The notes beneath the pieces are model-generated. The model was not told the origin of the DNA, made no database searches, and worked only from the letters and a program-made list of their open reading frames with translations. Of a DNA stretch of 64,000 bases, positions 1-64,000 are shown piece by piece. Numbering within the stretch: the stretch's first letter is position 1; every line of letters starts with the position of its first letter. This DNA comes from Methanomicrobia archaeon (GTDB taxonomy: Archaea > Methanobacteriota_B > Thermococci > Methanofastidiosales > NM3). Where the stretch lies: NCBI GenBank assembly GCA_030603445.1, contig JAUVXU010000001.1:1-64000 (forward strand). Direction: 5' to 3'. A program made the translations under genes and the position numbers.

Positions 1-1
1 A

Positions 2-466
2 CTATTGCCTCTCTTCGGAATCCTTGTGGCTGCCATTTTGGTCATGTCCACCGGGGCCTTCACATCCGTTACGGCGGACCGTAACGCAACAATTAACGTC
101 GTCGGGGACGCATCAGCAATCCTCGGGATAAACCCTGCAGAAGGGCCAAACGGAAAGTATGCAGGATTTGATGAATCCGGCAAGTTCTTCATCGATATAG
201 GAAACGTCGCAGAAGGCGTCAACGCCGATGCAGAAATACTAATAGAGGATTTATTCACAATAACAAACAACGGCACGCAGGACGTGCTTGTTACACTTCT
301 GCCATTTAACGGGGAATCTGCTGTAAGTAACGTTAGCCTAAGCACTACATCATTCACCCTTGCTCCAGGGCAGATGCAGTCAGTATCAATGAAGATGGAC
401 ACAACCGGCCTCTCCGAGGGAGACAGCGTGCTTACAAGCATAAACATAAACGCCACTGCAATATAA
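2..466 (+). CDS. Secreted DUF1102/SipW-tag-like protein, 5' end cut off
   Basis: The reading frame is open to the left edge of the window, so the true start lies outside it; the visible part is about 154 residues. It opens with a hydrophobic export segment (LFGILVAAILVMSTGAF) followed by TSVTADRNATINVVGDASA, the pattern seen just after the signal in archaeal DUF1102 and SipW-tag (TasA/camelysin-like) surface proteins. The rest is polar, low in Cys and rich in Thr, Ser and Asn, with an NNGTQDVLVTL stretch typical of an immunoglobulin-like beta sandwich. It is probably extracellular. The family call rests on the export-signal region; the function is unknown. A terminator-like hairpin follows the stop codon at once. 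Confidence 0.6.
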   Translation, partial: LLPLFGILVAAILVMSTGAFTSVTADRNATINVVGDASAILGINPAEGPNGKYAGFDESGKFFIDIGNVAEGVNADAEILIEDLFTITNNGTQDVLVTLLPFNGESAVSNVSLSTTSFTLAPGQMQSVSMKMDTTGLSEGDSVLTSININATAI

Positions 467-469
467 TAC

Positions 470-503
470 TGTAAAAAGGGGTATTGCCCCCTTTTACAAT
501 TTT
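470..503 (+). terminator. Hairpin terminator after the secreted protein gene
   Basis: TGTAAAA at 470-476 pairs with TTTTACA at 492-498, and GGGG at 478-481 pairs with CCCC at 487-490, with one mismatch in the stem and a five-base loop. ATTTT follows. It starts four bases after the stop codon of the preceding gene. Confidence 0.55.
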
Positions 504-517
504 ACAAGGTGAAGAGA

Positions 518-673
518 ATGTATAACCAAGAGAACGGATCTACTAAATTTAGCGTGCACTGTGATGGGATCTGTCCACTATGCAACTGTGAACATGCACA
601 TGTGCATAATACGATAAAACATTCCTTTTTGCTTGAATGTGACAACTGCGGAAAGATATGGGGCAATATGTAA
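518..673 (+). CDS. 51-residue double-CxxC zinc-ribbon microprotein
   Basis: A short gene with an ATG preceded by AAGGTGAAGAGA, a good archaeal ribosome binding site. The 51-residue product has Cys at C15, C19, C22, C24, then C41-DN-C44, with His-rich residues between (CEHAHVHN). The last part (ECDNCGKIWGNM) is a classic rubredoxin or zinc-ribbon knuckle. It most likely folds around one zinc, or is a very small metal-binding protein. It lies 57 bases upstream of a ferredoxin gene on the same strand and may be co-transcribed with it. No family was recognised. Codon use is regular and the Cys spacing is purposeful, so it is probably real. Confidence 0.6.
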   Translation: MYNQENGSTKFSVHCDGICPLCNCEHAHVHNTIKHSFLLECDNCGKIWGNM

Positions 674-729
674 TTAATAAACGATAACTTAATATACACA
701 TCATGCCGGCATATCAATGGTGAAAAACC

Positions 730-915
730 ATGGCCAAAGTTCTAGTGAATGAGGATGAGTGCAACGGATGCGGCATTTGTGTTACAGAATGCCCTTCAGA
801 AGTATTTGAAATAAAAGGCGATATCGCCGTTCCAATTAATGAAGATGAATGCACCGCTTGTATGATTTGTACAACAGAGTGTCCATCTGATGCTATAGAG
901 ATCGAAGAGGATTAA
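730..915 (+). CDS. 2[4Fe-4S] ferredoxin
   Basis: A 61-residue bacterial-type ferredoxin with two perfect cluster motifs: CNGCGICVTECP (residues 11-22) and CTACMICTTECP (about 41-52). It is a soluble low-potential electron carrier. The protein is very acidic (ending EIEED), as usual for clostridial-type ferredoxins. The ATG follows GGTGAAAAACC. It is convergent with the malic enzyme gene, about 35 bases away, with an AT-rich T-tract between them that could terminate both. Which oxidoreductase it serves cannot be told from the sequence. Confidence 0.95.
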   Translation: MAKVLVNEDECNGCGICVTECPSEVFEIKGDIAVPINEDECTACMICTTECPSDAIEIEED

Positions 916-950
916 TCTTAATCCTTTGAGATATTTTTTATTTTATATAA

Positions 951-2294
951 TCACTCTTCTGGCATTCTAATAAAACCCTGGTCCATCAGCGCCCTTGTCT
1001 GTGATCGTGCATGCCTTATGATGGTCTCTGCGCGTTCTAGCATCTCTTGTCTCGAGAGATTCTTTCTTGCTACACCATCTTTTTTGGCCTGCATGCCAAC
1101 GGCAACTGCCTCCCTTGGGAATACTTCCCACTCATCCATTGTTGGGACTATATAGGTGGGGGAGAGCCCTTTTTCCTCTGCCATTTCCGCTATGGCATTA
1201 GCAGCTGCAATGCACATGTTATCCGTAATTCCAGTGGCATTTACATCAAGTGCCCCCCTAAATATCCCTGGAAAACCAAGTGAGTTGTTGATTTGATTGG
1301 GAAAGTCCGATCTGCCTGTTGCAACAATGAGCGCACCGGCCTCCTTTGCCTCCCATGGCCATATTTCTGGTACAGGATTTGCCGTAGCAAATACTATGGC
1401 ATCGTCTGCCATTACCCTCACATCATCGGGCTTTATTGTGCCTGGGCCGGGGCGGGATGCCGCAATGAGTATGTCAGCGCCTTTTGTGGCATCGCGAATT
1501 CCTCCCTCAAGCTGCTCACCATTCGCATTGGTGCACATATCCCATTTGTATGGATTTATGTCCTTTTTGGCCTCTATGTCGCTTCGCTGGGAGCTTAGAA
1601 TTCCCTTTGAATCCACCATGACTATGTTCTTCTTTTTTATGCCTGCTGTCACCAGCACGCGGGCAATGGCAATGTTAGCAGAACCAGCGCCTATCATGGC
1701 AACCTTCGCTTCTTTAAGGGGCTTTCCAACATATTTTAGGGCATTTATGGCACCAGCCACCTCTACTGTTGCAGTCCCCTGCTGGTCATCATGCCAAACG
1801 GGGATATCCATCTCCTCACGCAAACGCTCAAGTATGTAAAAACATTTTGGGCTTTCTATGTCCTCGAGATTTATGCCTCCAAAAGAAGGCTGCAGGGCCT
1901 TGACAATCTCAATTATTTTATCCGGATCTTTTGTGTCAAGACAAATCGGGTACGCATCAACGCCGCCAAGGTACTTGAAGATGAGCGCTTTTCCCTCCAT
2001 TACGGGAAGCGCCGCCTCAGGCCCTATGTTGCCTAGTCCAAGGACCCTCGTGCCATCAGAAACAACGGCCACAGCATTCCACTTGTTGGTATATGAATAA
2101 ACAAGGCTTTTATCCTTATAGATGGCCTTGCACGGTTCGGCAACTCCTGGTGTGTACCATATAGAAAAATCATTCAAGTCTCGGATGCACACCTTTGATG
2201 TTACCTCTATCTTTCCCTTGTAGAAAGGATGCAGTTTCATGGCATCCCTGCCAGGTTTATATGCTTTTTTCAGTAAGTCTTCGGTTTTACTCAT
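951..2294 (-). CDS. Malic enzyme (NAD(P)-dependent, decarboxylating)
   Basis: About 447 residues. It converts malate to pyruvate and CO2 with reduction of NAD(P). Visible hallmarks are WYTPGVAEPCKAI near the N-terminus, DGTRVLGLGNIGPEAALPVMEGK, the metal-site segment WHDDQQGTATV, and a Rossmann motif GAGSANIA. It is last in the minus-strand operon fumA-fumB-tfrA-tfrB-maeB. The chosen ATG (2294) lies inside the final codons of the upstream gene (ATGAGTAA overlap), 10 bases after a GGAG; a longer reading from 2321 would start inside tfrB without a ribosome binding site. There is no phosphotransacetylase extension, so this is the short archaeal or Gram-positive form. Cofactor preference cannot be read from sequence. 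Confidence 0.93.
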   Translation of the reverse strand: MSKTEDLLKKAYKPGRDAMKLHPFYKGKIEVTSKVCIRDLNDFSIWYTPGVAEPCKAIYKDKSLVYSYTNKWNAVAVVSDGTRVLGLGNIGPEAALPVMEGKALIFKYLGGVDAYPICLDTKDPDKIIEIVKALQPSFGGINLEDIESPKCFYILERLREEMDIPVWHDDQQGTATVEVAGAINALKYVGKPLKEAKVAMIGAGSANIAIARVLVTAGIKKKNIVMVDSKGILSSQRSDIEAKKDINPYKWDMCTNANGEQLEGGIRDATKGADILIAASRPGPGTIKPDDVRVMADDAIVFATANPVPEIWPWEAKEAGALIVATGRSDFPNQINNSLGFPGIFRGALDVNATGITDNMCIAAANAIAEMAEEKGLSPTYIVPTMDEWEVFPREAVAVGMQAKKDGVARKNLSRQEMLERAETIIRHARSQTRALMDQGFIRMPEE

Positions 2295-3834
2295 CTGAAT
2301 CAATCTCCATGGTTTTCTCAATTATCTCAATTAGGTCCTTGGTTAGACCTAGATCGGAATCAGAATATTTTATAGAGTCGTCTATATGCTGCTCGCACCA
2401 CGGGCAGCATGTTATAACATATTTCACATCAAGCTTTTCGAACATATGCACGCGTTCGCTGCCGACCTTCAATGCAACGTCTGGTTTTGCTGTTTTCACG
2501 CCCCCCCCGCTTCCACAGCAATGGCTGTTCTCACGATTTCGTGGTGCTTCTACGAGTTCCATTCCTGGTATGGCATCTATGAGATTACGGGGCGCGTCAT
2601 AAACGCCTGAGCCTCGCCCAAGGTGGCATGGGTCATGGTATGAAATACGGATGTTATTTTCCTCAAGGCCCCTGAAATGAAACTTTCCCTCTTTGTAAGC
2701 GTCCCAAAGGATCTCTGTCACATGCTTGACCTCTATGCCATAGTCCCCAAAAAACTCCTTGTAGTCAACTGCCCATGACTTGTGGCATCCGGCGCATGTT
2801 GTAACTATGGTCTTAACTCCTTTCTCTTGCATCAATTTGATGTTATTTTGCGCAAGCTCGCGATACAAGTCCTCTTCTCCAACTTTTAGGAGCGGGCTGC
2901 CGCAGCAAAGTTCATCCTTGCCAAGATATGCTACTTCAAATCCTAGCCGCCTAAGGACCACAACTATGTTATAAGGCAGCCTATCTCCCAGAAGAAGGGA
3001 CGGCGAGCATCCTGCAAAGAACATAAGCTTGCCTTTAGAGGGGATATTTAGTCCCTTGGCCCATTTTGCACGACGAGACCTTGGCATTACCCAGGGATTC
3101 TTGTAGTTATCAATACTTCGAACCAGTTGCTTATGACCCTCAAGAGGTCCTTTGCCTTCCCTCACAGCTCTTGCGCGAAGCTTCTCAACTGCCTTTTCAG
3201 GAAGCTCAATATCCTCTGGACACACCGCCCAGCAGTTGCGACATGTCGTGCAGTTGTAAAGGCCTTCATTGACTGCCAGCTCTACGCGTTCGCCCAGATC
3301 ACGTGGGTCTATATCAAGCTCGCAGAGCTTTCTCATAACAATTGGCCCGAAATAATCGTCCCATATTTGATTTACAACAGGGCATGATGCCACACAGCAC
3401 CAACACTCAATGCATCCCCTAAACGTCTTTAATTGTTGGAAAGCCTCGTCTTCTATCTCTTTTTGAGATATTGTGTCATCGCTGCGCTTAAGATATGGCT
3501 CTGACGCATATAGCTTTTCATATCCTTTGTCAAAATCCACAATTAGGTCTTTTATGACAGGAAATAAAGGCAAAGGGTCTAAGGTTATCACATCTTGGGT
3601 CTTGTCAACTTCTTCCTGGCATGCAAGGCAGGCCATTCCATTGACGAGAATACTGCATGAACCACACTGCCCTGCCCTACACACCCAACGGTATGCAAGG
3701 GTGCCATCTATGTTGTCACGAACATAATTAAGCGCGTCCAAAACGCGCATGCCATCTTGATAAGGGACATCGTAGGATACGTAATGTGGGTCCTCATCCC
3801 CTGCTTCGTAGCGTGATATGCGAAATACCACCAT
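2287..3834 (-). CDS. tfrB: Fumarate reductase iron-sulfur/CCG subunit (TfrB-like)
   Basis: About 515 residues. The N-terminal part is a succinate dehydrogenase-type iron-sulfur subunit: a [2Fe-2S] site (CRAGQCGSCSILVNG...CLAC, about residues 55-75), then CIECWCCVASCP and CTTCRNCWAVCP for further clusters. The C-terminal half carries two CCG domains (FAGCSPS...CCGSPL...CAGCH and DPCHLGRG...CCGSGGG...CCPWC), like heterodisulfide reductase HdrB. This architecture matches thiol:fumarate reductase TfrB, which uses CoM-SH and CoB-SH, and also SdhB-CCG fusions. ATG at 3834 is favoured by GAGGGTGAT upstream; an in-frame GTG lies at 3843. No membrane-anchor subunit lies nearby, which fits a soluble enzyme. 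The electron partner is inferred. Confidence 0.88.
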   Translation of the reverse strand: MVVFRISRYEAGDEDPHYVSYDVPYQDGMRVLDALNYVRDNIDGTLAYRWVCRAGQCGSCSILVNGMACLACQEEVDKTQDVITLDPLPLFPVIKDLIVDFDKGYEKLYASEPYLKRSDDTISQKEIEDEAFQQLKTFRGCIECWCCVASCPVVNQIWDDYFGPIVMRKLCELDIDPRDLGERVELAVNEGLYNCTTCRNCWAVCPEDIELPEKAVEKLRARAVREGKGPLEGHKQLVRSIDNYKNPWVMPRSRRAKWAKGLNIPSKGKLMFFAGCSPSLLLGDRLPYNIVVVLRRLGFEVAYLGKDELCCGSPLLKVGEEDLYRELAQNNIKLMQEKGVKTIVTTCAGCHKSWAVDYKEFFGDYGIEVKHVTEILWDAYKEGKFHFRGLEENNIRISYHDPCHLGRGSGVYDAPRNLIDAIPGMELVEAPRNRENSHCCGSGGGVKTAKPDVALKVGSERVHMFEKLDVKYVITCCPWCEQHIDDSIKYSDSDLGLTKDLIEIIEKTMEIDSDE

Positions 3835-3835
3835 T

Positions 3836-5539
3836 TTAATCACCCTCTCTTTTAGTTGGCGGTAGCTTAGTAATAACCACAGGGGTTTTGTCTACTGCAT
3901 ATCCCGTCCCCCCATGCGATATTATGATATTTACAAGCCATGACGCGTCATCGCGTTTAGGGTGGTCGCTTCTGTAGTGGGCGCCACGCGACTCCTTTCG
4001 TTCAAGTGCACTTATGATGACTGCCTCAGACACCATGAGCATGTTTTGTATATCTATGCTGTCATGCCATTCTGGATTGTATCGTTTGCTTCCCGATACT
4101 GCCACAGGCATCTTGGCCAAGGCCCTAATCTCCTCAAGCCCCTTTAAAAGCAACTTCTCGTCCCGAACTATGCCGGCATATTTCCACATTATCTCCCCTA
4201 TCTTCGTTTTTATGTGCTGTGGTTTTGTGCCTTCTATTCCAAACGGCGCCTCAAGACGGGCAATCTCGCGTTCTATTGCATCAGGTGCGGGGTCTGGGGA
4301 TGCAAGCATACGGCTTTGCAGACCTGCCGCCGTACCTGCCAGCTTTCCAAATACCTGTGTCTCTGCAAGAGCATTTCCTCCAAGGCGATTAGCACCATGC
4401 ACGCCTCCTGCAACCTCACCGCAAGCGTAAAGACATGCTACCTCAAAACTCTCGCATTTAATTGGATCAACACGCAGCCCCCCCATGAAATGGTGCGCTG
4501 TCGGTGCCACTTCCATAGATTCTTTAGTAATATCAACATTAGCAAACATCTTAAACTGCTTGACCATCTTTGGGATCTTCTCAATTATGACGCTCTCATC
4601 TTTGTGGCTTATATCAAGATATACGCCGCCATTTGATGTCCCTCTTCCTGCCTGTATCTCCATATAGATGGCACGCGCCGTCTGGTCTCGGGGGGAGAGC
4701 TCCATCTGGCGCGGGTTGTAGTCTTTCATGAATCTTTTTTTAAGTGTGTTTAGCAAATACCCTCCCTCGCCACGTACTGCCTCTGTGACAAGTATGCCTT
4801 TTGCAGAGGGAGGAAATACCATTCCTGTTGGATGGAACTGGGTCTGCTCCATGTCTTGAAGAGACGCCCCAATTCTCAGGGCCATCGCATATCCGTCGCC
4901 TGTCGCCTCTTGAGGATTGCTAGTTATCTTAAAAACACGCCCAGCACCGCCTGTTGCTAAAATCACCGTCTTGGCAATGAACTGGATATAATCCCCTGTC
5001 TTCATATCGATGCCAAATGCACCTGCGATGCGACGAGAATTCCTCGCGTCCGGAAGCAGTGCTGTCACTGATATATCAGACATATAGCGAATGCCAAGGC
5101 GTCGCGCCTCCTGCACTAGAGTCATGATAAGCTCATGGCCTGTTGTGTCGCCAACATAACATGTCCTTGGATGGGACTGTCCGCCAAATGGGCGCTGTGC
5201 TATATTGCCATTTGAATCCCTATCAAAGAGCGACCCGTAGCGCTCAAGGTCATGCACGCAGTCTATGACATCACGTACCAGCACTTCGGCCATGGCCTGA
5301 TTATTAAGAAATACACCCTCATCCACCGTATCCTTGAAATGCTCTTCCCACGAATCTGTTGGATCCCTAAAAGCCAAAGCAGCGTTGATGCCACCTTCTG
5401 CCATTACAGTATGCGCCTTTCCTTCCAGCGTCTTTGCAATCACCAGCACATCGGCTCCAAGTTCTCTAGCAGCTATTGCTGCACGTGCTCCGGCGCCACC
5501 GCTCCCTATCACTAATACGTCGCAATCAATGACCTTCAT
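3836..5539 (-). CDS. tfrA: Fumarate reductase / succinate dehydrogenase flavoprotein (TfrA-like)
   Basis: 567 residues. Begins with the FAD-binding motif VIGSGGAGARAAIAA (about residues 9-23). Further landmarks are HTVMAEGGINAA, FGGQSHPRTCYVGDTTGHE, QFHPTGMVFP, the substrate-site segment AHHFMGGLRVD and GEVAGGVHGANRLGGNAL. It catalyses fumarate/succinate interconversion together with TfrB, whose gene starts two bases beyond this stop codon. The ATG at 5539 is chosen over a TTG at 5548 that would overlap the fumarase gene. Direction in vivo (reductase or dehydrogenase) cannot be decided from sequence. Confidence 0.92.
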   Translation of the reverse strand: MKVIDCDVLVIGSGGAGARAAIAARELGADVLVIAKTLEGKAHTVMAEGGINAALAFRDPTDSWEEHFKDTVDEGVFLNNQAMAEVLVRDVIDCVHDLERYGSLFDRDSNGNIAQRPFGGQSHPRTCYVGDTTGHELIMTLVQEARRLGIRYMSDISVTALLPDARNSRRIAGAFGIDMKTGDYIQFIAKTVILATGGAGRVFKITSNPQEATGDGYAMALRIGASLQDMEQTQFHPTGMVFPPSAKGILVTEAVRGEGGYLLNTLKKRFMKDYNPRQMELSPRDQTARAIYMEIQAGRGTSNGGVYLDISHKDESVIIEKIPKMVKQFKMFANVDITKESMEVAPTAHHFMGGLRVDPIKCESFEVACLYACGEVAGGVHGANRLGGNALAETQVFGKLAGTAAGLQSRMLASPDPAPDAIEREIARLEAPFGIEGTKPQHIKTKIGEIMWKYAGIVRDEKLLLKGLEEIRALAKMPVAVSGSKRYNPEWHDSIDIQNMLMVSEAVIISALERKESRGAHYRSDHPKRDDASWLVNIIISHGGTGYAVDKTPVVITKLPPTKREGD

Positions 5540-5544
5540 CGTAA

Positions 5545-6138
5545 TCAAATTCCCATTTTTTTCTTAATATGGGGTAACATTTCGTGCACGTGTTCTTCAA
5601 CTTTTTTGTACAACGAGTCTCCGTTTGTGTCAATAGCCACAGTAAGCGGGCCGAAATGGTCCGCCTCTAGCACCCATACTGCTTCTGGCATTCCAAGATC
5701 AAGCCAATGTACGCCCTTGACCTCCTTGATGCCTTTGGCAGCAAGTACGGCTGCGCCGCCTGTTATTGCCAGGTATACACACCCATACTCCTTCATTGTG
5801 TCTATGGTGGGTTGGGACATTCCCCCCTTGCCTATGATGGCACGCACCTCAAATCTTTTTATGAGTTCTGGTTCAAGGCCGTTCATGCGCGAGCTTGTTG
5901 TGGGGCCTGCTGCCACAAGCTCCCATAATCCTTCTTTTTCCCTCATTATCGGGCCGCAATGAAAAATGGAGCTTCCGGTAAGATCAAATGGCAGAATTTG
6001 CCCCCTTGTATCATGTTCTAGTGCGCGCATATGCGCTTCATCTCTAGCCGTGTATATGGTGCCTGAAAGCTCTATAATATCTCCTGTCTTTAGACCTCTC
6101 ACATCCTCGTTAGATAATGGCAATGTAAAATGCTTCAT
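5545..6138 (-). CDS. fumB: Class I fumarase, beta subunit
   Basis: 197 residues, the usual size of the separate C-terminal (beta) subunit of the two-part [4Fe-4S] fumarase. Features are LKTGDIIELSGTIYTARDEAHMR, FHCGPIM and GPTTSSRMN, conserved in the family. With the alpha subunit it hydrates fumarate to malate. The ATG overlaps the alpha stop codon (ATGA), so translation is coupled. Substrate could in principle be L-tartrate for paralogues, but the operon with fumarate reductase and malic enzyme strongly favours fumarate. Confidence 0.93.
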   Translation of the reverse strand: MKHFTLPLSNEDVRGLKTGDIIELSGTIYTARDEAHMRALEHDTRGQILPFDLTGSSIFHCGPIMREKEGLWELVAAGPTTSSRMNGLEPELIKRFEVRAIIGKGGMSQPTIDTMKEYGCVYLAITGGAAVLAAKGIKEVKGVHWLDLGMPEAVWVLEADHFGPLTVAIDTNGDSLYKKVEEHVHEMLPHIKKKMGI

Positions 6139-6995
6139 AAGTATTCCATCCTCCCGTCGTCATGTATGCGAAGTGTTGCCTGCCTGGCGGCCCAGCATTG
6201 TAGATTCACTGCCACAGGGTGGCTTGCGGTATGGCAAGCGGCCATCTTTATATGCACCCCAAGCACCGTCGTGTCCCCCCCAAGACCCATAGGGCCTATG
6301 CCAGTTGCATTTAGCGCCTCTGTAAGTTCAACCTCCAGACTAGCAAGACGGGAATCCCTGTTACGGCTTCCAAGAGGGCGGAGCAGTGATTTTTTTGCAA
6401 GCTTTATCGCGATATCAGCAGCGCCGCCAATCCCAACCCCTACAATTGTCGGAGGGCACGGCTTTCCACCCGCCTCAACGACCGCCTCAAGAACGACGCG
6501 CTTTACGCCAGCTATGCCTTCAGACGGCGTGAGCATGAAAAGGCGGCTCATATTCTCAGAGCCTGCTCCTTTTGGGAAGTATGTTATGTCTGTATAAGGC
6601 TTGTCATGCTCATCAAGTGTTATTGCCGGCATTCCTTCTCCAACGTTTGTTCCAGGATTTGTGCGTGAAAGAGGGTCGACCGCATTTGGGCGTAAAGGGA
6701 CAAGTGGGGTTGCCTTCTCAACAGCCTTGCGTAAAACATCTGACAAATTATGCGTAAAAGAGCTTGATTTTGAAACAAAGAAAAGTGGTATTCCTGTATC
6801 TTGACATATGGGCGTGTTAGTCTTTAAAGCAAGATCGATATTATCCAGTATCGCCCTAAGCTGCATTCTGGCAATAGGGCTCTTCTCGTGCTCATATGCC
6901 TCTGTAAGGCACTTAGTGATATCAAGGGGCAGTTCAACAACAGCTTTACGCAAAAGCTCAACTATTGCCTGTTCCAATTCAATGTCAACTATCAT
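6135..6995 (-). CDS. fumA: Class I fumarase, alpha subunit
   Basis: 286 residues, the normal length for the split archaeal alpha subunit. Candidate cluster-ligating cysteines lie in PICQDTGIPLFF (about residue 65), GGKPCPPTIVGVGIGG (about 179) and the C-terminal region with AACHTASHPVAVNLQC. It is first in the five-gene operon. Upstream, AATATATTAATATATC (around 7025-7040) is a plausible TATA region for the whole operon. It binds the oxygen-sensitive [4Fe-4S] cluster that acts as Lewis acid in fumarate hydration. Confidence 0.93.
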   Translation of the reverse strand: MIVDIELEQAIVELLRKAVVELPLDITKCLTEAYEHEKSPIARMQLRAILDNIDLALKTNTPICQDTGIPLFFVSKSSSFTHNLSDVLRKAVEKATPLVPLRPNAVDPLSRTNPGTNVGEGMPAITLDEHDKPYTDITYFPKGAGSENMSRLFMLTPSEGIAGVKRVVLEAVVEAGGKPCPPTIVGVGIGGAADIAIKLAKKSLLRPLGSRNRDSRLASLEVELTEALNATGIGPMGLGGDTTVLGVHIKMAACHTASHPVAVNLQCWAARQATLRIHDDGRMEYL

Positions 6996-7398
6996 AATAT
7001 CCCCAAGATAATATTACTGCAATTGAGATATATTAATATATTGATATCATATTGCTATAGGAAAATATATTCCTTAAAACAGATGCTTGTATAATTCTAG
7101 GGGTGCCAATAACATGTATTTGGGAATCAGGATTAAATCCACCATTCAACATTTCAAGGTATACTTTTGTCATGTTTAAAATTAAAACAGATTCATTCGG
7201 GAACACAAAATTCAAACATGTCGTCTTTAATAAATTCTTTTTCTTCAAGGAAAATATATATCTTTAATTTCCCTTTTAATAGAAAAGTGTTACGTTTTAA
7301 AATTATGTACTACGAAAAGCTTTTATGTTTTTAATTTTTGTTTTTTGAAAATAGTAACACAAAAAATAATTTGTTAGAATATAAGGAGGCATTGATCT
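6996..7398. other. 403-base divergent intergenic region
   Basis: This AT-rich stretch separates the fumarase operon (leftward) from the ABC importer/F430 cluster (rightward). No convincing gene is present; an open frame at 7033-7248 on the minus strand has no ribosome binding site and no recognisable product. The right half holds a NikR-like inverted repeat (7287-7313), an isolated GTAACAC half-site (7354-7360) and AAGGAGG at 7382 just before the importer gene. Confidence 0.6.
7287..7313. promoter_or_regulatory. Candidate NikR-like operator
   Basis: GTGTTAC at 7287-7293 is followed after exactly 13 bases by GTACTAC (7307-7313), five of seven matches to the inverted partner GTAACAC. A perfect GTAACAC occurs again at 7354-7360. 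A GTGTTAC-N13/14-GTAACAC consensus has been proposed for NikR in some prokaryotic groups. The position, about 90 bases before an importer linked to nickel-tetrapyrrole genes, is suggestive. It is a pattern match only. Confidence 0.35.
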
Positions 7399-8523
7399 AT
7401 GACTATTAGTAAAAATAAGAGGATATATTCTTTGATCTGTATATTTGTAATATTTGGAACGCTTGTATCTGGCTGTATCACCTCTGGTGATAATGTAGAT
7501 GAATCTCCAGAACCAGAAAAATATATCGATATTGTAGATATGCAGGGCAGAACTATTACAATACCCGATACTATCGAAAGGTTTGTAGCAATTGAAGCAG
7601 GCGCACTTAGATATGCTGTTTATTGTGGTGGGTCATCAAAAATAGTTGGAATTGAGGAGATCGAATTCCCTGATGACACAGGCGCCGTCTCTCCCAAACC
7701 GTATAGTTATGCACACCCGGAATTTAGCTCACTTCCCTCTATAGGCCCCATACATGGTGGAGACAGCGAGCTTATAGCAACAGTGGAACCAGACGTGATA
7801 TTTTGGACATATTGCACTGCTGAGGACGCAAACGCACTCCAGGATCAGACTGGAATCCCAGTCATCGCTATTGTTTATGGGAACATCACTGACCAATGGG
7901 ACACTATGAAAGATGCTTTGCGCCTGTATGGCAAAGTCCTCGATACAGAGAATAGGGTGGAAGAACTCATAAGCTACATCGAGTCCCTGGTCAATGACCT
8001 GAACTCCCGTACTGCTGATATAGATGAAAACGATCACCCCTCAGTCTATGTAGGAGGAGTTGCACATAGAGGCCCCCATTCCATAGATTCTACTACTCCA
8101 ATGTACGAGCCATTCATATTCTTAAATGCAAACAATGTGGCAGCATATCTGGAAGGAGGATCACAAATCATTGATAAGGAAAAACTTTTGGATTGGGACC
8201 CCGATTATATCTTTTTGGATGAGAGCAGTTATAATATAAATGTGTGGGGGGACATCAACAGCGGCCTTTATGACAACATGACTGCGATACAGAATCAGGA
8301 TATTTATGGTGTCATGCCTTATAATTGGTATACGGCCAATTGGGCGACAATATTCGTAGATGCATACTATATCGGTACTGTGATCTATCCTGAAGAATTC
8401 TCAGACATTGATATCGAACAAAAGGCAGACGAAATATATGAGATGTTCGTAGGAGCTCCGGTATATTCTGATATGCTATCCTATTACGAGGGACTTATGC
8501 ACCTTTCCCACCATCTTGAATAA
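7399..8523 (+). CDS. ABC importer substrate-binding lipoprotein (metal/siderophore type)
   Basis: 374 residues with an N-terminal export signal ending in a lipobox-like LVSGC (Cys about residue 26). The remainder has the helical-backbone fold of the PF01497 family: VDMQGRTITIPDTIERFV, a first lobe with EPDVIFWTY, and a C-terminal lobe. It would capture the transported ligand outside the membrane. It heads a three-gene importer whose permease and ATPase follow with overlaps. The family carries iron-siderophores, cobalamin, haem or metal chelates. Here the F430 genes downstream make nickel (free or chelated) the best guess, but this is context only. Start ATG follows AAGGAGG. Confidence 0.88.
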   Translation: MTISKNKRIYSLICIFVIFGTLVSGCITSGDNVDESPEPEKYIDIVDMQGRTITIPDTIERFVAIEAGALRYAVYCGGSSKIVGIEEIEFPDDTGAVSPKPYSYAHPEFSSLPSIGPIHGGDSELIATVEPDVIFWTYCTAEDANALQDQTGIPVIAIVYGNITDQWDTMKDALRLYGKVLDTENRVEELISYIESLVNDLNSRTADIDENDHPSVYVGGVAHRGPHSIDSTTPMYEPFIFLNANNVAAYLEGGSQIIDKEKLLDWDPDYIFLDESSYNINVWGDINSGLYDNMTAIQNQDIYGVMPYNWYTANWATIFVDAYYIGTVIYPEEFSDIDIEQKADEIYEMFVGAPVYSDMLSYYEGLMHLSHHLE

Positions 8524-8539
8524 GGTTTGGCGAGTGGCA

Positions 8540-9616
8540 ATGAAAGAGCTATCAAAGAAGGAGGACATATTGTCATTGTATGAAAAGCATACGAATCGCC
8601 ATACCTCCTTCATTTTTATTGTTCTTGCCCTAAGCGCTTTTTTTGTTCTGGTGGGAGTAAGCCTTGGTTCTTCCCATATTCCTTTATCAAAAGTTGCAGA
8701 TGTTATCATTCATAAGAGTTCAGAGACAGCATCACTTATTGTATGGAACATACGACTACCCAGGGTACTAGGGGCATTTATTTGCGGTTGCGGCATTGCC
8801 GTCTCAGGTGCAGCTATGCAATCTCTTTTGAGGAACCCATTGGGATCCCCATATACGTTAGGGCTCTCTAGCGCTGCCGCTTTTGGTGCGGCTTTTGCTA
8901 TAATAGTACTAAACGCAGGAAGCCTTCAGAGCTCAAGTTCGGATGCTGTCATTATCAACAATCCTTATATCGTGACCTTATGCTCTTTTGCCTTTTGTTG
9001 TGTCGCTACCTTTGTAATAATCCTATTAGCACGTATCAAGGGTGCAACACCCGAGACAATGATACTTGCAGGCATAGCTCTTGGTTCACTATTTAGCGCT
9101 GCATCTAGTGCCCTGCAATATTTTGCCGACGAGGTCGAACTTGCATCGGTCGTGTTTTGGACTTTTGGGGACATTGGTAGGATATCTTGGAGCAGGCTTG
9201 GGATCATTGCTGCGGTCGTTATCCCTGTGTGCATATACTTCATATACAATAGCTGGAACTACCAGGTTATGGATGCCGGTGACGAAACGGCAAAATCACT
9301 TGGCATCAATGTCGAAAGATGCAGGATGGAGGGCATGTTAGTCGCATCCCTTGCCGTCGCAACAGTGGTTTCATTCGTGGGAATCATAGGTTTTATTGGC
9401 TTGGTGGTGCCTCATTTAGTCAGGCGAATCAATGGGGGGTATGAACCTGGCCTTATACCTTCCACAATACTATTCGGAGGCCTTTTCCTTCTGATCTCAG
9501 ACATCGTTGCCAGGAACATTATTAGTCCAACGGTCTTGCCTGTTGGCGTCTTGACATCATTTCTTGGAGCACCGCTTTTCATTTATCTGTTGTTAAAAGG
9601 GAGGGGATACTGGTGA
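8540..9616 (+). CDS. ABC importer permease, FecCD/BtuC family
   Basis: About 358 residues with roughly nine to ten membrane segments. Family markers are VWNIRLPRVLGAFICGCGIAVSGA and FVGIIGFIGLVVPHLVRR, plus the LPVGVLTSFLGAPLFIYLL end. It forms the transmembrane channel of the importer. The ATG at 8540 is preferred; a TTG at 8516 overlapping the previous gene is possible. Its stop overlaps the GTG start of the ATPase. Same transport-substrate uncertainty as the binding protein. Confidence 0.92.
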   Translation: MKELSKKEDILSLYEKHTNRHTSFIFIVLALSAFFVLVGVSLGSSHIPLSKVADVIIHKSSETASLIVWNIRLPRVLGAFICGCGIAVSGAAMQSLLRNPLGSPYTLGLSSAAAFGAAFAIIVLNAGSLQSSSSDAVIINNPYIVTLCSFAFCCVATFVIILLARIKGATPETMILAGIALGSLFSAASSALQYFADEVELASVVFWTFGDIGRISWSRLGIIAAVVIPVCIYFIYNSWNYQVMDAGDETAKSLGINVERCRMEGMLVASLAVATVVSFVGIIGFIGLVVPHLVRRINGGYEPGLIPSTILFGGLFLLISDIVARNIISPTVLPVGVLTSFLGAPLFIYLLLKGRGYW

Positions 9617-10365
9617 ACATCATAGTCAATGGCCTAATATTCTCATACAACAGCACCCCTGTTCTTAATAAGGTGCATCTAGAGGCCAAAAGCGGCGAGA
9701 TACTTTCCATAGTAGGGCCAAATGGTTCTGGGAAGAGCACTATGCTAAAGTGCCTCAACAGATTATTGCGCCCTTCAGAGGGGTCAATTCTATGCGACGG
9801 AAAAAATATACACGATTTTAATGCCAATACCCTTGCCAAGAACATAGGGCTAGTGCCACAATCAGAGGGCCGTCCTTTTCCTTCTACAGTATTTGAGACC
9901 ATACTAGCCGGAAGGAAACCACATATGAAGTGGCGTCCTTCGCAACAAGACAAGGAAAAGGTCGCTTCGGTGATTAACGACCTCGGACTATCCAGCATAG
10001 CTTTAAGAGATATCCACAAGCTTAGCGGCGGGCAGCGCCAAAAAGTATACATAGGCAGGGCACTGGCCCAAGAACCTCAAGTTTTGCTGCTTGACGAACC
10101 TACGACCTCGCTTGACCTCAAGCACCAAATTGAGGTGCTCGAAATGATAAGGCGTTTGACATCCATTGGGGTCACTTCCATTATGGCCATCCACGACCTT
10201 AACCTTGCCGCCACTTATAGTGATAAGATCGTGATGCTAAACAAAGGCAAGGTCGTTGCGGCGGGAGGCGTAGAGGTCCTCAATCCCCAGACGATCAATG
10301 AGGTATATGGTGTGGATGTCGAGATAATAAAATCAAGAAAAAGACACATAATAGTGCCGATATAG
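9613..10365 (+). CDS. ABC importer ATPase, FepC/BtuD type
   Basis: 250 residues. Walker A VGPNGSGKST (about residues 35-44), signature LSGGQRQK (about 137), Walker B QVLLLDEPTTSLD and the H-loop AIHDLNLA are all intact. It powers the importer encoded just upstream. Start GTG overlaps the permease stop (GTGA) and follows GAGGGGATACTG. The C-terminus VEIIKSRKRHIIVPI is as in FecE/FepC proteins. Confidence 0.94.
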   Translation: MNIIVNGLIFSYNSTPVLNKVHLEAKSGEILSIVGPNGSGKSTMLKCLNRLLRPSEGSILCDGKNIHDFNANTLAKNIGLVPQSEGRPFPSTVFETILAGRKPHMKWRPSQQDKEKVASVINDLGLSSIALRDIHKLSGGQRQKVYIGRALAQEPQVLLLDEPTTSLDLKHQIEVLEMIRRLTSIGVTSIMAIHDLNLAATYSDKIVMLNKGKVVAAGGVEVLNPQTINEVYGVDVEIIKSRKRHIIVPI

Positions 10366-10373
10366 GTGATGAT

Positions 10374-11498
10374 ATGAACAATGAAAAAAGATTACAATTC
10401 ATAGGGTCGATAAAAAATGATTTCAATTGCCCTACAGACCCCCATGAGATTAAAAAGAGCGAATCAATAATCGAGATATATGATGATTATTCAGAAGGGC
10501 TCTATAGAATTGAGGAGAACGATTTTATAAATGTCATTTTCTACTTTGATCGTTCTGAGAGCTATGATCTAAAAGGCCCAACATACGATGGCGAAGTACG
10601 CGGTGTCTTTGCCTCAAGAAGCCCTAGGAGGCCTTCTTCCTTGGGGCTCACTACAGTAAAACTAATAGAAAGGGACAATAACACCTTAAAGGTTCAAGGG
10701 CTTGATGCCTTAAATGGCACACCAGTTGTGGACATCAAACCATATTCGTCGTTTCTGGACGAAGCCGAAATGGAATATGAGCGGGGGCGCTTCCTTCGAA
10801 ACTCCCCCCGTGCCGATGTGTATCACTTAATCAAGGCACGAAATACGAAATCGCTTCTGACACGCGCTGGGGAAATCCATGGGCACTATTGTCCAGGACT
10901 TTCACTTGGGGTCCTCGCATCAACAGAACTTATGAACAAATTGTCAAAGGCAAATGATGGCCTTGAGGATATTATAGCTGTCACTGAGACGAATAATTGT
11001 TTTTCTGATGGTGTGCAATATGTTTCTGGGTGCACCTTTGGAAACAATGCCCTTGTCTACAGGGATATGGGAAAGACGGCAGTATCCCTTGTTACTCGCG
11101 ATGGGAAGGGTTTCAGAGCTTCTGTCCTGCCTTCTTATCGTTTGATCCTTGAAAGCGAGTTCTCAGAATATTTCTCACTCTTCAATAATGTCATATGTGA
11201 GCACTGCCGGGATGAGAATATAGTAAAGGATTTCAAGAAAGCAGGAATGGAAACGTCCTTTGCAATGTTATCGATAGATTTGGATAAGCTTCTATCTGTA
11301 AAACCTGTAAATATCAAACTTCCAGGTTATGCACCAATTTATGAAACGGTCATATGTGGGGCTTGTGGAGAAGGAATCATGTCCACTCTCTCTACGAATG
11401 TTGATGACAGAACTCTATGTTTATCCTGTGCCAAAAGCCAATACAATGAGCTCAATGGTAAGGGGATTACAACAGGGACAAAACATATTCTAACATAA
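10374..11498 (+). CDS. TsaA-like / FmdE / zinc-ribbon fusion protein
   Basis: 374 residues, three parts. Residues 1-135 resemble the TsaA/TrmO (UPF0066) beta-barrel family: FIGSIKNDFNCPTDP, GVFASRSPRRPSSLGLTTV, LDALNGTPVVDIKPY. Residues 145-300 are an FmdE domain: GEIHGHYCPGLSLGVLAS, then ETNNCFSDGVQYVSGCTFGN. Residues 322-357 are a zinc ribbon (CGACGEGI...CLSC). FmdE proteins were named from formylmethanofuran dehydrogenase operons and bind metal; TsaA proteins bind S-adenosylmethionine. Its place between a metal-type importer and cfbA, with GGTGATGAT ribosome site and 12-base spacing to cfbA, suggests a role in nickel handling or tetrapyrrole modification. Function unproven. Confidence 0.85.
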   Translation: MNNEKRLQFIGSIKNDFNCPTDPHEIKKSESIIEIYDDYSEGLYRIEENDFINVIFYFDRSESYDLKGPTYDGEVRGVFASRSPRRPSSLGLTTVKLIERDNNTLKVQGLDALNGTPVVDIKPYSSFLDEAEMEYERGRFLRNSPRADVYHLIKARNTKSLLTRAGEIHGHYCPGLSLGVLASTELMNKLSKANDGLEDIIAVTETNNCFSDGVQYVSGCTFGNNALVYRDMGKTAVSLVTRDGKGFRASVLPSYRLILESEFSEYFSLFNNVICEHCRDENIVKDFKKAGMETSFAMLSIDLDKLLSVKPVNIKLPGYAPIYETVICGACGEGIMSTLSTNVDDRTLCLSCAKSQYNELNGKGITTGTKHILT

Positions 11499-11510
11499 GG
11501 AGGAAATAAA

Positions 11511-11927
11511 ATGGAAAAAAAGGCAATAATTCTTGTAGGGCATGGAAGCTCCATGCCACACAACAAGGAAGTAATATCAGCATTGGCTAAGAAACTAAAA
11601 GAAAATTCCTTCTGGGATGAGGTCTCATATTCTTTCATGAATATGAGCTCACCTTCGATTAAGGGCGCAATAGAGGACGTATGCGCGGACCCCATGGTAA
11701 CCTCCATAGTGATGGCACCCGTCTTCATAGCCCCGGGGGTGCACATAAAGGAAGATGTACCAGAGATACTTGGCCTTGCACCAGGCGAGAAGACCAAGGA
11801 AATGGAGATCAATGGCAAGATTCGTACATTCTACTATTCGGAACCTTTCGGTCCCGATGATAGGCTTGTTGATATCATTAATGATAGGGCTTTGGCAGCA
11901 GTGGAACAATGTATAGAAAAAGGCTGA
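11511..11927 (+). CDS. cfbA: Sirohydrochlorin nickelochelatase CfbA (CbiXS type)
   Basis: 138 residues, the short archaeal CbiX form that works as a homodimer. It inserts nickel into sirohydrochlorin, the first committed step of F430 synthesis, and may also insert cobalt. Conserved GHGSSMPHN near the N-terminus and MAPVFIAPGVHIKEDVP carry the metal-handling His residues. Strong AAGGAGGAAATAAA ribosome site. It overlaps the next gene (cfbE) by 19 bases. Confidence 0.93.
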   Translation: MEKKAIILVGHGSSMPHNKEVISALAKKLKENSFWDEVSYSFMNMSSPSIKGAIEDVCADPMVTSIVMAPVFIAPGVHIKEDVPEILGLAPGEKTKEMEINGKIRTFYYSEPFGPDDRLVDIINDRALAAVEQCIEKG

Positions 11928-13315
11928 AGGGAAGAGACATAATAGTTGTAGATATGACGCATGGAGGAATGCAACTTTGTGAATCTTATAAGGAATGCGA
12001 GTCTAATGTGGTGGCCGTTGATTCACACAACACCCTTTCCGCACAGGAGCGTTCATCCCTATCTTCAAGGTCCATACCTATCTTCAAAGATTTCATAGCG
12101 GCTGTCAACTCATGTGATCCATCCCTAGTGGCCCTACAATATTCTCCTGACAGAGAAAACATATCTTTATTCTGTGGGAAAACGGGGATACCCCTGTTGT
12201 CGCATGCAAAGGCCGCAGGCCTTCTGTTATCTAAGCGTTTGCAAGAGAGTAGGGTAGTAGAGATAACCGGTGCTTATGGCAAGACCTCAACACTTTCACA
12301 TGTTGAATCCATCCTATCTGAAACAGGAAGTTCCTCTCTGGTAATGTCAAGCACAGGGATAAAGATGATAGATGGGAGTGGTGTTCATTTACTTGATGAG
12401 CATGGGAGCATTACTCCTGCCTATGCCTTAAAGGCTGTTTCGATGGCAGATGAGAACGGATTTAATCCTGAAACTTTCATTTTTGAGGTATCACTAGGAG
12501 GCCTGGGGATCGGTTCTGTAGGTGCTGTTCTTAATGTACCATTACACCTTAATGTAGGCATACAGAGAAGCGCGTTTTTTTCTAAGTCCCAGATGGCACT
12601 CAATCTTCCAAGGACCTCAGTGCTATGTCTGAACGCTGATGACGCACCGGCAAGGAAAATGGAATTGATGACATCGGCAAATGTCAACACATATTCTATT
12701 GAAAGAGAAAATGAAACCGTTACTTCAAACAAGAATGCGCTTTATCCTCAGGATAATAGCATGGAGCTAATAATTGATGGCCTTCACACTTGTACAGGTG
12801 ATACCGTCGATACTATATTTGAATTTTCGCCAAATCCATCTTTCTTTGGAAAGGCGGCTGTATCGAATTTCTTGGCAGCATCGTCAATCGCTCTTTCACT
12901 TGGAATTGATGAACAATCTGTTATCACTGGTTTAGAAAAGAGTCCACCTCTTGATAATAGGCTAATCTCATCATTGGATAATAGATGCACTGTTATTTCA
13001 TCCACGGCAACATCAAAAGAGGTGGTGATGTATGCAATATCCGAGGCACAAGAATACGCCTCCATAATATCTAAGTCGCTACATATAGTTATAGGCGGGA
13101 AAGCAAAGACAACTTGTGGGAATGTCGACTTCAATGGACTTTCACTAGCTATATCTAATATTTTGCCAGAATTCGGGTCCTTGGGTCTGTATGGTGGTCT
13201 TGGTAAGGAATTGGTATCAAGAGGATGTAAGGGTACAATATACCAATCCAGAGATCATGCGATTTCATCGCTTTTAACGGATAGGGGAAAGGTGATTTTA
13301 GTATGCACGAATTGA
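11909..13315 (+). CDS. cfbE: Coenzyme F430 synthetase CfbE (Mur ligase family)
   Basis: 468 residues. Mur-ligase architecture: N-terminal Rossmann-like part, then the ATP-binding loop EITGAYGKTSTLSH (about residues 114-127), central domain and C-terminal domain. It catalyses the final ATP-dependent closure of the F430 carbocyclic F ring from seco-F430. Starting ATG lies within cfbA; no better internal start was seen. Its end overlaps cfbD by 13 bases. The order cfbA-E-D-B-C is contiguous on one strand, which supports the specific Cfb assignment over other Mur ligases. Confidence 0.9.
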   Translation: MYRKRLKGRDIIVVDMTHGGMQLCESYKECESNVVAVDSHNTLSAQERSSLSSRSIPIFKDFIAAVNSCDPSLVALQYSPDRENISLFCGKTGIPLLSHAKAAGLLLSKRLQESRVVEITGAYGKTSTLSHVESILSETGSSSLVMSSTGIKMIDGSGVHLLDEHGSITPAYALKAVSMADENGFNPETFIFEVSLGGLGIGSVGAVLNVPLHLNVGIQRSAFFSKSQMALNLPRTSVLCLNADDAPARKMELMTSANVNTYSIERENETVTSNKNALYPQDNSMELIIDGLHTCTGDTVDTIFEFSPNPSFFGKAAVSNFLAASSIALSLGIDEQSVITGLEKSPPLDNRLISSLDNRCTVISSTATSKEVVMYAISEAQEYASIISKSLHIVIGGKAKTTCGNVDFNGLSLAISNILPEFGSLGLYGGLGKELVSRGCKGTIYQSRDHAISSLLTDRGKVILVCTN

Positions 13316-14412
13316 ATTTAAATCCTGATAGGATACTCCATCCCAGACCAAGCCCAATTGCAGCGGCAATGTATACTCTTCGTGATCTAGATGTAGATGT
13401 AATTGTTTTACACGGCCCCTCTGGATGTAATTTTCGAGCAGCGCGGTTGCTTGAGAAGGATGGTATTACCATAGTCACAACTGCCATGGATCAAAATGAC
13501 GTCATATTTGGCGCAGAATCACGGCTTACCCAAACGTTGCAAAGGGTGGGTGCGCTTTTTTCTCCAAAATTAGTGGGTGTTATAGGAACCTGCTGTGCCT
13601 CGATAATAGGTGAGGATCTTGAACGCATCGTTGCCTCAAGCAATATTTCGTATGAAACTTTAGTGATACAATTCGATCCCTGTGCCCAAGACAATGTGGA
13701 GGGCGCCATTAAAACACTCTCTGCAGCCCACCAGAAAGGGATGATAGGAAGTTTAGAATATGAGAGACAAAAAAAATTACTCATATCTGCAAATTATGAC
13801 GAACGAAATAGGGGAACGGCACGAGAGGAATATTTGGGTATGTCATGCAGCTCCTCTATAGATGATACTGCAAAAGATATTAAGGAATCACTTAAAAAAA
13901 ATAAACAAATAGGAGTAATACTAAACTCAAAAAAAGAAACATCTTATTTATATTCGGATATACTTATCGCAATCTGGCAGCTTCGAAATGCAATTAGCTC
14001 AAAATCCCGTATTGTCTTTATCGCAAATATGGACAACGAAGTAGGATTGCCGCGTATCAAGAAGTACGCAACAAACATATTACAATCTTTCAAAGAGCAA
14101 GGGGTTAAGATTGACTATATATCCGGGGGTCCTGATGAATACCCTCTTGCAGGAAAAATGGCTGCAGAGCATATAAAAAATCATCATAGCGATATTGATC
14201 TGTTAATAGTATGTGGCCTGCCACATATGGTCCCTGTAGAATCTTTGGCACCTACAATAGCTGTTGCAACAGGGACGCGCGCTCTTTTCGCACTAAAACA
14301 GCTCGGATACCGATATGTTATAGGAGAAGAGATGGCACACTACTCGGTGCTAGGGTCCGGCGGCGTAGTTCCCTCAGAGCTCGGTACTGCATTAAGGGCG
14401 CTGTGTCGGTGA
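13303..14412 (+). CDS. cfbD: Ni-sirohydrochlorin a,c-diamide reductive cyclase CfbD
   Basis: 369 residues, nitrogenase NifD-like. Cysteines positioned as cluster ligands are visible in HGPSGCNFRAA, VIGTCCASIIGEDLE and QFDPCAQDN. Together with CfbC it performs the six-electron reduction and gamma-lactam ring formation that makes 15,17(3)-seco-F430. It starts with ATG after GGTGATTTTAGT. The gene is short for a NifD relative, as expected for the minimal homodimeric CfbD. Confidence 0.93.
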   Translation: MHELNLNPDRILHPRPSPIAAAMYTLRDLDVDVIVLHGPSGCNFRAARLLEKDGITIVTTAMDQNDVIFGAESRLTQTLQRVGALFSPKLVGVIGTCCASIIGEDLERIVASSNISYETLVIQFDPCAQDNVEGAIKTLSAAHQKGMIGSLEYERQKKLLISANYDERNRGTAREEYLGMSCSSSIDDTAKDIKESLKKNKQIGVILNSKKETSYLYSDILIAIWQLRNAISSKSRIVFIANMDNEVGLPRIKKYATNILQSFKEQGVKIDYISGGPDEYPLAGKMAAEHIKNHHSDIDLLIVCGLPHMVPVESLAPTIAVATGTRALFALKQLGYRYVIGEEMAHYSVLGSGGVVPSELGTALRALCR

Positions 14413-14416
14413 TGTA

Positions 14417-15802
14417 ATGAAAAAGGCATGTCCAAGAATAATTATTGCTGGAACATCAAGCAATTCAGGAAAAACTGTGATTTCAGCAGGCCTGGCATAC
14501 ATCCTAAGAAAAAAGGGATTGAAGGTGCGCTGTTTTAAGGCCGGCCCAGATTTTATAGACTCACAATATCTAAGCATCGCCTCGGATAATAATACAGATA
14601 ATTTAGACACTTGGTTGATGGATGCATCCTATGTCAAGCAAGCAGTTGTAAAGGCAGCAGATGATGCAGACATAATTATCATAGAGGGGGTAAGAAGCCT
14701 CTATGACGGCATTTCAGCTCTGGGGGAGAAGGGAAGCACCGCCCATATGGCAAAGATACTCGATGCACCCGTTATCCTAACTATAAATGCCCGTAGCATC
14801 GCAAAAGGTGCTGCGGCAATAGCACTTGGATTCAAATCACTTGACCCAGATGTCAATATCCAAGGGGTCATCCTAAATTTTCTAAAGGGGGAATCGCACT
14901 ATAAAAAAGTAAAACAGGCGATAATGAGATTTACCAATCTCCAGGTATTAGGCGGTATATCGAGATTTAAAGGCATAAATATTGAAATGCGCCACCTTGG
15001 CCTAAAAACCGTTCTTGAATCAGACGACGTAGATAACAACATAGCTCACATAGCCTCAGTAATTAGTGAATCACTTGATGTGGATGCGCTCATAGATATC
15101 GCCCGGAGCGCCCCTCCCCTGGACGCAGAGCCATTCTCATATCCTACCTTAGAAAATGACACAACACATATATGTGTGGCACAGGATGCATCGTTCAATT
15201 TTTACTATCCTGAAAACCTTGCGGCATTGCAGAGGGCGGGGGCACATATCTCATTCGTGAGCCCAATGTATGACCAAAAACTTCCAGATGACATTTCAGG
15301 TCTCTACATTGGAGGGGGATTTCCAGAATTCCACTTAGATATATTGGAACGAAACACGTCGTTCAAAAAATCGATATATAACAGCATAGAAGATGGTATG
15401 CCGGTCGTTGCAGAATGTGGTGGTTTAATTTATATGTGTAAAAACATGAAAAACAAGGAAGGGAAAACCTTCAAGATGCTTGGCATCTTTGATGCCGATG
15501 CAATGATTTGTGACAAATGCCAATCAGTGAGCTACACGATTCTAAATTCAGTTTGCGACAATACGTTAACTACCAAGGATGCAATAATAAAAGGACATGA
15601 ATTCCACTATTCGAAGGTTATTCCAAACGCGACTGACTCTAACTTCGCATTTGACGTGTTAAGGGGGAAGGGGATAGCAGATAAAAAAGATGGTTGGATG
15701 GAACACAATGCACTAGGACAGTTTACACACCTTCATTTTGGCGCTACGCCTAGCGCAGCCATACGATTTGTAAAAATGAGCAAGACGTATTCCAGGACCT
15801 AG
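14417..15802 (+). CDS. cfbB: Ni-sirohydrochlorin a,c-diamide synthase CfbB
   Basis: 461 residues, CobB/CbiA-type amidotransferase. N-terminal ATP-binding segment GTSSNSGKTVISAGLAYIL and FKAGPDFID; C-terminal class I glutaminase domain with the nucleophile Cys in VAECGGLIYMC (about residue 333) and a late His in FTHLHFGATP. It amidates the a- and c-acetate side chains of Ni-sirohydrochlorin using glutamine and ATP. A CbiA function in cobalamin synthesis is an alternative by homology alone, but the neighbours settle on CfbB. Confidence 0.92.
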   Translation: MKKACPRIIIAGTSSNSGKTVISAGLAYILRKKGLKVRCFKAGPDFIDSQYLSIASDNNTDNLDTWLMDASYVKQAVVKAADDADIIIIEGVRSLYDGISALGEKGSTAHMAKILDAPVILTINARSIAKGAAAIALGFKSLDPDVNIQGVILNFLKGESHYKKVKQAIMRFTNLQVLGGISRFKGINIEMRHLGLKTVLESDDVDNNIAHIASVISESLDVDALIDIARSAPPLDAEPFSYPTLENDTTHICVAQDASFNFYYPENLAALQRAGAHISFVSPMYDQKLPDDISGLYIGGGFPEFHLDILERNTSFKKSIYNSIEDGMPVVAECGGLIYMCKNMKNKEGKTFKMLGIFDADAMICDKCQSVSYTILNSVCDNTLTTKDAIIKGHEFHYSKVIPNATDSNFAFDVLRGKGIADKKDGWMEHNALGQFTHLHFGATPSAAIRFVKMSKTYSRT

Positions 15803-15810
15803 GTGATATT

Positions 15811-16659
15811 ATGAATAATAAAATAAAACAAATAGCCCTATATGGCAAGGGGGGGATTGGAAAGTCAACAATATCATCCCACCTGGCAGTGGCGCTGACT
15901 CGCCTTGGTAAAAATGTATTGCTTGTCGGGTGTGATCCAAAATCTGACTCGGTAATTAACCTCCTTAATGGAATAATCCCAAAAACTGTTCTCGATGTGG
16001 TATCACAACAAAAGTGTATTAGCCCTTCAACTGTTGATGACGTAATCAAGAAAGGATATGGCGGGGTATGGTGCTGTGAGGCAGGCGGGCCTGAACCAGG
16101 TGTTGGCTGTGCAGGCAGGGGTATTATCATTGCCATTGAATCCCTTCAAGATCAGGACATATTTAAAAAATACAATATAGATATTGTCATATATGATGTT
16201 CCTGGTGATGTTGTTTGCGGGGGATTTGCAATGCCTATTCGAAAAGGCCTTGCACAAGAAGTTTATATAATAACATCCCATGAATTTTCAGCGCTTTATG
16301 CCGCTAACAATATAATAAAAGGAATACGTCGATTTGCTGATGCTGGGGGTGGGCTCTTATCCGGAATAATATCCAATTCTAGGGGCAAAGAAGGCAAGCC
16401 GCATATAATTGATAATTTCGCGAATGCCTGGGGTACCAAAATAGTTGCTACAATCCCCTGGGACAGCGATTTACCTGGGGCAGAATTGCATGGAAAAACG
16501 CTTTTTCAGATGCACCCACTATCGCCCACACTTAATGAATTTATGAATCTTGGGAAAAAAATCATATCCCCAACATATCCTGTATCACCAACGCCTCTAG
16601 ATTATAAGGATATGTATGTTATGTTCAAAAAATTAGTACGTGAGGGAGCTAACAAATGA
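15811..16659 (+). CDS. cfbC: CfbC, NifH-like reductase component of F430 cyclase
   Basis: 282 residues. P-loop YGKGGIGKSTISSHLAV at the N-terminus, and both intersubunit [4Fe-4S] ligand Cys in GVGCAGRGI (about residue 97) and DVVCGGFAMP (about 132). As a homodimer it passes electrons with ATP hydrolysis to CfbD. ATG follows TAGGTGATATT. Overlaps the next gene by four bases. Distinguished from nitrogenase NifH by context; no nifDK genes are present. Confidence 0.93.
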   Translation: MNNKIKQIALYGKGGIGKSTISSHLAVALTRLGKNVLLVGCDPKSDSVINLLNGIIPKTVLDVVSQQKCISPSTVDDVIKKGYGGVWCCEAGGPEPGVGCAGRGIIIAIESLQDQDIFKKYNIDIVIYDVPGDVVCGGFAMPIRKGLAQEVYIITSHEFSALYAANNIIKGIRRFADAGGGLLSGIISNSRGKEGKPHIIDNFANAWGTKIVATIPWDSDLPGAELHGKTLFQMHPLSPTLNEFMNLGKKIISPTYPVSPTPLDYKDMYVMFKKLVREGANK

Positions 16660-17267
16660 CAAAACACTATTTTCCTGTTATCATGGAAGTTGTAGGTCCT
16701 GTTATCGTGTTTGGCGGGGGGGAAGTAGGAATGCGTAAAATAGAATCACTCAGGCGATTCGGATGTCCCATCACCCTTATTGATAGACAGAAGATAAGTC
16801 CAAGAGAAGAAGTAAAAAACATTACGTCAGATGTAAACTCAAATAACTTTTTCTCGTTTATCCCAGACGATACGTCTCTAGTGGTATGCGCCCTTGATGA
16901 CGAATCCCTTAATGACATTATAGCAAATCACTGCAAAAAAAAGAAAATCCCTGTGAACATCGCAACAAAAAGTACGCAGGGAGATATTATATTTCCTGCA
17001 ATCTTAAAAGAGGAAAACAACATTTTGGCAACAACGACTCTTGGGTCCTGCCCATTGTGTGCATACGCGATGAAGCAATACCTCAATTTGATGGCCCCGG
17101 AAATACATGAATTTTCAAAAGCAGTTGCCATTATGAAAAAACGTGGCCTTGTAAATCATATGCGAATAAATATTCTTTTACAAGATGACAAGTTCCTATC
17201 CCTAATAAAAAACAAAAAAATAGATGATGCCATAAGCCATGTGGAGGGAAAGTATGGCCATTGTTAA
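16656..17267 (+). CDS. Precorrin-2 dehydrogenase (Met8/CysG-B-like siroheme synthase)
   Basis: 203 residues. NAD-binding start VIVFGGGEVGMRKIESLRRFG, and a second conserved stretch FPAILKEENNILATTTLGSCP matching the dimerisation/chelatase region. It oxidises precorrin-2 to sirohydrochlorin, the branch-point precursor for siroheme, F430 and cobalamin. The ferrochelatase activity of yeast Met8 cannot be presumed here since CfbA is present. ATG overlaps the cfbC stop (ATGA); its end overlaps hemA by 14 bases. Confidence 0.87.
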   Translation: MTKHYFPVIMEVVGPVIVFGGGEVGMRKIESLRRFGCPITLIDRQKISPREEVKNITSDVNSNNFFSFIPDDTSLVVCALDDESLNDIIANHCKKKKIPVNIATKSTQGDIIFPAILKEENNILATTTLGSCPLCAYAMKQYLNLMAPEIHEFSKAVAIMKKRGLVNHMRINILLQDDKFLSLIKNKKIDDAISHVEGKYGHC

Positions 17268-18498
17268 TCTAAGCGTCACGCACAAAAATTGCACCATAAA
17301 GACGCTTTCACTATTTAATGTCAGCCAAAAAGAACAGTTCCAAAGAATACAAAAACTGCTTCATCGAAACATTGCCCTAGAAGTTGTGAACATAAGGACA
17401 TGCAATCGTTTCGAACTATTTCTTTATATTAATAATTCACAAACAGACGAAAAGATTCTCCATGAGATGAAAGACATATTTGGGGACGGGGCATCTTTTC
17501 TGACCATCCGCCGTGACGATAAGGCAATAAAACACCTTTTTGACGTAACAACCACCCTTGACTCCATGATAATAGGGGAACATCAAATCTTAGGCCAGGT
17601 AAAAGATGCCTTTAATGAAGCAATTATCTCAAAGACTGCAAACACAAATCTATCGCCTATTTTTGAGCGAGCTATACGCGCCGGCAAAAGGGTCAGGACT
17701 GAAACTACGTTATGTGAAGGCAATGTCTCAATAGCCTCGGTCTCCATAAAGGCGGCCAAAAACTGCATTGGGACTATTGAAGGAGTATCTGCCATGGTTC
17801 TTGGTGCAGGAAAAATATCAAGAATGATAGTTACGATGCTAAAAAACAAAAAAGTACGTAATGTTTATGTCACAAACAGAGGGAAAAAACGAGCACTCGA
17901 GCTTGCAAAAGAAGTTGGGGGGTTGGCAGTTCCTTTTGAGGAATTTCGCTCCTATATTAAACATTGCGATGTGATATTTTGTGCATCATCAGCACCACAC
18001 ACATTAATACATAAAAGTGATATAGAACTTGCACTGGCAGGACGAGACAAGCCGCTGCTTTTGGTAGATGTTGCAATGCCTCCTGACGTAGACGAAGCTA
18101 TCTGGAAAATGGGTAACGTGACATATTATGGAATTGACTACATTCGGGGTCATATGAACGGTATTGAGGAAAAACGAAAAAAAGAGATACCAAAAGCACA
18201 ATCAATCATTAAAGAAGAAGCAGCTACACTGGAAAGATACCTAAAAACGAAAGAAAAAAAAGAAATAATAAGGGATATATCTATGTATATGAACTCCATA
18301 AGAGAACAGGAAGTAAAAAGGCTGCTTAATGAAAAATACGATGAGGTCGATGCCATAGAGGCTTTTTCGCATTCTATAATGAAGAAAATATTACATAACC
18401 TATTGTCCAATATACAAAATCCAGACACCCCTATAAAACATGCAAAAATAATAAAAGATCTCATGCTTGCTAAAAAGAAAGAAATTGAAAGGAGTTGA
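17254..18498 (+). CDS. hemA: Glutamyl-tRNA reductase HemA
   Basis: About 414 residues. Catalytic Cys in VVNIRTCNRFELF; LDSMIIGEHQILGQVKDAF; Rossmann segment VLGAGKISRM; C-terminal helical dimerisation region. It reduces glutamate on tRNA-Glu to glutamate-1-semialdehyde, the entry of the C5 tetrapyrrole pathway. The ATG at 17254 is chosen because GGAGG lies six bases upstream; an ATG at 17239 precedes that ribosome site. The start lies inside the preceding gene. Confidence 0.95.
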   Translation: MAIVNLSVTHKNCTIKTLSLFNVSQKEQFQRIQKLLHRNIALEVVNIRTCNRFELFLYINNSQTDEKILHEMKDIFGDGASFLTIRRDDKAIKHLFDVTTTLDSMIIGEHQILGQVKDAFNEAIISKTANTNLSPIFERAIRAGKRVRTETTLCEGNVSIASVSIKAAKNCIGTIEGVSAMVLGAGKISRMIVTMLKNKKVRNVYVTNRGKKRALELAKEVGGLAVPFEEFRSYIKHCDVIFCASSAPHTLIHKSDIELALAGRDKPLLLVDVAMPPDVDEAIWKMGNVTYYGIDYIRGHMNGIEEKRKKEIPKAQSIIKEEAATLERYLKTKEKKEIIRDISMYMNSIREQEVKRLLNEKYDEVDAIEAFSHSIMKKILHNLLSNIQNPDTPIKHAKIIKDLMLAKKKEIERS

Positions 18499-18503
18499 AT
18501 TAT

Positions 18504-19466
18504 GTGTTCCCCAAAATTAGGCCAAGAAGATTGAGGGGATCTCAGCCGCTACGGGACATAGTAGCTGAGACTCATCTATCTGTAAATGATCTGGTGTATC
18601 CCATCTTCGTAAAAGAAGGACCAACAAATCCAATTAAATCAATGCCTGGGCAATACCAGCACTCGTTAGATGACATAGGAAGTGTTGCGGTAAAGGCACA
18701 AGAAGCTGGCATTAAGTCGCTACTGCTCTTTGGTATCCCAAAATATAAGGACTCGATGGCAACAAGCGCATTTGAGCAAGATGGAGTGGTGCAAAAAGGT
18801 GTAAAGGCCATCAAGGATGAAGCAGACGACATCTTTGTCATGACAGATGTCTGCACCTGCCAATATACAAACTCGGGACACTGCGGCATTGTGGATAATG
18901 GAAAAGTGATAAACGACAAATCTCTTCCAATTCTTTCAAAGATAGCGCTAAGCCACGTAAAGGCCGGGGCGGATGCTGTTGCGCCATCAGACATGCTGGA
19001 CGGCAGGGTAGGAGCCATTCGAAAGACCCTTGATGATAATAGTTATAATGATATTCCGATAGTCAGCTATGCTGCCAAGTACGCCTCATCCTACTACGGA
19101 CCTTTTAGAGAGGCGTGCAACTCAGCCCCGCAGCATGGAGATCGTAAGACCTATCAGATGGACTATCACAACGCCCGAGAAGCCTTAAAGGAAATAGAGC
19201 TTGATATTGCAGAAGGCGCCGATATAGTAATGGTAAAGCCGGCGCTTTGCTACCTTGACATAATCTGCAAGGTAAAGGAAGCGACCAATATCCCTGTCAT
19301 GGCATACAACGTATCAGGAGAATATGCAATGATAAAACATGCCGGGGCAGCTGGCCTCGTAGATGAAAGAAGCATGGTGCTTGAAACCCTTACCTCAATC
19401 AAGCGTGCTGGTGCAGATATAATAGCCACTTATTTTGCATTAGATTACGCTGGTGATCTCATATGA
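18504..19466 (+). CDS. hemB: Porphobilinogen synthase HemB
   Basis: 320 residues, normal for the family. Zinc-type active site DVCTCQYTNSGHCG, the Schiff-base lysines in SYAAKYASSYYGPF and MVKPALCYLD. It condenses two 5-aminolevulinate molecules. The start is taken as GTG at 18504, nine bases after AAAGGAG; the TTG at 18495 directly abuts the ribosome site and the ATG at 18502 is out of frame. The gene ends overlapping hemL (ATGA). Confidence 0.94.
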   Translation: MFPKIRPRRLRGSQPLRDIVAETHLSVNDLVYPIFVKEGPTNPIKSMPGQYQHSLDDIGSVAVKAQEAGIKSLLLFGIPKYKDSMATSAFEQDGVVQKGVKAIKDEADDIFVMTDVCTCQYTNSGHCGIVDNGKVINDKSLPILSKIALSHVKAGADAVAPSDMLDGRVGAIRKTLDDNSYNDIPIVSYAAKYASSYYGPFREACNSAPQHGDRKTYQMDYHNAREALKEIELDIAEGADIVMVKPALCYLDIICKVKEATNIPVMAYNVSGEYAMIKHAGAAGLVDERSMVLETLTSIKRAGADIIATYFALDYAGDLI

Positions 19467-20692
19467 ACAACGCCAGCTTGCTAGATGAAGCGCAACAATA
19501 CCTTGTAGGGGGGGTAAACTCCCCAATACGCGCTCTTACCCCTTTTTTCACCAAGAAGGCAAGGGGAGCGTATCTTTGGGATGTAGAGGGAAAAGAATAC
19601 ATTGATTACTGTCTAGGATACGGGCCGCTTATCCTTGGACATGCCCATCCTGATATCATGGCTGCGGTAAAAGAACAGCTAAAAAGGGGCACATTATACG
19701 GGACCTCAACTGAAACAGAGATAATGTTCGCAAAGGAGATTGTAAAAGTGGTCCCAAATGTGGAGATGATACGATGCGTCAACACAGGAACAGAGGCCAC
19801 CATGGGCGCGTTGCGCCTGGCAAGGGGTGTGACGAATAGGGAGAAGGTAGTGGTGTTTTCCGGCGCCTATCATGGTGCGCACGAGTGTGTGCTTGCAAAG
19901 GCAAAAAAAGGTTCTGTTGCCCCTTCAAGTAAAGGCATACCGGCTGCTTTGGTCTCAAACACCATCCCTGTGAAGTTTAATGACACAGAAGCTGTTGCTG
20001 CTGCGCTATCATCAAATGACGTTGCAGCAATAATACTTGAGCCTGTAATGGGCAATTTAGGGTGCATCCCCCCAAAAAAAGGATTCCTTGAGGAAGTTAG
20101 AAAGATCTGCAACGAAACAGGCACTCTTCTCATATTTGATGAGGTAATAACCGGTTTTAGGCTTGCCATGGGCGGGGCGCAGGAGCATTATAATGTGGAT
20201 GCCGATATAGTTACCTTTGGTAAGATAGCGGGGGGAGGCCTTCCCATTGGCATTATAGGGTCCCAGGCAGGCATTATGGAACACTTTACACCTGTAGGAA
20301 AAGTATACAACGCAGGCACGTTTAATGGCAATCCTTTATCAATGGCCGCCGGGCTTGCAGCACTTCACGTTCTTAAGCGAGATAAAGTGCACAGAAGGAT
20401 GCATCGCTCATTTGATGAGCTTATGAACGGCATTCGCTGCCTCCTGCCCGAGGATGCTGTGCTTCAGAGTGTGAAAGGGATGTTTCAGATATATTTTGGT
20501 GTTGATGGCGTTTGTGACCACACCGAAGCGGCCAATGTTGACAAAGAGAGGTACATGCGCTTCTGGAAAGGCATGCTTAAGGAAGGCATCTTCATGCCAC
20601 CTTCAAATTATGAGAGTAACTTCGTTTCATATTATCACGACAGTTCAACTATTCAAAATACACTTGATGCAATATCCAAAGTGATAAAATGA
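19463..20692 (+). CDS. hemL: Glutamate-1-semialdehyde 2,1-aminomutase HemL
   Basis: 409 residues. N-terminal YLVGGVNSPIRAL, GTEATMGALRLARG, and the PLP lysine in FGKIAGGGLPIG (about residue 255). It isomerises glutamate-1-semialdehyde to 5-aminolevulinate using PLP/PMP. ATG follows GGTGATCTCAT. The next gene overlaps by four bases. Class III aminotransferase relatives exist, but context and the GGVNSP motif make the call firm. Confidence 0.96.
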   Translation: MNNASLLDEAQQYLVGGVNSPIRALTPFFTKKARGAYLWDVEGKEYIDYCLGYGPLILGHAHPDIMAAVKEQLKRGTLYGTSTETEIMFAKEIVKVVPNVEMIRCVNTGTEATMGALRLARGVTNREKVVVFSGAYHGAHECVLAKAKKGSVAPSSKGIPAALVSNTIPVKFNDTEAVAAALSSNDVAAIILEPVMGNLGCIPPKKGFLEEVRKICNETGTLLIFDEVITGFRLAMGGAQEHYNVDADIVTFGKIAGGGLPIGIIGSQAGIMEHFTPVGKVYNAGTFNGNPLSMAAGLAALHVLKRDKVHRRMHRSFDELMNGIRCLLPEDAVLQSVKGMFQIYFGVDGVCDHTEAANVDKERYMRFWKGMLKEGIFMPPSNYESNFVSYYHDSSTIQNTLDAISKVIK

Positions 20693-21582
20693 TATGCGGA
20701 ACAAGAGGCAGTTTGCTCGCAAAGGTCCAGACAGACCATGTTGTAAAGTTGTTGTCTGCTTTCACAAAGGAGGATATCTTTACAAAAGTCGTGCAAACGT
20801 CTGGGGATGCGTACCCGGGAAACTTTGGCACAGGTGATGCCACGAAACGGATGTTCACAAAAGAAATAGACAAGGCACTGGACGTGGGAGAAATAGACTT
20901 TGCAGTCCATTCATTAAAAGACGTTTCAGTAAACTATTGTTTTCATATCGCGGTGCCCAAGCGTGCGTCACCCTGCGATGCCCTTGTGTCCCCTTACAGC
21001 TCGCTTGCAAATATACCCGGCGGGGGCAAAATAGGCACCGGAAGCCTAAGGCGTATGACGGAGATGCGCAGGCTGCGCCCAGATGTAAGTGTAGTTCCCA
21101 TTAGAGGAAATGTTGACACGAGACTAAAGAAGCTAGACGTGCTTGATGGAATAATACTAGCAGAAGCAGGGCTACGTAGGCTTGGAAAATGGGGGCATGG
21201 GCCTTTCAACTACACTGCTATTGACCCTGTCTCATTTATCCCATGCGCCGGACAAGGGGCACTTGCAGTTGTATGTCGTTTGGATGATAAAAAAATGATA
21301 AATCTGCTTGAACATATCCAAGATAAAAAGGCCGCAATAGAAACAAGCGCCGAAAGGCTGTTTATGAAAGAAGTAGGGGGGAGTTGCCATCTTCCCATAG
21401 GCGTATGGGCAAGTCTTGATAAAACACTGACAATACGCTGTGCGATAAATGATCCAGACAGCATGCAAAGCTTTCGAGGCAGCATTGATGGGGGCGCCAA
21501 ACAAAAGGATATGCTTGCTAAGTCGCTGGTAAATGATATGATGTCATCAGGTGCAAAAGAGATAGTGAGGAAGCTACAATGA
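20689..21582 (+). CDS. hemC: Porphobilinogen deaminase HemC
   Basis: 297 residues. Starts GTRGSLLAKVQT; HSLKDV; RRMTEMRRLRPD; the dipyrromethane-cofactor Cys sits in GGSCHLPIGVWA (about residue 229). It polymerises four porphobilinogens to hydroxymethylbilane. Overlaps hemL and the downstream SUMT-HemD gene by four bases each, so it is translationally coupled on both sides. Confidence 0.96.
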   Translation: MICGTRGSLLAKVQTDHVVKLLSAFTKEDIFTKVVQTSGDAYPGNFGTGDATKRMFTKEIDKALDVGEIDFAVHSLKDVSVNYCFHIAVPKRASPCDALVSPYSSLANIPGGGKIGTGSLRRMTEMRRLRPDVSVVPIRGNVDTRLKKLDVLDGIILAEAGLRRLGKWGHGPFNYTAIDPVSFIPCAGQGALAVVCRLDDKKMINLLEHIQDKKAAIETSAERLFMKEVGGSCHLPIGVWASLDKTLTIRCAINDPDSMQSFRGSIDGGAKQKDMLAKSLVNDMMSSGAKEIVRKLQ

Positions 21583-22988
21583 CCGTTTATCTCGTAGGGG
21601 CAGGACCGGGGGACCCAGACCTTATTACTGTAAAAGGGCTAAAATTAATCAAGAAGGCCGATGTAATTATTTATGATCGCCTTTCAAACCCACTCCTTCT
21701 TCAACATGCCCTGCCAACTTGTATCAAGATCTATGTTGGCAAGTCCCCTTCAAATCATACGCTTGCACAAGATGACATCAATTCTCTTCTCGTGAAATAC
21801 GGAAAAATTCACAAGATTGTCGTACGCCTAAAGGGGGGCGACCCTTTCGTGTTCGGCAGGGGGGGAGAGGAAGCAGAAGTGCTTCAAAAAGAAGGAGTTA
21901 AATTTGAAGTTGTTCCCGGAATAACTTCGGCCATAGCTGGTCCAGCATATGCAGGAATTCCAATAACGCATAGAAAATACAGCTCATCTGTTGCCATTAT
22001 CTCGGGGCACTTGTGGGACTCTTCACGCATACGTGAGACTTTCGCACCCTTTTCTGGAACGCTTATAATCCTAATGGGGGCAGCATCGTTTAATAACATC
22101 TGCACAGACCTGCTATCAATAGGTTATGATCCAAAAACGCCTGTAGCAGCCATATACAAAGCAACAACACCTGCGCAGATAACACTTACCGGGACGCTTG
22201 CCACAATGCGCTCTGAAAAGATTGAATCGCCCTCTGTTATTGTTGTCGGAAACGTAGCTAGGCTGCATGACACCCTCTCTTGGTATGAGGAAAAGATATC
22301 ATCCTCATTAAAAAGGAAAAAAGTGCTGCTTATGCGCACAAAAGAGCAGTTTGACCTCTCGTGTGAAATTCTTCACAGCCTTGGTGCACATGCACTTAAC
22401 GGAGGCAACATTTCCATAATGCCATTAGAGTGGGACGCATCAATGATTAGTAAGGCGGACACCATTATTATAACAAGCGTAAATGCTGTTCCCCTTATCA
22501 CCAAGTGCGTTTCGCTTCCAAATGACAAGACTTACGTAGCAATAGGGCCAAAGACCAAGGAAAAGCTACAAAACGTAGGCATTAGTGCCTCTGTTCCAGA
22601 CCACTACACATCCGAGGGATTAGGAGAATACATACTCAATCATATACCAAAATCATCAAAGATATTATCCCTTCGGTCCATAAAGGCAACAGATGCCTTG
22701 CAAACGATACTTTACGACTATGAATATACCGAGATCTCGGTGTATGATGTCACCTACCCTAAAATCAATGAACGTGCCATAAAAGACTGTGACATCGCCT
22801 TTGTAACAAGCTCAAATATGGCAAGAGCTTTAGAGGGGCGCCTTAACGATAATGCCATAGTAGTTTCTATTGGTCCGCAAACATCTACTACCTTAGAAAG
22901 TATTGGCATCTCACCTGATGTAGAGGCAGTTGATTGCACAATTGATGGCATGATAAGTGCCTTGTTGGAGTATATATTACAAAGATAA
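21579..22988 (+). CDS. Fused uroporphyrinogen-III methyltransferase and synthase (CobA-HemD)
   Basis: 469 residues, two enzymes. Residues 1-235 are SUMT: VYLVGAGPGDPDLITVKG, GDPFVFGRGGEEAEVL, PGITSAIAGPAYAGIPITHR. Residues 245-469 are a uroporphyrinogen-III synthase-like domain, weakly conserved as usual, with ITSVNAVPLI and VTSSNMARAL stretches and a late IGPQTSTTLES. The product closes hydroxymethylbilane to uroporphyrinogen III and methylates it to precorrin-2. This order of fusion is familiar in Firmicutes; in archaea the two are commonly separate genes. It ends the tetrapyrrole cluster; a T-rich tract follows. Confidence 0.92.
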   Translation: MTVYLVGAGPGDPDLITVKGLKLIKKADVIIYDRLSNPLLLQHALPTCIKIYVGKSPSNHTLAQDDINSLLVKYGKIHKIVVRLKGGDPFVFGRGGEEAEVLQKEGVKFEVVPGITSAIAGPAYAGIPITHRKYSSSVAIISGHLWDSSRIRETFAPFSGTLIILMGAASFNNICTDLLSIGYDPKTPVAAIYKATTPAQITLTGTLATMRSEKIESPSVIVVGNVARLHDTLSWYEEKISSSLKRKKVLLMRTKEQFDLSCEILHSLGAHALNGGNISIMPLEWDASMISKADTIIITSVNAVPLITKCVSLPNDKTYVAIGPKTKEKLQNVGISASVPDHYTSEGLGEYILNHIPKSSKILSLRSIKATDALQTILYDYEYTEISVYDVTYPKINERAIKDCDIAFVTSSNMARALEGRLNDNAIVVSIGPQTSTTLESIGISPDVEAVDCTIDGMISALLEYILQR

Positions 22989-23024
22989 TTTTTAACTTTT
23001 TATAAAAAATATGTTTTATGAATC

Positions 23025-23201
23025 TTTGAAGGCAAATTTGCTTTAGTTTCCGACCCAGAACTTGGTTGGCTTCCTTTCGAAATATCCAAGGCATCCGTGA
23101 AAAGGGCAATGGAGGATAAAAGCCTCGAAACGATGTTTGAAGGAATGGACCTATATATAATCTACATATTTTTTAATCACATATGGGGATGTCATAGCTA
23201 A
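23025..23201 (+). pseudogene. C-terminal fragment of an unrecognised protein
   Basis: An open frame without a start codon (a TGA lies two codons before it) reads like a genuine protein tail: FALVSDPELGWLPFEI followed by SKASVKRAMEDKSLETMFEG. The coding-like part runs to about 23155 and then meets the end of the convergent racemase gene. There is no upstream partner within the 36 bases back to the SUMT-HemD stop, so the rest of the gene has been lost. The family was not recognised. Confidence 0.4.
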
Positions 23202-24227
23202 GAGCAAGGCTCCGTAATTGAGATCAAACTCAACTTCGTCTCCTACTTTTAGGTCTATCTGCTTTGCATTAATTATGGTATGGTCGCTGCTCGCCCCTAG
23301 GATGTCAATATCCAATCTAGGGGTCAGTCCAGAAACTAGGACATCTTGTAATCCGACCCCCAGTATGGCCCTTCTTATTTGGCCATGATTTTGAAACACG
23401 GGAACATTTCCAAATGCGTCTTGACAAACTTCACCGTAAGGTACAGACGGCTTTATTTTTGACTCAATGACCTCTGTAACTAGTGTAAACGCATCTGTGA
23501 ATAGCCCCGGGATGGGTTTTCTATAGAGGGATTCACAGCCCAGATAGATAGATTCACCCAGCCGTAAGTTATTGATCCTTCCGATGTCCTCTGTTGATAT
23601 GAACCAGCTATAATTGGCTGAGTTTCCACCAGAAACAAACTCTAATGTCAGTTTGAACTTCTCTTCGACATCTCTTGCGATTGAAGACAAATGCCCCATT
23701 TTTTCCTCATCAGGCTTGATCCCTCCAAAACATGCTAGATTTGTTCCTATGCCTACAAACTCGATTCCACCTAGCTCTATTACTTCTCTAACAATGTCCT
23801 CCAGATCCGAAGGCATTACCCCCTCCCTCAGATCGCCCAACTCCACCATTAAAATTATTTTATGTGTTATATCCTGCTTCACGGCAGACTTCGAGAGCGC
23901 TTTTATCACCGAGAGCTCTGAATTAAGGCTGATGTCAGTATATCTTACCACGTCCTCGACCTGGCTGGGGATGGGTGTTCTCAATAGGACGAACTGCGCC
24001 TTTACGCCTGCATCACGCATCCTCCGAATATTAGCTATCTTTGAATCAGCAAGGACGCTTATTCCGCTTTTTATTATGGCATTAGCGATATTGGGATCTC
24101 CGCAGCCCATCTTTGTAACCCCGATAACCCCAACGCCCTTTGAGCCGTATAGTTTCTTCAGCTCTTTTGCATTGTGTGCAATTTTTGCGATGTTAATATC
24201 TATTCTGGGTGTTGTCATGAAAATCAT
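23151..24227 (-). CDS. PLP-dependent ornithine/alanine racemase-family enzyme
   Basis: About 358 residues. It shows the alanine-racemase N-terminal TIM-barrel family with the PLP lysine in GVIGVTKMGCGDPNIA (about residue 39), VELGDLREGVMP, and FVSGGNSANY. This set of motifs matches the ornithine racemase (OrR)-like subgroup rather than the two-domain Alr or YggS. It likely interconverts L- and D-forms of ornithine or another amino acid. Two starts are possible: ATG 24227 (GGTGAT upstream) or ATG 24218 (GAGGGATGA upstream). It may be linked to the DUF1611 gene (27271) and the P5C dehydrogenase gene (37441), a combination discussed in the findings. Confidence 0.8.
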   Translation of the reverse strand: MIFMTTPRIDINIAKIAHNAKELKKLYGSKGVGVIGVTKMGCGDPNIANAIIKSGISVLADSKIANIRRMRDAGVKAQFVLLRTPIPSQVEDVVRYTDISLNSELSVIKALSKSAVKQDITHKIILMVELGDLREGVMPSDLEDIVREVIELGGIEFVGIGTNLACFGGIKPDEEKMGHLSSIARDVEEKFKLTLEFVSGGNSANYSWFISTEDIGRINNLRLGESIYLGCESLYRKPIPGLFTDAFTLVTEVIESKIKPSVPYGEVCQDAFGNVPVFQNHGQIRRAILGVGLQDVLVSGLTPRLDIDILGASSDHTIINAKQIDLKVGDEVEFDLNYGALLLAMTSPYVIKKYVDYI

Positions 24228-24372
24228 TCATCCCTCTATCACCTCTTGATTCATTCTAGAGTTAACTTCTTAACTTTATAACTATAATCCTGGCTTTTTA
24301 ACACTTTTTTGCATATGTTTTGCCATATTAATTTGTTAAAAAATAGATAAGAAAAAAAGAAAGAAGAAAAAG

Positions 24373-26601
24373 TTACTTGGAAACACATCCACAACCGAGT
24401 GCCTCGCTGATCTTTTCCATTATCTTAATAGCCTTCAACAGCTCGCCGTTTGAATAGATCGGATTTGAAAGAGATGCTGCGTTTGCCATGTGCATTTGCA
24501 TCTGTTCAAGCATTGCTTGAATGTCTTCCGGGACTTCTTCAGGTAGGTTTTCTGAGATGCAGGCAAACAATGTATTGGCCTGGTTTAAGTGATAAGTCGC
24601 CAGTGGCATATATATTGCAAATAGATTTATGTTTGGATTACCAACCCCAGCAAAAGCTGTACCTTCTAAGTCGCCTAAGCTTGGTGTTGTTGTATCATCT
24701 ATTATCGCCCATATGTAGTTCTCTGTAGTATTAACGCCAGAATTTGAGCATTGTATCCACTCTGCTCCGTTCCACCCTGTACATCCTGCCCCACAATCTG
24801 GCCCCTCACCCCATAATAGTCTTAATGAAGACTCATTGAAGCCCACAATCTCGGCATCTGTATAGTACAGTCGTATTTCAATTTCTGTAACATTTGTCGT
24901 ATCTGGAACGTAGACATCGACATATTTGCCAATATCCCCTGCGAAACCGCCGCCGGGGTTATCAGAGTATTTAGTCACAGTCACCGTAGCACTTCCTGCT
25001 AATTCTACCTCAGTATCTGCTTCATCTTTGGCGTCTACTGTATCGTCTGTAACTGTTTCTGTTTTTGAATCTTCAATGGGGGCACCAAGCCATGGACAAT
25101 AATCTACATTGACACTGACCGCATCTCCAGAACCTGGTCCTTCGTCAGATGGCCCAGAAGCATCGCCCCACCAGTTGTTGGTGGCGTCAAGAACTGTAGC
25201 ATCCTCATTCCATATGCCATACTCGGTGTTGTCATAAATGTTGTTGAAGTGGACGGTGGTAATGGCGTTACAAGAAGTGATGCCCCATTTTGAGCCCGTT
25301 ATAGTGTTATTGGTAATGGTTTGAGTAGGGGGTGTCGAAGAGCCGCAGTCCCAAGTTGCAATCCCTTCTTCAACATTATCCGTGAACGTATTCCCGGTAA
25401 TTGTAACAGTGATTGATGCATCCCCCCACGGGTATGTGCCGATACCCGCCTCTGTCCAGCCCGATATCTCATTGCCGGTGACAGTAGCGTCAATTGTGCC
25501 GCCACCGCCAAAAAATTCAATGCCACAATAAGGCCCGTCGCTAATTAAGTCATTGTTCTCTATGGTGACGGCTATCGTAGCGCCAGCATTCAGCGGAGCA
25601 ACTGATATGCCAGCGACATTATAAGGCCATGTTACTCCATTAAGACCGGCACTGCTTATGGTGTTATTGCTTATGGTCACTGTATACGAGCCGGCGTCAT
25701 AAGGTTGAACTGCTATCCCTTTCTGACAATCGGTAATTGTATTACCCGAAACAATGGCATCCGAGCTAGAGACAAGAAGCCCCGCAGCCACCCAACCATC
25801 AGGATCGTAAACCACATTTGACACCACATTACCAGTCATATTACCTGTAGCGCCGAAGCCAATCTGTATACAATTTTGTATAGTATCTATGGGGCCTGCG
25901 CCAGTAACCGTATTATCGTGGATATTAGCTGTAAGCCCTGCGAAATTGCAGGTAATCCCGTTCTTATAAAACGATGTACCTATATCGCAGTTCTTAATCT
26001 CCACCGCTACTGTTTCCTCGAAGGCAGACGCGTAGATACAATCACCGACGTCGTATGTGTTTGAATCACCGGTAAATGTGATGTTGTCAATAATGCCAGC
26101 CACCCCCTGGTAGAGGATGCCCACATTCTTATTTCCACTGCCCCAACTGCCGACTTGTGAGCTGTCAATTTTAAGATCTTTGATGGTAACACTATTGGGA
26201 GCCCCCACATTAACGGTAGCCACCACGATAGCATTGGTAGGACTAGATTCAGTTCCGCTTACCTTCTTGCGGTTGTACGTTTGGGTTATCGCTGTTGGCT
26301 GGATGATAGTGGCGTCACCCACGCCTTGAAGCGTCAGGCTCTTGTTGATAATCACCTGCTCATTATACGTCCCCGCAGCCACGTTGATGGTGTCGCCAGC
26401 AACGACTCTACTGTCATTAATGGCATACTGAATTGTTTTGAAGGCGCCAGTGCCAGTACTGGTGCCGTGACTCGCATCATCAGTGCCACTTGGGTCAACA
26501 TAGTAGATACTGGCTGCCTCCACCGTTCCTATCATTGGCACTATCGCTAACAAAGACATCAAAAATAACATTGATATTATTAAACTTTTCATTTTTTTCA
26601 T
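24373..26601 (-). CDS. Secreted right-handed beta-helix surface protein with C-terminal Cys module
   Basis: 742 residues. A signal peptide (MKKMKSLIISMLFLMSLLAI..., cut near VEA-A, residue 29) leads into YYVDPSGTDD and AINDSRVVAGDTINVAAGTY, typical of secreted parallel beta-helix proteins. Residues about 70-480 are beta-helix repeats full of NNTI, GNTI and ENND turns. About 520-650 is a beta-rich domain (KYSDNPGGGFAGDIGKYVDV). The last 85 residues form a helical module with ACI, HMANAASLSNPIY and a terminal CGC, shared with the gene at 32225. Probably cell-surface; could bind or modify glycans. ATG follows AAGGAGATATTTGAT. Confidence 0.8.
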   Translation of the reverse strand: MKKMKSLIISMLFLMSLLAIVPMIGTVEAASIYYVDPSGTDDASHGTSTGTGAFKTIQYAINDSRVVAGDTINVAAGTYNEQVIINKSLTLQGVGDATIIQPTAITQTYNRKKVSGTESSPTNAIVVATVNVGAPNSVTIKDLKIDSSQVGSWGSGNKNVGILYQGVAGIIDNITFTGDSNTYDVGDCIYASAFEETVAVEIKNCDIGTSFYKNGITCNFAGLTANIHDNTVTGAGPIDTIQNCIQIGFGATGNMTGNVVSNVVYDPDGWVAAGLLVSSSDAIVSGNTITDCQKGIAVQPYDAGSYTVTISNNTISSAGLNGVTWPYNVAGISVAPLNAGATIAVTIENNDLISDGPYCGIEFFGGGGTIDATVTGNEISGWTEAGIGTYPWGDASITVTITGNTFTDNVEEGIATWDCGSSTPPTQTITNNTITGSKWGITSCNAITTVHFNNIYDNTEYGIWNEDATVLDATNNWWGDASGPSDEGPGSGDAVSVNVDYCPWLGAPIEDSKTETVTDDTVDAKDEADTEVELAGSATVTVTKYSDNPGGGFAGDIGKYVDVYVPDTTNVTEIEIRLYYTDAEIVGFNESSLRLLWGEGPDCGAGCTGWNGAEWIQCSNSGVNTTENYIWAIIDDTTTPSLGDLEGTAFAGVGNPNINLFAIYMPLATYHLNQANTLFACISENLPEEVPEDIQAMLEQMQMHMANAASLSNPIYSNGELLKAIKIMEKISEALGCGCVSK

Positions 26602-27270
26602 ATCAAATATCTCCTTGTTTTTGAATTTGTATTACGGGGATTATGAATAACTTCTTTTTTCCCAATAACTCCCATAGTACTGTCTCTTTTCTCACAATCT
26701 GTGCTTTCGCACTGAGTGTATTGCCCTTTTTGGGGCACTGCGCTTGCTTGAAAAACTGGCTTACAGTACCGCGGTCGACACTTCTCCTGCCTAGAAAGAC
26801 CTACCAAGCATGCGGGAGCTAATCATGACTATTGGGTCGATGTTTGGTCTGCTGTCCTTGGAAGATTTGTTGTTGTAAAGGCCTGACACGATCTTCTTGA
26901 ACGGATACCAGTTGATAAGATCGTCGGCTTGGGAGAGTTTGTTACCAAGAGCAACTGCGATTTGGTATTACTGCTTGATAATGCACGTTTCAAATGCTGC
27001 CATGTAAACCAAAGTTTATAAGATTAATCGAGGTATAGAGAGTTAATCAATTCTTTATATTATTTTGTTGATAAATGTTTTGGCAAAAAGAAGGATTTTT
27101 CTATTAATCCTTCTTTATTTCGTTTCTAATGGTATTGCTCATCAAAATTATATAAATCTTTCGGCAGAATTGATTATCTTATTTTATCGCGTCCTTTACA
27201 ATTCTGACTTACTTAATCCCATAATTAACTTTCTCATTTTGTATTTACAATATTGGCTTTTTTCATCCCC
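26602..27270. other. 669-base region with transposase debris
   Basis: No intact gene. It contains the promoter side of the beta-helix gene (with AAGGAG near 26613), a broken transposase N-terminus on the minus strand (26791-27003), and between 26610 and 26790 a further minus-strand stretch that looks like eroded coding sequence. From 27010 to 27270 the DNA is AT-rich and featureless, with T-runs. Confidence 0.6.
26791..27003 (-). pseudogene. Broken IS5-like transposase N-terminus
   Basis: Reading from an ATG at 27003, the frame gives MAAFETCIIKQ, a TAA stop, and then in the same frame LGNKLSQADDLINWYPFKKI, NNKSSKDSRPNIDPIVMI and a stop at 26791. The DLINWYPF... RPNIDPIVMI pattern is like the N-terminal DUF772 part of IS5/IS1182-type transposases. 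The internal stop and loss of the catalytic DDE region show that it is dead. No terminal inverted repeats were identified. Confidence 0.55.
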
Positions 27271-28350
27271 CTATTCACTGGACTGTCCCTTAGACAGTTC
27301 TGGAAAGACCTGAAAGATCCTTTTGACAAGCTTTTCGCACCCATACTTCAAGGCATCTGTCGTTGGAAGTTGGAACCTTTCTTCATACTCGGTTATGGTT
27401 TCTTTGATCTCCTTGTCCGCCATATCTTCATGATTGAGTGTAATGGCAATTACCTTTGACCTTGAAAAGACCTCTAATAGCTCTATCTCGCTTTCTAGGG
27501 TCGGCATTGGTATATAAGGGAAATCTCCGATGTTCTTTCTTTTTGGAGGGTGCTGAACTATGATTGCTTGTGGTCTTGCACCCCGTATAATGGCGCATGA
27601 ACTAATATATGCCGGATGGCTCAATGCGCCCTGGCCTTCAACTATGATTATGTCCGGATGTTCCGTATCATATGCCTCCATAACCGCGTTTTCCATCTCC
27701 CCTGTCATGAATTCCTCGACAATAGCATCTATTGCAATACCATACTTTGCGCCTTGAATCAATCCTGTCTGGCCAGTTGCCACAAACGCAACGTTCAAGC
27801 CTTCCTTTTTCAATGCTTTTGCAAGTAGTACGGAAGTAGTTCTCTTTCCAACTGCTCCGTCTGTGCCAAGTACTGTCACTATTGGAATATTTACTTTAAG
27901 AATACGCCCGGAGAAGAGATGAAGATCCTTTTTTGCCGGAGGCTTTCTAATGTCGTATATCTTAACGCCATATTCCTCTGCCTTTCGCATAAACTCTTCA
28001 TCATCGGTAAAGAACTCATGGAGGCCGTTCACTATATTCATGCCCTTTTCTATAGCCTCAAACACTATCTTTCGCTGTTCCTTTGTAAGAAACGCCTCAA
28101 GGGGCGCAATACCATATATGAAACATTCTGGAAGATAGCCTAACCTTTCGATAGCATCATTGAGGTCATGGAATATTGGTATCCCGTTTTTTATTCCATC
28201 AAGATATTCCCCGGCATCCATGCCCACTTTTGAGCTGTCAATAATACCGGCTATCTCATACTTTTCCGAGTGTCTGACAAGTCCATTCGCGATCTTCCCG
28301 TCCATCTTCCCGAATTGATTGTCACAATACACTATTGCCTTTAATTTCAT
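27271..28350 (-). CDS. DUF1611 P-loop protein (DgcN-like)
   Basis: 359 residues. N-terminal Rossmann-like domain (VYCDNQFGKMDGKIANGLVR; IAGIIDSS), then a P-loop domain beginning VTVLGTDGAVGKRTTSVLLA (about residue 175) and VEGQGALSHPAY (about 245). This matches the PF07755/DUF1611 family, whose bacterial members (DgcN) act in D-amino-acid (D-glutamate) use. The same-strand racemase gene 3 kb downstream makes a D-amino-acid role attractive here, though the substrate is unknown. Confidence 0.82.
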   Translation of the reverse strand: MKLKAIVYCDNQFGKMDGKIANGLVRHSEKYEIAGIIDSSKVGMDAGEYLDGIKNGIPIFHDLNDAIERLGYLPECFIYGIAPLEAFLTKEQRKIVFEAIEKGMNIVNGLHEFFTDDEEFMRKAEEYGVKIYDIRKPPAKKDLHLFSGRILKVNIPIVTVLGTDGAVGKRTTSVLLAKALKKEGLNVAFVATGQTGLIQGAKYGIAIDAIVEEFMTGEMENAVMEAYDTEHPDIIIVEGQGALSHPAYISSCAIIRGARPQAIIVQHPPKRKNIGDFPYIPMPTLESEIELLEVFSRSKVIAITLNHEDMADKEIKETITEYEERFQLPTTDALKYGCEKLVKRIFQVFPELSKGQSSE

Positions 28351-28684
28351 GTGTTATCATCCAAATTGATTGATTTCTTAATATTTATTATTGAATACGT
28401 TAATTGGAGTAGTTATATACTTATCATTGAAGGGCTCTGAATTTATTGCACATAACTTCATATATACTAACTTCGTATTGCCTTTTTCTGGATGAAAGTT
28501 GTTTTTCTATCCTCCCTTCATGCAATCTGTAATTCATTTTTAGCTGACTAATATGTCCATATAGGTCATATTTAATCCCGAATAATATAATATAATGCTA
28601 ATATTTATACTTTTGGATAAAAATAATAGTAAAAAAAAGAAAAATTTATAAACTGCGTCATAAAACATTTGAGAGTGATATAAA
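28351..28684 (+). promoter_or_regulatory. Intergenic region with TATA promoter for the binding-protein gene
   Basis: 334 bases without a gene, AT-rich. AAAATTTATAAACTG at 28642-28655 is a good archaeal TATA box, placing transcription start near 28675, and GAGAGTGATATAAA gives the ribosome site before ATG 28685. A very short leader is predicted. Nothing else was recognised. Confidence 0.55.
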
Positions 28685-29887
28685 ATGAAATCAAAAACAA
28701 TTCTTGCTATACTAGTAGTAGTCAGCATTGTTGCTGCTGGTTGCATAAATGGAGACGATAGTAACGGGGCAGAAGTGGAACTTGTCTACATGTCTGGTTG
28801 CGGAACTATGCCTTTAACGCTGGCAAACGGCCAGATAGATGCTTACATTGCATGGCAGCCGAATGTTGCTATTGCAGAGGTATCCGGGGTCGGAAAAGTA
28901 ATCACCTATTCAAAAGATCTGCCTCCGGATGGAAAATGGGAAAACCATCCCTGCTGCGTGATAAATGTAACGCAAGGCTTTGCACAAGAACACTACGATG
29001 TTGCAAAATATCTCACGATGGTAATGATTATTGCAAGCGATTATGTTCAGGAAAATCCAGACATAGCTGCACGAGATAGTGCAGAGTGGATATTTGGGGG
29101 AGATGACCTCACCTTTGGAGATACTACGATAAGCTCATACGATGTCGAGGAAGCCTCTATCCCAACGATAAATTTCACAACAACACCAACAGACGGCTGG
29201 GTAGAAGGTATTTTAACCTTTGTAAAATCTGCAGAAGAAATCAATATGGTAACAGACAACTTGAAAGGAAAAACAGATGCCGAGATAAAGAATATTCTCT
29301 TTCATCCAACGCTCTACGATGACGCAATAAATGCCCTGAACTCAAAAGATTATCTTGATGCCCAGGTGAACGTCGATGAAGTGATTGAGGTAGATTTTGG
29401 ATATCTTGCAGCAGATGACCACGATGCAGCGCTTTACGTCGCAGCATACGAATGGGAGTATTTTAGAGACAATTATGGTATCTACTTTAGCCCAATAAAA
29501 CTCGGCCCAAGGGGAACGTACCAACTAGTTGTTAACGAAACTGTCGTTGCTAAAATAAACACATTCGAATTCGCAGGTGGTTCAGCCGAAATGACCGCTG
29601 CAAGTCAAGGAAACATAGATTACGGTCTTGCAGGAGCTCCGCCAGTTATACTCTTTATTGACAAAGGGGCGCCTGTAAATATCATATGCCCCCTCATGAC
29701 AGAAGGTTCAGGCGTAGTGGTCTCAATTGACGCACCCTTTGATGACTGGGACGGATTTATCAAGTGGATAAAAGAGAGCTATGACGAAGGAAAAACGGTA
29801 AAGATAGGAGATCCAATGATAGGCTCAATCCAGGACGTTATGATAAAATACGCGCTTAAAGAAGAAGGCATAACGATAAAAAACTAA
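28685..29887 (+). CDS. Circularly permuted NMT1/SsuA-type ABC substrate-binding lipoprotein
   Basis: 400 residues with a lipoprotein signal (VVVSIVAAGC, Cys about 20). The family normally runs lobe 1 then lobe 2. Here, after the signal, the second-lobe segment comes first: VYMSGCGTMPLTLANGQIDA, YIAWQPNVAIAEVSGVGKVI, NHPCC, and the helical tail to about residue 230. The first-lobe segment follows: VDFGYLAADDHDAALYVAAY, GGSAEMTAASQGNIDYGLAG, and SIQDVMIKYALKEEGITIKN at the very end. Joining the C-terminus to residue 30 would restore the usual order. The family binds taurine, sulfonates, nitrate or thiamine precursors; the ligand here is unknown. No permease or ATPase lies alongside; the Fsr gene is downstream. 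Confidence 0.8.
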   Translation: MKSKTILAILVVVSIVAAGCINGDDSNGAEVELVYMSGCGTMPLTLANGQIDAYIAWQPNVAIAEVSGVGKVITYSKDLPPDGKWENHPCCVINVTQGFAQEHYDVAKYLTMVMIIASDYVQENPDIAARDSAEWIFGGDDLTFGDTTISSYDVEEASIPTINFTTTPTDGWVEGILTFVKSAEEINMVTDNLKGKTDAEIKNILFHPTLYDDAINALNSKDYLDAQVNVDEVIEVDFGYLAADDHDAALYVAAYEWEYFRDNYGIYFSPIKLGPRGTYQLVVNETVVAKINTFEFAGGSAEMTAASQGNIDYGLAGAPPVILFIDKGAPVNIICPLMTEGSGVVVSIDAPFDDWDGFIKWIKESYDEGKTVKIGDPMIGSIQDVMIKYALKEEGITIKN

Positions 29888-30182
29888 ACGCCTTTTTCTC
29901 TCTTTTTTTATTTTTTATTTTTTATTTAAATTTAACCAAATTGTAACTGTATCTGCACACAGGAAAAATACAACACAGCGAATCCTCTCTTTTAATAATA
30001 TATAATTTCATATATTTAATGTTGTGAATTTTTTTTCCACACAATATATTTATATTTTTTAAAATATGAATAATAAAATTAATACTGTCATATTAACAGA
30101 ATAAATATGCGCCAATGCAGATTTGTTTAAGAATATTTTTGGAGATAACTGATTTTTTGGGGAAGCTTTCGAGGCGAGGTTT
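29888..30182. other. AT-rich intergenic region before fsr
   Basis: T-rich stretch (CCTTTTTCTCTCTTTTTTTATT) just after 29887, likely a T-tract terminator for the binding protein. AATATATTTATATTTTTT near 30043-30060 can serve as TATA region for fsr. GAGGCGAGGTTT precedes ATG 30183. No gene was seen. Confidence 0.5.
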
Positions 30183-32099
30183 ATGAAAGAGGAATACAAA
30201 TGGTTTTTGAAAGATGCCGTGGTAGACAAAGAAATGTGCACACTATGCGGTGCTTGCGCTTCTATATGTCCATACGGCATAATAGAGTTTGATGAAAACG
30301 GTCCGAAGCTAAAAGAGGAGTGTTATCGAAATGGCCATGGGGCCTGTAAAGATGTGTGCCATCGTGTAATGACGGACGCATCACGCATAGGACTCAATGT
30401 TTTTAACTTCAAAGCAAAGCCCCCAACTAATACAATCGGCCAATACGAAAAGATAGTTGCAGCGCGTGCAACAGATAAAAAAATCCAAGAACGTGGACAA
30501 GACGGGGGTGCTGTAACAGCACTATTGGCGTACATGTTTGACAAAGGGATAATAGATGGCGCCGCAACGGTAACAGGGATTGCAAAACCTAGTACTGCGC
30601 TCATAACGAACAAGGAGGATCTTTTGTCCTCACAAGGGGCAAAATACTCTACTGTACCAATAATGCAAACTTTGAGAGAATCTGAAAATTTAAAGAAAGT
30701 GGCAATTGTAGGATTGCCATGCCAAACATACGGCGTTAGAAGAACCCAGTTCTTCACTGGCCTAAACGTTCATCCGCCCGAAGTTGGAAAGGATGGTGAG
30801 GAAGCCCACATCCCAAATATCCCATATGTGATAGGATTATTTTGTATGGAGAATTTTAGGGAGGAGCGATTGTCAGCTTACCTTAAAAATGCTGGTGTTG
30901 ACTTAAACAAAGTGAGGAAGTGTTCTATACATCTTGACGAGTTTATTGTCGCAACAGATGGTGAGGACAAAGAGTTCTCTCTAAAGGAGCTCTCTTCCTG
31001 TGTATGGGAAGGCTGTAAGATATGCAGGGACGCCGTCTCAAAAGTAGCAGACATATCCGCTGGTTACTCGGGCTCTTCAAGTGGATGGACGACCTTAATT
31101 GCCAGAAACGCAAAAGGGCTTAAACTCCTTAAAGAAGCAGAAGGAGCAGGGTACATAGAGGCAACTGACGATGTGGATGTTAGCATCATAGAGGATTTCG
31201 CCTCCCTAAAGATGCGACGATTCAATAAGGAGTACAAGCGCCGCATAGGCAAGGGACAAGAGGTAATCGCATATTGGGGACGGGACTTTCCTGGTGTGCG
31301 CCCAGAGTCTGGCGGGACCTTTTTAGTAAAAATTAAAACCAAGTGCGGTCTTGTCGATGCAGACTACATGAAAGAGGTATCCAAACTTGCCAAGGAGTAC
31401 GGCGATGGAACCTTAGAAATAACAACTAGAAAGAGCATAGAAATTCAGGGCGTTAAAGGCGAAAACTTGGATGCCATCATGCAAGGGGTGTATGGCAATG
31501 GGCTCATGACAATAGGAATGGGCTATGCTACTGCATGCCCAGGTATGGCATACTGCCCCGAAGGCCTGGTGCGCACAAAAGAACTGGCAAACGAAATTAC
31601 CATGAAATTCGCCCAACGCAATATGCCTCACAAGATAAAGGTAGCTATTGCAGGATGCCCTAACGGCTGCGTTCGCCCCCGCCGGCATGACATAGGGATC
31701 ATGGGGCGGCAAAGACCAAAAGTCGATACTGAAAAGTGTACAGGATGCGGAAGGTGCAACGAACTTTGCAAAGTAAATGCACTCTTCACTGAAGCAGGCA
31801 AAACTGTTATCAACAGAGACCTTTGCATCAACTGCGGCTGGTGCATTCGCGAATGCCCTCATGAAGCTATGCTTGAGGATAAGTGCGGTTATTCTGTATG
31901 GATTGGCGGAAATGATGGGAGAAGACCCACTGAAGGTGTGTTACTAAAAGAATTTTGCACTGAGGAGGAAATCTTAGGTCTGATGGACAAAATCGACAAG
32001 GTCTTTGTAAAGCACCGGACCCAGCCAGGCAAGCAACGGCTTGGAAACATCCTAGAAGAGATAGGTGTGGGACATTTTCTACATGAATTAGAGGGGTGA
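30183..32099 (+). CDS. fsr: F420-dependent sulfite reductase-like protein (Fsr)
   Basis: 638 residues, close to the family length. Order: N-terminal ferredoxin-like cluster site (CTLCGACASICPYG, residues 20-33), FrhB-like F420H2 oxidase domain (about 95-380; GQDGGAVTALLAYMFDKG, GLPCQTYGVRR), then a siroheme sulfite reductase half with the ligand pairs CPGMAYC and CPNGC (about 455-500) and an inserted 2[4Fe-4S] ferredoxin (CTGCGRCNELCK, CINCGWCIRECP). It couples F420H2 oxidation to reduction of sulfite or a related oxyanion. ANME and Methanosarcinales carry group II Fsr, some of which have been reported not to favour sulfite, so the natural acceptor is open. Confidence 0.92.
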   Translation: MKEEYKWFLKDAVVDKEMCTLCGACASICPYGIIEFDENGPKLKEECYRNGHGACKDVCHRVMTDASRIGLNVFNFKAKPPTNTIGQYEKIVAARATDKKIQERGQDGGAVTALLAYMFDKGIIDGAATVTGIAKPSTALITNKEDLLSSQGAKYSTVPIMQTLRESENLKKVAIVGLPCQTYGVRRTQFFTGLNVHPPEVGKDGEEAHIPNIPYVIGLFCMENFREERLSAYLKNAGVDLNKVRKCSIHLDEFIVATDGEDKEFSLKELSSCVWEGCKICRDAVSKVADISAGYSGSSSGWTTLIARNAKGLKLLKEAEGAGYIEATDDVDVSIIEDFASLKMRRFNKEYKRRIGKGQEVIAYWGRDFPGVRPESGGTFLVKIKTKCGLVDADYMKEVSKLAKEYGDGTLEITTRKSIEIQGVKGENLDAIMQGVYGNGLMTIGMGYATACPGMAYCPEGLVRTKELANEITMKFAQRNMPHKIKVAIAGCPNGCVRPRRHDIGIMGRQRPKVDTEKCTGCGRCNELCKVNALFTEAGKTVINRDLCINCGWCIRECPHEAMLEDKCGYSVWIGGNDGRRPTEGVLLKEFCTEEEILGLMDKIDKVFVKHRTQPGKQRLGNILEEIGVGHFLHELEG

Positions 32100-32224
32100 G
32101 TCGCACTCCTTCTTTTTTTTATTATTCCTATACTACAAAAATCTAAAACAGTTAAGTTTTAACAACAAAGCTTAGGCTATTGTTTCTTTAATAATAAATA
32201 AAAAAATTAGAGAAAAAAAAGAGA

Positions 32225-32608
32225 TTAATTAGGGATGCAGTCGCACACTAGCAAATTATTTATCTGGACCATAAGGGCCATTGCCTTATTCAACTGGCCG
32301 CTTGCGTAAATGGGGTTGCTTAGTGAACATGCATTTTCCATGTGAAGCTGCACTTCATCCGCAAGAGGCGCAATCTGTGCAAGCATTGCATCATCCAAAC
32401 CACCCGCTTCAATGGTATCTGTTATACATGCCCAGATGGCATTGTCCTCTCTTAGCTCCGTCGCGACTATTGGCATCATTATTGATGGCCCAATTGTTGA
32501 AGGGTAAGGGGTTTCATACCCATTTTCTTCGTATGCCCCGACTGTGGACATGACCGTAGCAAGAGATATAACCAAAATCAATGAAAAAATTATGCTATTC
32601 TTTTTCAT
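32225..32608 (-). CDS. Small secreted protein with SLSNPIY C-terminal module
   Basis: 127 residues. Signal peptide (KKNSIIFSLILVISLATVMS, cut near VGA), about 35 linker residues, and then an 85-residue module that aligns with the end of the 742-residue beta-helix protein at 24373. Shared positions include MP, ACI, Q-HM-NA, SLSNPIY, G-L-KA and a terminal C-x-C. Start ATG 32608 is preceded by AGGTGTATACT; a GTG at 32617 is less likely. No known family was recognised. It is probably exported; the Cys pattern may form disulfides. Confidence 0.7.
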   Translation of the reverse strand: MKKNSIIFSLILVISLATVMSTVGAYEENGYETPYPSTIGPSIMMPIVATELREDNAIWACITDTIEAGGLDDAMLAQIAPLADEVQLHMENACSLSNPIYASGQLNKAMALMVQINNLLVCDCIPN

Positions 32609-32724
32609 AGTATACACCTACGTTATATTATTGTTAATTAATAATTATATTGCTTATAATAGAGGTCCCATATAAACTTTTCGTGTTATTTTCAAAATAT
32701 TTCAATTTCGGGGAAGCATTTTCC

Positions 32725-35700
32725 TTATATATTAGTATAGTTTTTCAAATACTCTATTCTTATGCGCCTATCCTTTGTCCTGTTTAATGCATGGGCAAAT
32801 GCCTTTGCCATTCCCATGTTAGTAATAATAAAAGCATCGAATTCTGCTGCATATGTGCCATAGTAAGCATCATGGCTCACGTTCGTTCCTGCATTCTCGC
32901 TAGAATACCAAGGTATGTCTATTACTGCGTCTATTTTCCTATCAGAAACAGCTTTCTCAAATGCTACATTTCCCTCACTGCCCAGTACTGTGCACTCAAT
33001 TCCCGAATCATAAAACATCGCTTTATATTTAGGAATTGTGTAAATGACAAACCCAGCGCCTATAAGGTCCTTAGCGATGGTAATTAAGAACGATTCTTGC
33101 TCCTTGTTGTTACAAAGGATGCAAACTCCAATGGACTCCCCCTCAAGCCTTGGATTGGCAGAGTACATGGCCTTCTTGTATGCATCGTAGAAATCCCGTC
33201 CTATGCTTGCCACCTCGCCGGTAGACTTCATCTCTACCCCAGTTACTGGGTTTGCACCTGAAAGGCGAACAAATGAAAACTTAGGGAACTTCACACCGCG
33301 AGGCATGTCATCCCGTGATATCGGCAGATTCTCCACAAGCGTATCCTTACCCAAAATGACCTTTGCAGCCTCCTCCATGAGATTTATGCCATACACCTTT
33401 GAAACGAACGGCATGGAACGCGATGAACGGGAGTTGCACTCGATAACATATATCTCATCATCTACAACAAGATACTGGATATTAAAGGGGCCCTTTATGT
33501 TAAGAGCCGTAACAATCCTTTGCGAGTGGTCATGCAATCTCTCCTTAAAAGCATGTGAAAGCTTTCCAGATGGCGTGACGACCGTTGCATCGCCGCTATG
33601 CACGCCTGCTGGATCTATGTGCTCAAGAACGAAACAAATGGAGTCCCCCTTGCCGTTGCTAACACCATCCACCTCAACTTCTCTTGCATTGTCAAAGAAC
33701 TTAGAGATTACTACAGGGTATTTCTTTGATACACTTGCTGCCTTGTTAATATACTCTATTAGCTCCTCCTTTGTGTCAGCTACCTTCATCGCTGCCCCTG
33801 ATAGCACGTAGGAGGGGCGAACAAGCACCGGAAGAGACACCTTGTTTGCAAACTCCAGTGCCTCCTTAGGGGTGGATGCGGCCATCCATTCTGGCTGTTT
33901 TATTTCAAGTGAGTCCATTAGCTTAGAAAATTTGGAACGATCTTCTGCCATATCTATGTCCTGAAGAGCTGTTCCAAGTATCTTAATATTCTCCTTGGAA
34001 AGCTTTGGGGCAATGTTATTAGAGGTCTGCCCGCCGACACCTAGAACGATCCCCCTGGGTGCCTCTCGCTCGTATATATCAAGCACCCTCTCGTATGTGA
34101 GCTCCTCAAAATACAGCTTGTCGCTTATGTCATAATCCGTTGAAACGGTCTCAGGGTTGCAATTGATGGTTATTACTTCTTCAACGCCCTGGTCCTTTAA
34201 TCCCCATATCATGTTCACGCCGCACCAGTCAAACTCAACGCTGCTGCCGATGCGATAAACTCCTGATCCAAGCACGATTATCTTATCATCACTATTACTG
34301 GCGATGTCGTCTTCATCAGCTCCGTATGTCATGTAAAGGTAGTTAGTGGATGCAGGCCATTCTGCCGCAAGTGTGTCTATTTGCCTGACATGGGGTATTA
34401 TTCCCCATTGCTTTCGTAATCTTCTTATTTCCCTCTCTCCGCGGCCAAGCACTTCACCTATCTGTTCATCGCAAAACCCAAGAAGTTTAGCTTTCTTTAA
34501 AAGGGCCTTGAACTCGTCCTGTGGGGTTCCCTTTCCATCAGAAGACAGTGATTTCATTTGATCGTACATAAGAACTATGTTTAGTATCTTATACAAAAAG
34601 AACGCATCAATGCCGCTGATATTAGAGATCTCTTCCACTTCGCACCCATTGCGAAGAGCTGAGATCACATAGAACAGGCGTGTTGGTGTAGGAATTGAAC
34701 ATTCCTTTAGAAGCTCGTCCTTTGATAGCCCCCTGCCAAACGAGCTAACGACGCCTTTCTTTCCAATATCAAGCATCCGTACAGCCTTTTGCAATGCCTC
34801 CTCAAAGCATGTGCCTATTGCCATGACCTCGCCCACACTTTTCATCTGCGACCCTAGTCGAGTGGGTGTTTCAGGGAACTTTTGCAAATCCCACCGGGGC
34901 ATCTTAACTGTGATATAATCAATAGCAGGCTCAAAACATGCGGTCGTCTTCTCTGTGACGCCGTTTATAAGTTCTATAAGTGTGTAACCTATGGAGATTT
35001 TCGCGGCAATGTATGCAAGAGGATAGCCAGTTGCCTTAGAAGCCAGTGCGGATGAGCGGGATAGTCTCGGATTTATCTCTATTACCCTATACTCTTTGGA
35101 AGTTGGGTTTAGCGCATACTGAATGTTGCACTCCCCTATAACACCTGCCTCTCTTACAGCGTCAATAGACACGCAGCGAAGCATATGGTATTCATCATCA
35201 GTTAGCGTCTGTGACGGGCATACTACAATCGAGTCCCCTGTATGCACCCCCATTGGGTCAAAGTTTTCCATGTTGCAGACGCATATGCAGTTATCACTGG
35301 AATCGCGTACTACCTCATACTCTATCTCCTTCCATCCGCCAACGTATTCTTCTATTAGAACCTGGCCTATGGGGCTTTGGGAAAGCCCTTTTGTAACTAT
35401 TGTTTCAAGCTCGCTCTTAGAGTATGCTACACCTGACCCCTTGCCGCCAAGAGTATATGCTGGCCTTATCATTACAGGATATTCTAGGAAGTTTGCCGCA
35501 TCTTTGGCATCCTGCACAGATGTTACGGTCCTGCCATTAAGGGTATTTACGCTTGCTGCCTGCATGGTCTGTTTGAAAAGCTCCCTATCCTCGGTCTTTT
35601 GTATAGAAGCAATAGGTGTTCCAAGCACCCGGATGCCATACTCCTCAAATATGCCGCCATCCTCTAGGGATATTCCAACATTTAGTGCAGTTTGTCCTCC

Positions 35701-35970
35701 AAATCCCAAAAGAACGCTGTCCGGCCGCTCTTTCTTTATAACCTCAACTATGTAGTTTTTTGTAAGTGGGAGAAGATATACTCTGTCTGCCAGTCTGGGG
35801 TCTGTTTGTATTGTTGCAACATTTGGATTTATAAGAACGGTCTTTATGCCTTCCTCTTTTAATGCTTTAAGCGCCTGGCTGCCTGAATAGTCAAACTCGC
35901 CTGCTTGTCCAATACGCACAGCGCCGCTCCCGAGCACAAGTGTTTTTTTGATGGTTGTGTCTAGAGGCAT
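32725..35970 (-). CDS. carB: Carbamoyl-phosphate synthase large subunit
   Basis: 1081 residues, full length. N-terminal VLGSGAVRIGQAGEFDYSG; two ATP-grasp halves (about 1-550 and 555-940); the second half restarts at VLGSGVYRIGSSVEFDW; C-terminal allosteric/MGS domain (about 940-1081). Uses ammonia from CarA, bicarbonate and two ATP to make carbamoyl phosphate for pyrimidines and arginine. ATG follows GGAGGGATTTGAC. It lies two bases after carA, so the two are co-transcribed. Confidence 0.97.
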   Translation of the reverse strand: MPLDTTIKKTLVLGSGAVRIGQAGEFDYSGSQALKALKEEGIKTVLINPNVATIQTDPRLADRVYLLPLTKNYIVEVIKKERPDSVLLGFGGQTALNVGISLEDGGIFEEYGIRVLGTPIASIQKTEDRELFKQTMQAASVNTLNGRTVTSVQDAKDAANFLEYPVMIRPAYTLGGKGSGVAYSKSELETIVTKGLSQSPIGQVLIEEYVGGWKEIEYEVVRDSSDNCICVCNMENFDPMGVHTGDSIVVCPSQTLTDDEYHMLRCVSIDAVREAGVIGECNIQYALNPTSKEYRVIEINPRLSRSSALASKATGYPLAYIAAKISIGYTLIELINGVTEKTTACFEPAIDYITVKMPRWDLQKFPETPTRLGSQMKSVGEVMAIGTCFEEALQKAVRMLDIGKKGVVSSFGRGLSKDELLKECSIPTPTRLFYVISALRNGCEVEEISNISGIDAFFLYKILNIVLMYDQMKSLSSDGKGTPQDEFKALLKKAKLLGFCDEQIGEVLGRGEREIRRLRKQWGIIPHVRQIDTLAAEWPASTNYLYMTYGADEDDIASNSDDKIIVLGSGVYRIGSSVEFDWCGVNMIWGLKDQGVEEVITINCNPETVSTDYDISDKLYFEELTYERVLDIYEREAPRGIVLGVGGQTSNNIAPKLSKENIKILGTALQDIDMAEDRSKFSKLMDSLEIKQPEWMAASTPKEALEFANKVSLPVLVRPSYVLSGAAMKVADTKEELIEYINKAASVSKKYPVVISKFFDNAREVEVDGVSNGKGDSICFVLEHIDPAGVHSGDATVVTPSGKLSHAFKERLHDHSQRIVTALNIKGPFNIQYLVVDDEIYVIECNSRSSRSMPFVSKVYGINLMEEAAKVILGKDTLVENLPISRDDMPRGVKFPKFSFVRLSGANPVTGVEMKSTGEVASIGRDFYDAYKKAMYSANPRLEGESIGVCILCNNKEQESFLITIAKDLIGAGFVIYTIPKYKAMFYDSGIECTVLGSEGNVAFEKAVSDRKIDAVIDIPWYSSENAGTNVSHDAYYGTYAAEFDAFIITNMGMAKAFAHALNRTKDRRIRIEYLKNYTNI

Positions 35971-35971
35971 G

Positions 35972-37102
35972 TCAAATCCCCTCCATCATATCATAGAACT
36001 TATCAAATAAATGATCCGTATCCCTTGGGCCCGGGCATGCCTCGGGATGGAACTGTACAGCAAAAGCCTTGTCGCGCTTTGATATTACCCCTTCGCAGCT
36101 ATTGTCATTTGCATTACTAAACCACAAATCCAATCCGGTGCCTTCCAACGAATCAGAATCCACCACATATCCGTGATTCTGGCTCGTGATATAACACCGC
36201 TTGGTCCCATTCTCTATGCACGGCTGATTTTGTGAACGGTGCCCATATTTTAGCTTATACGTGGTGGCTCCCTGGGACAGGGATAAGAGCTGTATTCCCA
36301 TGCATATGCCAAATATTGGTATCTCGTTTGATATTGCCCCATTAATCGTATCCTGGATAGTGTCTACCTTCTCCGGGTTTCCGGGGCCGTTGCTAATTAG
36401 GATGCCATCTGGGTTGTAAGACTCTATGATGTCAAGCGGCGTGTTGTAGCGTACCTTTACTACGCGAATGTTACGCTTTACAAGAGATTTTATTATGCCA
36501 TTCTTAACGCCGCAATCTAAAACTACCACGGTCCTTTTCCCAGAATCGTTGTAAGTAATCGTTACAGGGGTGCTCACGTCACTTACAAGATTGTTGTTCG
36601 TGGGGTCCCCCATGTGCGCCAGACGGTCCTTTATCTTTTCAATATCTATGTCATCATTATATACTGAAAGAATGGCAGGCATTACCCCCTCATTTCGCAA
36701 GCGCTTTGTTAAGCTACGCGTATCTATGCCTGCTATGCCCGGCACATTCTCGTCACTAAGCCACGTGGCAAGATTCTTGGATGATGACCAATGGCTAGGG
36801 TGTTTGCAAATCTCATGGGCAACTATTCCGCGTGCTTTTATGGAATCGGATTCAAATGATGTTGGAAGCCCATGATCTTTTCTATCATAGGAGGAAACGC
36901 CATAATTCCCAATAAGGGGGTAAGTGAACGTTAAAAACTGCTTGTGATATGACGGGTCGGTCATAGACTCTGTATATCCCACCATGCCTGTACAAAACAC
37001 GGCCTCTCCATCATAAGTCCCAATTTTACCGTAGCCCTTTCCTAGATAAACTCCGCCGTCTCGAAGCACCAATGCCGCTTTTAATTTATCGTCTGCATGC
37101 AT
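35972..37102 (-). CDS. carA: Carbamoyl-phosphate synthase small subunit
   Basis: 376 residues. N-terminal domain (AALVLRDGGVYLGKGYG, TGMVGYTESMTDPSY) and a class I glutaminase domain with nucleophile Cys in FGICMGIQLLSL (about residue 264) and HPE in QFHPEACPGP (about 347). It hydrolyses glutamine and channels ammonia to CarB. AGGAGTAGGG lies upstream. Confidence 0.97.
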   Translation of the reverse strand: MHADDKLKAALVLRDGGVYLGKGYGKIGTYDGEAVFCTGMVGYTESMTDPSYHKQFLTFTYPLIGNYGVSSYDRKDHGLPTSFESDSIKARGIVAHEICKHPSHWSSSKNLATWLSDENVPGIAGIDTRSLTKRLRNEGVMPAILSVYNDDIDIEKIKDRLAHMGDPTNNNLVSDVSTPVTITYNDSGKRTVVVLDCGVKNGIIKSLVKRNIRVVKVRYNTPLDIIESYNPDGILISNGPGNPEKVDTIQDTINGAISNEIPIFGICMGIQLLSLSQGATTYKLKYGHRSQNQPCIENGTKRCYITSQNHGYVVDSDSLEGTGLDLWFSNANDNSCEGVISKRDKAFAVQFHPEACPGPRDTDHLFDKFYDMMEGI

Positions 37103-37440
37103 TTGTATAACCCTACTCCTTTCTGATAACTAGTTCTTGTGTCTTGAATAAAACAGGCAATTTATATTTATCGTTGAATATAAAACAAAAAAAACCCTCG
37201 TCGTTGTTATATAAACTGGATGTTGAAGAAGATAAATATTTGAAGGTTGCCATTTCTTTCCTCAATGATGTGTTGTCGTATATAAGTTTGTTGGGGGTGC
37301 TGGCATTAAAACAAAAATAAGTTGCTATTTATTATAGACAGAATTATAATAATTAAACAAAAATTAAAATTAGAGAAAAACATGACAGTCCTGCCATAAA
37401 ACATGTTTTCCTATATAGTTTGTGCGTCACTTAAAATTTT
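37103..37440. other. 338-base region between carA and P5C dehydrogenase
   Basis: AT-rich, no gene. ATAAATATAAATT around 37156-37168 (minus-strand sense) is a plausible TATA for carAB. The right end contains the T/A-rich trailer of the P5C dehydrogenase gene. Confidence 0.5.
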
Positions 37441-38991
37441 TTATATTCTTTCCACCATTGATTTTGTCTGCATGAAGAGCTGCAGGTATTCGGGGCCTCC
37501 TGCTTTTGAGCATGTTCCTGACATGTTGTATCCTCCAAAGGGCTGTACGCCGACAAGAGCACCGGTAATCTTTCTATTTATGTAGAAGTTCCCAACATGA
37601 AACTCTTTTTTTGCCCGCTCAATATGCCTGCGATTGTTGGAGAATATACCCCCAGTAAGCCCGTATGTGGTGTAATTGGCTATGGCAAGGGCATCATTGA
37701 AGTCCTTTGATTTTATAATGGAAAGGACTGGACCAAATATCTCTTCCTGGGCGATTCTAGCCATCGGATCTACATCAACGAAAATAGTTGGTTCTATAAA
37801 GTAACCAACCCCCTTCACGCTGTTCCCGCCGTGTGCAAGGGTCGCCTCCTTCTTACCGATGTCTATATAATGCAATATTTTATCAAACGCCTCCTTTGAC
37901 GACACCGGGCCCATGTAGTTTTCATGCATGTTTGTGGGGCCAACAGTTATCTTTCCAACCGCATCGAGAAGTTCCTTCATATATGAATTATAGAGAGATT
38001 CCACAACTATGGCGCGAGAACACGCAGAGCACTTCTGTCCTTGGTATCCGAAAGCAGATGCAACTGTTGCCTTGACTGCAGCAGTGATATCGCATGGATC
38101 ATCGATTATTAAGGCATTCTTTCCGCCCATCTCTGTTACAACACGTTTGAGCCATTTCTGGCCCTCCCACACGACCGAGGCCATTTCATATATTCGCTTT
38201 CCAATTTTCATCGACCCTGTGAAGCTTATAAATCGAGTGAGATTGTGTTTTACCAACTGCTCACCAACTGTGCTGCCGGGGCCTGGAACGAAGTTCAACA
38301 CGCCTGGCGGCAGGCCGCATTCATACAGAATATTTGCAAGCTTTGCCCCCACCACCGGTGTGTCTGAGGCTGGCTTGAGCACTGCAGTGTTTCCTGTAAC
38401 AATTGCTGCGGATGTCATCCCCGTCAAAATGGCTGCTGGGAAGTTCCAGGGCGCTATAATAGCACCCACTCCCAACGGAATGTATCTGTAAGTGGATACC
38501 TCATCTGGGTATGGATACAGTTCCTGGTCCTTGGAGTATGATATGGCGCTGCGTGCATAATACTCTAAAAAATCAATAGCCTCCGCAGTATCGGCATCGG
38601 CCTCCGCCCACGATTTTCCTGCCTCGTATACCATTGTTGCGGATATTTCATGCTTGCGCTTCCTGAGGATCGAGGCAGCCTTAAGTAAGTACATAGCACG
38701 TTTTTCGGCGCTAATCCACGACCATTCTTCAAAAGCTTCATGGGCATTCTCAATTGCTTCGTTGGCAATGTGCTTATCGCCCCCATATACCACGCCTACT
38801 ATCTCATCTGGATTCGCAGGATTACGAGATTCAATGATATGCTCAGAGGTATACTCCTTTCCGCCTATTATAAGAGAATACTCTGTGCCAAATGAGGCAA
38901 GTACGCCCTCAAGCGCCTGCATCATGGCTTCTTTATTCTCATCAATAGTAAAATCAGTCAATTTCTCATTTTTAAAAGGCAAAAGTTCCAC
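37441..38991 (-). CDS. 1-pyrroline-5-carboxylate dehydrogenase (PruA/RocA-type)
   Basis: 516 residues, ALDH superfamily. FIIGGKEY-like start (LIIGGKEYTSEHIIES), cofactor/proton-relay WNFPAAI, GNTAVLKPASDTPVV, catalytic glutamate in TEMGGKNALII and cysteine in GYQGQKCSACSR (about residues 291 and 325), and C-terminal QPFGGYNMSG. The closest pattern is the P5CDH branch (YYARSAISYSKDQ). It oxidises glutamate semialdehyde to glutamate with NAD(P). GTG start with GGGGGGATTAG upstream. The presence of an ornithine racemase-like gene in the window suggests proline/ornithine catabolism, but no proline dehydrogenase or ornithine aminotransferase is seen. Confidence 0.9.
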   Translation of the reverse strand: MELLPFKNEKLTDFTIDENKEAMMQALEGVLASFGTEYSLIIGGKEYTSEHIIESRNPANPDEIVGVVYGGDKHIANEAIENAHEAFEEWSWISAEKRAMYLLKAASILRKRKHEISATMVYEAGKSWAEADADTAEAIDFLEYYARSAISYSKDQELYPYPDEVSTYRYIPLGVGAIIAPWNFPAAILTGMTSAAIVTGNTAVLKPASDTPVVGAKLANILYECGLPPGVLNFVPGPGSTVGEQLVKHNLTRFISFTGSMKIGKRIYEMASVVWEGQKWLKRVVTEMGGKNALIIDDPCDITAAVKATVASAFGYQGQKCSACSRAIVVESLYNSYMKELLDAVGKITVGPTNMHENYMGPVSSKEAFDKILHYIDIGKKEATLAHGGNSVKGVGYFIEPTIFVDVDPMARIAQEEIFGPVLSIIKSKDFNDALAIANYTTYGLTGGIFSNNRRHIERAKKEFHVGNFYINRKITGALVGVQPFGGYNMSGTCSKAGGPEYLQLFMQTKSMVERI

Positions 38992-39443
38992 CTAATCCCC
39001 CCATACTATATTCGGTTTTCTAGATTAAATATTTTTGGATTCAAATCGGAGGGTGTTAATAACAAGCGCTTTATAAACCAAACAATGATTTATAAAAAAT
39101 AATACTTATCATATACAGTAGAGTTTTTTGATTAACCTACCCCTATCGGGCGTTGGAAAATACAAAATTTTATAATCTCTAAAAAGTAATAAATTGTGAG
39201 AAAATAATTAAAGAGGATGAAGTTCGATGAAAAAAGTTTATGGCACCAGGTAATCGTTTCATGCAGATTTAAACGATATTATTATTGGGAAATGGCATGA
39301 CTATGGAACATTTAATTTTCGAACTTTATGTGGATGAGAAACGCCCACAATAATTGCAACTGGTAGGTTTTCATGGCGAGACTAATTTTCACCTTTACTG
39401 ATTGCAATATGGGGATCCAATGATGTTGAGTAGCAGCATGGAT
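38992..39443. other. 452-base region with eroded coding remnants and a dispersed repeat
   Basis: TTTATAAAGC (minus sense) near 39069 may be the P5C dehydrogenase TATA box. 39121-39147 matches 63796-63822 at 24 of 27 bases. From 39218 a short plus-strand frame (MKFDEKSLWHQ...) ends in ATGA at 39296, where a second one starts, MTMEHLIFELYVDEKRPQ, resembling the first strand of a glyoxalase/VOC protein before it stops. These look like decayed gene pieces rather than working genes. Confidence 0.4.
39121..39147. repeat. Dispersed 27-bp repeat, copy 1
   Basis: Core TTTTTTGATTA-N-CCTACC-N-CTATC; a second copy with 24 of 27 identical bases is at 63796-63822. Both lie about 100-150 bases upstream of minus-strand genes. 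Confidence 0.4.
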
Positions 39444-39689
39444 TCACTCTTCACCTAAAAACTCCTCAGCTTTTTGTGTCAAAGCATACATTTTTACTTT
39501 TTCATTTTTTGTAGAACATTTAGAGCCAAAATGGCAGGTAGAGCATGATGAAACACCCATTTTTTCCAAGTATGCCTCATCTACCATAAACTCTACCATT
39601 GCCAATAGAACGTGTTTGCTCATATCTAAATATTCGACAAGTTCATCTAACGTTTTTCCATTTCCAATTTCTGATAGAATTTTTTTCAT
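39444..39689 (-). CDS. FeoC-like small winged-helix / Cys protein
   Basis: 81 residues (84 from a TTG at 39698). N-terminal helix-turn-helix (TLDELVEYLDMSKHVLLAMVE), then a Cys cluster SSCSTCHFGSKC and a basic tail. FeoC proteins are winged-helix cytoplasmic partners of FeoB that carry an Fe-S site; this has three rather than four of the usual cysteines. It is last in the Feo operon. Assignment rests on size, architecture and position. Confidence 0.65.
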   Translation of the reverse strand: MKKILSEIGNGKTLDELVEYLDMSKHVLLAMVEFMVDEAYLEKMGVSSCSTCHFGSKCSTKNEKVKMYALTQKAEEFLGEE

Positions 39690-39694
39690 TTTAG

Positions 39695-39781
39695 TCAATT
39701 GATCGCCTTCTTTAGATATCTTGCAAAATTTCTTGTGTTTTCCAAATCCTTTTTATCGCCATGATCCAAGGAAAAAATCAT
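39695..39781 (-). CDS. 28-residue coupled micro-ORF in the Feo operon
   Basis: Reads MIFSLDHGDKKDLENTR followed by NFARYLKKAIN. Its ATG overlaps the stop of the membrane protein upstream (ATGA) and its own stop sits just before the FeoC-like gene, so it is well placed for coupled translation. Its last 13 residues (RNFARYLKKAIN) recur in the remnant at 43180-43332. It could be a true micropeptide or the tail of a once longer gene. Confidence 0.45.
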   Translation of the reverse strand: MIFSLDHGDKKDLENTRNFARYLKKAIN

Positions 39782-40203
39782 GATGCCTTTCTCTTGCAGA
39801 TGTAATATATCACCACAAGAGAAAATGGCAACAGGATTATGGCGGGTGTATATGGTGGCGCATATGTTCCAAGGAATCCTCCTAAAGAGTTGAACCATCC
39901 TTCTTCGCCCGGTATCGACTCTGTGATCATTGCGAATATGTCGAGCCCTGCCACGACCCATATCATTATAGATCCCATTATCGCCTTTGAAAACTGGTGA
40001 ATTTCAGAGAAATTTTTAAGGCTGGAAAGGTAAAACAATCCTGCAAAGAGCACGATAAATCCGCCCCATCCGCCTCTGAACATCTCATTAGGTATCTCCA
40101 AGATGCCCCAGGAAAAACTTGTTCCTCCTGCAGTCACTGCCAGCTCAGAAACACCGAACAATACCGTAACAATGCCTAAGATTCCAAAGTATAGTTTAGC
40201 CAT
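39778..40203 (-). CDS. Feo-linked four-helix membrane protein
   Basis: 141 residues with about four membrane segments (LYFGILGIVTVLFGVSEL; WGGFIVLFAGLFYL; IMIWVVAGLDIFAM; IILLPFSLVVIYYI). Ends in a basic KRKAS tail. ATG at 40203 is favoured by GGGTGA seven bases upstream; an earlier ATG at 40218 exists. Its position directly after the FeoB transmembrane gene suggests it helps ferrous-iron transport. No named family was recognised. Confidence 0.6.
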   Translation of the reverse strand: MAKLYFGILGIVTVLFGVSELAVTAGGTSFSWGILEIPNEMFRGGWGGFIVLFAGLFYLSSLKNFSEIHQFSKAIMGSIMIWVVAGLDIFAMITESIPGEEGWFNSLGGFLGTYAPPYTPAIILLPFSLVVIYYICKRKAS

Positions 40204-40218
40204 AGTGTATTCACCCAT

Positions 40219-41430
40219 TCATGCCACCCCCAGTAATATCCCTATCAAATGTATCAGTCCCCCGTAGAGGAAAACTACTGCTGCAAGAACAGCCACGCTT
40301 CCGAGCAAATCTTTCCATCCTTCCTTAAGTATCATTACAAATGTTGCAACGCAAGGGAAATATATTGAGACGAGCACCACAGACGTGATCATCTGATAGC
40401 TTGTCATCGGGATGGCAGAAAGTTGCGCTACGGCAAGATCTTTTCTCAAGAATGCTGCAATTAAGGGGCCCACAGTTTCATCAGGCACTCCAAACCATCC
40501 GGAGAGAAGTGGTGACATAACATTAGCCAGCCAGTCTATAACCCCGCCTTTATACAGTATGTTCACGACTGCACAACCCAACAGTACAAACGGTATTGCA
40601 ACTTTAAAGAAGCCCACAATTCTCATCTGCATTTTTCTTCTTACATTGCGCAGCATAGGTCTTTGATATGGTGGAACATCTATCAAAATCTCTGGAGATT
40701 TTCCTGGTATGATTTTATTCAGGATAAATCCCAATATGAAATACCCTATTAACAGATATATTAAAACATAACCCATCGTGTCCGGGATCACCTCTTCCAT
40801 AATTCCAAGCTGGGCGCCGCACGGAATGAATATCGCAAGAAGTGTCATCATTATAAATCGTTGTTTTCTTGTTTCGAGAATCCTTGATGCTGTTACGGCC
40901 GGTACGTTGCATCCAAGAGACAGGATAGTAGGTACTATCGCATATCCATGTAATCCTATTTTATGCAGTATGGTGTCGATAAGAACTGCCAGTCTTGGCA
41001 TATATCCTATATCCTCCAGTAAGGTCAATATCAGATAAAATGCAATTATTGCAGGCAAAACTACTCCTATCGCAATAAAGAGCCCTGATGTAAGCACACC
41101 AAAAGCTTCAAAACAATTATCTGCCAGCGGATCGCCTACAAAAATATAATAAAGCCATCCACCCTTATCTGGAAAGACTGACTGTATCCATGGCAGGAAA
41201 TGTTCATCAAACAAACTGACAAAAAATCCATCAGTAAAAAATCCTGCAAATGATCCAAAAAAACTCCACAGACCATATAAAACTGCGATAGCAATAGGTA
41301 TGCCTGTTAAAGGCTTGATAGTAAGCTCTCCAACTGCATCCTTCAGCGTGTGTTTGTACTTGCCAAAGGTTACAGTTTCTTTTGATATTTTATCTATCAA
41401 ATCCCATCTTTCATCAACGCTCAATCCCAT
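40219..41430 (-). CDS. feoB: Ferrous iron transporter FeoB, membrane domain as a separate protein
   Basis: 403 residues covering only the transmembrane half of FeoB: KPLTGIPIAIAVLYGLW near the N-terminus, LTLLEDIGYMPRLAVLID and the gate segment LGCNVPAVTASRILETRKQR, then IPFVLLGCAVVNILYKGG. The GTPase half is the next gene upstream. The ATG at 41430 has GGTGATTGAC before it; a GTG at 41439 is less likely. In most organisms both halves are one chain of about 650-750 residues. Confidence 0.92.
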   Translation of the reverse strand: MGLSVDERWDLIDKISKETVTFGKYKHTLKDAVGELTIKPLTGIPIAIAVLYGLWSFFGSFAGFFTDGFFVSLFDEHFLPWIQSVFPDKGGWLYYIFVGDPLADNCFEAFGVLTSGLFIAIGVVLPAIIAFYLILTLLEDIGYMPRLAVLIDTILHKIGLHGYAIVPTILSLGCNVPAVTASRILETRKQRFIMMTLLAIFIPCGAQLGIMEEVIPDTMGYVLIYLLIGYFILGFILNKIIPGKSPEILIDVPPYQRPMLRNVRRKMQMRIVGFFKVAIPFVLLGCAVVNILYKGGVIDWLANVMSPLLSGWFGVPDETVGPLIAAFLRKDLAVAQLSAIPMTSYQMITSVVLVSIYFPCVATFVMILKEGWKDLLGSVAVLAAVVFLYGGLIHLIGILLGVA

Positions 41431-41431
41431 G

Positions 41432-41953
41432 TCAATCACCTGCGTTTTTGATAATATTTCTTATCTTAACGGGCGATGCTTCTCCAATTCTCGACACGAC
41501 CTCCGCGATGCCTTCACCACTTATTGCCGTCGTAGCTATCACTGGAACTCCAAGAATTTTCTCAAGATTTTTTACATCGATCGCTATATTCTTGTCTGTG
41601 GCAACATCCCACATATTTAACGCTATTATAACTGGGTAGCCTTTCTCAATAATCTCCAATGCTAAATAAAGCCCTCTTTCTATCTTAGAAGCGTCAAAAA
41701 CACATACAACAATGGCGTCTTTCTCTTCTTCAAGCATTTTTACTGAGACCTCTTCCGCTCTGTCTTTTGGTTCTAGAGAAAATATGCCAGGGACATCAAT
41801 AACTTCAACATCCTTATTTTCCAATAGCATGTACCCTTTTGTATAATCAACTGTTGTACCGGGATAGTTTGATTCGATAGCATTTGATCCTGTCAAACGA
41901 TTAAAAAAAACGGATTTGCCGACGTTCGGATGCCCCATAAGTAAAACCTTCAT
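41432..41953 (-). CDS. feoB: FeoB GTPase domain as a separate protein
   Basis: 173 residues. G1 GHPNVGKSVFFNRLTG, G2 region YPGTTVDYTKG, G3 DVPGIFSL, G4 NMWD, G5 TAISGEGIAE. This is the small G domain that in other species is fused to the FeoB membrane half, which follows with the stop and start only a few bases apart. Starts at ATG after GGAGGCGGAAAA and overlaps the FeoA gene. Confidence 0.92.
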   Translation of the reverse strand: MKVLLMGHPNVGKSVFFNRLTGSNAIESNYPGTTVDYTKGYMLLENKDVEVIDVPGIFSLEPKDRAEEVSVKMLEEEKDAIVVCVFDASKIERGLYLALEIIEKGYPVIIALNMWDVATDKNIAIDVKNLEKILGVPVIATTAISGEGIAEVVSRIGEASPVKIRNIIKNAGD

Positions 41954-42177
41954 TTTTCCGCCTCCACCATAATCTTATCTGCTATACCCAATCCCAAAGA
42001 TGTCCTAGATTCGTCAACTAATACTACAACAGGGCCCTTTATCGGTTGTTTTGTGACCATCTTGAGCTTTTTTCCTGTTCTAATACCCATGCCCGCTACG
42101 TTATTCCTTAAACTTTCTTCAATACTCTTTACAATGCCTTCTTCCCCATAGGTCATCTCAGATAATTTTTTCTCCAT
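41950..42177 (-). CDS. feoA: FeoA-type SH3-like protein, second copy
   Basis: 75 residues with the FeoA beta-barrel fold: GEEGIVKSIEESLRNNVAGMGIRTGKKLKMVTKQPIKGPVV, ending in a short acidic tail. ATG 42177 follows GGGCGTGATAAAA; a GTG at 42186 overlaps the preceding gene. It differs from the first FeoA by an atypical mid-segment. Tandem FeoA genes are seen in several iron uptake operons; one may interact with each half of the split FeoB. Confidence 0.85.
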   Translation of the reverse strand: MEKKLSEMTYGEEGIVKSIEESLRNNVAGMGIRTGKKLKMVTKQPIKGPVVVLVDESRTSLGLGIADKIMVEAEK

Positions 42178-42182
42178 TTTTA

Positions 42183-42407
42183 TCACGCCCGAACTACTCT
42201 GACTTTTCCTGCCATTCCGCGACCAAGGCTAACTATACTTCTATTAACTTCGATTGTAATGGGCCCGCGAGAAGAGATTATCCTTACAACGTTTCCTTCT
42301 ATCAATCCATTCAATGAAAGTCGTTGCCTGAAACCTTGCCCCCCATGAATAGTTGTTATTTTTGCCAATTCGCCTTCGTTCATTTCACTCAGAGATATGT
42401 TTTCCAT
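42183..42407 (-). CDS. feoA: FeoA, first copy
   Basis: 74 residues. NEGELAKITTIHGGQGFRQRLSLNGLIEGNVVRIISSRGPITIEV is a canonical FeoA core (SH3-like barrel). First gene of the operon, ATG preceded by AAGGTGATAGT. It assists FeoB in ferrous-iron import. A TATA box (42433-42446, minus sense) and two palindromes (see separate entries) lie directly upstream. Confidence 0.92.
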   Translation of the reverse strand: MENISLSEMNEGELAKITTIHGGQGFRQRLSLNGLIEGNVVRIISSRGPITIEVNRSIVSLGRGMAGKVRVVRA

Positions 42408-42420
42408 ACTATCACCTTAA

Positions 42421-42434
42421 TTAGGGTTTCCTAA
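42421..42434. promoter_or_regulatory. DtxR-type operator candidate 1
   Basis: TTAGG-GTTT-CCTAA is a perfect inverted repeat. It sits between the feoA TATA box (42433-42446, AACTTTATAAATTT on the minus strand) and the feoA start codon, where a bound repressor would block transcription. DtxR/IdeR-family sites share the TTAGG/CCTAA half-sites. Confidence 0.55.
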
Positions 42435-42446
42435 ATTTATAAAGTT
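42433..42446 (-). promoter_or_regulatory. TATA box of the Feo operon
   Basis: On the minus strand AACTTTATAAATTT, placing the start of transcription close to 42415-42420 and giving a short leader with AGGTGATAGT ahead of ATG 42407. Confidence 0.5.
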
Positions 42447-42456
42447 AGCCATATAA

Positions 42457-42470
42457 ATAGGTTGCCCTAA
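42457..42470. promoter_or_regulatory. DtxR-type operator candidate 2
   Basis: ATAGG-TTGC-CCTAA has perfect TAGG/CCTA half-sites and the same four-base gap as candidate 1. It lies upstream of the feoA TATA box, 36 bases from candidate 1, so the two could be bound together. A further single ACCTAA motif is at about 42496. Confidence 0.5.
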
Positions 42471-42669
42471 AAATGTTAGAATTATTAAAAAAACCTAAAC
42501 TCAAAGTGCATGATAAAATAGCACTACATAGTACCAGAGATATATCTCATTCTCTGTTTTTTCGATAATAAAAATATTTTTATATTGTAGAGGATCATGG
42601 ATTATTTATTCATAAAAACAGATCCTTTCTTTCGTTTTTTATACATAAAACTTAAGTATTTTTAGTAAT

Positions 42670-43146
42670 ATGATTTTAAATCAGGACGTGACATCGTTGT
42701 ATAGTAGAAAACTGGAAGATTATCTTGAGGCAATCCTAGTATTTACAGAAAAGAAAGGATATGCAAGAACTAAGGATATTGCAGTTTGGTTGAAGGTAAC
42801 GCCAGCCAGCGTGGCTGAGATGTTTAAAAAGCTTGATAAAGAGGGACTTGTCACCTATCGCAAATATGAAGGTGTTACCTTTACCTCAAAAGGAGAAGAT
42901 GTCGCAAAATCCGTGAAAAGAAAACATGAAATACTAAAGGAATTTTTAGAAATAATCCACATACCAAGAGATACTGCCGATAAGGATGCATGTGTGATGG
43001 AACACCATTTGCATCCAAAAACTATCCAGCAGATTAAAAAATTCGTCGATTTTGTAAAAAATGCCCCTGTCTCTCCAAAATGGCTGGACCACTTCAAGGA
43101 ATTCTGCAAAACAGGGAAACACGAGTACCATAACAAAAAAGAATAA
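42670..43146 (+). CDS. DtxR/MntR-family metal-dependent regulator
   Basis: 158 residues. N-terminal winged HTH (LEDYLEAILVFTEKKGYARTKDIAVWLKVTPASVAEMFKKLDKEGLVTYRKYEGVTFT), then the metal-binding dimerisation region with conserved His/Glu/Cys (HEILKEFLEIIHI; DACVMEHHLHPKT). There is no C-terminal SH3-like extension. It is divergent from the Feo operon and probably its iron-sensing repressor. The start ATG lacks a clear ribosome site; a GTG or TTG a few codons in is possible. Confidence 0.88.
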   Translation: MILNQDVTSLYSRKLEDYLEAILVFTEKKGYARTKDIAVWLKVTPASVAEMFKKLDKEGLVTYRKYEGVTFTSKGEDVAKSVKRKHEILKEFLEIIHIPRDTADKDACVMEHHLHPKTIQQIKKFVDFVKNAPVSPKWLDHFKEFCKTGKHEYHNKKE

Positions 43147-43179
43147 TCTTTTGTATGCTCTTTAGACATGAATCTTATT

Positions 43180-43332
43180 TTAATCATTGATTGCCTTTTT
43201 TAAATATCTTGCAAAATTTCTTGCGCTTCCTTGGCTTCCCAATAAATGCCCAAAAGGGGCATAGATGGCAGTAAGTACTCCAAAAGGATGCTCAAAACAT
43301 GAAAATAGCAGATGGAAAACTAAAAATATGAG
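43180..43332 (-). pseudogene. Remnant resembling the Feo micro-ORF tail
   Basis: A 50-codon open frame without a start codon reads LIFLVFHLLFSCFEHP, GVLTAIYAPFGHLLG, and ends GSARNFARYLKKAIND. The last 13 residues match the 28-residue Feo operon ORF (39695-39781), and the DNA around 43184-43230 matches 39695-39742 closely. It follows the regulator gene on the opposite strand. Another part of a former gene may lie upstream (CEKGCAIITENYD then a stop). Confidence 0.4.
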
Positions 43333-43402
43333 TTAATCGTAATTCTCAGTAATTATTGCACATCCTTTTTCACAATGTGGGATATAGCAAGGAGACTCTG
43401 AA

Positions 43403-44974
43403 ATGCATATTATTGAGGGAAATATTATCGATGTGATAAATGAAGAAATATATCCTGGGGTAGTACATTTTAATGATAAAATATACAAGATAGTGCAAAA
43501 CGATAAGAGTTACGATAAATATATTGTTCCTGGTTATATTGATGCGCATATCCATATAGAAAGCACTATGCTTCCCCCAAGCTCATTCTCATGGGTCGTT
43601 GCCCCCCATGGCACAGTTGCTGTTATCACAGACCCGCATGAAATAGCAAACGTGATGGGAACGTCTGGTGTAGAATATATGGTAGAAGATGCAAAAAACG
43701 CCCTAATTAACATTTATTTTACTGCTCCATCCTGCGTTCCAGCAACGCGTTTTGAGACTTCCGGCGCCACCCTGGATGCAAAGAGCATCTCAGAACTTAT
43801 GAAAAGAAAAGAGTTCGTGGCCTTAGGCGAGATGATGAACTATCCGGGGGTTGTAAACGACGACACCGAATGCCTTGAGAAGATAGCATGCGCTAAAAAA
43901 AATGGCAAGCCGGTAGACGGGCACTGCCCAGGCGTTACTGGGAACATGCTGCGCGCATATGTAAATGCAGGAATATCAACAGACCATGAATCAACGACGC
44001 TTGAAGAGGCCATGGAAAAATCATCTATAGGCATGAAGATCCTTGTAAGGGAGGGTTCTAGCGCACATAATCTTGAAGCACTTGCCGGCCTAAAAGACGC
44101 TTTTGCATTTTGCACGGACGATAAGCATGTTTTTGACCTGCTTTCTGCAGGCCATATGGATGCGATTCTTGCAAAAGCCGTGTCGTTTGGCATTGACCCG
44201 CTTCGCGCCCTGAAAATGGCAACTTTTAATCCGGCATCACACTATAACATAGAGGGGGGCGCTATTAAAGAAAACGCGCCTGCAACGATGCTTGTGCTAA
44301 AAGACCTATCCTCTTTTATGCCAGAACGAGTATACATCCGCGGAAATATCGTGGCAAAGGACGGTGTAGCCCTCCAAATACCTAAAAAGCGGCCACAGCC
44401 GCTTACCCGCATGTCGGCTTCTTCCATATCCGCAAGCGATATCAAGGTGCGCGGAAAAGATGCATCACATATCATAGGCGCCCATAATAGCGAGCTTTTG
44501 ACAGATCACCTAACAACTGCTTCAGAAGGTGGCAAATACCAAAAAATAGTCGTTGTTAACAGGTATGGGGGAGGACACGTGGCTGCAGGCCACATTAAGG
44601 GTATGAATATGAAGAATTGTGCTATTGCACAGACCATAGCACATGATTCCCACAACATTATTGCAACGGGTTCAAGTGACGAATTGATAGTTAGTGCAAT
44701 AAATGAAGTGATAAAATTAGGCGGAGGAATTGTTGCGTGCTCCCCTAATAAAAGAAAGATTGTGCCCCTGGACATAGCCGGCCTCATGAGCACAAAAGAC
44801 CCTGCTGTGGTTTCACAAGAGATGGAAGACCTTATGATATTTATTAAAAGACACGGCACAAAGATGCAAAATATCGTAACGACGCTTTCATTTATGGCGC
44901 TTCTTGTAATACCCCATCTAAAGATCTCTGATCTGGGGCTTTTTGATGTAGATAGCTTCTCTTTTATAGGATAA
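43403..44974 (+). CDS. ade: Adenine deaminase
   Basis: 523 residues, full-length. Metal-binding IDAHIHIEST at the N-terminus, HGTVAVITDPHEIANV, the substrate-side VDGHCPG and DHESTTLEEA, CTDDKH, and C-terminal ADE-specific domain with NRYGGGHVAAGHIKG and SHNIIATG. It converts adenine to hypoxanthine for purine salvage, using a binuclear metal centre. ATG has AAGGAGACTCTGAA upstream. Confidence 0.96.
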   Translation: MHIIEGNIIDVINEEIYPGVVHFNDKIYKIVQNDKSYDKYIVPGYIDAHIHIESTMLPPSSFSWVVAPHGTVAVITDPHEIANVMGTSGVEYMVEDAKNALINIYFTAPSCVPATRFETSGATLDAKSISELMKRKEFVALGEMMNYPGVVNDDTECLEKIACAKKNGKPVDGHCPGVTGNMLRAYVNAGISTDHESTTLEEAMEKSSIGMKILVREGSSAHNLEALAGLKDAFAFCTDDKHVFDLLSAGHMDAILAKAVSFGIDPLRALKMATFNPASHYNIEGGAIKENAPATMLVLKDLSSFMPERVYIRGNIVAKDGVALQIPKKRPQPLTRMSASSISASDIKVRGKDASHIIGAHNSELLTDHLTTASEGGKYQKIVVVNRYGGGHVAAGHIKGMNMKNCAIAQTIAHDSHNIIATGSSDELIVSAINEVIKLGGGIVACSPNKRKIVPLDIAGLMSTKDPAVVSQEMEDLMIFIKRHGTKMQNIVTTLSFMALLVIPHLKISDLGLFDVDSFSFIG

Positions 44975-45017
44975 ATAATATATATTATATCCCACCATAT
45001 GATGTGGGGGTCGGCAC

Positions 45018-46529
45018 GTGCATTCTTTTCTTAATAATCTTGGAATAAAAAAGGAAAATTTAGGCGGTTGTTATGGTATAGACAACTGGGTGGGATATGG
45101 AGAGACCATTATATCTATTAATCCTGCAACAGGTGAACCTATTGCAAAAATAAGGCTAATTGATGAGGGAGAATATAACAACATAACCAAGAGCGCATGC
45201 TCTACTTTTAAGAAATGGCGCGAGCTTCCTGCACCAAAGCGAGGAGAAATAGTGCGTCAGATAGGAAATGCTCTTCGCAAGAAAAAAGAGGACCTTTCCA
45301 AGCTAGTATCACTTGAAACAGGAAAAATATACACAGAGGGGCAAGGCGAGGTCCAAGAAGCTATTGACATCTCTGATTTTGCTTGTGGTCTTTCCCGCCA
45401 ACTCTATGGAAATACCATGCCAAGCGAGCGCCAATCACACCGGCTATATGAACAGTGGCATCCCTTAGGCAGCGTGGGAATAATTACGGCCTTCAACTTT
45501 CCTGTTGCAGTATGGGGATGGAATGCTCTAATAGCATCGGTATGTGGTGATACCACAATATGGAAACCCTCCTCGAAAGTGCCCCTTTGCGCCATAGCAG
45601 TGCAGCATATAGTAAATGGCGTGCTTGCTGACAATGGATGGGAAACCGGGGTCTTTTGCCTTGCTTGCGGAGATGGAAAAACTGTGGGAAGTTGGATATC
45701 TAAAGACCCGCGCATACCGCTTGTTTCGGCAACTGGATCTGTTTCTATGGGCAAGAAAGTAGCAGAGAATGTTGCCAAGCGTTTGGGAAAAACCATCCTT
45801 GAGCTTGGGGGAAACAATGCAGTTATTGTAAGCGAACATGCAAATATGGACCTGACACTCCCCGCCATACTCTTTGGCGCCATTGGGACGGCAGGCCAAA
45901 GATGCACATCTTTACGAAGGGTGCTGGTGCATTCATCCCGCAAAGATGACCTCATAACGCGCCTCATAAAAGCATATTCATCAGTAGAGATAGGAGATCC
46001 ACTTGACCCGGATGTTCGTATGGGCCCACTAATTGACGGTCGCGCAGTATCTGATATGATGATGGCGCTAGCCTCAGTTGAGGAACAGGGAGGTGCCATC
46101 ATCTATGGAGGCAAGAGGCTGCGCGGAAATTTTGTAGAACCAGCAATAGTAGAGGTACCGGGAAATGTCCCAATCGTTTCCAAGGAGACTTTCGCACCCA
46201 TTCTTTACATTATAGAGTACAGCGATTTTGATGAAGCAGTGCAACTCCAAAACGAGGTGCCTCAGGGGCTTTCAAGCGCAGCATTCACAACTAACTTAAC
46301 AGAAGCAGAATATTTCCTATCATGCAGTGGATCGGACTGCGGGATAGCAAACATCAATGTTAGCACCAGCGGTGCTGAGATAGGCGGGGCGTTTGGCGGA
46401 GAAAAAGAAACAGGAGGGGGCAGGGAAGCTGGTTCTGATGCCTGGAAAGCCTATATGCGGCGCCAGACCGTGACTATTAATTGGGGGAACAAAATGCCTC
46501 TCTCACAAGGGATCGACTTTTCTAAATAG
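45018..46529 (+). CDS. ALDH7-type aldehyde dehydrogenase
   Basis: 503 residues. Markers of the antiquitin/alpha-aminoadipic semialdehyde dehydrogenase group: HPLGSVGIITAFNFPVAVWG, VSATGSVSMGKKV, catalytic Glu in LELGGNNAVIV, Cys in GTAGQRCTSLRR, and the C-terminal GGAFGGEKETGGGREAGSD. NAD(P)-linked oxidation of a semialdehyde or betaine-like aldehyde is likely; the real substrate is unknown. GTG start after GGGGGTCGGCAC. Its end overlaps the convergent small membrane gene by about 26 bases. Confidence 0.9.
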   Translation: MHSFLNNLGIKKENLGGCYGIDNWVGYGETIISINPATGEPIAKIRLIDEGEYNNITKSACSTFKKWRELPAPKRGEIVRQIGNALRKKKEDLSKLVSLETGKIYTEGQGEVQEAIDISDFACGLSRQLYGNTMPSERQSHRLYEQWHPLGSVGIITAFNFPVAVWGWNALIASVCGDTTIWKPSSKVPLCAIAVQHIVNGVLADNGWETGVFCLACGDGKTVGSWISKDPRIPLVSATGSVSMGKKVAENVAKRLGKTILELGGNNAVIVSEHANMDLTLPAILFGAIGTAGQRCTSLRRVLVHSSRKDDLITRLIKAYSSVEIGDPLDPDVRMGPLIDGRAVSDMMMALASVEEQGGAIIYGGKRLRGNFVEPAIVEVPGNVPIVSKETFAPILYIIEYSDFDEAVQLQNEVPQGLSSAAFTTNLTEAEYFLSCSGSDCGIANINVSTSGAEIGGAFGGEKETGGGREAGSDAWKAYMRRQTVTINWGNKMPLSQGIDFSK

Positions 46530-46736
46530 GAAAATACTGTCCTTTTTCACCTTCGTCTTCTCCCATACCTCCACAATTCCCATAAGAGATGCCATTAGAA
46601 AGAAAATGGCTGGCCAGGTGCCATGTATAAGCCACCACACAAGATACCCCGATATGACAACAAGTGCTACAACCAAGGGAATAGCAACATATAATGGAAG
46701 ATATAATACTTTAATTTCTAACGAATGTATACGCAT
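46503..46736 (-). CDS. Small two-helix membrane protein
   Basis: 77 residues with two hydrophobic segments (YLPLYVAIPLVVALVVISGYLVWWLI; AIFFLMASLMGIVEVW) joined by a short loop, and a basic C-terminal tail. Its 3' end runs about 26 bases into the ALDH gene on the other strand. No family recognised. Confidence 0.5.
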   Translation of the reverse strand: MRIHSLEIKVLYLPLYVAIPLVVALVVISGYLVWWLIHGTWPAIFFLMASLMGIVEVWEKTKVKKDSIFLFRKVDPL

Positions 46737-46813
46737 ATTTCCCTCTTGTTAGGTCAACTTATTAAGTTTATTGTGGGTAGAAACGATAAGTTAAAAGAGC
46801 GAATGAAATAAAA

Positions 46814-46951
46814 TCATTCTGGTTCAAGGTCCAGCAATAATATAAGGAGTGCTAGTATAACTGCAACTAGTGCCAAGATCCCCCTATCGTAGACATAGAG
46901 GATAAGGGCCGCAATAATAAACAGTATGGTGGATCTCGAGCCTACCTTCAT
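46814..46951 (-). CDS. 45-residue membrane microprotein
   Basis: Reads MKVGSRSTILFIIAALILY, VYDRGILALVAVILALLILL, then LDLEPE. Two hydrophobic helices and an acidic tail. An in-frame ATG six codons upstream (46969) is an alternative. Same strand and style as the 77-residue neighbour, so perhaps one operon. Confidence 0.45.
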   Translation of the reverse strand: MKVGSRSTILFIIAALILYVYDRGILALVAVILALLILLLDLEPE

Positions 46952-47049
46952 GCCTGTATAAACCCACATACATTAAAAAAAGTATTGGTGGGTAAAGCAA
47001 TAGAAAAAATTTTAAATGGAAGAAATGTTCTAAACTACTAAATAGCAAT

Positions 47050-47136
47050 GTCAGGGTGGCCCAGCCTGGTACGGCGCCGGCCTGCTAAGCCGGTTCTTGA
47101 AAGAGATCCGGGGTTCAAATCCCCGCCCTGACGCCA
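47050..47136 (+). tRNA. tRNA-Ser(GCT)
   Basis: Acceptor stem GTCAGGG/CCCTGAC, discriminator G at 47133 with CCA encoded at 47134-47136. Anticodon stem CCGGC-CTGCTAA-GCCGG gives anticodon GCT (reads AGC/AGU). A long variable arm (TCTT-GA-AAGA) and T arm CGGGG-TTCAAAT-CCCCG fit a class II serine tRNA. AAATTTTAAATGG upstream (about 47007) may be its TATA box. No intron is visible. Confidence 0.95.
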
Positions 47137-47393
47137 AATCTATTCTTGTTATGTTGCCCATACATTATTTGATGGATTTACGCATTTTTCCCCATATATT
47201 ACGAAACCAAACACTTCATCCAATACTTAGTTTGCAGTGGAAACGAAGGGGTATGAAATGATACTCTTCATTCCAATGAGCAGCTTCTTTTCCATGACAT
47301 TATATGATATATTTATGCATAAAATGCCATATCCAATTCGTGCCGTGAAAAACAAGGGATTAAATATAAATAATACCCTATAAAACTAAATCT
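47137..47393. other. Intergenic region after tRNA-Ser
   Basis: AT-rich, no gene seen. A T-rich tract soon after the CCA can end the tRNA transcript. Confidence 0.4.
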
Positions 47394-47540
47394 ATGGAAC
47401 ATGAAAAATTATTTATGGGGTGTGTTGCAGGCGGTATTATTTTAGGAATAATACCCTTTGGTTTTGAGTACAAGGCAATTGCCGTAGGTGTAGCAATAGG
47501 TTTGATTTTCTTTATGCAGATGAGAAATTATATTGACTGA
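47394..47540 (+). CDS. 48-residue membrane microprotein
   Basis: MEHEKLFMGCVAGGIILGII then PFGFEYKAIAVGVAIGLIFF and a short basic end. Two hydrophobic helices with a Gly-rich GGIILGIIP turn. Ends 21 bases before the convergent orphan gene. No clear ribosome site upstream; perhaps leaderless. Plausible but unproven. Confidence 0.45.
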   Translation: MEHEKLFMGCVAGGIILGIIPFGFEYKAIAVGVAIGLIFFMQMRNYID

Positions 47541-47560
47541 AAAATTCTCCGATAGGTTGC

Positions 47561-48094
47561 CTATCTATCTGGAGGTCTTTTTCTTAGATATTTATTAAGC
47601 TCGCATCGCAGGTAGCTACGAGAAAACATCTCAAGCCCAAACTGGCTGTTTTGGGCCTCAAGTGGTGCCTCGAAACGAATAGAGTCTTTGTCAATTATAT
47701 GTATACTGCCACCTTTTCCAATAGCAATGTTTAGTGGCCATTTCCCCATAAAGATACCATATCCAATTCCCCTTGACCGGAGTTCTTCTAATGTCGTATC
47801 AATTAATATGTTATTAGTAAGCGGAGTTATTATTACTATTCCCTTAGTGATACTGCTAGTTGGGTCAACGCAGCTTAAAAACTGCTCCAATTGCTCTTTA
47901 CACTGTGCATTATAATCTATGTGCGTAAGATACTGTGCTTCTTTTGTTTCAATATATAACGAAAGGCAGGAAATGATGCTCGTTGTTTCTAGAAATTCTT
48001 CATCAGATGCTCTTTTACAAATGCAAGAGCGCTGAAATATCTTCTTCACATTCTCGGGCTCACGTATTAAAGTTACCAAGTAAATTACTCCCAT
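47561..48094 (-). CDS. Unrecognised protein, 177 residues
   Basis: Begins MGVIYLVTLIREPENVKKIF. It contains several Cys (CICKRAS; ISCLSLY; LRCELNKYL), a mid-protein motif SRGIGYGIFMGKWPLNIAIGKGG, and a basic C-terminus (RKRPPDR). No transmembrane segment or known domain. It overlaps the upstream gene by 10 bases, forming a two-gene operon with it; its function may be shared. Confidence 0.6.
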   Translation of the reverse strand: MGVIYLVTLIREPENVKKIFQRSCICKRASDEEFLETTSIISCLSLYIETKEAQYLTHIDYNAQCKEQLEQFLSCVDPTSSITKGIVIITPLTNNILIDTTLEELRSRGIGYGIFMGKWPLNIAIGKGGSIHIIDKDSIRFEAPLEAQNSQFGLEMFSRSYLRCELNKYLRKRPPDR

Positions 48095-48372
48095 CGCTTT
48101 TTGTTGTAGTAGGTTTTCTTGTAGGCAACGATAAAAGATCGGCCGTCAATATCTTCGTTTGCTACCACATAATCCATTGTAAACGAGTCTTCCTCTTCGC
48201 CCCGAACTGTTAGAACACTGTCTTTTGATTCTACAATAGGAAATCCGTTTTTATGAAAATATTCCCTCAATAATGGCTCTTTATCAGCTGGCACTCTAAG
48301 CGCCACCGTACCTGTGCATGAGGAATAAAGCTCCTCAATGTCTTTTGTGTTTGCCAATAGGCGCCATGTCAT
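48085..48372 (-). CDS. Unrecognised small protein, 95 residues
   Basis: Starting at ATG 48372 (AGGCGA ten bases upstream; an earlier ATG is at 48396), reads MTWRLLANTKDIEELYSS and ends KKTYYNKKRWE. Alternating strands and helices (VALRVPADKEPLLREYFHKNG; DSVLTVRGEEEDSFTMDYVV) suggest a small alpha/beta fold. Partner of the 177-residue gene downstream with overlapping reading frames. No family recognised. Confidence 0.55.
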   Translation of the reverse strand: MTWRLLANTKDIEELYSSCTGTVALRVPADKEPLLREYFHKNGFPIVESKDSVLTVRGEEEDSFTMDYVVANEDIDGRSFIVAYKKTYYNKKRWE

Positions 48373-48504
48373 GTCGCAACTTTCGCCTAACATCAAAACA
48401 AATCATGTTTGATAAATAAAAATCTAATGCGATAGAAGGCATTTGTTATATCTGCCGGTCTTGATCCTTTCATTATTTATGATAAGAAATAATAACTTTC
48501 TAGC

Positions 48505-49704
48505 TTAGCTGCCCCTACACAAACTCGCACAAAAAGCCACAGCTAACGTTTTTAAATTAACTGGGCGCTTTCTAACTGGCCTAACTTCCTCCTCGTTCTC
48601 AATTATCGTTGCAAGAAGATACCAATTTGAGAACACAATACGCCCCCCTAAATAATCCTTTGTCAAAGAATATCCTGGTGTTCCAAATCCAATGTTTTTT
48701 ACCATTGCCCCAGCAAGAATAAATGAGAATTCTCCAAGATATGTCTTGTAAGGTTCGCTGAAATATTCTTTCTCATCTGTCTTTTTGCCTATCTGAAGAA
48801 AATCATAACGATTGTCCTTGCCCAACGGCGCCTTGTAGATGTTTGCATCATCTACCCATATGTCATAAACGGCGCCCGTGTGATTCTGCATTCCTAAAAG
48901 CCACCCCCATGCATCCTCTAGTGCGTTGCCGTAACGTGTGCCAGCAGATATTTTGTACGCCATCCAAAGCCCCATCATTGTCATTGTCACGTAATGGACC
49001 GACCTATCCCATCTGGTCGGAATCCTAAGGGCATATCCGTCATGCCAGGACCCATCCATTAACTGCATGTCATACAGCGCGTCTGCAAGCTTTATGCAGT
49101 ATCCATAATAGGGGTCTTTTGCAACGCCATAATAAGTTAGTGCACCTATTCCAAGGCCCACGATTCCCAAATCATTAGGGCTTGTCCAATAGTATGAAGT
49201 GAGGGATGATGTATTAAAACCCCCGTTGTGCTGGTTCAAACAACGGGTATCGTTGCATTCTGCAGGATATGTTTTCTCCCATCTGTCCATCTCCATTATT
49301 AGAAAATCACCGCATCTAATTGCGGCCTCTGCATAAGTGGTGTTGCCTGTATACCAATATGCTGCAGAAAGCACCCATGCACCAAGTCCTGTAATAAGCT
49401 TGGAATTTACATTTTCCTTATCCAAATACCTCTTTACCTCGCCATTCTTATCTGTCCTTAGAAGGATTGCATCAGCGCATTGCAAGGCCTTTTGCTGTAC
49501 AGAATAACTAGGCTCATTCATGTCCAGATACATTAAGAAAATAAACCTATAACAAATGTTTATCCCGTCCTCCTCAGCTACAGGATCCCATATAGATAGT
49601 GTGCGCTCATAAATGGATGTTGCCTCTGTAGTTGATGCCACAACAGGGGGGCAGAAACCAACTATCAACATTGCCAAAAGAAAAGTCGTTACGTATCGGC
49701 GCAT
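48505..49704 (-). CDS. Secreted alpha/alpha-toroid protein (glycosidase-like fold)
   Basis: 399 residues. Signal peptide (RRYVTTFLLAMLIVGFCPPVVAS). The rest is a string of helical hairpins containing W, Y and G-rich stretches (LITGLGAWVLSAAYWYTGNTTYAEAAIRCGDFLI; DALYDMQLMDGSWHDG; WGWLLGMQNHTGAVYD), a pattern of six-hairpin or terpenoid-cyclase-like toroids found in secreted glycoside hydrolases and lyases. Active-site residues could not be assigned. Cys near the C-terminus (FCASLCRGS). Probably an exported carbohydrate-active or binding protein. Confidence 0.6.
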   Translation of the reverse strand: MRRYVTTFLLAMLIVGFCPPVVASTTEATSIYERTLSIWDPVAEEDGINICYRFIFLMYLDMNEPSYSVQQKALQCADAILLRTDKNGEVKRYLDKENVNSKLITGLGAWVLSAAYWYTGNTTYAEAAIRCGDFLIMEMDRWEKTYPAECNDTRCLNQHNGGFNTSSLTSYYWTSPNDLGIVGLGIGALTYYGVAKDPYYGYCIKLADALYDMQLMDGSWHDGYALRIPTRWDRSVHYVTMTMMGLWMAYKISAGTRYGNALEDAWGWLLGMQNHTGAVYDIWVDDANIYKAPLGKDNRYDFLQIGKKTDEKEYFSEPYKTYLGEFSFILAGAMVKNIGFGTPGYSLTKDYLGGRIVFSNWYLLATIIENEEEVRPVRKRPVNLKTLAVAFCASLCRGS

Positions 49705-49894
49705 TGCAAATAATTACAAGAGAATAATATAAAACTATTTAGCATATGAAACGAATCATCAAAAACTATATTCTAGGAATCCCAAATTATCGAAAAAATT
49801 GGCAAGGGAAAAAAGGATGTATACGCCGGCAAAATAACCGCAATAATACTTTATAATACATAATTTTCTCTAAAACCCTTAGTAAATATCGTAA

Positions 49895-49908
49895 GATTTA
49901 TAAATAAG
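49895..49908 (+). promoter_or_regulatory. TATA box upstream of EF-1A
   Basis: GATTTATAAATAAG matches the archaeal TATA box and would place transcription start about 49925, ahead of a short frame (49940) and EF-1A. The rest of 49705-50056 has no gene. Confidence 0.5.
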
Positions 49909-49939
49909 ATATTTTCTACATCTATAATGCGATGCTGAT

Positions 49940-50038
49940 ATGAACCCATCCATAAAAGGATTAAATAATCGTTGGCATCAAAAAATGGCAGAAAAATTTA
50001 AAAAGCATACGCTTAGATGTGATGCTAATTCAATTTAA
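49940..50038 (+). CDS. Short leader frame before EF-1A (32 residues)
   Basis: MNPSIKGLNNRWHQKMA followed by EKFKKHTLRCDANSI; it lies just after the predicted transcription start and ends 18 bases before the EF-1A ATG (GGAGGA between). Could be a regulatory upstream peptide or chance; no homology is claimed. Confidence 0.3.
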   Translation: MNPSIKGLNNRWHQKMAEKFKKHTLRCDANSI

Positions 50039-50056
50039 AGATTGGAGGACTAACCA

Positions 50057-51355
50057 ATGGCAAAAGAAAAACCACACTTAAATGTAGCATTTATTGGTCA
50101 CGTTGACCACGGAAAGTCTACAACTGTCGGACAGTTGCTGGTCCAACATGGTGACATTAGGGAAAATATAATCAAAAAGTTCGAGGATATGGGCGAGAAA
50201 GGTAAGACCTTTAAATTCGCATGGGTAATGGACAACCTCAAAGAAGAGCGTGAGCGGGGCGTGACAATCGACTTGGCTCATAAGAAGTTCGAGACAGATT
50301 CAAAGTACATCACGATCGTGGACTGTCCAGGACACCGTGACTTCGTCAAGAATATGATCACTGGCGCCTCACAAGCTGATGCAGCCGTTCTTGTCGTTGA
50401 CGCAAAAGACGGTGTAATGCCGCAGACGAAGGAACACGTCTTCTTGGCCAGAACGCTTGGTATCAAGCAACTCGCAGTTGCTGTAAACAAAATGGATGTA
50501 GTTGGCTACAAAGAAGAGAGGTATAACGAGATAAAGGATTCTGTTTCAAAATTAATACGTGTTGTAGGCTTCAAGCCCGATGAGACACTATTTATTCCTA
50601 TCTCCGCATTCGAAGGGGACAATGTAACTAAATCTTCAGATAATCTATCCTGGTATAAGGGCAAGACTCTTCTTGATACCATAGACTCTTTCAAAGAGCC
50701 TTCAAAACCAGTTAACAAGCCCCTTAGGCTTCCGGTGCAGGATGTATTTACTATAACCGGCGTAGGGACCGTCCCTGTTGGCAGAGTGGAAACAGGCATA
50801 ATGAAAATAGGGGACAAAGTGATTTTTGAACCCGCATCAAACATCCTTGGTAAACCAGTAACTGGTGAAGTAAAGACTGTTGAGATGCATCATGTTACCT
50901 TAAAGCAAGCAGAGCCTGGGGACAACATAGGATTTAACGTACGAGGCGTCGGAAAGAAGGACATCAGGAGAGGCGATGTTTTAGGACACGTTTCCAAACC
51001 ACCAACGGTCGTAACACCAAAGGACACATTCAGGGCGCAGATAGCCGTTCTCACCCACCCAACAGCCATCACCGCAGGATACACCCCGGTGTTCCATGCA
51101 TATACTGCACAAGTAGCCTGCACATTCGAGGCACTTGTCGCAAAACTCGATAAGAAAACAGGCGGTATAGCTGAAGAGAATCCAAAATTCTTGAAGTCTG
51201 GCGACGCCGCAATCGTTGAGATAAGGCCAACAAAGCCAATGGTGATTGAGAACTACAAGGAACTCCCAGAAATGGGTCGATTTGCTATACGTGATATGGG
51301 TACAACAGTTGCTGCAGGTATGTGCATCGCTATTCACAAGGGTGGCAAGTACTAA
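50057..51355 (+). CDS. tuf: Translation elongation factor EF-1A
   Basis: 432 residues. G1 [26 protein letters not shown] and the SAFEGDNV region; domains 2 and 3 follow ([39 protein letters not shown]-terminal [18 protein letters not shown]). Delivers aminoacyl-tRNA to the ribosome. ATG follows AGATTGGAGGACTAACCA. Followed by S10, the usual archaeal order. Confidence 0.98.
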
Positions 51356-51387
51356 ATAAGTAGTATTTAGCCCTGGAGATGATAGCG

Positions 51388-51696
51388 TTGCAACGAGCAC
51401 GTATTAGGCTTGCCAGCACCCATCCTGTAAAACTTGATGATGTTTGTGAACAAGTAAAGAAGATTGCTGAAAGAACCGGCGTTAATATTTCCGGTCCTAT
51501 CCCTCTTCCTACAAAAAAACTCAAAGTGCCAGTACGAAAATCACCAGATGGTGAAGGTACGGCAACATGGGACCGATGGGAAATGAGGATTCACAAACGA
51601 CTCATGGAAGTTGATGCAGAAGAGCGCGCAATGAAGCAGGTCATGAGAGTAAGAGTACCCGATGGCGTCAGCATAGAAATAGAATTGATCTCTTAA
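51388..51696 (+). CDS. rps10: Ribosomal protein S10 (uS10)
   Basis: 102 residues from a TTG start at 51388; the in-frame ATG at 51379 is ruled out because it directly touches GGAG, while TTG lies nine bases after it and gives the standard length [13 protein letters not shown]. Motifs [24 protein letters not shown] and a C-terminal [13 protein letters not shown]. Part of the 30S head; 32 bases after EF-1A. Confidence 0.95.
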
Positions 51697-51750
51697 ACGT
51701 AATCAATCTCTATTATTTTTCCTTCTTTTTTTAATATTAATTCTATCGCA

Positions 51751-52605
51751 CTAAACATCACTATTTCTAATAAATGACTTTACCTTGGAAATGTCCCAGG
51801 AGTGATCAAGATCTTGAGAAACCGGTGTTTCAAGTATCAGCGGAATATTGGTTAGTAAAGGGTCGTTTAAAAAACGCTTAAATGCCTCATCTCCTATATA
51901 ACCCATGCCAATGTGTTCATGTTCGTCCTTGCGGCTGTCAAATGGATGCTTTGAATCATTGAGGTGAATAACTCCTAGATTCTCAATTCCTATTACCTCA
52001 TCTAGCTTATCGATTGTTGACTCAAGACCTTTTTCAGTGTGAATTGGAAAACCACCGCAAAACGCATGGCATGTGTCAAAGCATATTCCAAGAGACGAAA
52101 AATCCTTATCAGAACCCTCAATAATTGCAGCTAATTCTTCGAATGTGCGCCCTATTGTTGTTCCTTTGCCCGTGGTGTTCTCCAAAAGGAGTTTTGTATC
52201 CTTGGGAACTAATAATTCATTTAGTCCCTGGGAAATACGCTTTAATCCTTCCTCCCTTTCAAAACCCCCTGTATGGGCGCCCGGATGAAAAACAAAATAC
52301 TCTATGCCCAGCATGTGCGCAACATTAAGCTCTTCTTGAAGCGCTTTTAAAGATTTATAGAATATATCATCGTTCTTTGTGCCCAAATTTACAAGGTACA
52401 TTGAATGTACAACGTATGGGGCCTGATCAAATTTTTTGCGCTGCATCCTAAAACTAGATGCCTCTTCGCTAGAAGGGGGGGAAACCTTCCATATGCGCGG
52501 GGATGAGACAAATATCTGGCCAGTATTTCCGCCTATGTCTTGCTGTCTGTAAATAGCATTGCTAACTCCTCCAGCAATTGAAACATGGGCACCTATCCTA
52601 CGCAT
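51751..52605 (-). CDS. nfo: Endonuclease IV (AP endonuclease)
   Basis: 284 residues, TIM barrel. RIGAHVSIAGGVSNAI, HPGAHTGGFEREEGL, LLLENTTGKGTTIG, GICFDTCHAFCGGFPI, HLNDSKHPFDSRKDEHEHIG all carry the trinuclear zinc ligands. Cuts at abasic sites in base excision repair. ATG preceded by GAGGAATAATCC, downstream of an unknown gene by three bases. Confidence 0.96.
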   Translation of the reverse strand: MRRIGAHVSIAGGVSNAIYRQQDIGGNTGQIFVSSPRIWKVSPPSSEEASSFRMQRKKFDQAPYVVHSMYLVNLGTKNDDIFYKSLKALQEELNVAHMLGIEYFVFHPGAHTGGFEREEGLKRISQGLNELLVPKDTKLLLENTTGKGTTIGRTFEELAAIIEGSDKDFSSLGICFDTCHAFCGGFPIHTEKGLESTIDKLDEVIGIENLGVIHLNDSKHPFDSRKDEHEHIGMGYIGDEAFKRFLNDPLLTNIPLILETPVSQDLDHSWDISKVKSFIRNSDV

Positions 52606-52608
52606 GGA

Positions 52609-53091
52609 TTATTCCTCGTTGGGTGAATTTATCATATTTTTTAGGACCTTGTCATAATAATAAATTAAAATCTTGTTAAGCTGCTTATAATCAGATTCGC
52701 TTGTAAAACATAGTGTCATGTCTGGACTGTAAACACTAAAATATAATCGAGTAAGCAGTTCTAGGAGTTCAATATCTTCCAATTTTCTCCATTCCCTGCT
52801 GTTATAAAGATCGCATATATTTATCATAGGTATTGTTAGGTCGTTTTTCGTCCATCCGGTGCATTCGTTGTAATCAAAGGCCAAATGAGTATTTACATAC
52901 AATCGCTCAAATAGCAGAGCAACCTCAACAAGTTTGTCATCCTCATCCTTTTGATAACGATGCCCCCACTCAGACTTGCATACGGATGTTAAAAATTCCA
53001 AAGCATGTTCATCGTTGATAATGCCATTTATAATGAGGCATATTTCATTTGATTTAAATTTCCTGCGTTTGGATTTAATATCTTTACTCAT
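52609..53091 (-). CDS. Unrecognised protein, 160 residues
   Basis: Charged, helical protein (SKDIKSKRRKFKSNEICLII; DKLVEVALLFERLYVNTHLAF; WRKLEDIELLELLTRLYFSVY). Ends three bases before nfo on the same strand, so the two are probably co-transcribed. No motif links it to a known family. Confidence 0.55.
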   Translation of the reverse strand: MSKDIKSKRRKFKSNEICLIINGIINDEHALEFLTSVCKSEWGHRYQKDEDDKLVEVALLFERLYVNTHLAFDYNECTGWTKNDLTIPMINICDLYNSREWRKLEDIELLELLTRLYFSVYSPDMTLCFTSESDYKQLNKILIYYYDKVLKNMINSPNEE

Positions 53092-53208
53092 AAACAGTCT
53101 ATAAAACTGCCTCTATTATAAATTTTTTCACGAAACCAGATGCAGACAAAATTATTACAAATAGGCACAACACATTAATAAACGCATATTGCAAAAAAAA
53201 TATGTGAT

Positions 53209-53979
53209 ATGATGGGATCAATAAAACACAAGATAATTGTTCTTAGTGGCAAAGGTGGGCTTGGAAAAACCACCATAGCTACAAATTTAGCATATGAACT
53301 CTCAACGCAAGGTTTTAAAGTTGGGTTGCTTGATGCTGACCTATATAGTGAAGCAGTTGTCCATATGCTTGGAATAAATGACTTGCAGCCGGAAATAAAA
53401 GACAAAAAGCTTATCCCAGTGCAGCTTACGCCATCACTAAAGATTATGTCAATAGGGTTACTCGTAGAGGAAGACGGAGCCCCATTAATCGTTAAAAACG
53501 CAGCACAGAAGAAGGCTGTTGAGCAATACGTCACGAACATAACTTGGGGGGACTTGGACTTCTTGATAATAGATCCTCCAAGCGGCATGGGGGAAGGGGC
53601 CTTAGATGCCATTGATGCCACATCCCAAAAAGCTGCACTTTTCGTCACGACCCCGCAAAAGATAGCACTCAAAGACACTAAAAAGATTATTTCATTTGCC
53701 CGTGAAAAAGGGTTAATGCTCATCGGACTAGTAGAAAATATGGGAAGTTATTCCTGCAGTAAATGCGGCGAGGAACAAAATATATTCGGTAATGAAGACC
53801 CTAAATACATTGCTATGGAAATGGGGCTGCCATTTCTTGGAAGCATCCCGCTATCGCACCACATAGTTGTTGCATGTGACAAAGGGATGCCCATATGCGA
53901 GACCAGCTCAGATTTACCAGAAACACATGATTTTAAGGAAATAGTGAATTTTATAAGGATCTTCCTAGAAGGGAAGTGA
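53209..53979 (+). CDS. Mrp/NBP35-type Fe-S carrier ATPase
   Basis: 256 residues. Deviant Walker A LSGKGGLGKTTIATNLAYEL, DADLYSEAVVHMLG, IDPPSGMGEG (Walker B/switch) and the CxxC pair SCSKCGEEQNI in VENMGSYSCSKCG (about residue 184). Mrp/ApbC proteins hold a transient [4Fe-4S] cluster between dimers and hand it to target enzymes. The lack of an N-terminal DUF59 domain is common in archaea. Confidence 0.9.
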   Translation: MMGSIKHKIIVLSGKGGLGKTTIATNLAYELSTQGFKVGLLDADLYSEAVVHMLGINDLQPEIKDKKLIPVQLTPSLKIMSIGLLVEEDGAPLIVKNAAQKKAVEQYVTNITWGDLDFLIIDPPSGMGEGALDAIDATSQKAALFVTTPQKIALKDTKKIISFAREKGLMLIGLVENMGSYSCSKCGEEQNIFGNEDPKYIAMEMGLPFLGSIPLSHHIVVACDKGMPICETSSDLPETHDFKEIVNFIRIFLEGK

Positions 53980-53997
53980 ACTAAACATATGCATCAT

Positions 53998-54010
53998 AAT
54001 AAATTTAAAG
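53998..54010 (+). promoter_or_regulatory. TATA box giving a nearly leaderless nreA transcript
   Basis: AATAAATTTAAAG lies about 26 bases before the NreA ATG at 54032; the expected transcription start then falls at or just before the start codon, and no ribosome site is seen. Confidence 0.4.
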
Positions 54011-54031
54011 CCCAATACACTAAATCTACCT

Positions 54032-55264
54032 ATGCCAACTGCCACCGTGCTAGAAAAATATGCAACATGCCTGATATGTGCTGATAAATCTGTATTTACT
54101 GGCATTTCCAAATCAAAGTGTGCCATTTGTAAAGGGCGTTTATTTTGTGGACAGTTCCCTTGTCCAATATTATCGTCCCTAACTGTAGAGTACATGTCGC
54201 AGCGCGATATAAAAACATCAATAGAAGGGACTGCATATGATATTGTTGCTGGTTGGGAACAGTTCCCAAACGAACCATTGGGTCTTGTTGTAACAGATAA
54301 TGAAAAGGCGCCCTCAGAGAAGGATGCTGCCACTCGAGAGATTCTAATAAGAAAACTGCAAACAACATACTGCCCGTTTACAAATGAACCAATTTCAAGC
54401 AAAAACATTGATATTATGCACGATGTCGTAATTTCCAGCACCCCCGTACAAATAGAAGTCGAACTCGATACCTTGCCCATGCAATCGGTGGAATTTAGTG
54501 GCGTGGAAGAGCCAATAAGCAACAAATGCATACTTGATAAGATTGAAGTTATTGGGAATCCTACGGTGCCAGCTTACATCAAAGATATAGTTAACTCTGA
54601 TATGGGAACAGAACAATGCATCGCTACTGCATTCTCAAAAGGGGCGGACCCGGATTATATTACAAAACTTTTTTCGTGCGGATATCTTGGAATGTCCAGT
54701 AAATTTCTGCCAACACGATGGGCCAAGACAACTATGTATAATACATGTTCCAATCTGCTAATAAAAGATATAAAGCGCATGCCAGTTTTAGAAGAACCAT
54801 GTGTTTATTACAATGAGTGCTATGGCAACCCATATGCAATAGTTTTTTTGCCACGCTCATGGGAGTTCGAACTTATAGAGGTCTGGCAACCCAGCACCCT
54901 GTGGGCCTTTGGGGAAACTGAACCAATAGTTGTGCATGAACACGAAACGTATAATGGAATCTCTGATCAGGCCATGAGGGGGGGCGGTTCTTATTATGCG
55001 AGCCGACTTGGTGTGGCCGAACTGCTAACTAAAATAAATAATCAAGCCGCAACTATCGTTATGAGGGGATCTAGCGCTTGCACTTCTGTGCCATTTGGCT
55101 CTGGTGAGATACGAACAGGTGTTGCAGAAGCGAAGTTATACAAGTGGTACGAGTCGCCTGAAGCGGCAGTAGATGCGGCATGCGCTCTTGTGGGTGCCCC
55201 TGAAAAGAAGATACGCTCATTGTCTACTATCATGGCCCAAGACACGCTAACACGATGGTTTTAG
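54032..55264 (+). CDS. nreA: DNA repair protein NreA with C-terminal PCNA-binding motif
   Basis: 410 residues. N-terminal Cys-rich part (CLICADKSVFTGISKSKCAICKGRLFCGQFPCP) and the two Nre family halves, with SDQAMRGGGSYYASRLGVAELL and VMRGSSACTSVPFGSG near the end. The last ten residues contain QDTLTRWF, a perfect Qxx(h)xx(a)(a) PIP box as reported for archaeal NreA, which binds PCNA. It acts in DNA-damage tolerance. Nearby nfo and Mrp genes fit a repair/Fe-S neighbourhood. Confidence 0.9.
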   Translation: MPTATVLEKYATCLICADKSVFTGISKSKCAICKGRLFCGQFPCPILSSLTVEYMSQRDIKTSIEGTAYDIVAGWEQFPNEPLGLVVTDNEKAPSEKDAATREILIRKLQTTYCPFTNEPISSKNIDIMHDVVISSTPVQIEVELDTLPMQSVEFSGVEEPISNKCILDKIEVIGNPTVPAYIKDIVNSDMGTEQCIATAFSKGADPDYITKLFSCGYLGMSSKFLPTRWAKTTMYNTCSNLLIKDIKRMPVLEEPCVYYNECYGNPYAIVFLPRSWEFELIEVWQPSTLWAFGETEPIVVHEHETYNGISDQAMRGGGSYYASRLGVAELLTKINNQAATIVMRGSSACTSVPFGSGEIRTGVAEAKLYKWYESPEAAVDAACALVGAPEKKIRSLSTIMAQDTLTRWF

Positions 55265-55461
55265 CGTTTAGTTAAAATGCGTTTCTCCCTTTTTTATCTC
55301 CAGAAGAAGCTACTAAACCAGGGATTCGCCTGCAACTTCGTGATAGAAAGTAAAATTTTTTAGAAGATTTTTTTGTCTCTTTTTCATTTTTTATGAAAAT
55401 AGTTTAGGGAAAAATTAATTTACTTCCAAATTGATTTTTATATAGATTTAATCAAATTTCA

Positions 55462-55519
55462 CTTTAACGCCCGAATGAACTGTTAAACGAATAGAAAATT
55501 CGTTTAACAGTGGTTAGGC
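55462..55519. repeat. Hairpin element at the left edge of the AT-rich island
   Basis: A perfect 13-bp inverted repeat (CTGTTAAACGAAT at 55480-55492 and its reverse complement at 55498-55510) with AGAAA as loop, flanked on the left by CTTTAAC (55462-55468) and on the right by GTTAGGC (55513-55519). The flanks look like the core half-sites of integron attC elements, but spacing inside the hairpin is uneven. It could also be a plain terminator or IS end. Confidence 0.4.
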
Positions 55520-55569
55520 AAAATTTGAAAAAACAAACACTTTTAAATAATGATAATTATGGCAATTTT

Positions 55570-56448
55570 ATGAAAGCGGAATTCTTTTTACAACAGATTA
55601 AAAATGAGTTTCCACAAGTAGAGTGGAAAAAATATCGTATACTTACACATGGTTGGGATCATGTAGTTATTGTTTTTGATGAAAAACTCATTTTTCGCTT
55701 CCCAAAAGATAAGGAGTATAAAGAAGAATTCAAAAATGAAATACAACTACTTAGTTATCTGAAAAAAAGAATAAAAGTTGGTATCCCAGAATATACTTAT
55801 GTATCTAAAGATAAATCACTTGCTGGATATGAAATGTCGAATGGTCGAGAGCTTAAATCTTCTCACTTCAAACGTTTTACAGGCTCGGAAAAAGAACTGT
55901 TTGCTAAACAAATGGCTGATTTTCTTACAAATCTACATGCAACACCAAACTCAGCCATTTCAAAATTCAATATAAGTGTCAATAATCCAAAAAAAGACTA
56001 TAACGAACTAGTTAGCAATACAGAGAAATTTCTTTTCCCTCGCATCAATAAAAAAGAAGTTTCGGTAATTGAAAAATATTTAGATGAATTAAAAGTCACT
56101 CTCGATCATAGCAACTATCCAAATGTGCTAACACATAATGATTTAACTTGGGAGCATATTCTTTGGAATAAAGATAATAATAAAGTAAATATTATTGATT
56201 TTAGCGACCGCACATTTGGAGATCCAGCAATTGATTTCGCAGGTTTATGGGAGTATGGACAAATATTCGTCAATAGAGTTTATGGCTTGTATAAAGGCAA
56301 AAAAGATGACCAACTTTTACATAGATCACAATTGTATTTCAAAAGAATCCCGCTTTTTATAATGAAAGATGCTCTTGATGGTTATCCATGTACTTTTAAA
56401 GAGGGATATGAAATGTTTAAGAAAAGGTATAAAATTGCTAAAATTTAA
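55570..56448 (+). CDS. Aminoglycoside-phosphotransferase/choline-kinase-like protein
   Basis: 292 residues from ATG 55570 (a GTG at 55510 inside the hairpin is the alternative). APH fold: N-terminal ATP-binding WDHVVIVFDEKLIFRFPKD, ALDGYEM-type hinge, catalytic LTHNDLTWEHILWN (about residue 200) and metal-binding IIDFSDRTFGDPAIDFA. Lysine- and Asn-rich, with AT-rich codons that differ clearly from the neighbouring nreA gene; this suggests recent acquisition. The phosphate acceptor is unknown; it may not act on antibiotics. Confidence 0.8.
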   Translation: MKAEFFLQQIKNEFPQVEWKKYRILTHGWDHVVIVFDEKLIFRFPKDKEYKEEFKNEIQLLSYLKKRIKVGIPEYTYVSKDKSLAGYEMSNGRELKSSHFKRFTGSEKELFAKQMADFLTNLHATPNSAISKFNISVNNPKKDYNELVSNTEKFLFPRINKKEVSVIEKYLDELKVTLDHSNYPNVLTHNDLTWEHILWNKDNNKVNIIDFSDRTFGDPAIDFAGLWEYGQIFVNRVYGLYKGKKDDQLLHRSQLYFKRIPLFIMKDALDGYPCTFKEGYEMFKKRYKIAKI

Positions 56449-56470
56449 TAGGGATGTATTTATTTTTTCA

Positions 56471-56554
56471 AACTCAAGGGGGCGTTGCACTTCACTCTCC
56501 CATATTTTGCTCCACTGCGTTCCGCAAAACATTGCATATACTGAAACGTTATAT
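56471..56554. repeat. Cassette-end repeat A
   Basis: AACTCAAG, CGTTGCAC, AAAACATT and ACGTTATAT occur in the same order here and in repeat B (57048-57160), though the spacing differs. It follows the phosphotransferase gene by 23 bases. Confidence 0.45.
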
Positions 56555-56618
56555 GAAATTCAGGATTCCGCCTTTAAAGGCAATAAAATTTATAAAATTA
56601 CATAATTAAGTTAATAAT

Positions 56619-57053
56619 ATGGTCTACAAACATACGCAAATTGGATATCTAATAATTATCGCATTAATTATTCCATTATTGATATTATTTTTTGTTATGA
56701 CCATTGCTGAATTTATCAAAATTTTACCAATTACATTTTCCATTTTATTAATAGCTTTGGCATTATTTCACTCATTAACAGTAGAAATAGATAAAACAAG
56801 ACTTGTTATTAAGTTTGGTTTGGGAGTTATAAATAAAAAATTTATTTTAAAAGATATTGAATCGTGCCATGCTGTGAAAAATTCTTGGTATTATGGTTGG
56901 GGAATTAGGAGAACCCCTCATGGTTGGTTGTATAATATTTCTGGTTTATCAGCCGTTGAGATACAGATGAAAAATGGTAAAAAATATAGAATAGGCACGG
57001 ATGAACCTAAAAGCTTGGAACACGCAATTACACAAACAATTAAACAAACCTAA
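56619..57053 (+). CDS. Membrane protein with PH-like domain
   Basis: 144 residues. Two membrane segments (IGYLIIIALIIPLLILFFVMTIA; ILPITFSILLIALALFHSL) followed by a soluble beta domain (DKTRLVIKFGLGVINKKFILKDIESC; VEIQMKNGKKYRIGTDEP) like the bacterial PH family. AT-rich like the phosphotransferase gene. The stop codon lies within the ACCTAAC of repeat B. Confidence 0.6.
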   Translation: MVYKHTQIGYLIIIALIIPLLILFFVMTIAEFIKILPITFSILLIALALFHSLTVEIDKTRLVIKFGLGVINKKFILKDIESCHAVKNSWYYGWGIRRTPHGWLYNISGLSAVEIQMKNGKKYRIGTDEPKSLEHAITQTIKQT

Positions 57054-57160
57054 CAAACAACGGAACCCTTAACTCAAGCCACGTTGCACCCTATCTGGGT
57101 TTGGCCTTCAAAACATTCTGCTTCGCCTAACGCCGCATGACCAAAAAACGTTATATAACC
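57048..57160. repeat. Cassette-end repeat B
   Basis: Begins ACCTAAC overlapping the stop codon of the membrane gene, shares AACTCAAG, CGTTGCAC, AAAACATT and ACGTTATAT with repeat A, and includes an internal GCCTAACGCC. ACGTTATATAACC at its end may also serve as a TATA box for the next gene. Confidence 0.45.
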
Positions 57161-57195
57161 TTCTGCCAAGACCTAATCGATAGGGGGGCTTAAAC

Positions 57196-57402
57196 ATGGA
57201 TGGAACCATTCGAAATAATATTACCCAAGGGTTACGTGTTGCAATCGTGTTAAAAAGGGATCAAAAAACCGGAAAGCTTACAACAGGTGTTGTTCAAAAC
57301 ATACTAACGAAGTCCAAAACACATCCTCATGGAATTAAAGTTCGCCTTAAAAGCGGCGAAATCGGCAGAGTAAAAGAAATTTTATGTGATACCACGTCTT
57401 AA
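57196..57402 (+). CDS. YwbE family protein (DUF2196)
   Basis: 68 residues: MDGTIRNNITQGLRVAIVLK, then DQKTGKLTTGVVQNILTKSK and GIKVRLKSGEIGRVKEI. This is the full short family pattern: an SH3/KOW-like fold of unknown role. GGGGGC precedes the ATG by eight bases. Ends eight bases before the convergent antiporter stop. Confidence 0.88.
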   Translation: MDGTIRNNITQGLRVAIVLKRDQKTGKLTTGVVQNILTKSKTHPHGIKVRLKSGEIGRVKEILCDTTS

Positions 57403-57409
57403 AAGAAAA

Positions 57410-58612
57410 TCACGACTTCAAAACACGTTCTTTTCTGTTTATGTTGTAAAGCCCAACTCTAAATAATAATGGCGTCAATATAATTGTAAATAGCGACACC
57501 AGAACTATTGTTGAAAAAATATCCTTCCCTATAATGCCGCTTGAATATCCATAAGTAACAATAGCAAGCTCAAGTGACCCCCTTCCGCACATGCCAAGAC
57601 CTATTAGCAATGATTTATCGGCAGAAAAGCGTGTGAGACGAGCCCCAACTCCACATCCTACTATCTTGCCAGCAAATGCCGCTAAAGCAACAGCTATTAT
57701 GAAAAACCAGCTAATCTCGCTGACTGGATTAAGTTTCAGCCCCACAGAGATAAAGAAAAGCGGCATAAATATGGATTTAAGATACACCTCCAGGTGATCT
57801 ATATTCTCGTTTAGGCATATCTGCACATTTAACATGGGGTCTTTTCGCTCGCGTATCCTTCCGATTATCAGTCCCGCCATATAAGCGCCAATCACCTCAT
57901 GAAGACCAACCAACTTTGCAAATATGGCAAAGGAGAACGCCAGTATGAACATTATAGTTAACATCTGGTAATCATTTCTAAAATACTTGAGACGAAGCAG
58001 CTTGAATATATCCTTAACGATTACCTTTTCTGAGATATAAAATATTACAACCAAAAATGCTACTATCTTTACGGTTATTATTGCAACCTCGGCAACGCTT
58101 GGAAGCGTTGTTGAGGTTATTGATGAAAGCAGGCCTATGAGATATATTGCAATTATATCATCTGCCAGTGCAGCAGCAATGATAATTGGCCCTGTTCCAT
58201 GGGTATTTTCCCTTATCACGATCCCAGAAACAACTTCTATTGAAGTGTTAGAAAGCAAAATCCCCAAAAAAAGTGATTGTGCCATGCCAAAACCAAAAGA
58301 ATAGCATACAGCAAATCCCAATGTAAAACTCACTACTACCCCTAGCACCCCAATAACAGATGCCGATACCTTATGTCGTTTCATATCAGAGAATTTACTT
58401 GTCAGGCCGACATATAACATCATCATTAATAGCCCCAGCTCTGCAAGCGCATCAAACTCTGTTGATGGAGAAACCATACCTAAAATAAACGGGCCTAGGC
58501 AGATGCCCGTCATAATTTCAGCTACAACAGGGGACACGTTATATTTGCCTATAATCCCCCCTGCCACTTTGGCAACTAAAAGAAGAAGTACAACATCTGT
58601 TAATTCTATCAT
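57410..58612 (-). CDS. CPA2-type cation/proton antiporter (Kef/NapA-like)
   Basis: About 400 residues, 12 or so membrane helices. DVVLLLLVAKVAGGIIGKYNVSPVVAEIMTGICLGP, LAELGLLMMMLYVGL, and the ion-site pair ALADDIIAIYLIG are diagnostic. ATG at 58612 overlaps the stop of the ThiR-like gene (ATGA). No TrkA-type regulatory tail. Could exchange Na+ or K+ for protons. The coupling to a thiamine regulator is unexpected. Confidence 0.9.
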   Translation of the reverse strand: MIELTDVVLLLLVAKVAGGIIGKYNVSPVVAEIMTGICLGPFILGMVSPSTEFDALAELGLLMMMLYVGLTSKFSDMKRHKVSASVIGVLGVVVSFTLGFAVCYSFGFGMAQSLFLGILLSNTSIEVVSGIVIRENTHGTGPIIIAAALADDIIAIYLIGLLSSITSTTLPSVAEVAIITVKIVAFLVVIFYISEKVIVKDIFKLLRLKYFRNDYQMLTIMFILAFSFAIFAKLVGLHEVIGAYMAGLIIGRIRERKDPMLNVQICLNENIDHLEVYLKSIFMPLFFISVGLKLNPVSEISWFFIIAVALAAFAGKIVGCGVGARLTRFSADKSLLIGLGMCGRGSLELAIVTYGYSSGIIGKDIFSTIVLVSLFTIILTPLLFRVGLYNINRKERVLKS

Positions 58613-59505
58613 TTGCACTCTACCTTTTGTAACGATCTGTTGATACAAAGAGCTTTATTTGCAACACCAAGCGCATCTTTTCCAACTAGATAAATACAAG
58701 GTTCTATTCCAAATGCACCTTTATCAATCATATAATCACATGTTGCAGATATATTGCCCAATATTAAAGTAGCACCTTCTCTTTCTAATAATTTTGCCTC
58801 ATATCCCTGTCTCTCGCATGCAGATACTATTTTTTCAGAATAACGAATATTCATAAGCGAACATATCTCGTGCTGTATTGAATTAATGTTTAGCAGCAGA
58901 TTTGTTGTATGTTTTGAAGCATTGAACTCTGGTGCTGTAGGGCTCCTCAAGTGCCCCCTCACAACAAGAAGCCTTCCTGGAATCGATGCAACGTCAAATG
59001 GACCTTTTGGATCTCGTGCTGACATGGCAAAGTTGGTACGAACTTCTGGTATGAGCGAGGTAATATTTTCCTTAATAAGCAGGTCGACGGCCTGCTCTAA
59101 TATATGAAGCACCGCATTACGGGGATTGTATGTGGAATGCAGATTCATACAAGCATGGCAATTAATGTCGCCTGTCGTCTCCTGATGCAATGCACAAAGT
59201 TTTGCAGTTTCACGAAGTGAGAGACAAAATGTGCATAGCGTCCTTGTCGCTTCTCCAGGAGACTCCAACACATCGGAAAGCTCCCGCGATATTCTGTCTA
59301 TCTCGTCCTGAATATAACTATCGGTCAGCTTCTTTGTTCCGGATAAGTAATTGGATATCATTGCCTGGGTAACACCTAAAAGCTCTGCAGTGCGCTTTTG
59401 TGAATACCCGCGCTCGTTGACAAGTATTTTTGCCACCGTCTGGCGCACGACAGGTAATATCTTTTCCCCAATTAAGATACAAGGAGGCTTAATATACGTC
59501 ACCAA
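58609..59505 (-). CDS. ThiR-like regulator: HTH + Cys cluster + ThiN domain
   Basis: 298 residues. N-terminal XRE-like HTH (SQKRTAELLGVTQAMISNYLSG), a middle Cys-rich segment (CTFCLSLRETAKLC; INCHACMNLH), then a ThiN domain (about 120-298; RTNFAMSARDPKGPFDVASIPGRL; ASKHTTNLLLNINS). In archaea such proteins (ThiR) bind thiamine phosphates and repress thiamine genes. Probably controls the thiB-thiP genes 60 bases upstream. Start codon is TTG 59505 or GTG 59502, both weak. Confidence 0.82.
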   Translation of the reverse strand: MVTYIKPPCILIGEKILPVVRQTVAKILVNERGYSQKRTAELLGVTQAMISNYLSGTKKLTDSYIQDEIDRISRELSDVLESPGEATRTLCTFCLSLRETAKLCALHQETTGDINCHACMNLHSTYNPRNAVLHILEQAVDLLIKENITSLIPEVRTNFAMSARDPKGPFDVASIPGRLLVVRGHLRSPTAPEFNASKHTTNLLLNINSIQHEICSLMNIRYSEKIVSACERQGYEAKLLEREGATLILGNISATCDYMIDKGAFGIEPCIYLVGKDALGVANKALCINRSLQKVECK

Positions 59506-59567
59506 TCATCTTTTCGTTATATATCATTCTTAACTGCTCACTTTTTATAGCTATTTATCTATGTCGC

Positions 59568-61211
59568 CTAGAACTGCATTTTAGATCCCATACGCTCTAT
59601 GATAAAGAAACTTGCAGCAGATACCACCATCAGCACTACCCCCATGGCTGCGGCCGACCCGAATCTATACCCCCCGATATAACGGTAAATGTAGATAGGT
59701 ATAGTTGTATAGCGTCCGCCATATAGCATGAATGATGCAGCAAGTTCACCAAGGGATATTGCAAATGAGAATACAGCTGCAGCTATAATGCCTCCTTTAA
59801 GCAATGGCAGCTCAATTGAGACAAACGCATGCAAATTCGAAGCGCCAAGGCCTCGCGCCGCGTCTATTAGTCCTTCATCTATCTTTGCAAGCGAGGCTGA
59901 GATAGCACGTACGGAGAAAGGAAAGGAAATGATCGTGTGTATTATAACTATCGCCCAAAATGACACATCAAGCGAAATACGATTTTCCAACACAATGTAA
60001 CCAAGAGACAATGTAATGGTAGATATGCACAAGGGCACCATTGTAGCTACGCCAATTATGCTTTTTCCCCTAATATTTCCTTTAAGCATATACGCAACCC
60101 ACATGCCAAAAGCGACAGATGCTACCATGGCCAAGAGCGCAAATATAAAAGATGTAAATATAGCCTCAAGAGGTGATGCGCCAAGGAAGCTCTTGCCTCC
60201 GCCAGCTATTATCTCTTTAAACCAATGAAGGGTCAGATGCGTCTGCCCAAGTACTGTACGCTGCAGCGATGCGTAACACACACCAAGCATTGGCCCAAAA
60301 AGAAATGCCCCTATCATGACGGCGTATGCAACAACACCCATCTTGGCCGCGGGTGAAAGAGAGGATATGGACAATAACACCTTTCGTCCCTGCCCCCCTT
60401 TCTCAATATGTATGCGCATGTATATCCAAACGACCACTGACAAAAATACAAGCTGCAGTAATGCCAAAGCGCTAGAGAGGCCGTATGTCCCATAGAAAAG
60501 GGCTAAATTGTAGATAGACACCTCTATTGTTGCATACTGCGGGCCCCCCAAAGCCAGGACTATGGCAAATGATGTGAAAGAGTATATAAAAGTGAGGAGC
60601 ATGCAAGAAAGGATGCCCTGACGGATAAATGGCAGCTCTATATCCTTTAATATTCTAAATCTAGAAGCTCCAACGTTTCTGGCCGCCTCTATCATCGAGT
60701 CGTCAATCTGGGTCCAGACCGAAGATACCAGCCTAAACACCAAGGGAATATTGTAAAAGGCATGCGCAAGCACTATTGCCCTCCAGCTATACAAAATCCG
60801 TAAGGGGGGTGCATCCAAGTTAAAAATGTCCATAAGCGTGCTGTTGACCACCCCTGTGTTTCCAAAAAATATTATGAAACCCAACACCACTAGCACCGAA
60901 GGCAGGACAAACGGCACAGTTGATATTGCCATAAGCTGGGCTTTCCACTTAAAATCATAATTTGAAAATATGAACGCCCCTGGAAGCCCCAGGAGAAGCG
61001 TCACTGCCGAAGACAGCAATGCCTGTTCAAATGTGAAGATTATAGCCTTCTTATAATAGCTGTCTGTGAGTATATAGCTAAAGAACGAGAAATGATATCC
61101 TTTTTCCCCTGCTATCCCTGAAAACAGTACTAATAACAACGGAAGCACGATTACTGCCAAAAAAACTGCCACAAGCAATCCTATCGACAGCAATCGCCAC
61201 CGTCTTTCCAT
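59568..61211 (-). CDS. thiP: Thiamine-type ABC importer permease (ThiP-like)
   Basis: 547 residues, a double-length permease with about 12 membrane segments and two EAA loops (ARNVGASRFRILKDIELP; ARGLGASNLHAFVSIELP). Members of this group move thiamine or Fe3+. Following the ThiB gene and preceding a ThiR-like regulator, thiamine is the best call. ATG 61211 is chosen because GGGGGATGAGA is upstream; 61217 and 61250 are alternatives. No ThiQ-type ATPase is in the window. Confidence 0.88.
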   Translation of the reverse strand: MERRWRLLSIGLLVAVFLAVIVLPLLLVLFSGIAGEKGYHFSFFSYILTDSYYKKAIIFTFEQALLSSAVTLLLGLPGAFIFSNYDFKWKAQLMAISTVPFVLPSVLVVLGFIIFFGNTGVVNSTLMDIFNLDAPPLRILYSWRAIVLAHAFYNIPLVFRLVSSVWTQIDDSMIEAARNVGASRFRILKDIELPFIRQGILSCMLLTFIYSFTSFAIVLALGGPQYATIEVSIYNLALFYGTYGLSSALALLQLVFLSVVVWIYMRIHIEKGGQGRKVLLSISSLSPAAKMGVVAYAVMIGAFLFGPMLGVCYASLQRTVLGQTHLTLHWFKEIIAGGGKSFLGASPLEAIFTSFIFALLAMVASVAFGMWVAYMLKGNIRGKSIIGVATMVPLCISTITLSLGYIVLENRISLDVSFWAIVIIHTIISFPFSVRAISASLAKIDEGLIDAARGLGASNLHAFVSIELPLLKGGIIAAAVFSFAISLGELAASFMLYGGRYTTIPIYIYRYIGGYRFGSAAAMGVVLMVVSAASFFIIERMGSKMQF

Positions 61212-61213
61212 TC

Positions 61214-62224
61214 TCATCCCCCTATAGCTGAAAGCCACAGTCTTATCCATTCGTCTAGTGAAGATTCTAGCTGTGTGCGGTCCAGTGGGAGGATGTTATC
61301 GGTAGTTTCAACTATGCTAAAGGAGCCTGGCAGCTGGACACCCGGATTTACAGGCATCATGAACTGCGTGAGCGGAAGCTCCCTCTGGAACTCTTCGCTA
61401 ATCATGAAGTCGATGAACTTTCTTGCAAGATCGCTATGTGCTGCACCATTCACGATGCCGGCCCCTTCGATCTGAAGAAATCCGCCTTCCTCAAAAATTA
61501 CTCCTTTATACCTATTCGTATCCTCAAACTCCAGATGGTAAGCGGGGCTTGTGGAATAACTCACCACGAGAGGGGCCTCGCCTTCCAGAAACATCCCATA
61601 ATATGCCGTGCTCCAACTTGGCGCAACTGTAAGCAGGCTTTCTTTAATAGATTCCCAATAAGCAGGGAATTCATCGCCGTATGCTGCCACGGTCCAGAGC
61701 AGAAACGAAAGTCCGGGCGATGATGTTCTGGGGTCCTCGACGATAAGCTTGCCTTTCCACTTCTCATCCTTAAGGTCCTCAAAGCTTCTTGGTGGCTCGT
61801 CAATAACTTCAGAATCATAGATTATAGACATGAATCCGTAGTCGTATGGAGTAACCCTCCATTCTTCATCCATTATCAAATATGCAGGTATCATGTCATA
61901 TTCTTTTGGCTTATAACTTTCCAAAATATTGTGTTCTAAGACACGATACATCTGCAAATCGTTTATACCAAGCAAAATATCTGCCTTTGGATCATCCTTT
62001 TCCAATATTGCCCTTGATATCATATCCCCGGAACTTCCCATAGAAACGATGTTGACTTTAACGCCATGCTTTTCCTCAAACATAGGTATGACCATTGGGC
62101 CTGGGCCCCAATCAGATACAAAACTGTCGTAAGTGTAGATAGTAAGCTCGGAGCTATCATCTCCTGTTATACATCCGCATAGAAGTACAACGCATATTAA
62201 CGGAATAGCTAACAACTTTTTCAT
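61214..62224 (-). CDS. thiB: Thiamine-binding lipoprotein ThiB
   Basis: 336 residues with a lipobox (VVLLCGC). Reads LTIYTYDSFVSDWGPGPMVI near the mature start, KHGVKVNIVSMGSSGDMISR, DILLGINDLQMYRV and DYGFMSIIYDSE, a clear match to thiamine/thiamine-phosphate binding proteins. ATG 62224 follows GGTGATATT. Adjacent permease and regulator support the substrate. Confidence 0.93.
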   Translation of the reverse strand: MKKLLAIPLICVVLLCGCITGDDSSELTIYTYDSFVSDWGPGPMVIPMFEEKHGVKVNIVSMGSSGDMISRAILEKDDPKADILLGINDLQMYRVLEHNILESYKPKEYDMIPAYLIMDEEWRVTPYDYGFMSIIYDSEVIDEPPRSFEDLKDEKWKGKLIVEDPRTSSPGLSFLLWTVAAYGDEFPAYWESIKESLLTVAPSWSTAYYGMFLEGEAPLVVSYSTSPAYHLEFEDTNRYKGVIFEEGGFLQIEGAGIVNGAAHSDLARKFIDFMISEEFQRELPLTQFMMPVNPGVQLPGSFSIVETTDNILPLDRTQLESSLDEWIRLWLSAIGG

Positions 62225-62238
62225 AATATCACCATTAC

Positions 62239-62269
62239 CCATTTATAAAATAAATAATCCATTTATAAA
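62239..62269 (-). promoter_or_regulatory. Duplicated TTTATAAATGG element before thiB
   Basis: The 11-base element occurs at 62239-62249 and 62259-62269, exactly 20 bases apart and both ahead of ATG 62224. The distal copy fits a TATA box with transcription start near 62237; the near copy may be an operator for the ThiR-like regulator. No TPP riboswitch (CTGAGA / ACCTGA pattern) was seen. Confidence 0.4.
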
Positions 62270-62463
62270 TCTTGTGATTAATATGCTATCAAATAGAAAA
62301 ATATAATTTAAAATAAAGGGCAAATAAGCAAAATATCCACATCCGGGTGTTGTTTCAAATCTTAAGCATTTTAAGAGATGCTAGTAAATACGTGCAAAAC
62401 TCTTTCATTGATTTACTTACTTTTTTCGAAAAAATATTAACTGCAGATAAAGCGGACTATCGT

Positions 62464-63702
62464 TTAGCTTAGTCTTTCATTAATGGTTTTTAAGTTATAA
62501 AGAATAATTAATTGAAGCACTTGATTTAAGCTATTATCATTTCTTTTTTTTGCACCTTTTGTTGAATCAAGATATTGTTCTAGAAGCCCTAAGGGAATAT
62601 CAAAAATAGGGACACCTTGGGTCCTTAACAAATGAAACGTGATTAATCTTGTTGTCCTGCTGTTTCCATCTTCAAAAGGATGAATCTGCTGAAACTCATT
62701 ATGAAAATATGCTACAAAGTCAAGAATTTTTGTTAATGTGTTTTTCTTTACTCTAAACTCATTATATTTTTTTATTAAAATATTTAGTTTAGGTTCTATT
62801 TCTTCGACTTTTGCAACTTTAAAATAAGGTTTGCCTTTTATATAAACAGGAAGATCCCTTATTTTTCCTGCAATATCATCTCTATGTTGCATTGCCAAAT
62901 AATGATAACTAGTTATAGCATTTTTTGTAAGTGGCATGTTGTTTAATGCATCCTGAAGCATTTTTTGCATAGCTTTCTGATAATTTTTTACTTCTTCAAT
63001 ACTTTCAACACTTAAATTTTTAGGAACAATATAATCTCTGAGAAGTTTAATTGTGTCTGGAAGGGTGATGGGGTTTCCTTCAAGAGTTAAACTATGATGA
63101 ATAAAACTTATTTCAAACTCATCTATGATTTTTCTATAAACTATAGCATTTCTATCTTTTAACCTATTAAATTTTTTCAGTTCTCTTTCAATTTCACTGA
63201 AATATTCATTTTCTTTGTGTTTTACAACCAATACTTTATGACTGAAATATGCAACTAAATTTTTTAGAAACGAATTATAAGGTATAATACCTATCAAGGG
63301 CTTTCTAGATATGATTATTAATAAGCCATTTTTTGCAAGAATATTTACATACTTTGAATACGTTCTTGGATGAATGTCAAAATCATTTATACCAAAATTC
63401 TTCTTTAAAAATCCCTTACTAATAAATGCAGTAATATTCTCATCTAATAGCTCATTATAATTAATTTTGTTTGATACACAAAATTGAATCATCTGATACA
63501 AGAGATCATTTTTTTTGTTTCTTATAACTTCAAACCCATGTTCCGACTTAGAAACCTGCTTCATTTCAGCCAGATCTGTCATTAACCTGTAAATGAATTT
63601 ATAGTCCTTATCCAGCTTTTTAAAATAAGTGGCAACTTCTTTTGGTTGTATGATGCTGCCCTTGGAATACATAAACTCAAAAACATCGTATTTTGTTACC
63701 AT
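62464..63702 (-). CDS. Fic-domain protein with altered HPFxDGNGR motif
   Basis: 412 residues. N-terminal winged-helix-like half (residues 1-150), then a Fic fold. Catalytic motif reads IHPFEDGNSRTTRLI, with Ser replacing the second Gly of HPFxDGNGR. A class II inhibitory motif SLTLEGN is present at about residue 208. Fic enzymes transfer AMP or related groups to proteins. AT-rich, low-GC codon usage; possibly a transferred gene. Target unknown. Confidence 0.8.
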   Translation of the reverse strand: MVTKYDVFEFMYSKGSIIQPKEVATYFKKLDKDYKFIYRLMTDLAEMKQVSKSEHGFEVIRNKKNDLLYQMIQFCVSNKINYNELLDENITAFISKGFLKKNFGINDFDIHPRTYSKYVNILAKNGLLIIISRKPLIGIIPYNSFLKNLVAYFSHKVLVVKHKENEYFSEIERELKKFNRLKDRNAIVYRKIIDEFEISFIHHSLTLEGNPITLPDTIKLLRDYIVPKNLSVESIEEVKNYQKAMQKMLQDALNNMPLTKNAITSYHYLAMQHRDDIAGKIRDLPVYIKGKPYFKVAKVEEIEPKLNILIKKYNEFRVKKNTLTKILDFVAYFHNEFQQIHPFEDGNSRTTRLITFHLLRTQGVPIFDIPLGLLEQYLDSTKGAKKRNDNSLNQVLQLIILYNLKTINERLS

Positions 63703-63795
63703 GTACTACTTATAAGTGTTTTTTATTAATAAATTTTTCTATTTAGCACTAAAAAAAGATAAAATATCACTTTTTAATGCCATATGTAACTTATA

Positions 63796-63822
63796 GAATT
63801 TTTTGATTATCCTACCTCTATC
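63796..63822. repeat. Dispersed 27-bp repeat, copy 2
   Basis: Matches 39121-39147 at 24 of 27 bases. It lies between the Fic gene and the isochorismatase-family gene. Confidence 0.4.
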
Positions 63823-63832
63823 CCTGGAGCGT

Positions 63833-64000
63833 TCACTTAATTATCCTGTGTATCATCTTAAACTCATCATTATTTGAAAGCTCTATGAAAGAGAATAGTG
63901 CTCCTTCCGTGCTTTCGATAATTGCTCCAGCCGTTTTCATGCGCTCAATCGCAATGTCTTTGTTTGAAAGCGTGCGTGATGTTACTGCATCAGCAACTAC
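63833..64000 (-). CDS. Isochorismatase-family hydrolase, C-terminal end
   Basis: 55 residues of the C-terminal end: VADAVTSRTLSNKDIAIERM, KTAGAIIESTEGALFSFIEL and SNNDEFKMIHRIIK. The DAVTSR...A.ERM..AGA pattern is typical of the last two helices of isochorismatase/nicotinamidase-like hydrolases. The N-terminal part is beyond the window edge. Confidence 0.7.
   Translation of the reverse strand, partial: VVADAVTSRTLSNKDIAIERMKTAGAIIESTEGALFSFIELSNNDEFKMIHRIIK

Follow-up and report, generated by a model that had tools for sequence, protein, structure and literature searches.

A circularly permuted NMT1/SsuA-like substrate-binding lipoprotein with a segment order shared among archaea

In a 64,000-nucleotide stretch of archaeal DNA, hereafter the window, we describe a substrate-binding lipoprotein of the NMT1/SsuA-like family in which the two segments of the polypeptide chain follow each other in the reverse of the usual order. 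The protein is very probably a working, permuted binding protein of a type I importer, with the order kept under selection; we infer its function, and its fold is that of a predicted model. The odd order would accordingly reflect a functional design that has been conserved, as opposed to a damaged gene.

Sequence features of the gene

The gene is a 400 amino acid open reading frame on the forward strand of the window (positions 28685 to 29887) that is free of internal stop codons. It is preceded on the same strand by a putative TATA-box-like sequence (TTTATAAA, 28645 to 28652) and a putative ribosome-site-like GAGAGTGA motif (28671 to 28678), and putative T tracts are located 3' of the stop codon. 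The first part of the gene (28685 to 28744) encodes a signal peptide with the lipobox AAGC (MKSKTILAILVVVSIVAAGC), of which Cys20 is predicted to be lipidated. The window protein thus carries the anchor looked for in the binding subunit of an ABC importer, and a lipobox or a hydrophobic N terminus is present across all permuted relatives. The following segment (28769 to 29326) is C-terminal in canonical proteins and comprises the second part of lobe 2 (VELVYM...QIDAYIAW...HPCC) together with the C-terminal part. A linker (29327 to 29380), which lies between the two profile matches described below, leads from the former C terminus to the former N terminus. The last segment (29381 to 29881) is N-terminal in canonical proteins and consists of lobe 1 (GYLAADDHDAAL...EGSGVVV) and the first part of lobe 2 (KIGDPMIGSIQDVMIKYALKEEGI). 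The initial annotation had described a lipoprotein signal followed by segments in reversed order, and the open reading frame, the lipobox and the order are as it noted.

The next gene in the window (30183 to 32099) encodes an F420-dependent sulfite reductase-like protein with an FrhB-type N-terminal and a sulfite reductase C-terminal part. Two minus-strand proteins (24373 to 26601 and 32225 to 32617) have a C-terminal motif in common (MHMANAASLSNPIYSNGELLKAI / LHMENACSLSNPIYASGQLNKAM); one of them has a long extracellular repeat-like region before the motif, and the other is short and secreted.

Evidence for circular permutation

The Pfam profile NMT1_2 (PF13379) matches the window protein in two stretches (1.6e-24) with a score of 87.6 bits, above the gathering cut-off of 24.7 bits. 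The stretches are out of profile order, because positions 151-251 of PF13379 correspond to residues 28-136 and precede positions 26-152, which are found in later DNA (29450 to 29884) of the same open reading frame. The cut-offs of three other profiles were not reached by the window protein: it scored 66.3 bits with TIGR01728 (SsuA family, aliphatic sulfonate binding protein; cut-off 163.5 bits) and 44 bits with the SaoX profile NF040735 (curated cut-off 300 bits), and it also remained below the cut-off of the TauA profile. The TIGR01728 score is reduced because of the permutation itself.

A canonical profile was built solely from canonical-order relatives (42 found; those shorter than 430 amino acids were used). 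Native residues 29-214 of the window protein align to positions 161-324 of this profile and residues 233-399 to positions 30-161, and the two matches meet at position 161 with zero overlap and zero gap. The doubled mature sequence gave a single continuous match over positions 30-324 (220.8 bits, E=6.5e-66), compared with 107 and 102 bits for the separate matches. At the sequence level, two reversed matches of this kind that become continuous upon doubling are the hallmark of circular permutation. The chain is cut within lobe 2, where the helix that comes after GSIQD leads into the next β-strand. The lobes were therefore not exchanged as whole units, and the rearrangement is a circular permutation. 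Thus, both the reversed two-piece match and the doubled-sequence search, which the initial annotation had recommended, bear out its proposal of a circularly permuted NMT1/SsuA-like binding protein. Annotation by profiles divides such proteins or scores them too low, which makes it easy to misread the binding subunit of a widespread methanogen importer.

Predicted structure

Structure prediction had also been recommended, and a confident AlphaFold2 model of the window protein was obtained (nine sequences; pLDDT 90.4, pTM 0.89). For L007, a protein of permuted group II described below, AlphaFold2 reached a pLDDT of 41. The best VIA match of the window model is OpuAC, with a Z-score of 9.3 over 206 residues, 4.7 Å and 16% identity in a sequential and partial alignment, and OpuAC is also second in the Foldseek ranking, again by sequential alignment. 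Sequential structure alignments to known binding proteins are weak throughout (Z 9.3 or less), which would be expected for a permutation, though it is no proof of one, and the OpuAC match agrees with a permuted two-lobed fold, short of proof. According to the model, the chain most likely folds as a usual two-lobed binding protein, with the membrane tether departing from lobe 2 instead of lobe 1.

Distribution of permuted relatives

Segment order was scanned in the retrieved loci, which yielded 144 distinct proteins. The order and cut of the window protein, termed P1, occur in 99 of them, which belong to three archaeal phyla, and 42 have the canonical order. In two proteins (L055 and L194) the cut falls where lobe 2 begins (P2), and in a single one (L189) it falls inside lobe 1 (P3). 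The search for the same permuted order in related genomes, suggested at the outset, was thus answered by 99 distinct archaeal proteins. Full-length relatives with this order are found in the window's genus, Methanofastidiosia, Methanomicrobiales and Thermoplasmatota. The Methanomicrobiales relative L005 comes from a phylum in which 74 of 392 genomes have matches below 1e-25; for the phylum of L007, the figure is 21 of 389 genomes. Several P1 genes reside on contigs of 1.9-3.2 Mb (G288, G268, G506, G312, G448, G176 and G478). In 297 genomes of Desulfobacterota, all two-part matches checked were canonical. A canonical-order NMT1_2 protein was not found in the window's genome, and canonical relatives are present in some of the genomes with permuted ones.

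The two P2 proteins (L055:5719-6675 in G019 and L194:4881-5837 in G020) start at the beginning of lobe 2 and end with ...NEGSALVVS, and their genes are located directly 5' of those for a permease, an ATPase and methanogenesis marker 2. The P3 protein (L189:442-1602 in G648) begins within lobe 1 (INILAQVNSEGSA) and terminates with GAPPAILRTVNAMA, and its gene is followed by importer genes. A gene at L168:3920-4825, whose NMT1-like product has the canonical order and lacks a signal, immediately precedes a permuted gene.

Evolutionary origin of the order

A tree was inferred from 90 un-permuted sequences; its groups were named after the tree had been seen, so the p-values given here serve as guides. 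Group I contains 32 P1 proteins, including that of the window, and stands next to nine Desulfobacterota proteins that have the canonical order and a similar length; group II contains 27 P1 proteins and is near other canonical proteins. Each of the two permuted groups thus neighbours different canonical bacterial relatives, and a single clade of all P1 proteins was rejected by the AU test (p=1e-44) even when the P3 protein and the nested L114 were added. L114 has the canonical order and nests within permuted group II, and moving it out was rejected (p=5e-6). The same protein is encoded at L193:4400-5527 and is a candidate for a return to the original order. Together with the P2 and P3 cut points, this nested protein shows that segment order was altered repeatedly. 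The test did not reject a union of the P2 protein L055 with group II (p=0.20), so that a common origin is possible, and its cut is therefore not counted as a proven separate origin. When the halves were analysed in separate trees, the same major groups emerged, with group I next to canonical Desulfobacterota in both, and the proteins are therefore not chimeras of different parents.

On these comparisons, the window's order was reached independently at least twice, or once with later reversions. The first is favoured, because it is more parsimonious and because the canonical order prevails in the family at large. A single permutation event, with the canonical relatives inside the tree as reversions, would account for the one cut that is common to both permuted groups, and the position of canonical L114 inside group II means that the order can revert or be regained. 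Yet the AU test rejects one permuted clade, group I joins canonical Desulfobacterota in both half trees, and an ancestral permuted state costs more changes on the tree, which makes the single event quite improbable. For the order itself, we infer that it probably arose in an archaeal ancestor in which a canonical gene was duplicated, fused and trimmed.

Gene neighbourhood and a possible importer

An ATPase gene adjoins at least 88 of the 98 P1 loci examined, usually with a permease gene as well. The ATPase gene is downstream and on the same strand in 86 of these loci, and two more loci overlap its end. The permease gene usually lies between the P1 gene and the ATPase gene, and a gene for an HTH regulator is often adjacent. 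At L050:3064-3588 and L005:7214-7747, such a gene encodes an HTH regulator whose C-terminal part weakly resembles PrpR_N, and which is conserved next to the permuted operon in distant archaea.

The window copy lacks such neighbours: neither a permease nor an ATPase gene was found beside it, the nearest PF00528 matches in the window being at 59583 to 60989, and the remark of the initial annotation that no permease is nearby is right for this copy. Permease and ATPase genes were likewise not found next to the orphans L001 and L002 of the same genus. Thus, the window copy is an orphan, whereas a paralogue in its own genome is linked to both importer genes. This second P1 gene (L011/L050), on contig C7, is 60% identical to the window copy with the motifs conserved, and is followed by genes for the regulator, the permease, the ATPase and methanogenesis marker 2. 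One orphan and one operon copy are likewise present in NM3, a member of the same genus. The earlier suggestion of an importer encoded elsewhere fits this operon, which is on another contig of the same genome. The top NCBIfam match of its permease and ATPase is the SaoX/SaoP/SaoA importer, with all scores below the curated cut-offs. Methanogenesis marker 2 is downstream in the operon at only four loci, which belong to the window's wider group, and it was set aside as a general functional clue for this reason.

The window protein is very probably a working lipid-anchored binding protein of a type I (SsuABC/NitT/TauT-like) ABC importer. It most likely binds a small ligand in its cleft and most likely hands it to the permease and ATPase of the C7 operon. 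Given the single permease gene of the relatives, a homodimeric permease is probable. Each lobe would then meet an equivalent surface on the permease, and a shift of the tether may be tolerated. It is possible, if somewhat short of probable, that chain order is fluid in this archaeal importer family, with at least two independent permutations at the same loop, further cuts in L055 and L189 and a reversion in L114, and that the move of the tether from lobe 1 to lobe 2 was selected as anchored proteins dock on the probable homodimer.

A maintained gene

The NM3 and SpSt-1146 orphans differ from each other by a dN of 0.02 and a dS of 0.26 (dN/dS about 0.08), and the window copy differs from both by a pN of 0.23, its synonymous sites being saturated. 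These substitution patterns indicate purifying selection on the window gene and mark the orphan as a gene that is maintained. The initial annotation had offered unequal exchange between two tandem paralogues as an alternative, which could in principle yield such an order and leave a functionless chimera or remnant. However, no tandem paralogue was found at the locus, the trees of both halves largely agree, the gene is under purifying selection, and its order recurs in 99 distinct proteins of three phyla, so that this origin is very improbable and was abandoned. An assembly error, also considered in the initial annotation, might be suspected in a genome assembled in 48 contigs, but the same order recurs in unrelated assemblies, including the contigs of 1.9-3.2 Mb, and the probability of an error is close to negligible. 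A further alternative is that the orphan copy is a ligand sensor or part of a receptor, which kept the permuted fold after duplication and feeds another membrane partner. This agrees with the lack of adjoining permease and ATPase genes at the window copy and at L001 and L002, and with the orphans forming their own branch in the tree (support 100/98). In contrast, the protein has a lipoprotein anchor only and no signalling domain was seen in it, no signalling gene was seen beside the window copy, and the protein is about 60% identical to the paralogue in the operon, whose motifs it retains, which leaves the sensor unlikely. The binding subunit of an importer is thus the preferred reading of the window protein.

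Ligand candidates

Coenzyme M (CoM) or a related sulfonate as the ligand is a guess from family and host and a rather doubtful one. An ssuABC-type system has been called a CoM transporter in the literature on the rumen and on Methanosarcina (PMC10658910, PMC12068725). The window's genome contains mcrA and MMP16 (ComF), and a ComA match was not found in it; the presence of McrA makes the organism a methanogen, or a relative in which this enzyme is used. A firm assignment to CoM was dropped, because the ssuA genes of the literature may or may not be the permuted ones and canonical relatives share some of the genomes. The conserved vicinal cysteines (HPCC) are also present in canonical bacterial relatives and are partly lost in one permuted subgroup, and therefore do not point to a ligand exclusive to methanogens.

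Comparison with known systems

Natural permutation of binding proteins is already known from OpuAC/ProX and TpMglB-2. Among the open-licence papers searched, no report was found of a permuted binding protein in the NMT1/SsuA-like family or in archaea, nor of repeated permutation within one binding-protein family. A family in which natural circular permutation apparently originated several times offers a rare test bed: its members with canonical order, with the window's order and with other cuts lend themselves to comparison of folding, ligand binding and docking, and of the effect of tether position.

OpuAC of Bacillus subtilis (2B4L, 3CHG) has been reported as a circular permutant of ProX (PMC2395249) and, like the window protein, is a natural permuted two-lobed binding protein, but it belongs to another family and has another ligand. 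TpMglB-2 (Tp0684) of Treponema pallidum is a proposed 'Type Ic' permuted lipoprotein that was shown to bind glucose (PMC4990184). It resembles the window family in being permuted, tethered and linked to importer genes, and differs in its Type I/cluster B sugar-binding fold, in being cut elsewhere and in its bacterial origin. The closest likeness of the operon permease and ATPase, below cut-offs, is to SaoX/SaoP/SaoA (NF040735, NF040733, NF040729), and the single-permease importer genes that adjoin the relatives of the window protein recall NitT/TauT-type systems. With SsuA/TauA/NMT1-like proteins (PF13379, PF09084, TIGR01728), the window protein shares the same sequence family in both of its parts; in contrast to them, it is rotated, is tethered on lobe 2 and scores below the SsuA, SaoX and TauA cut-offs.
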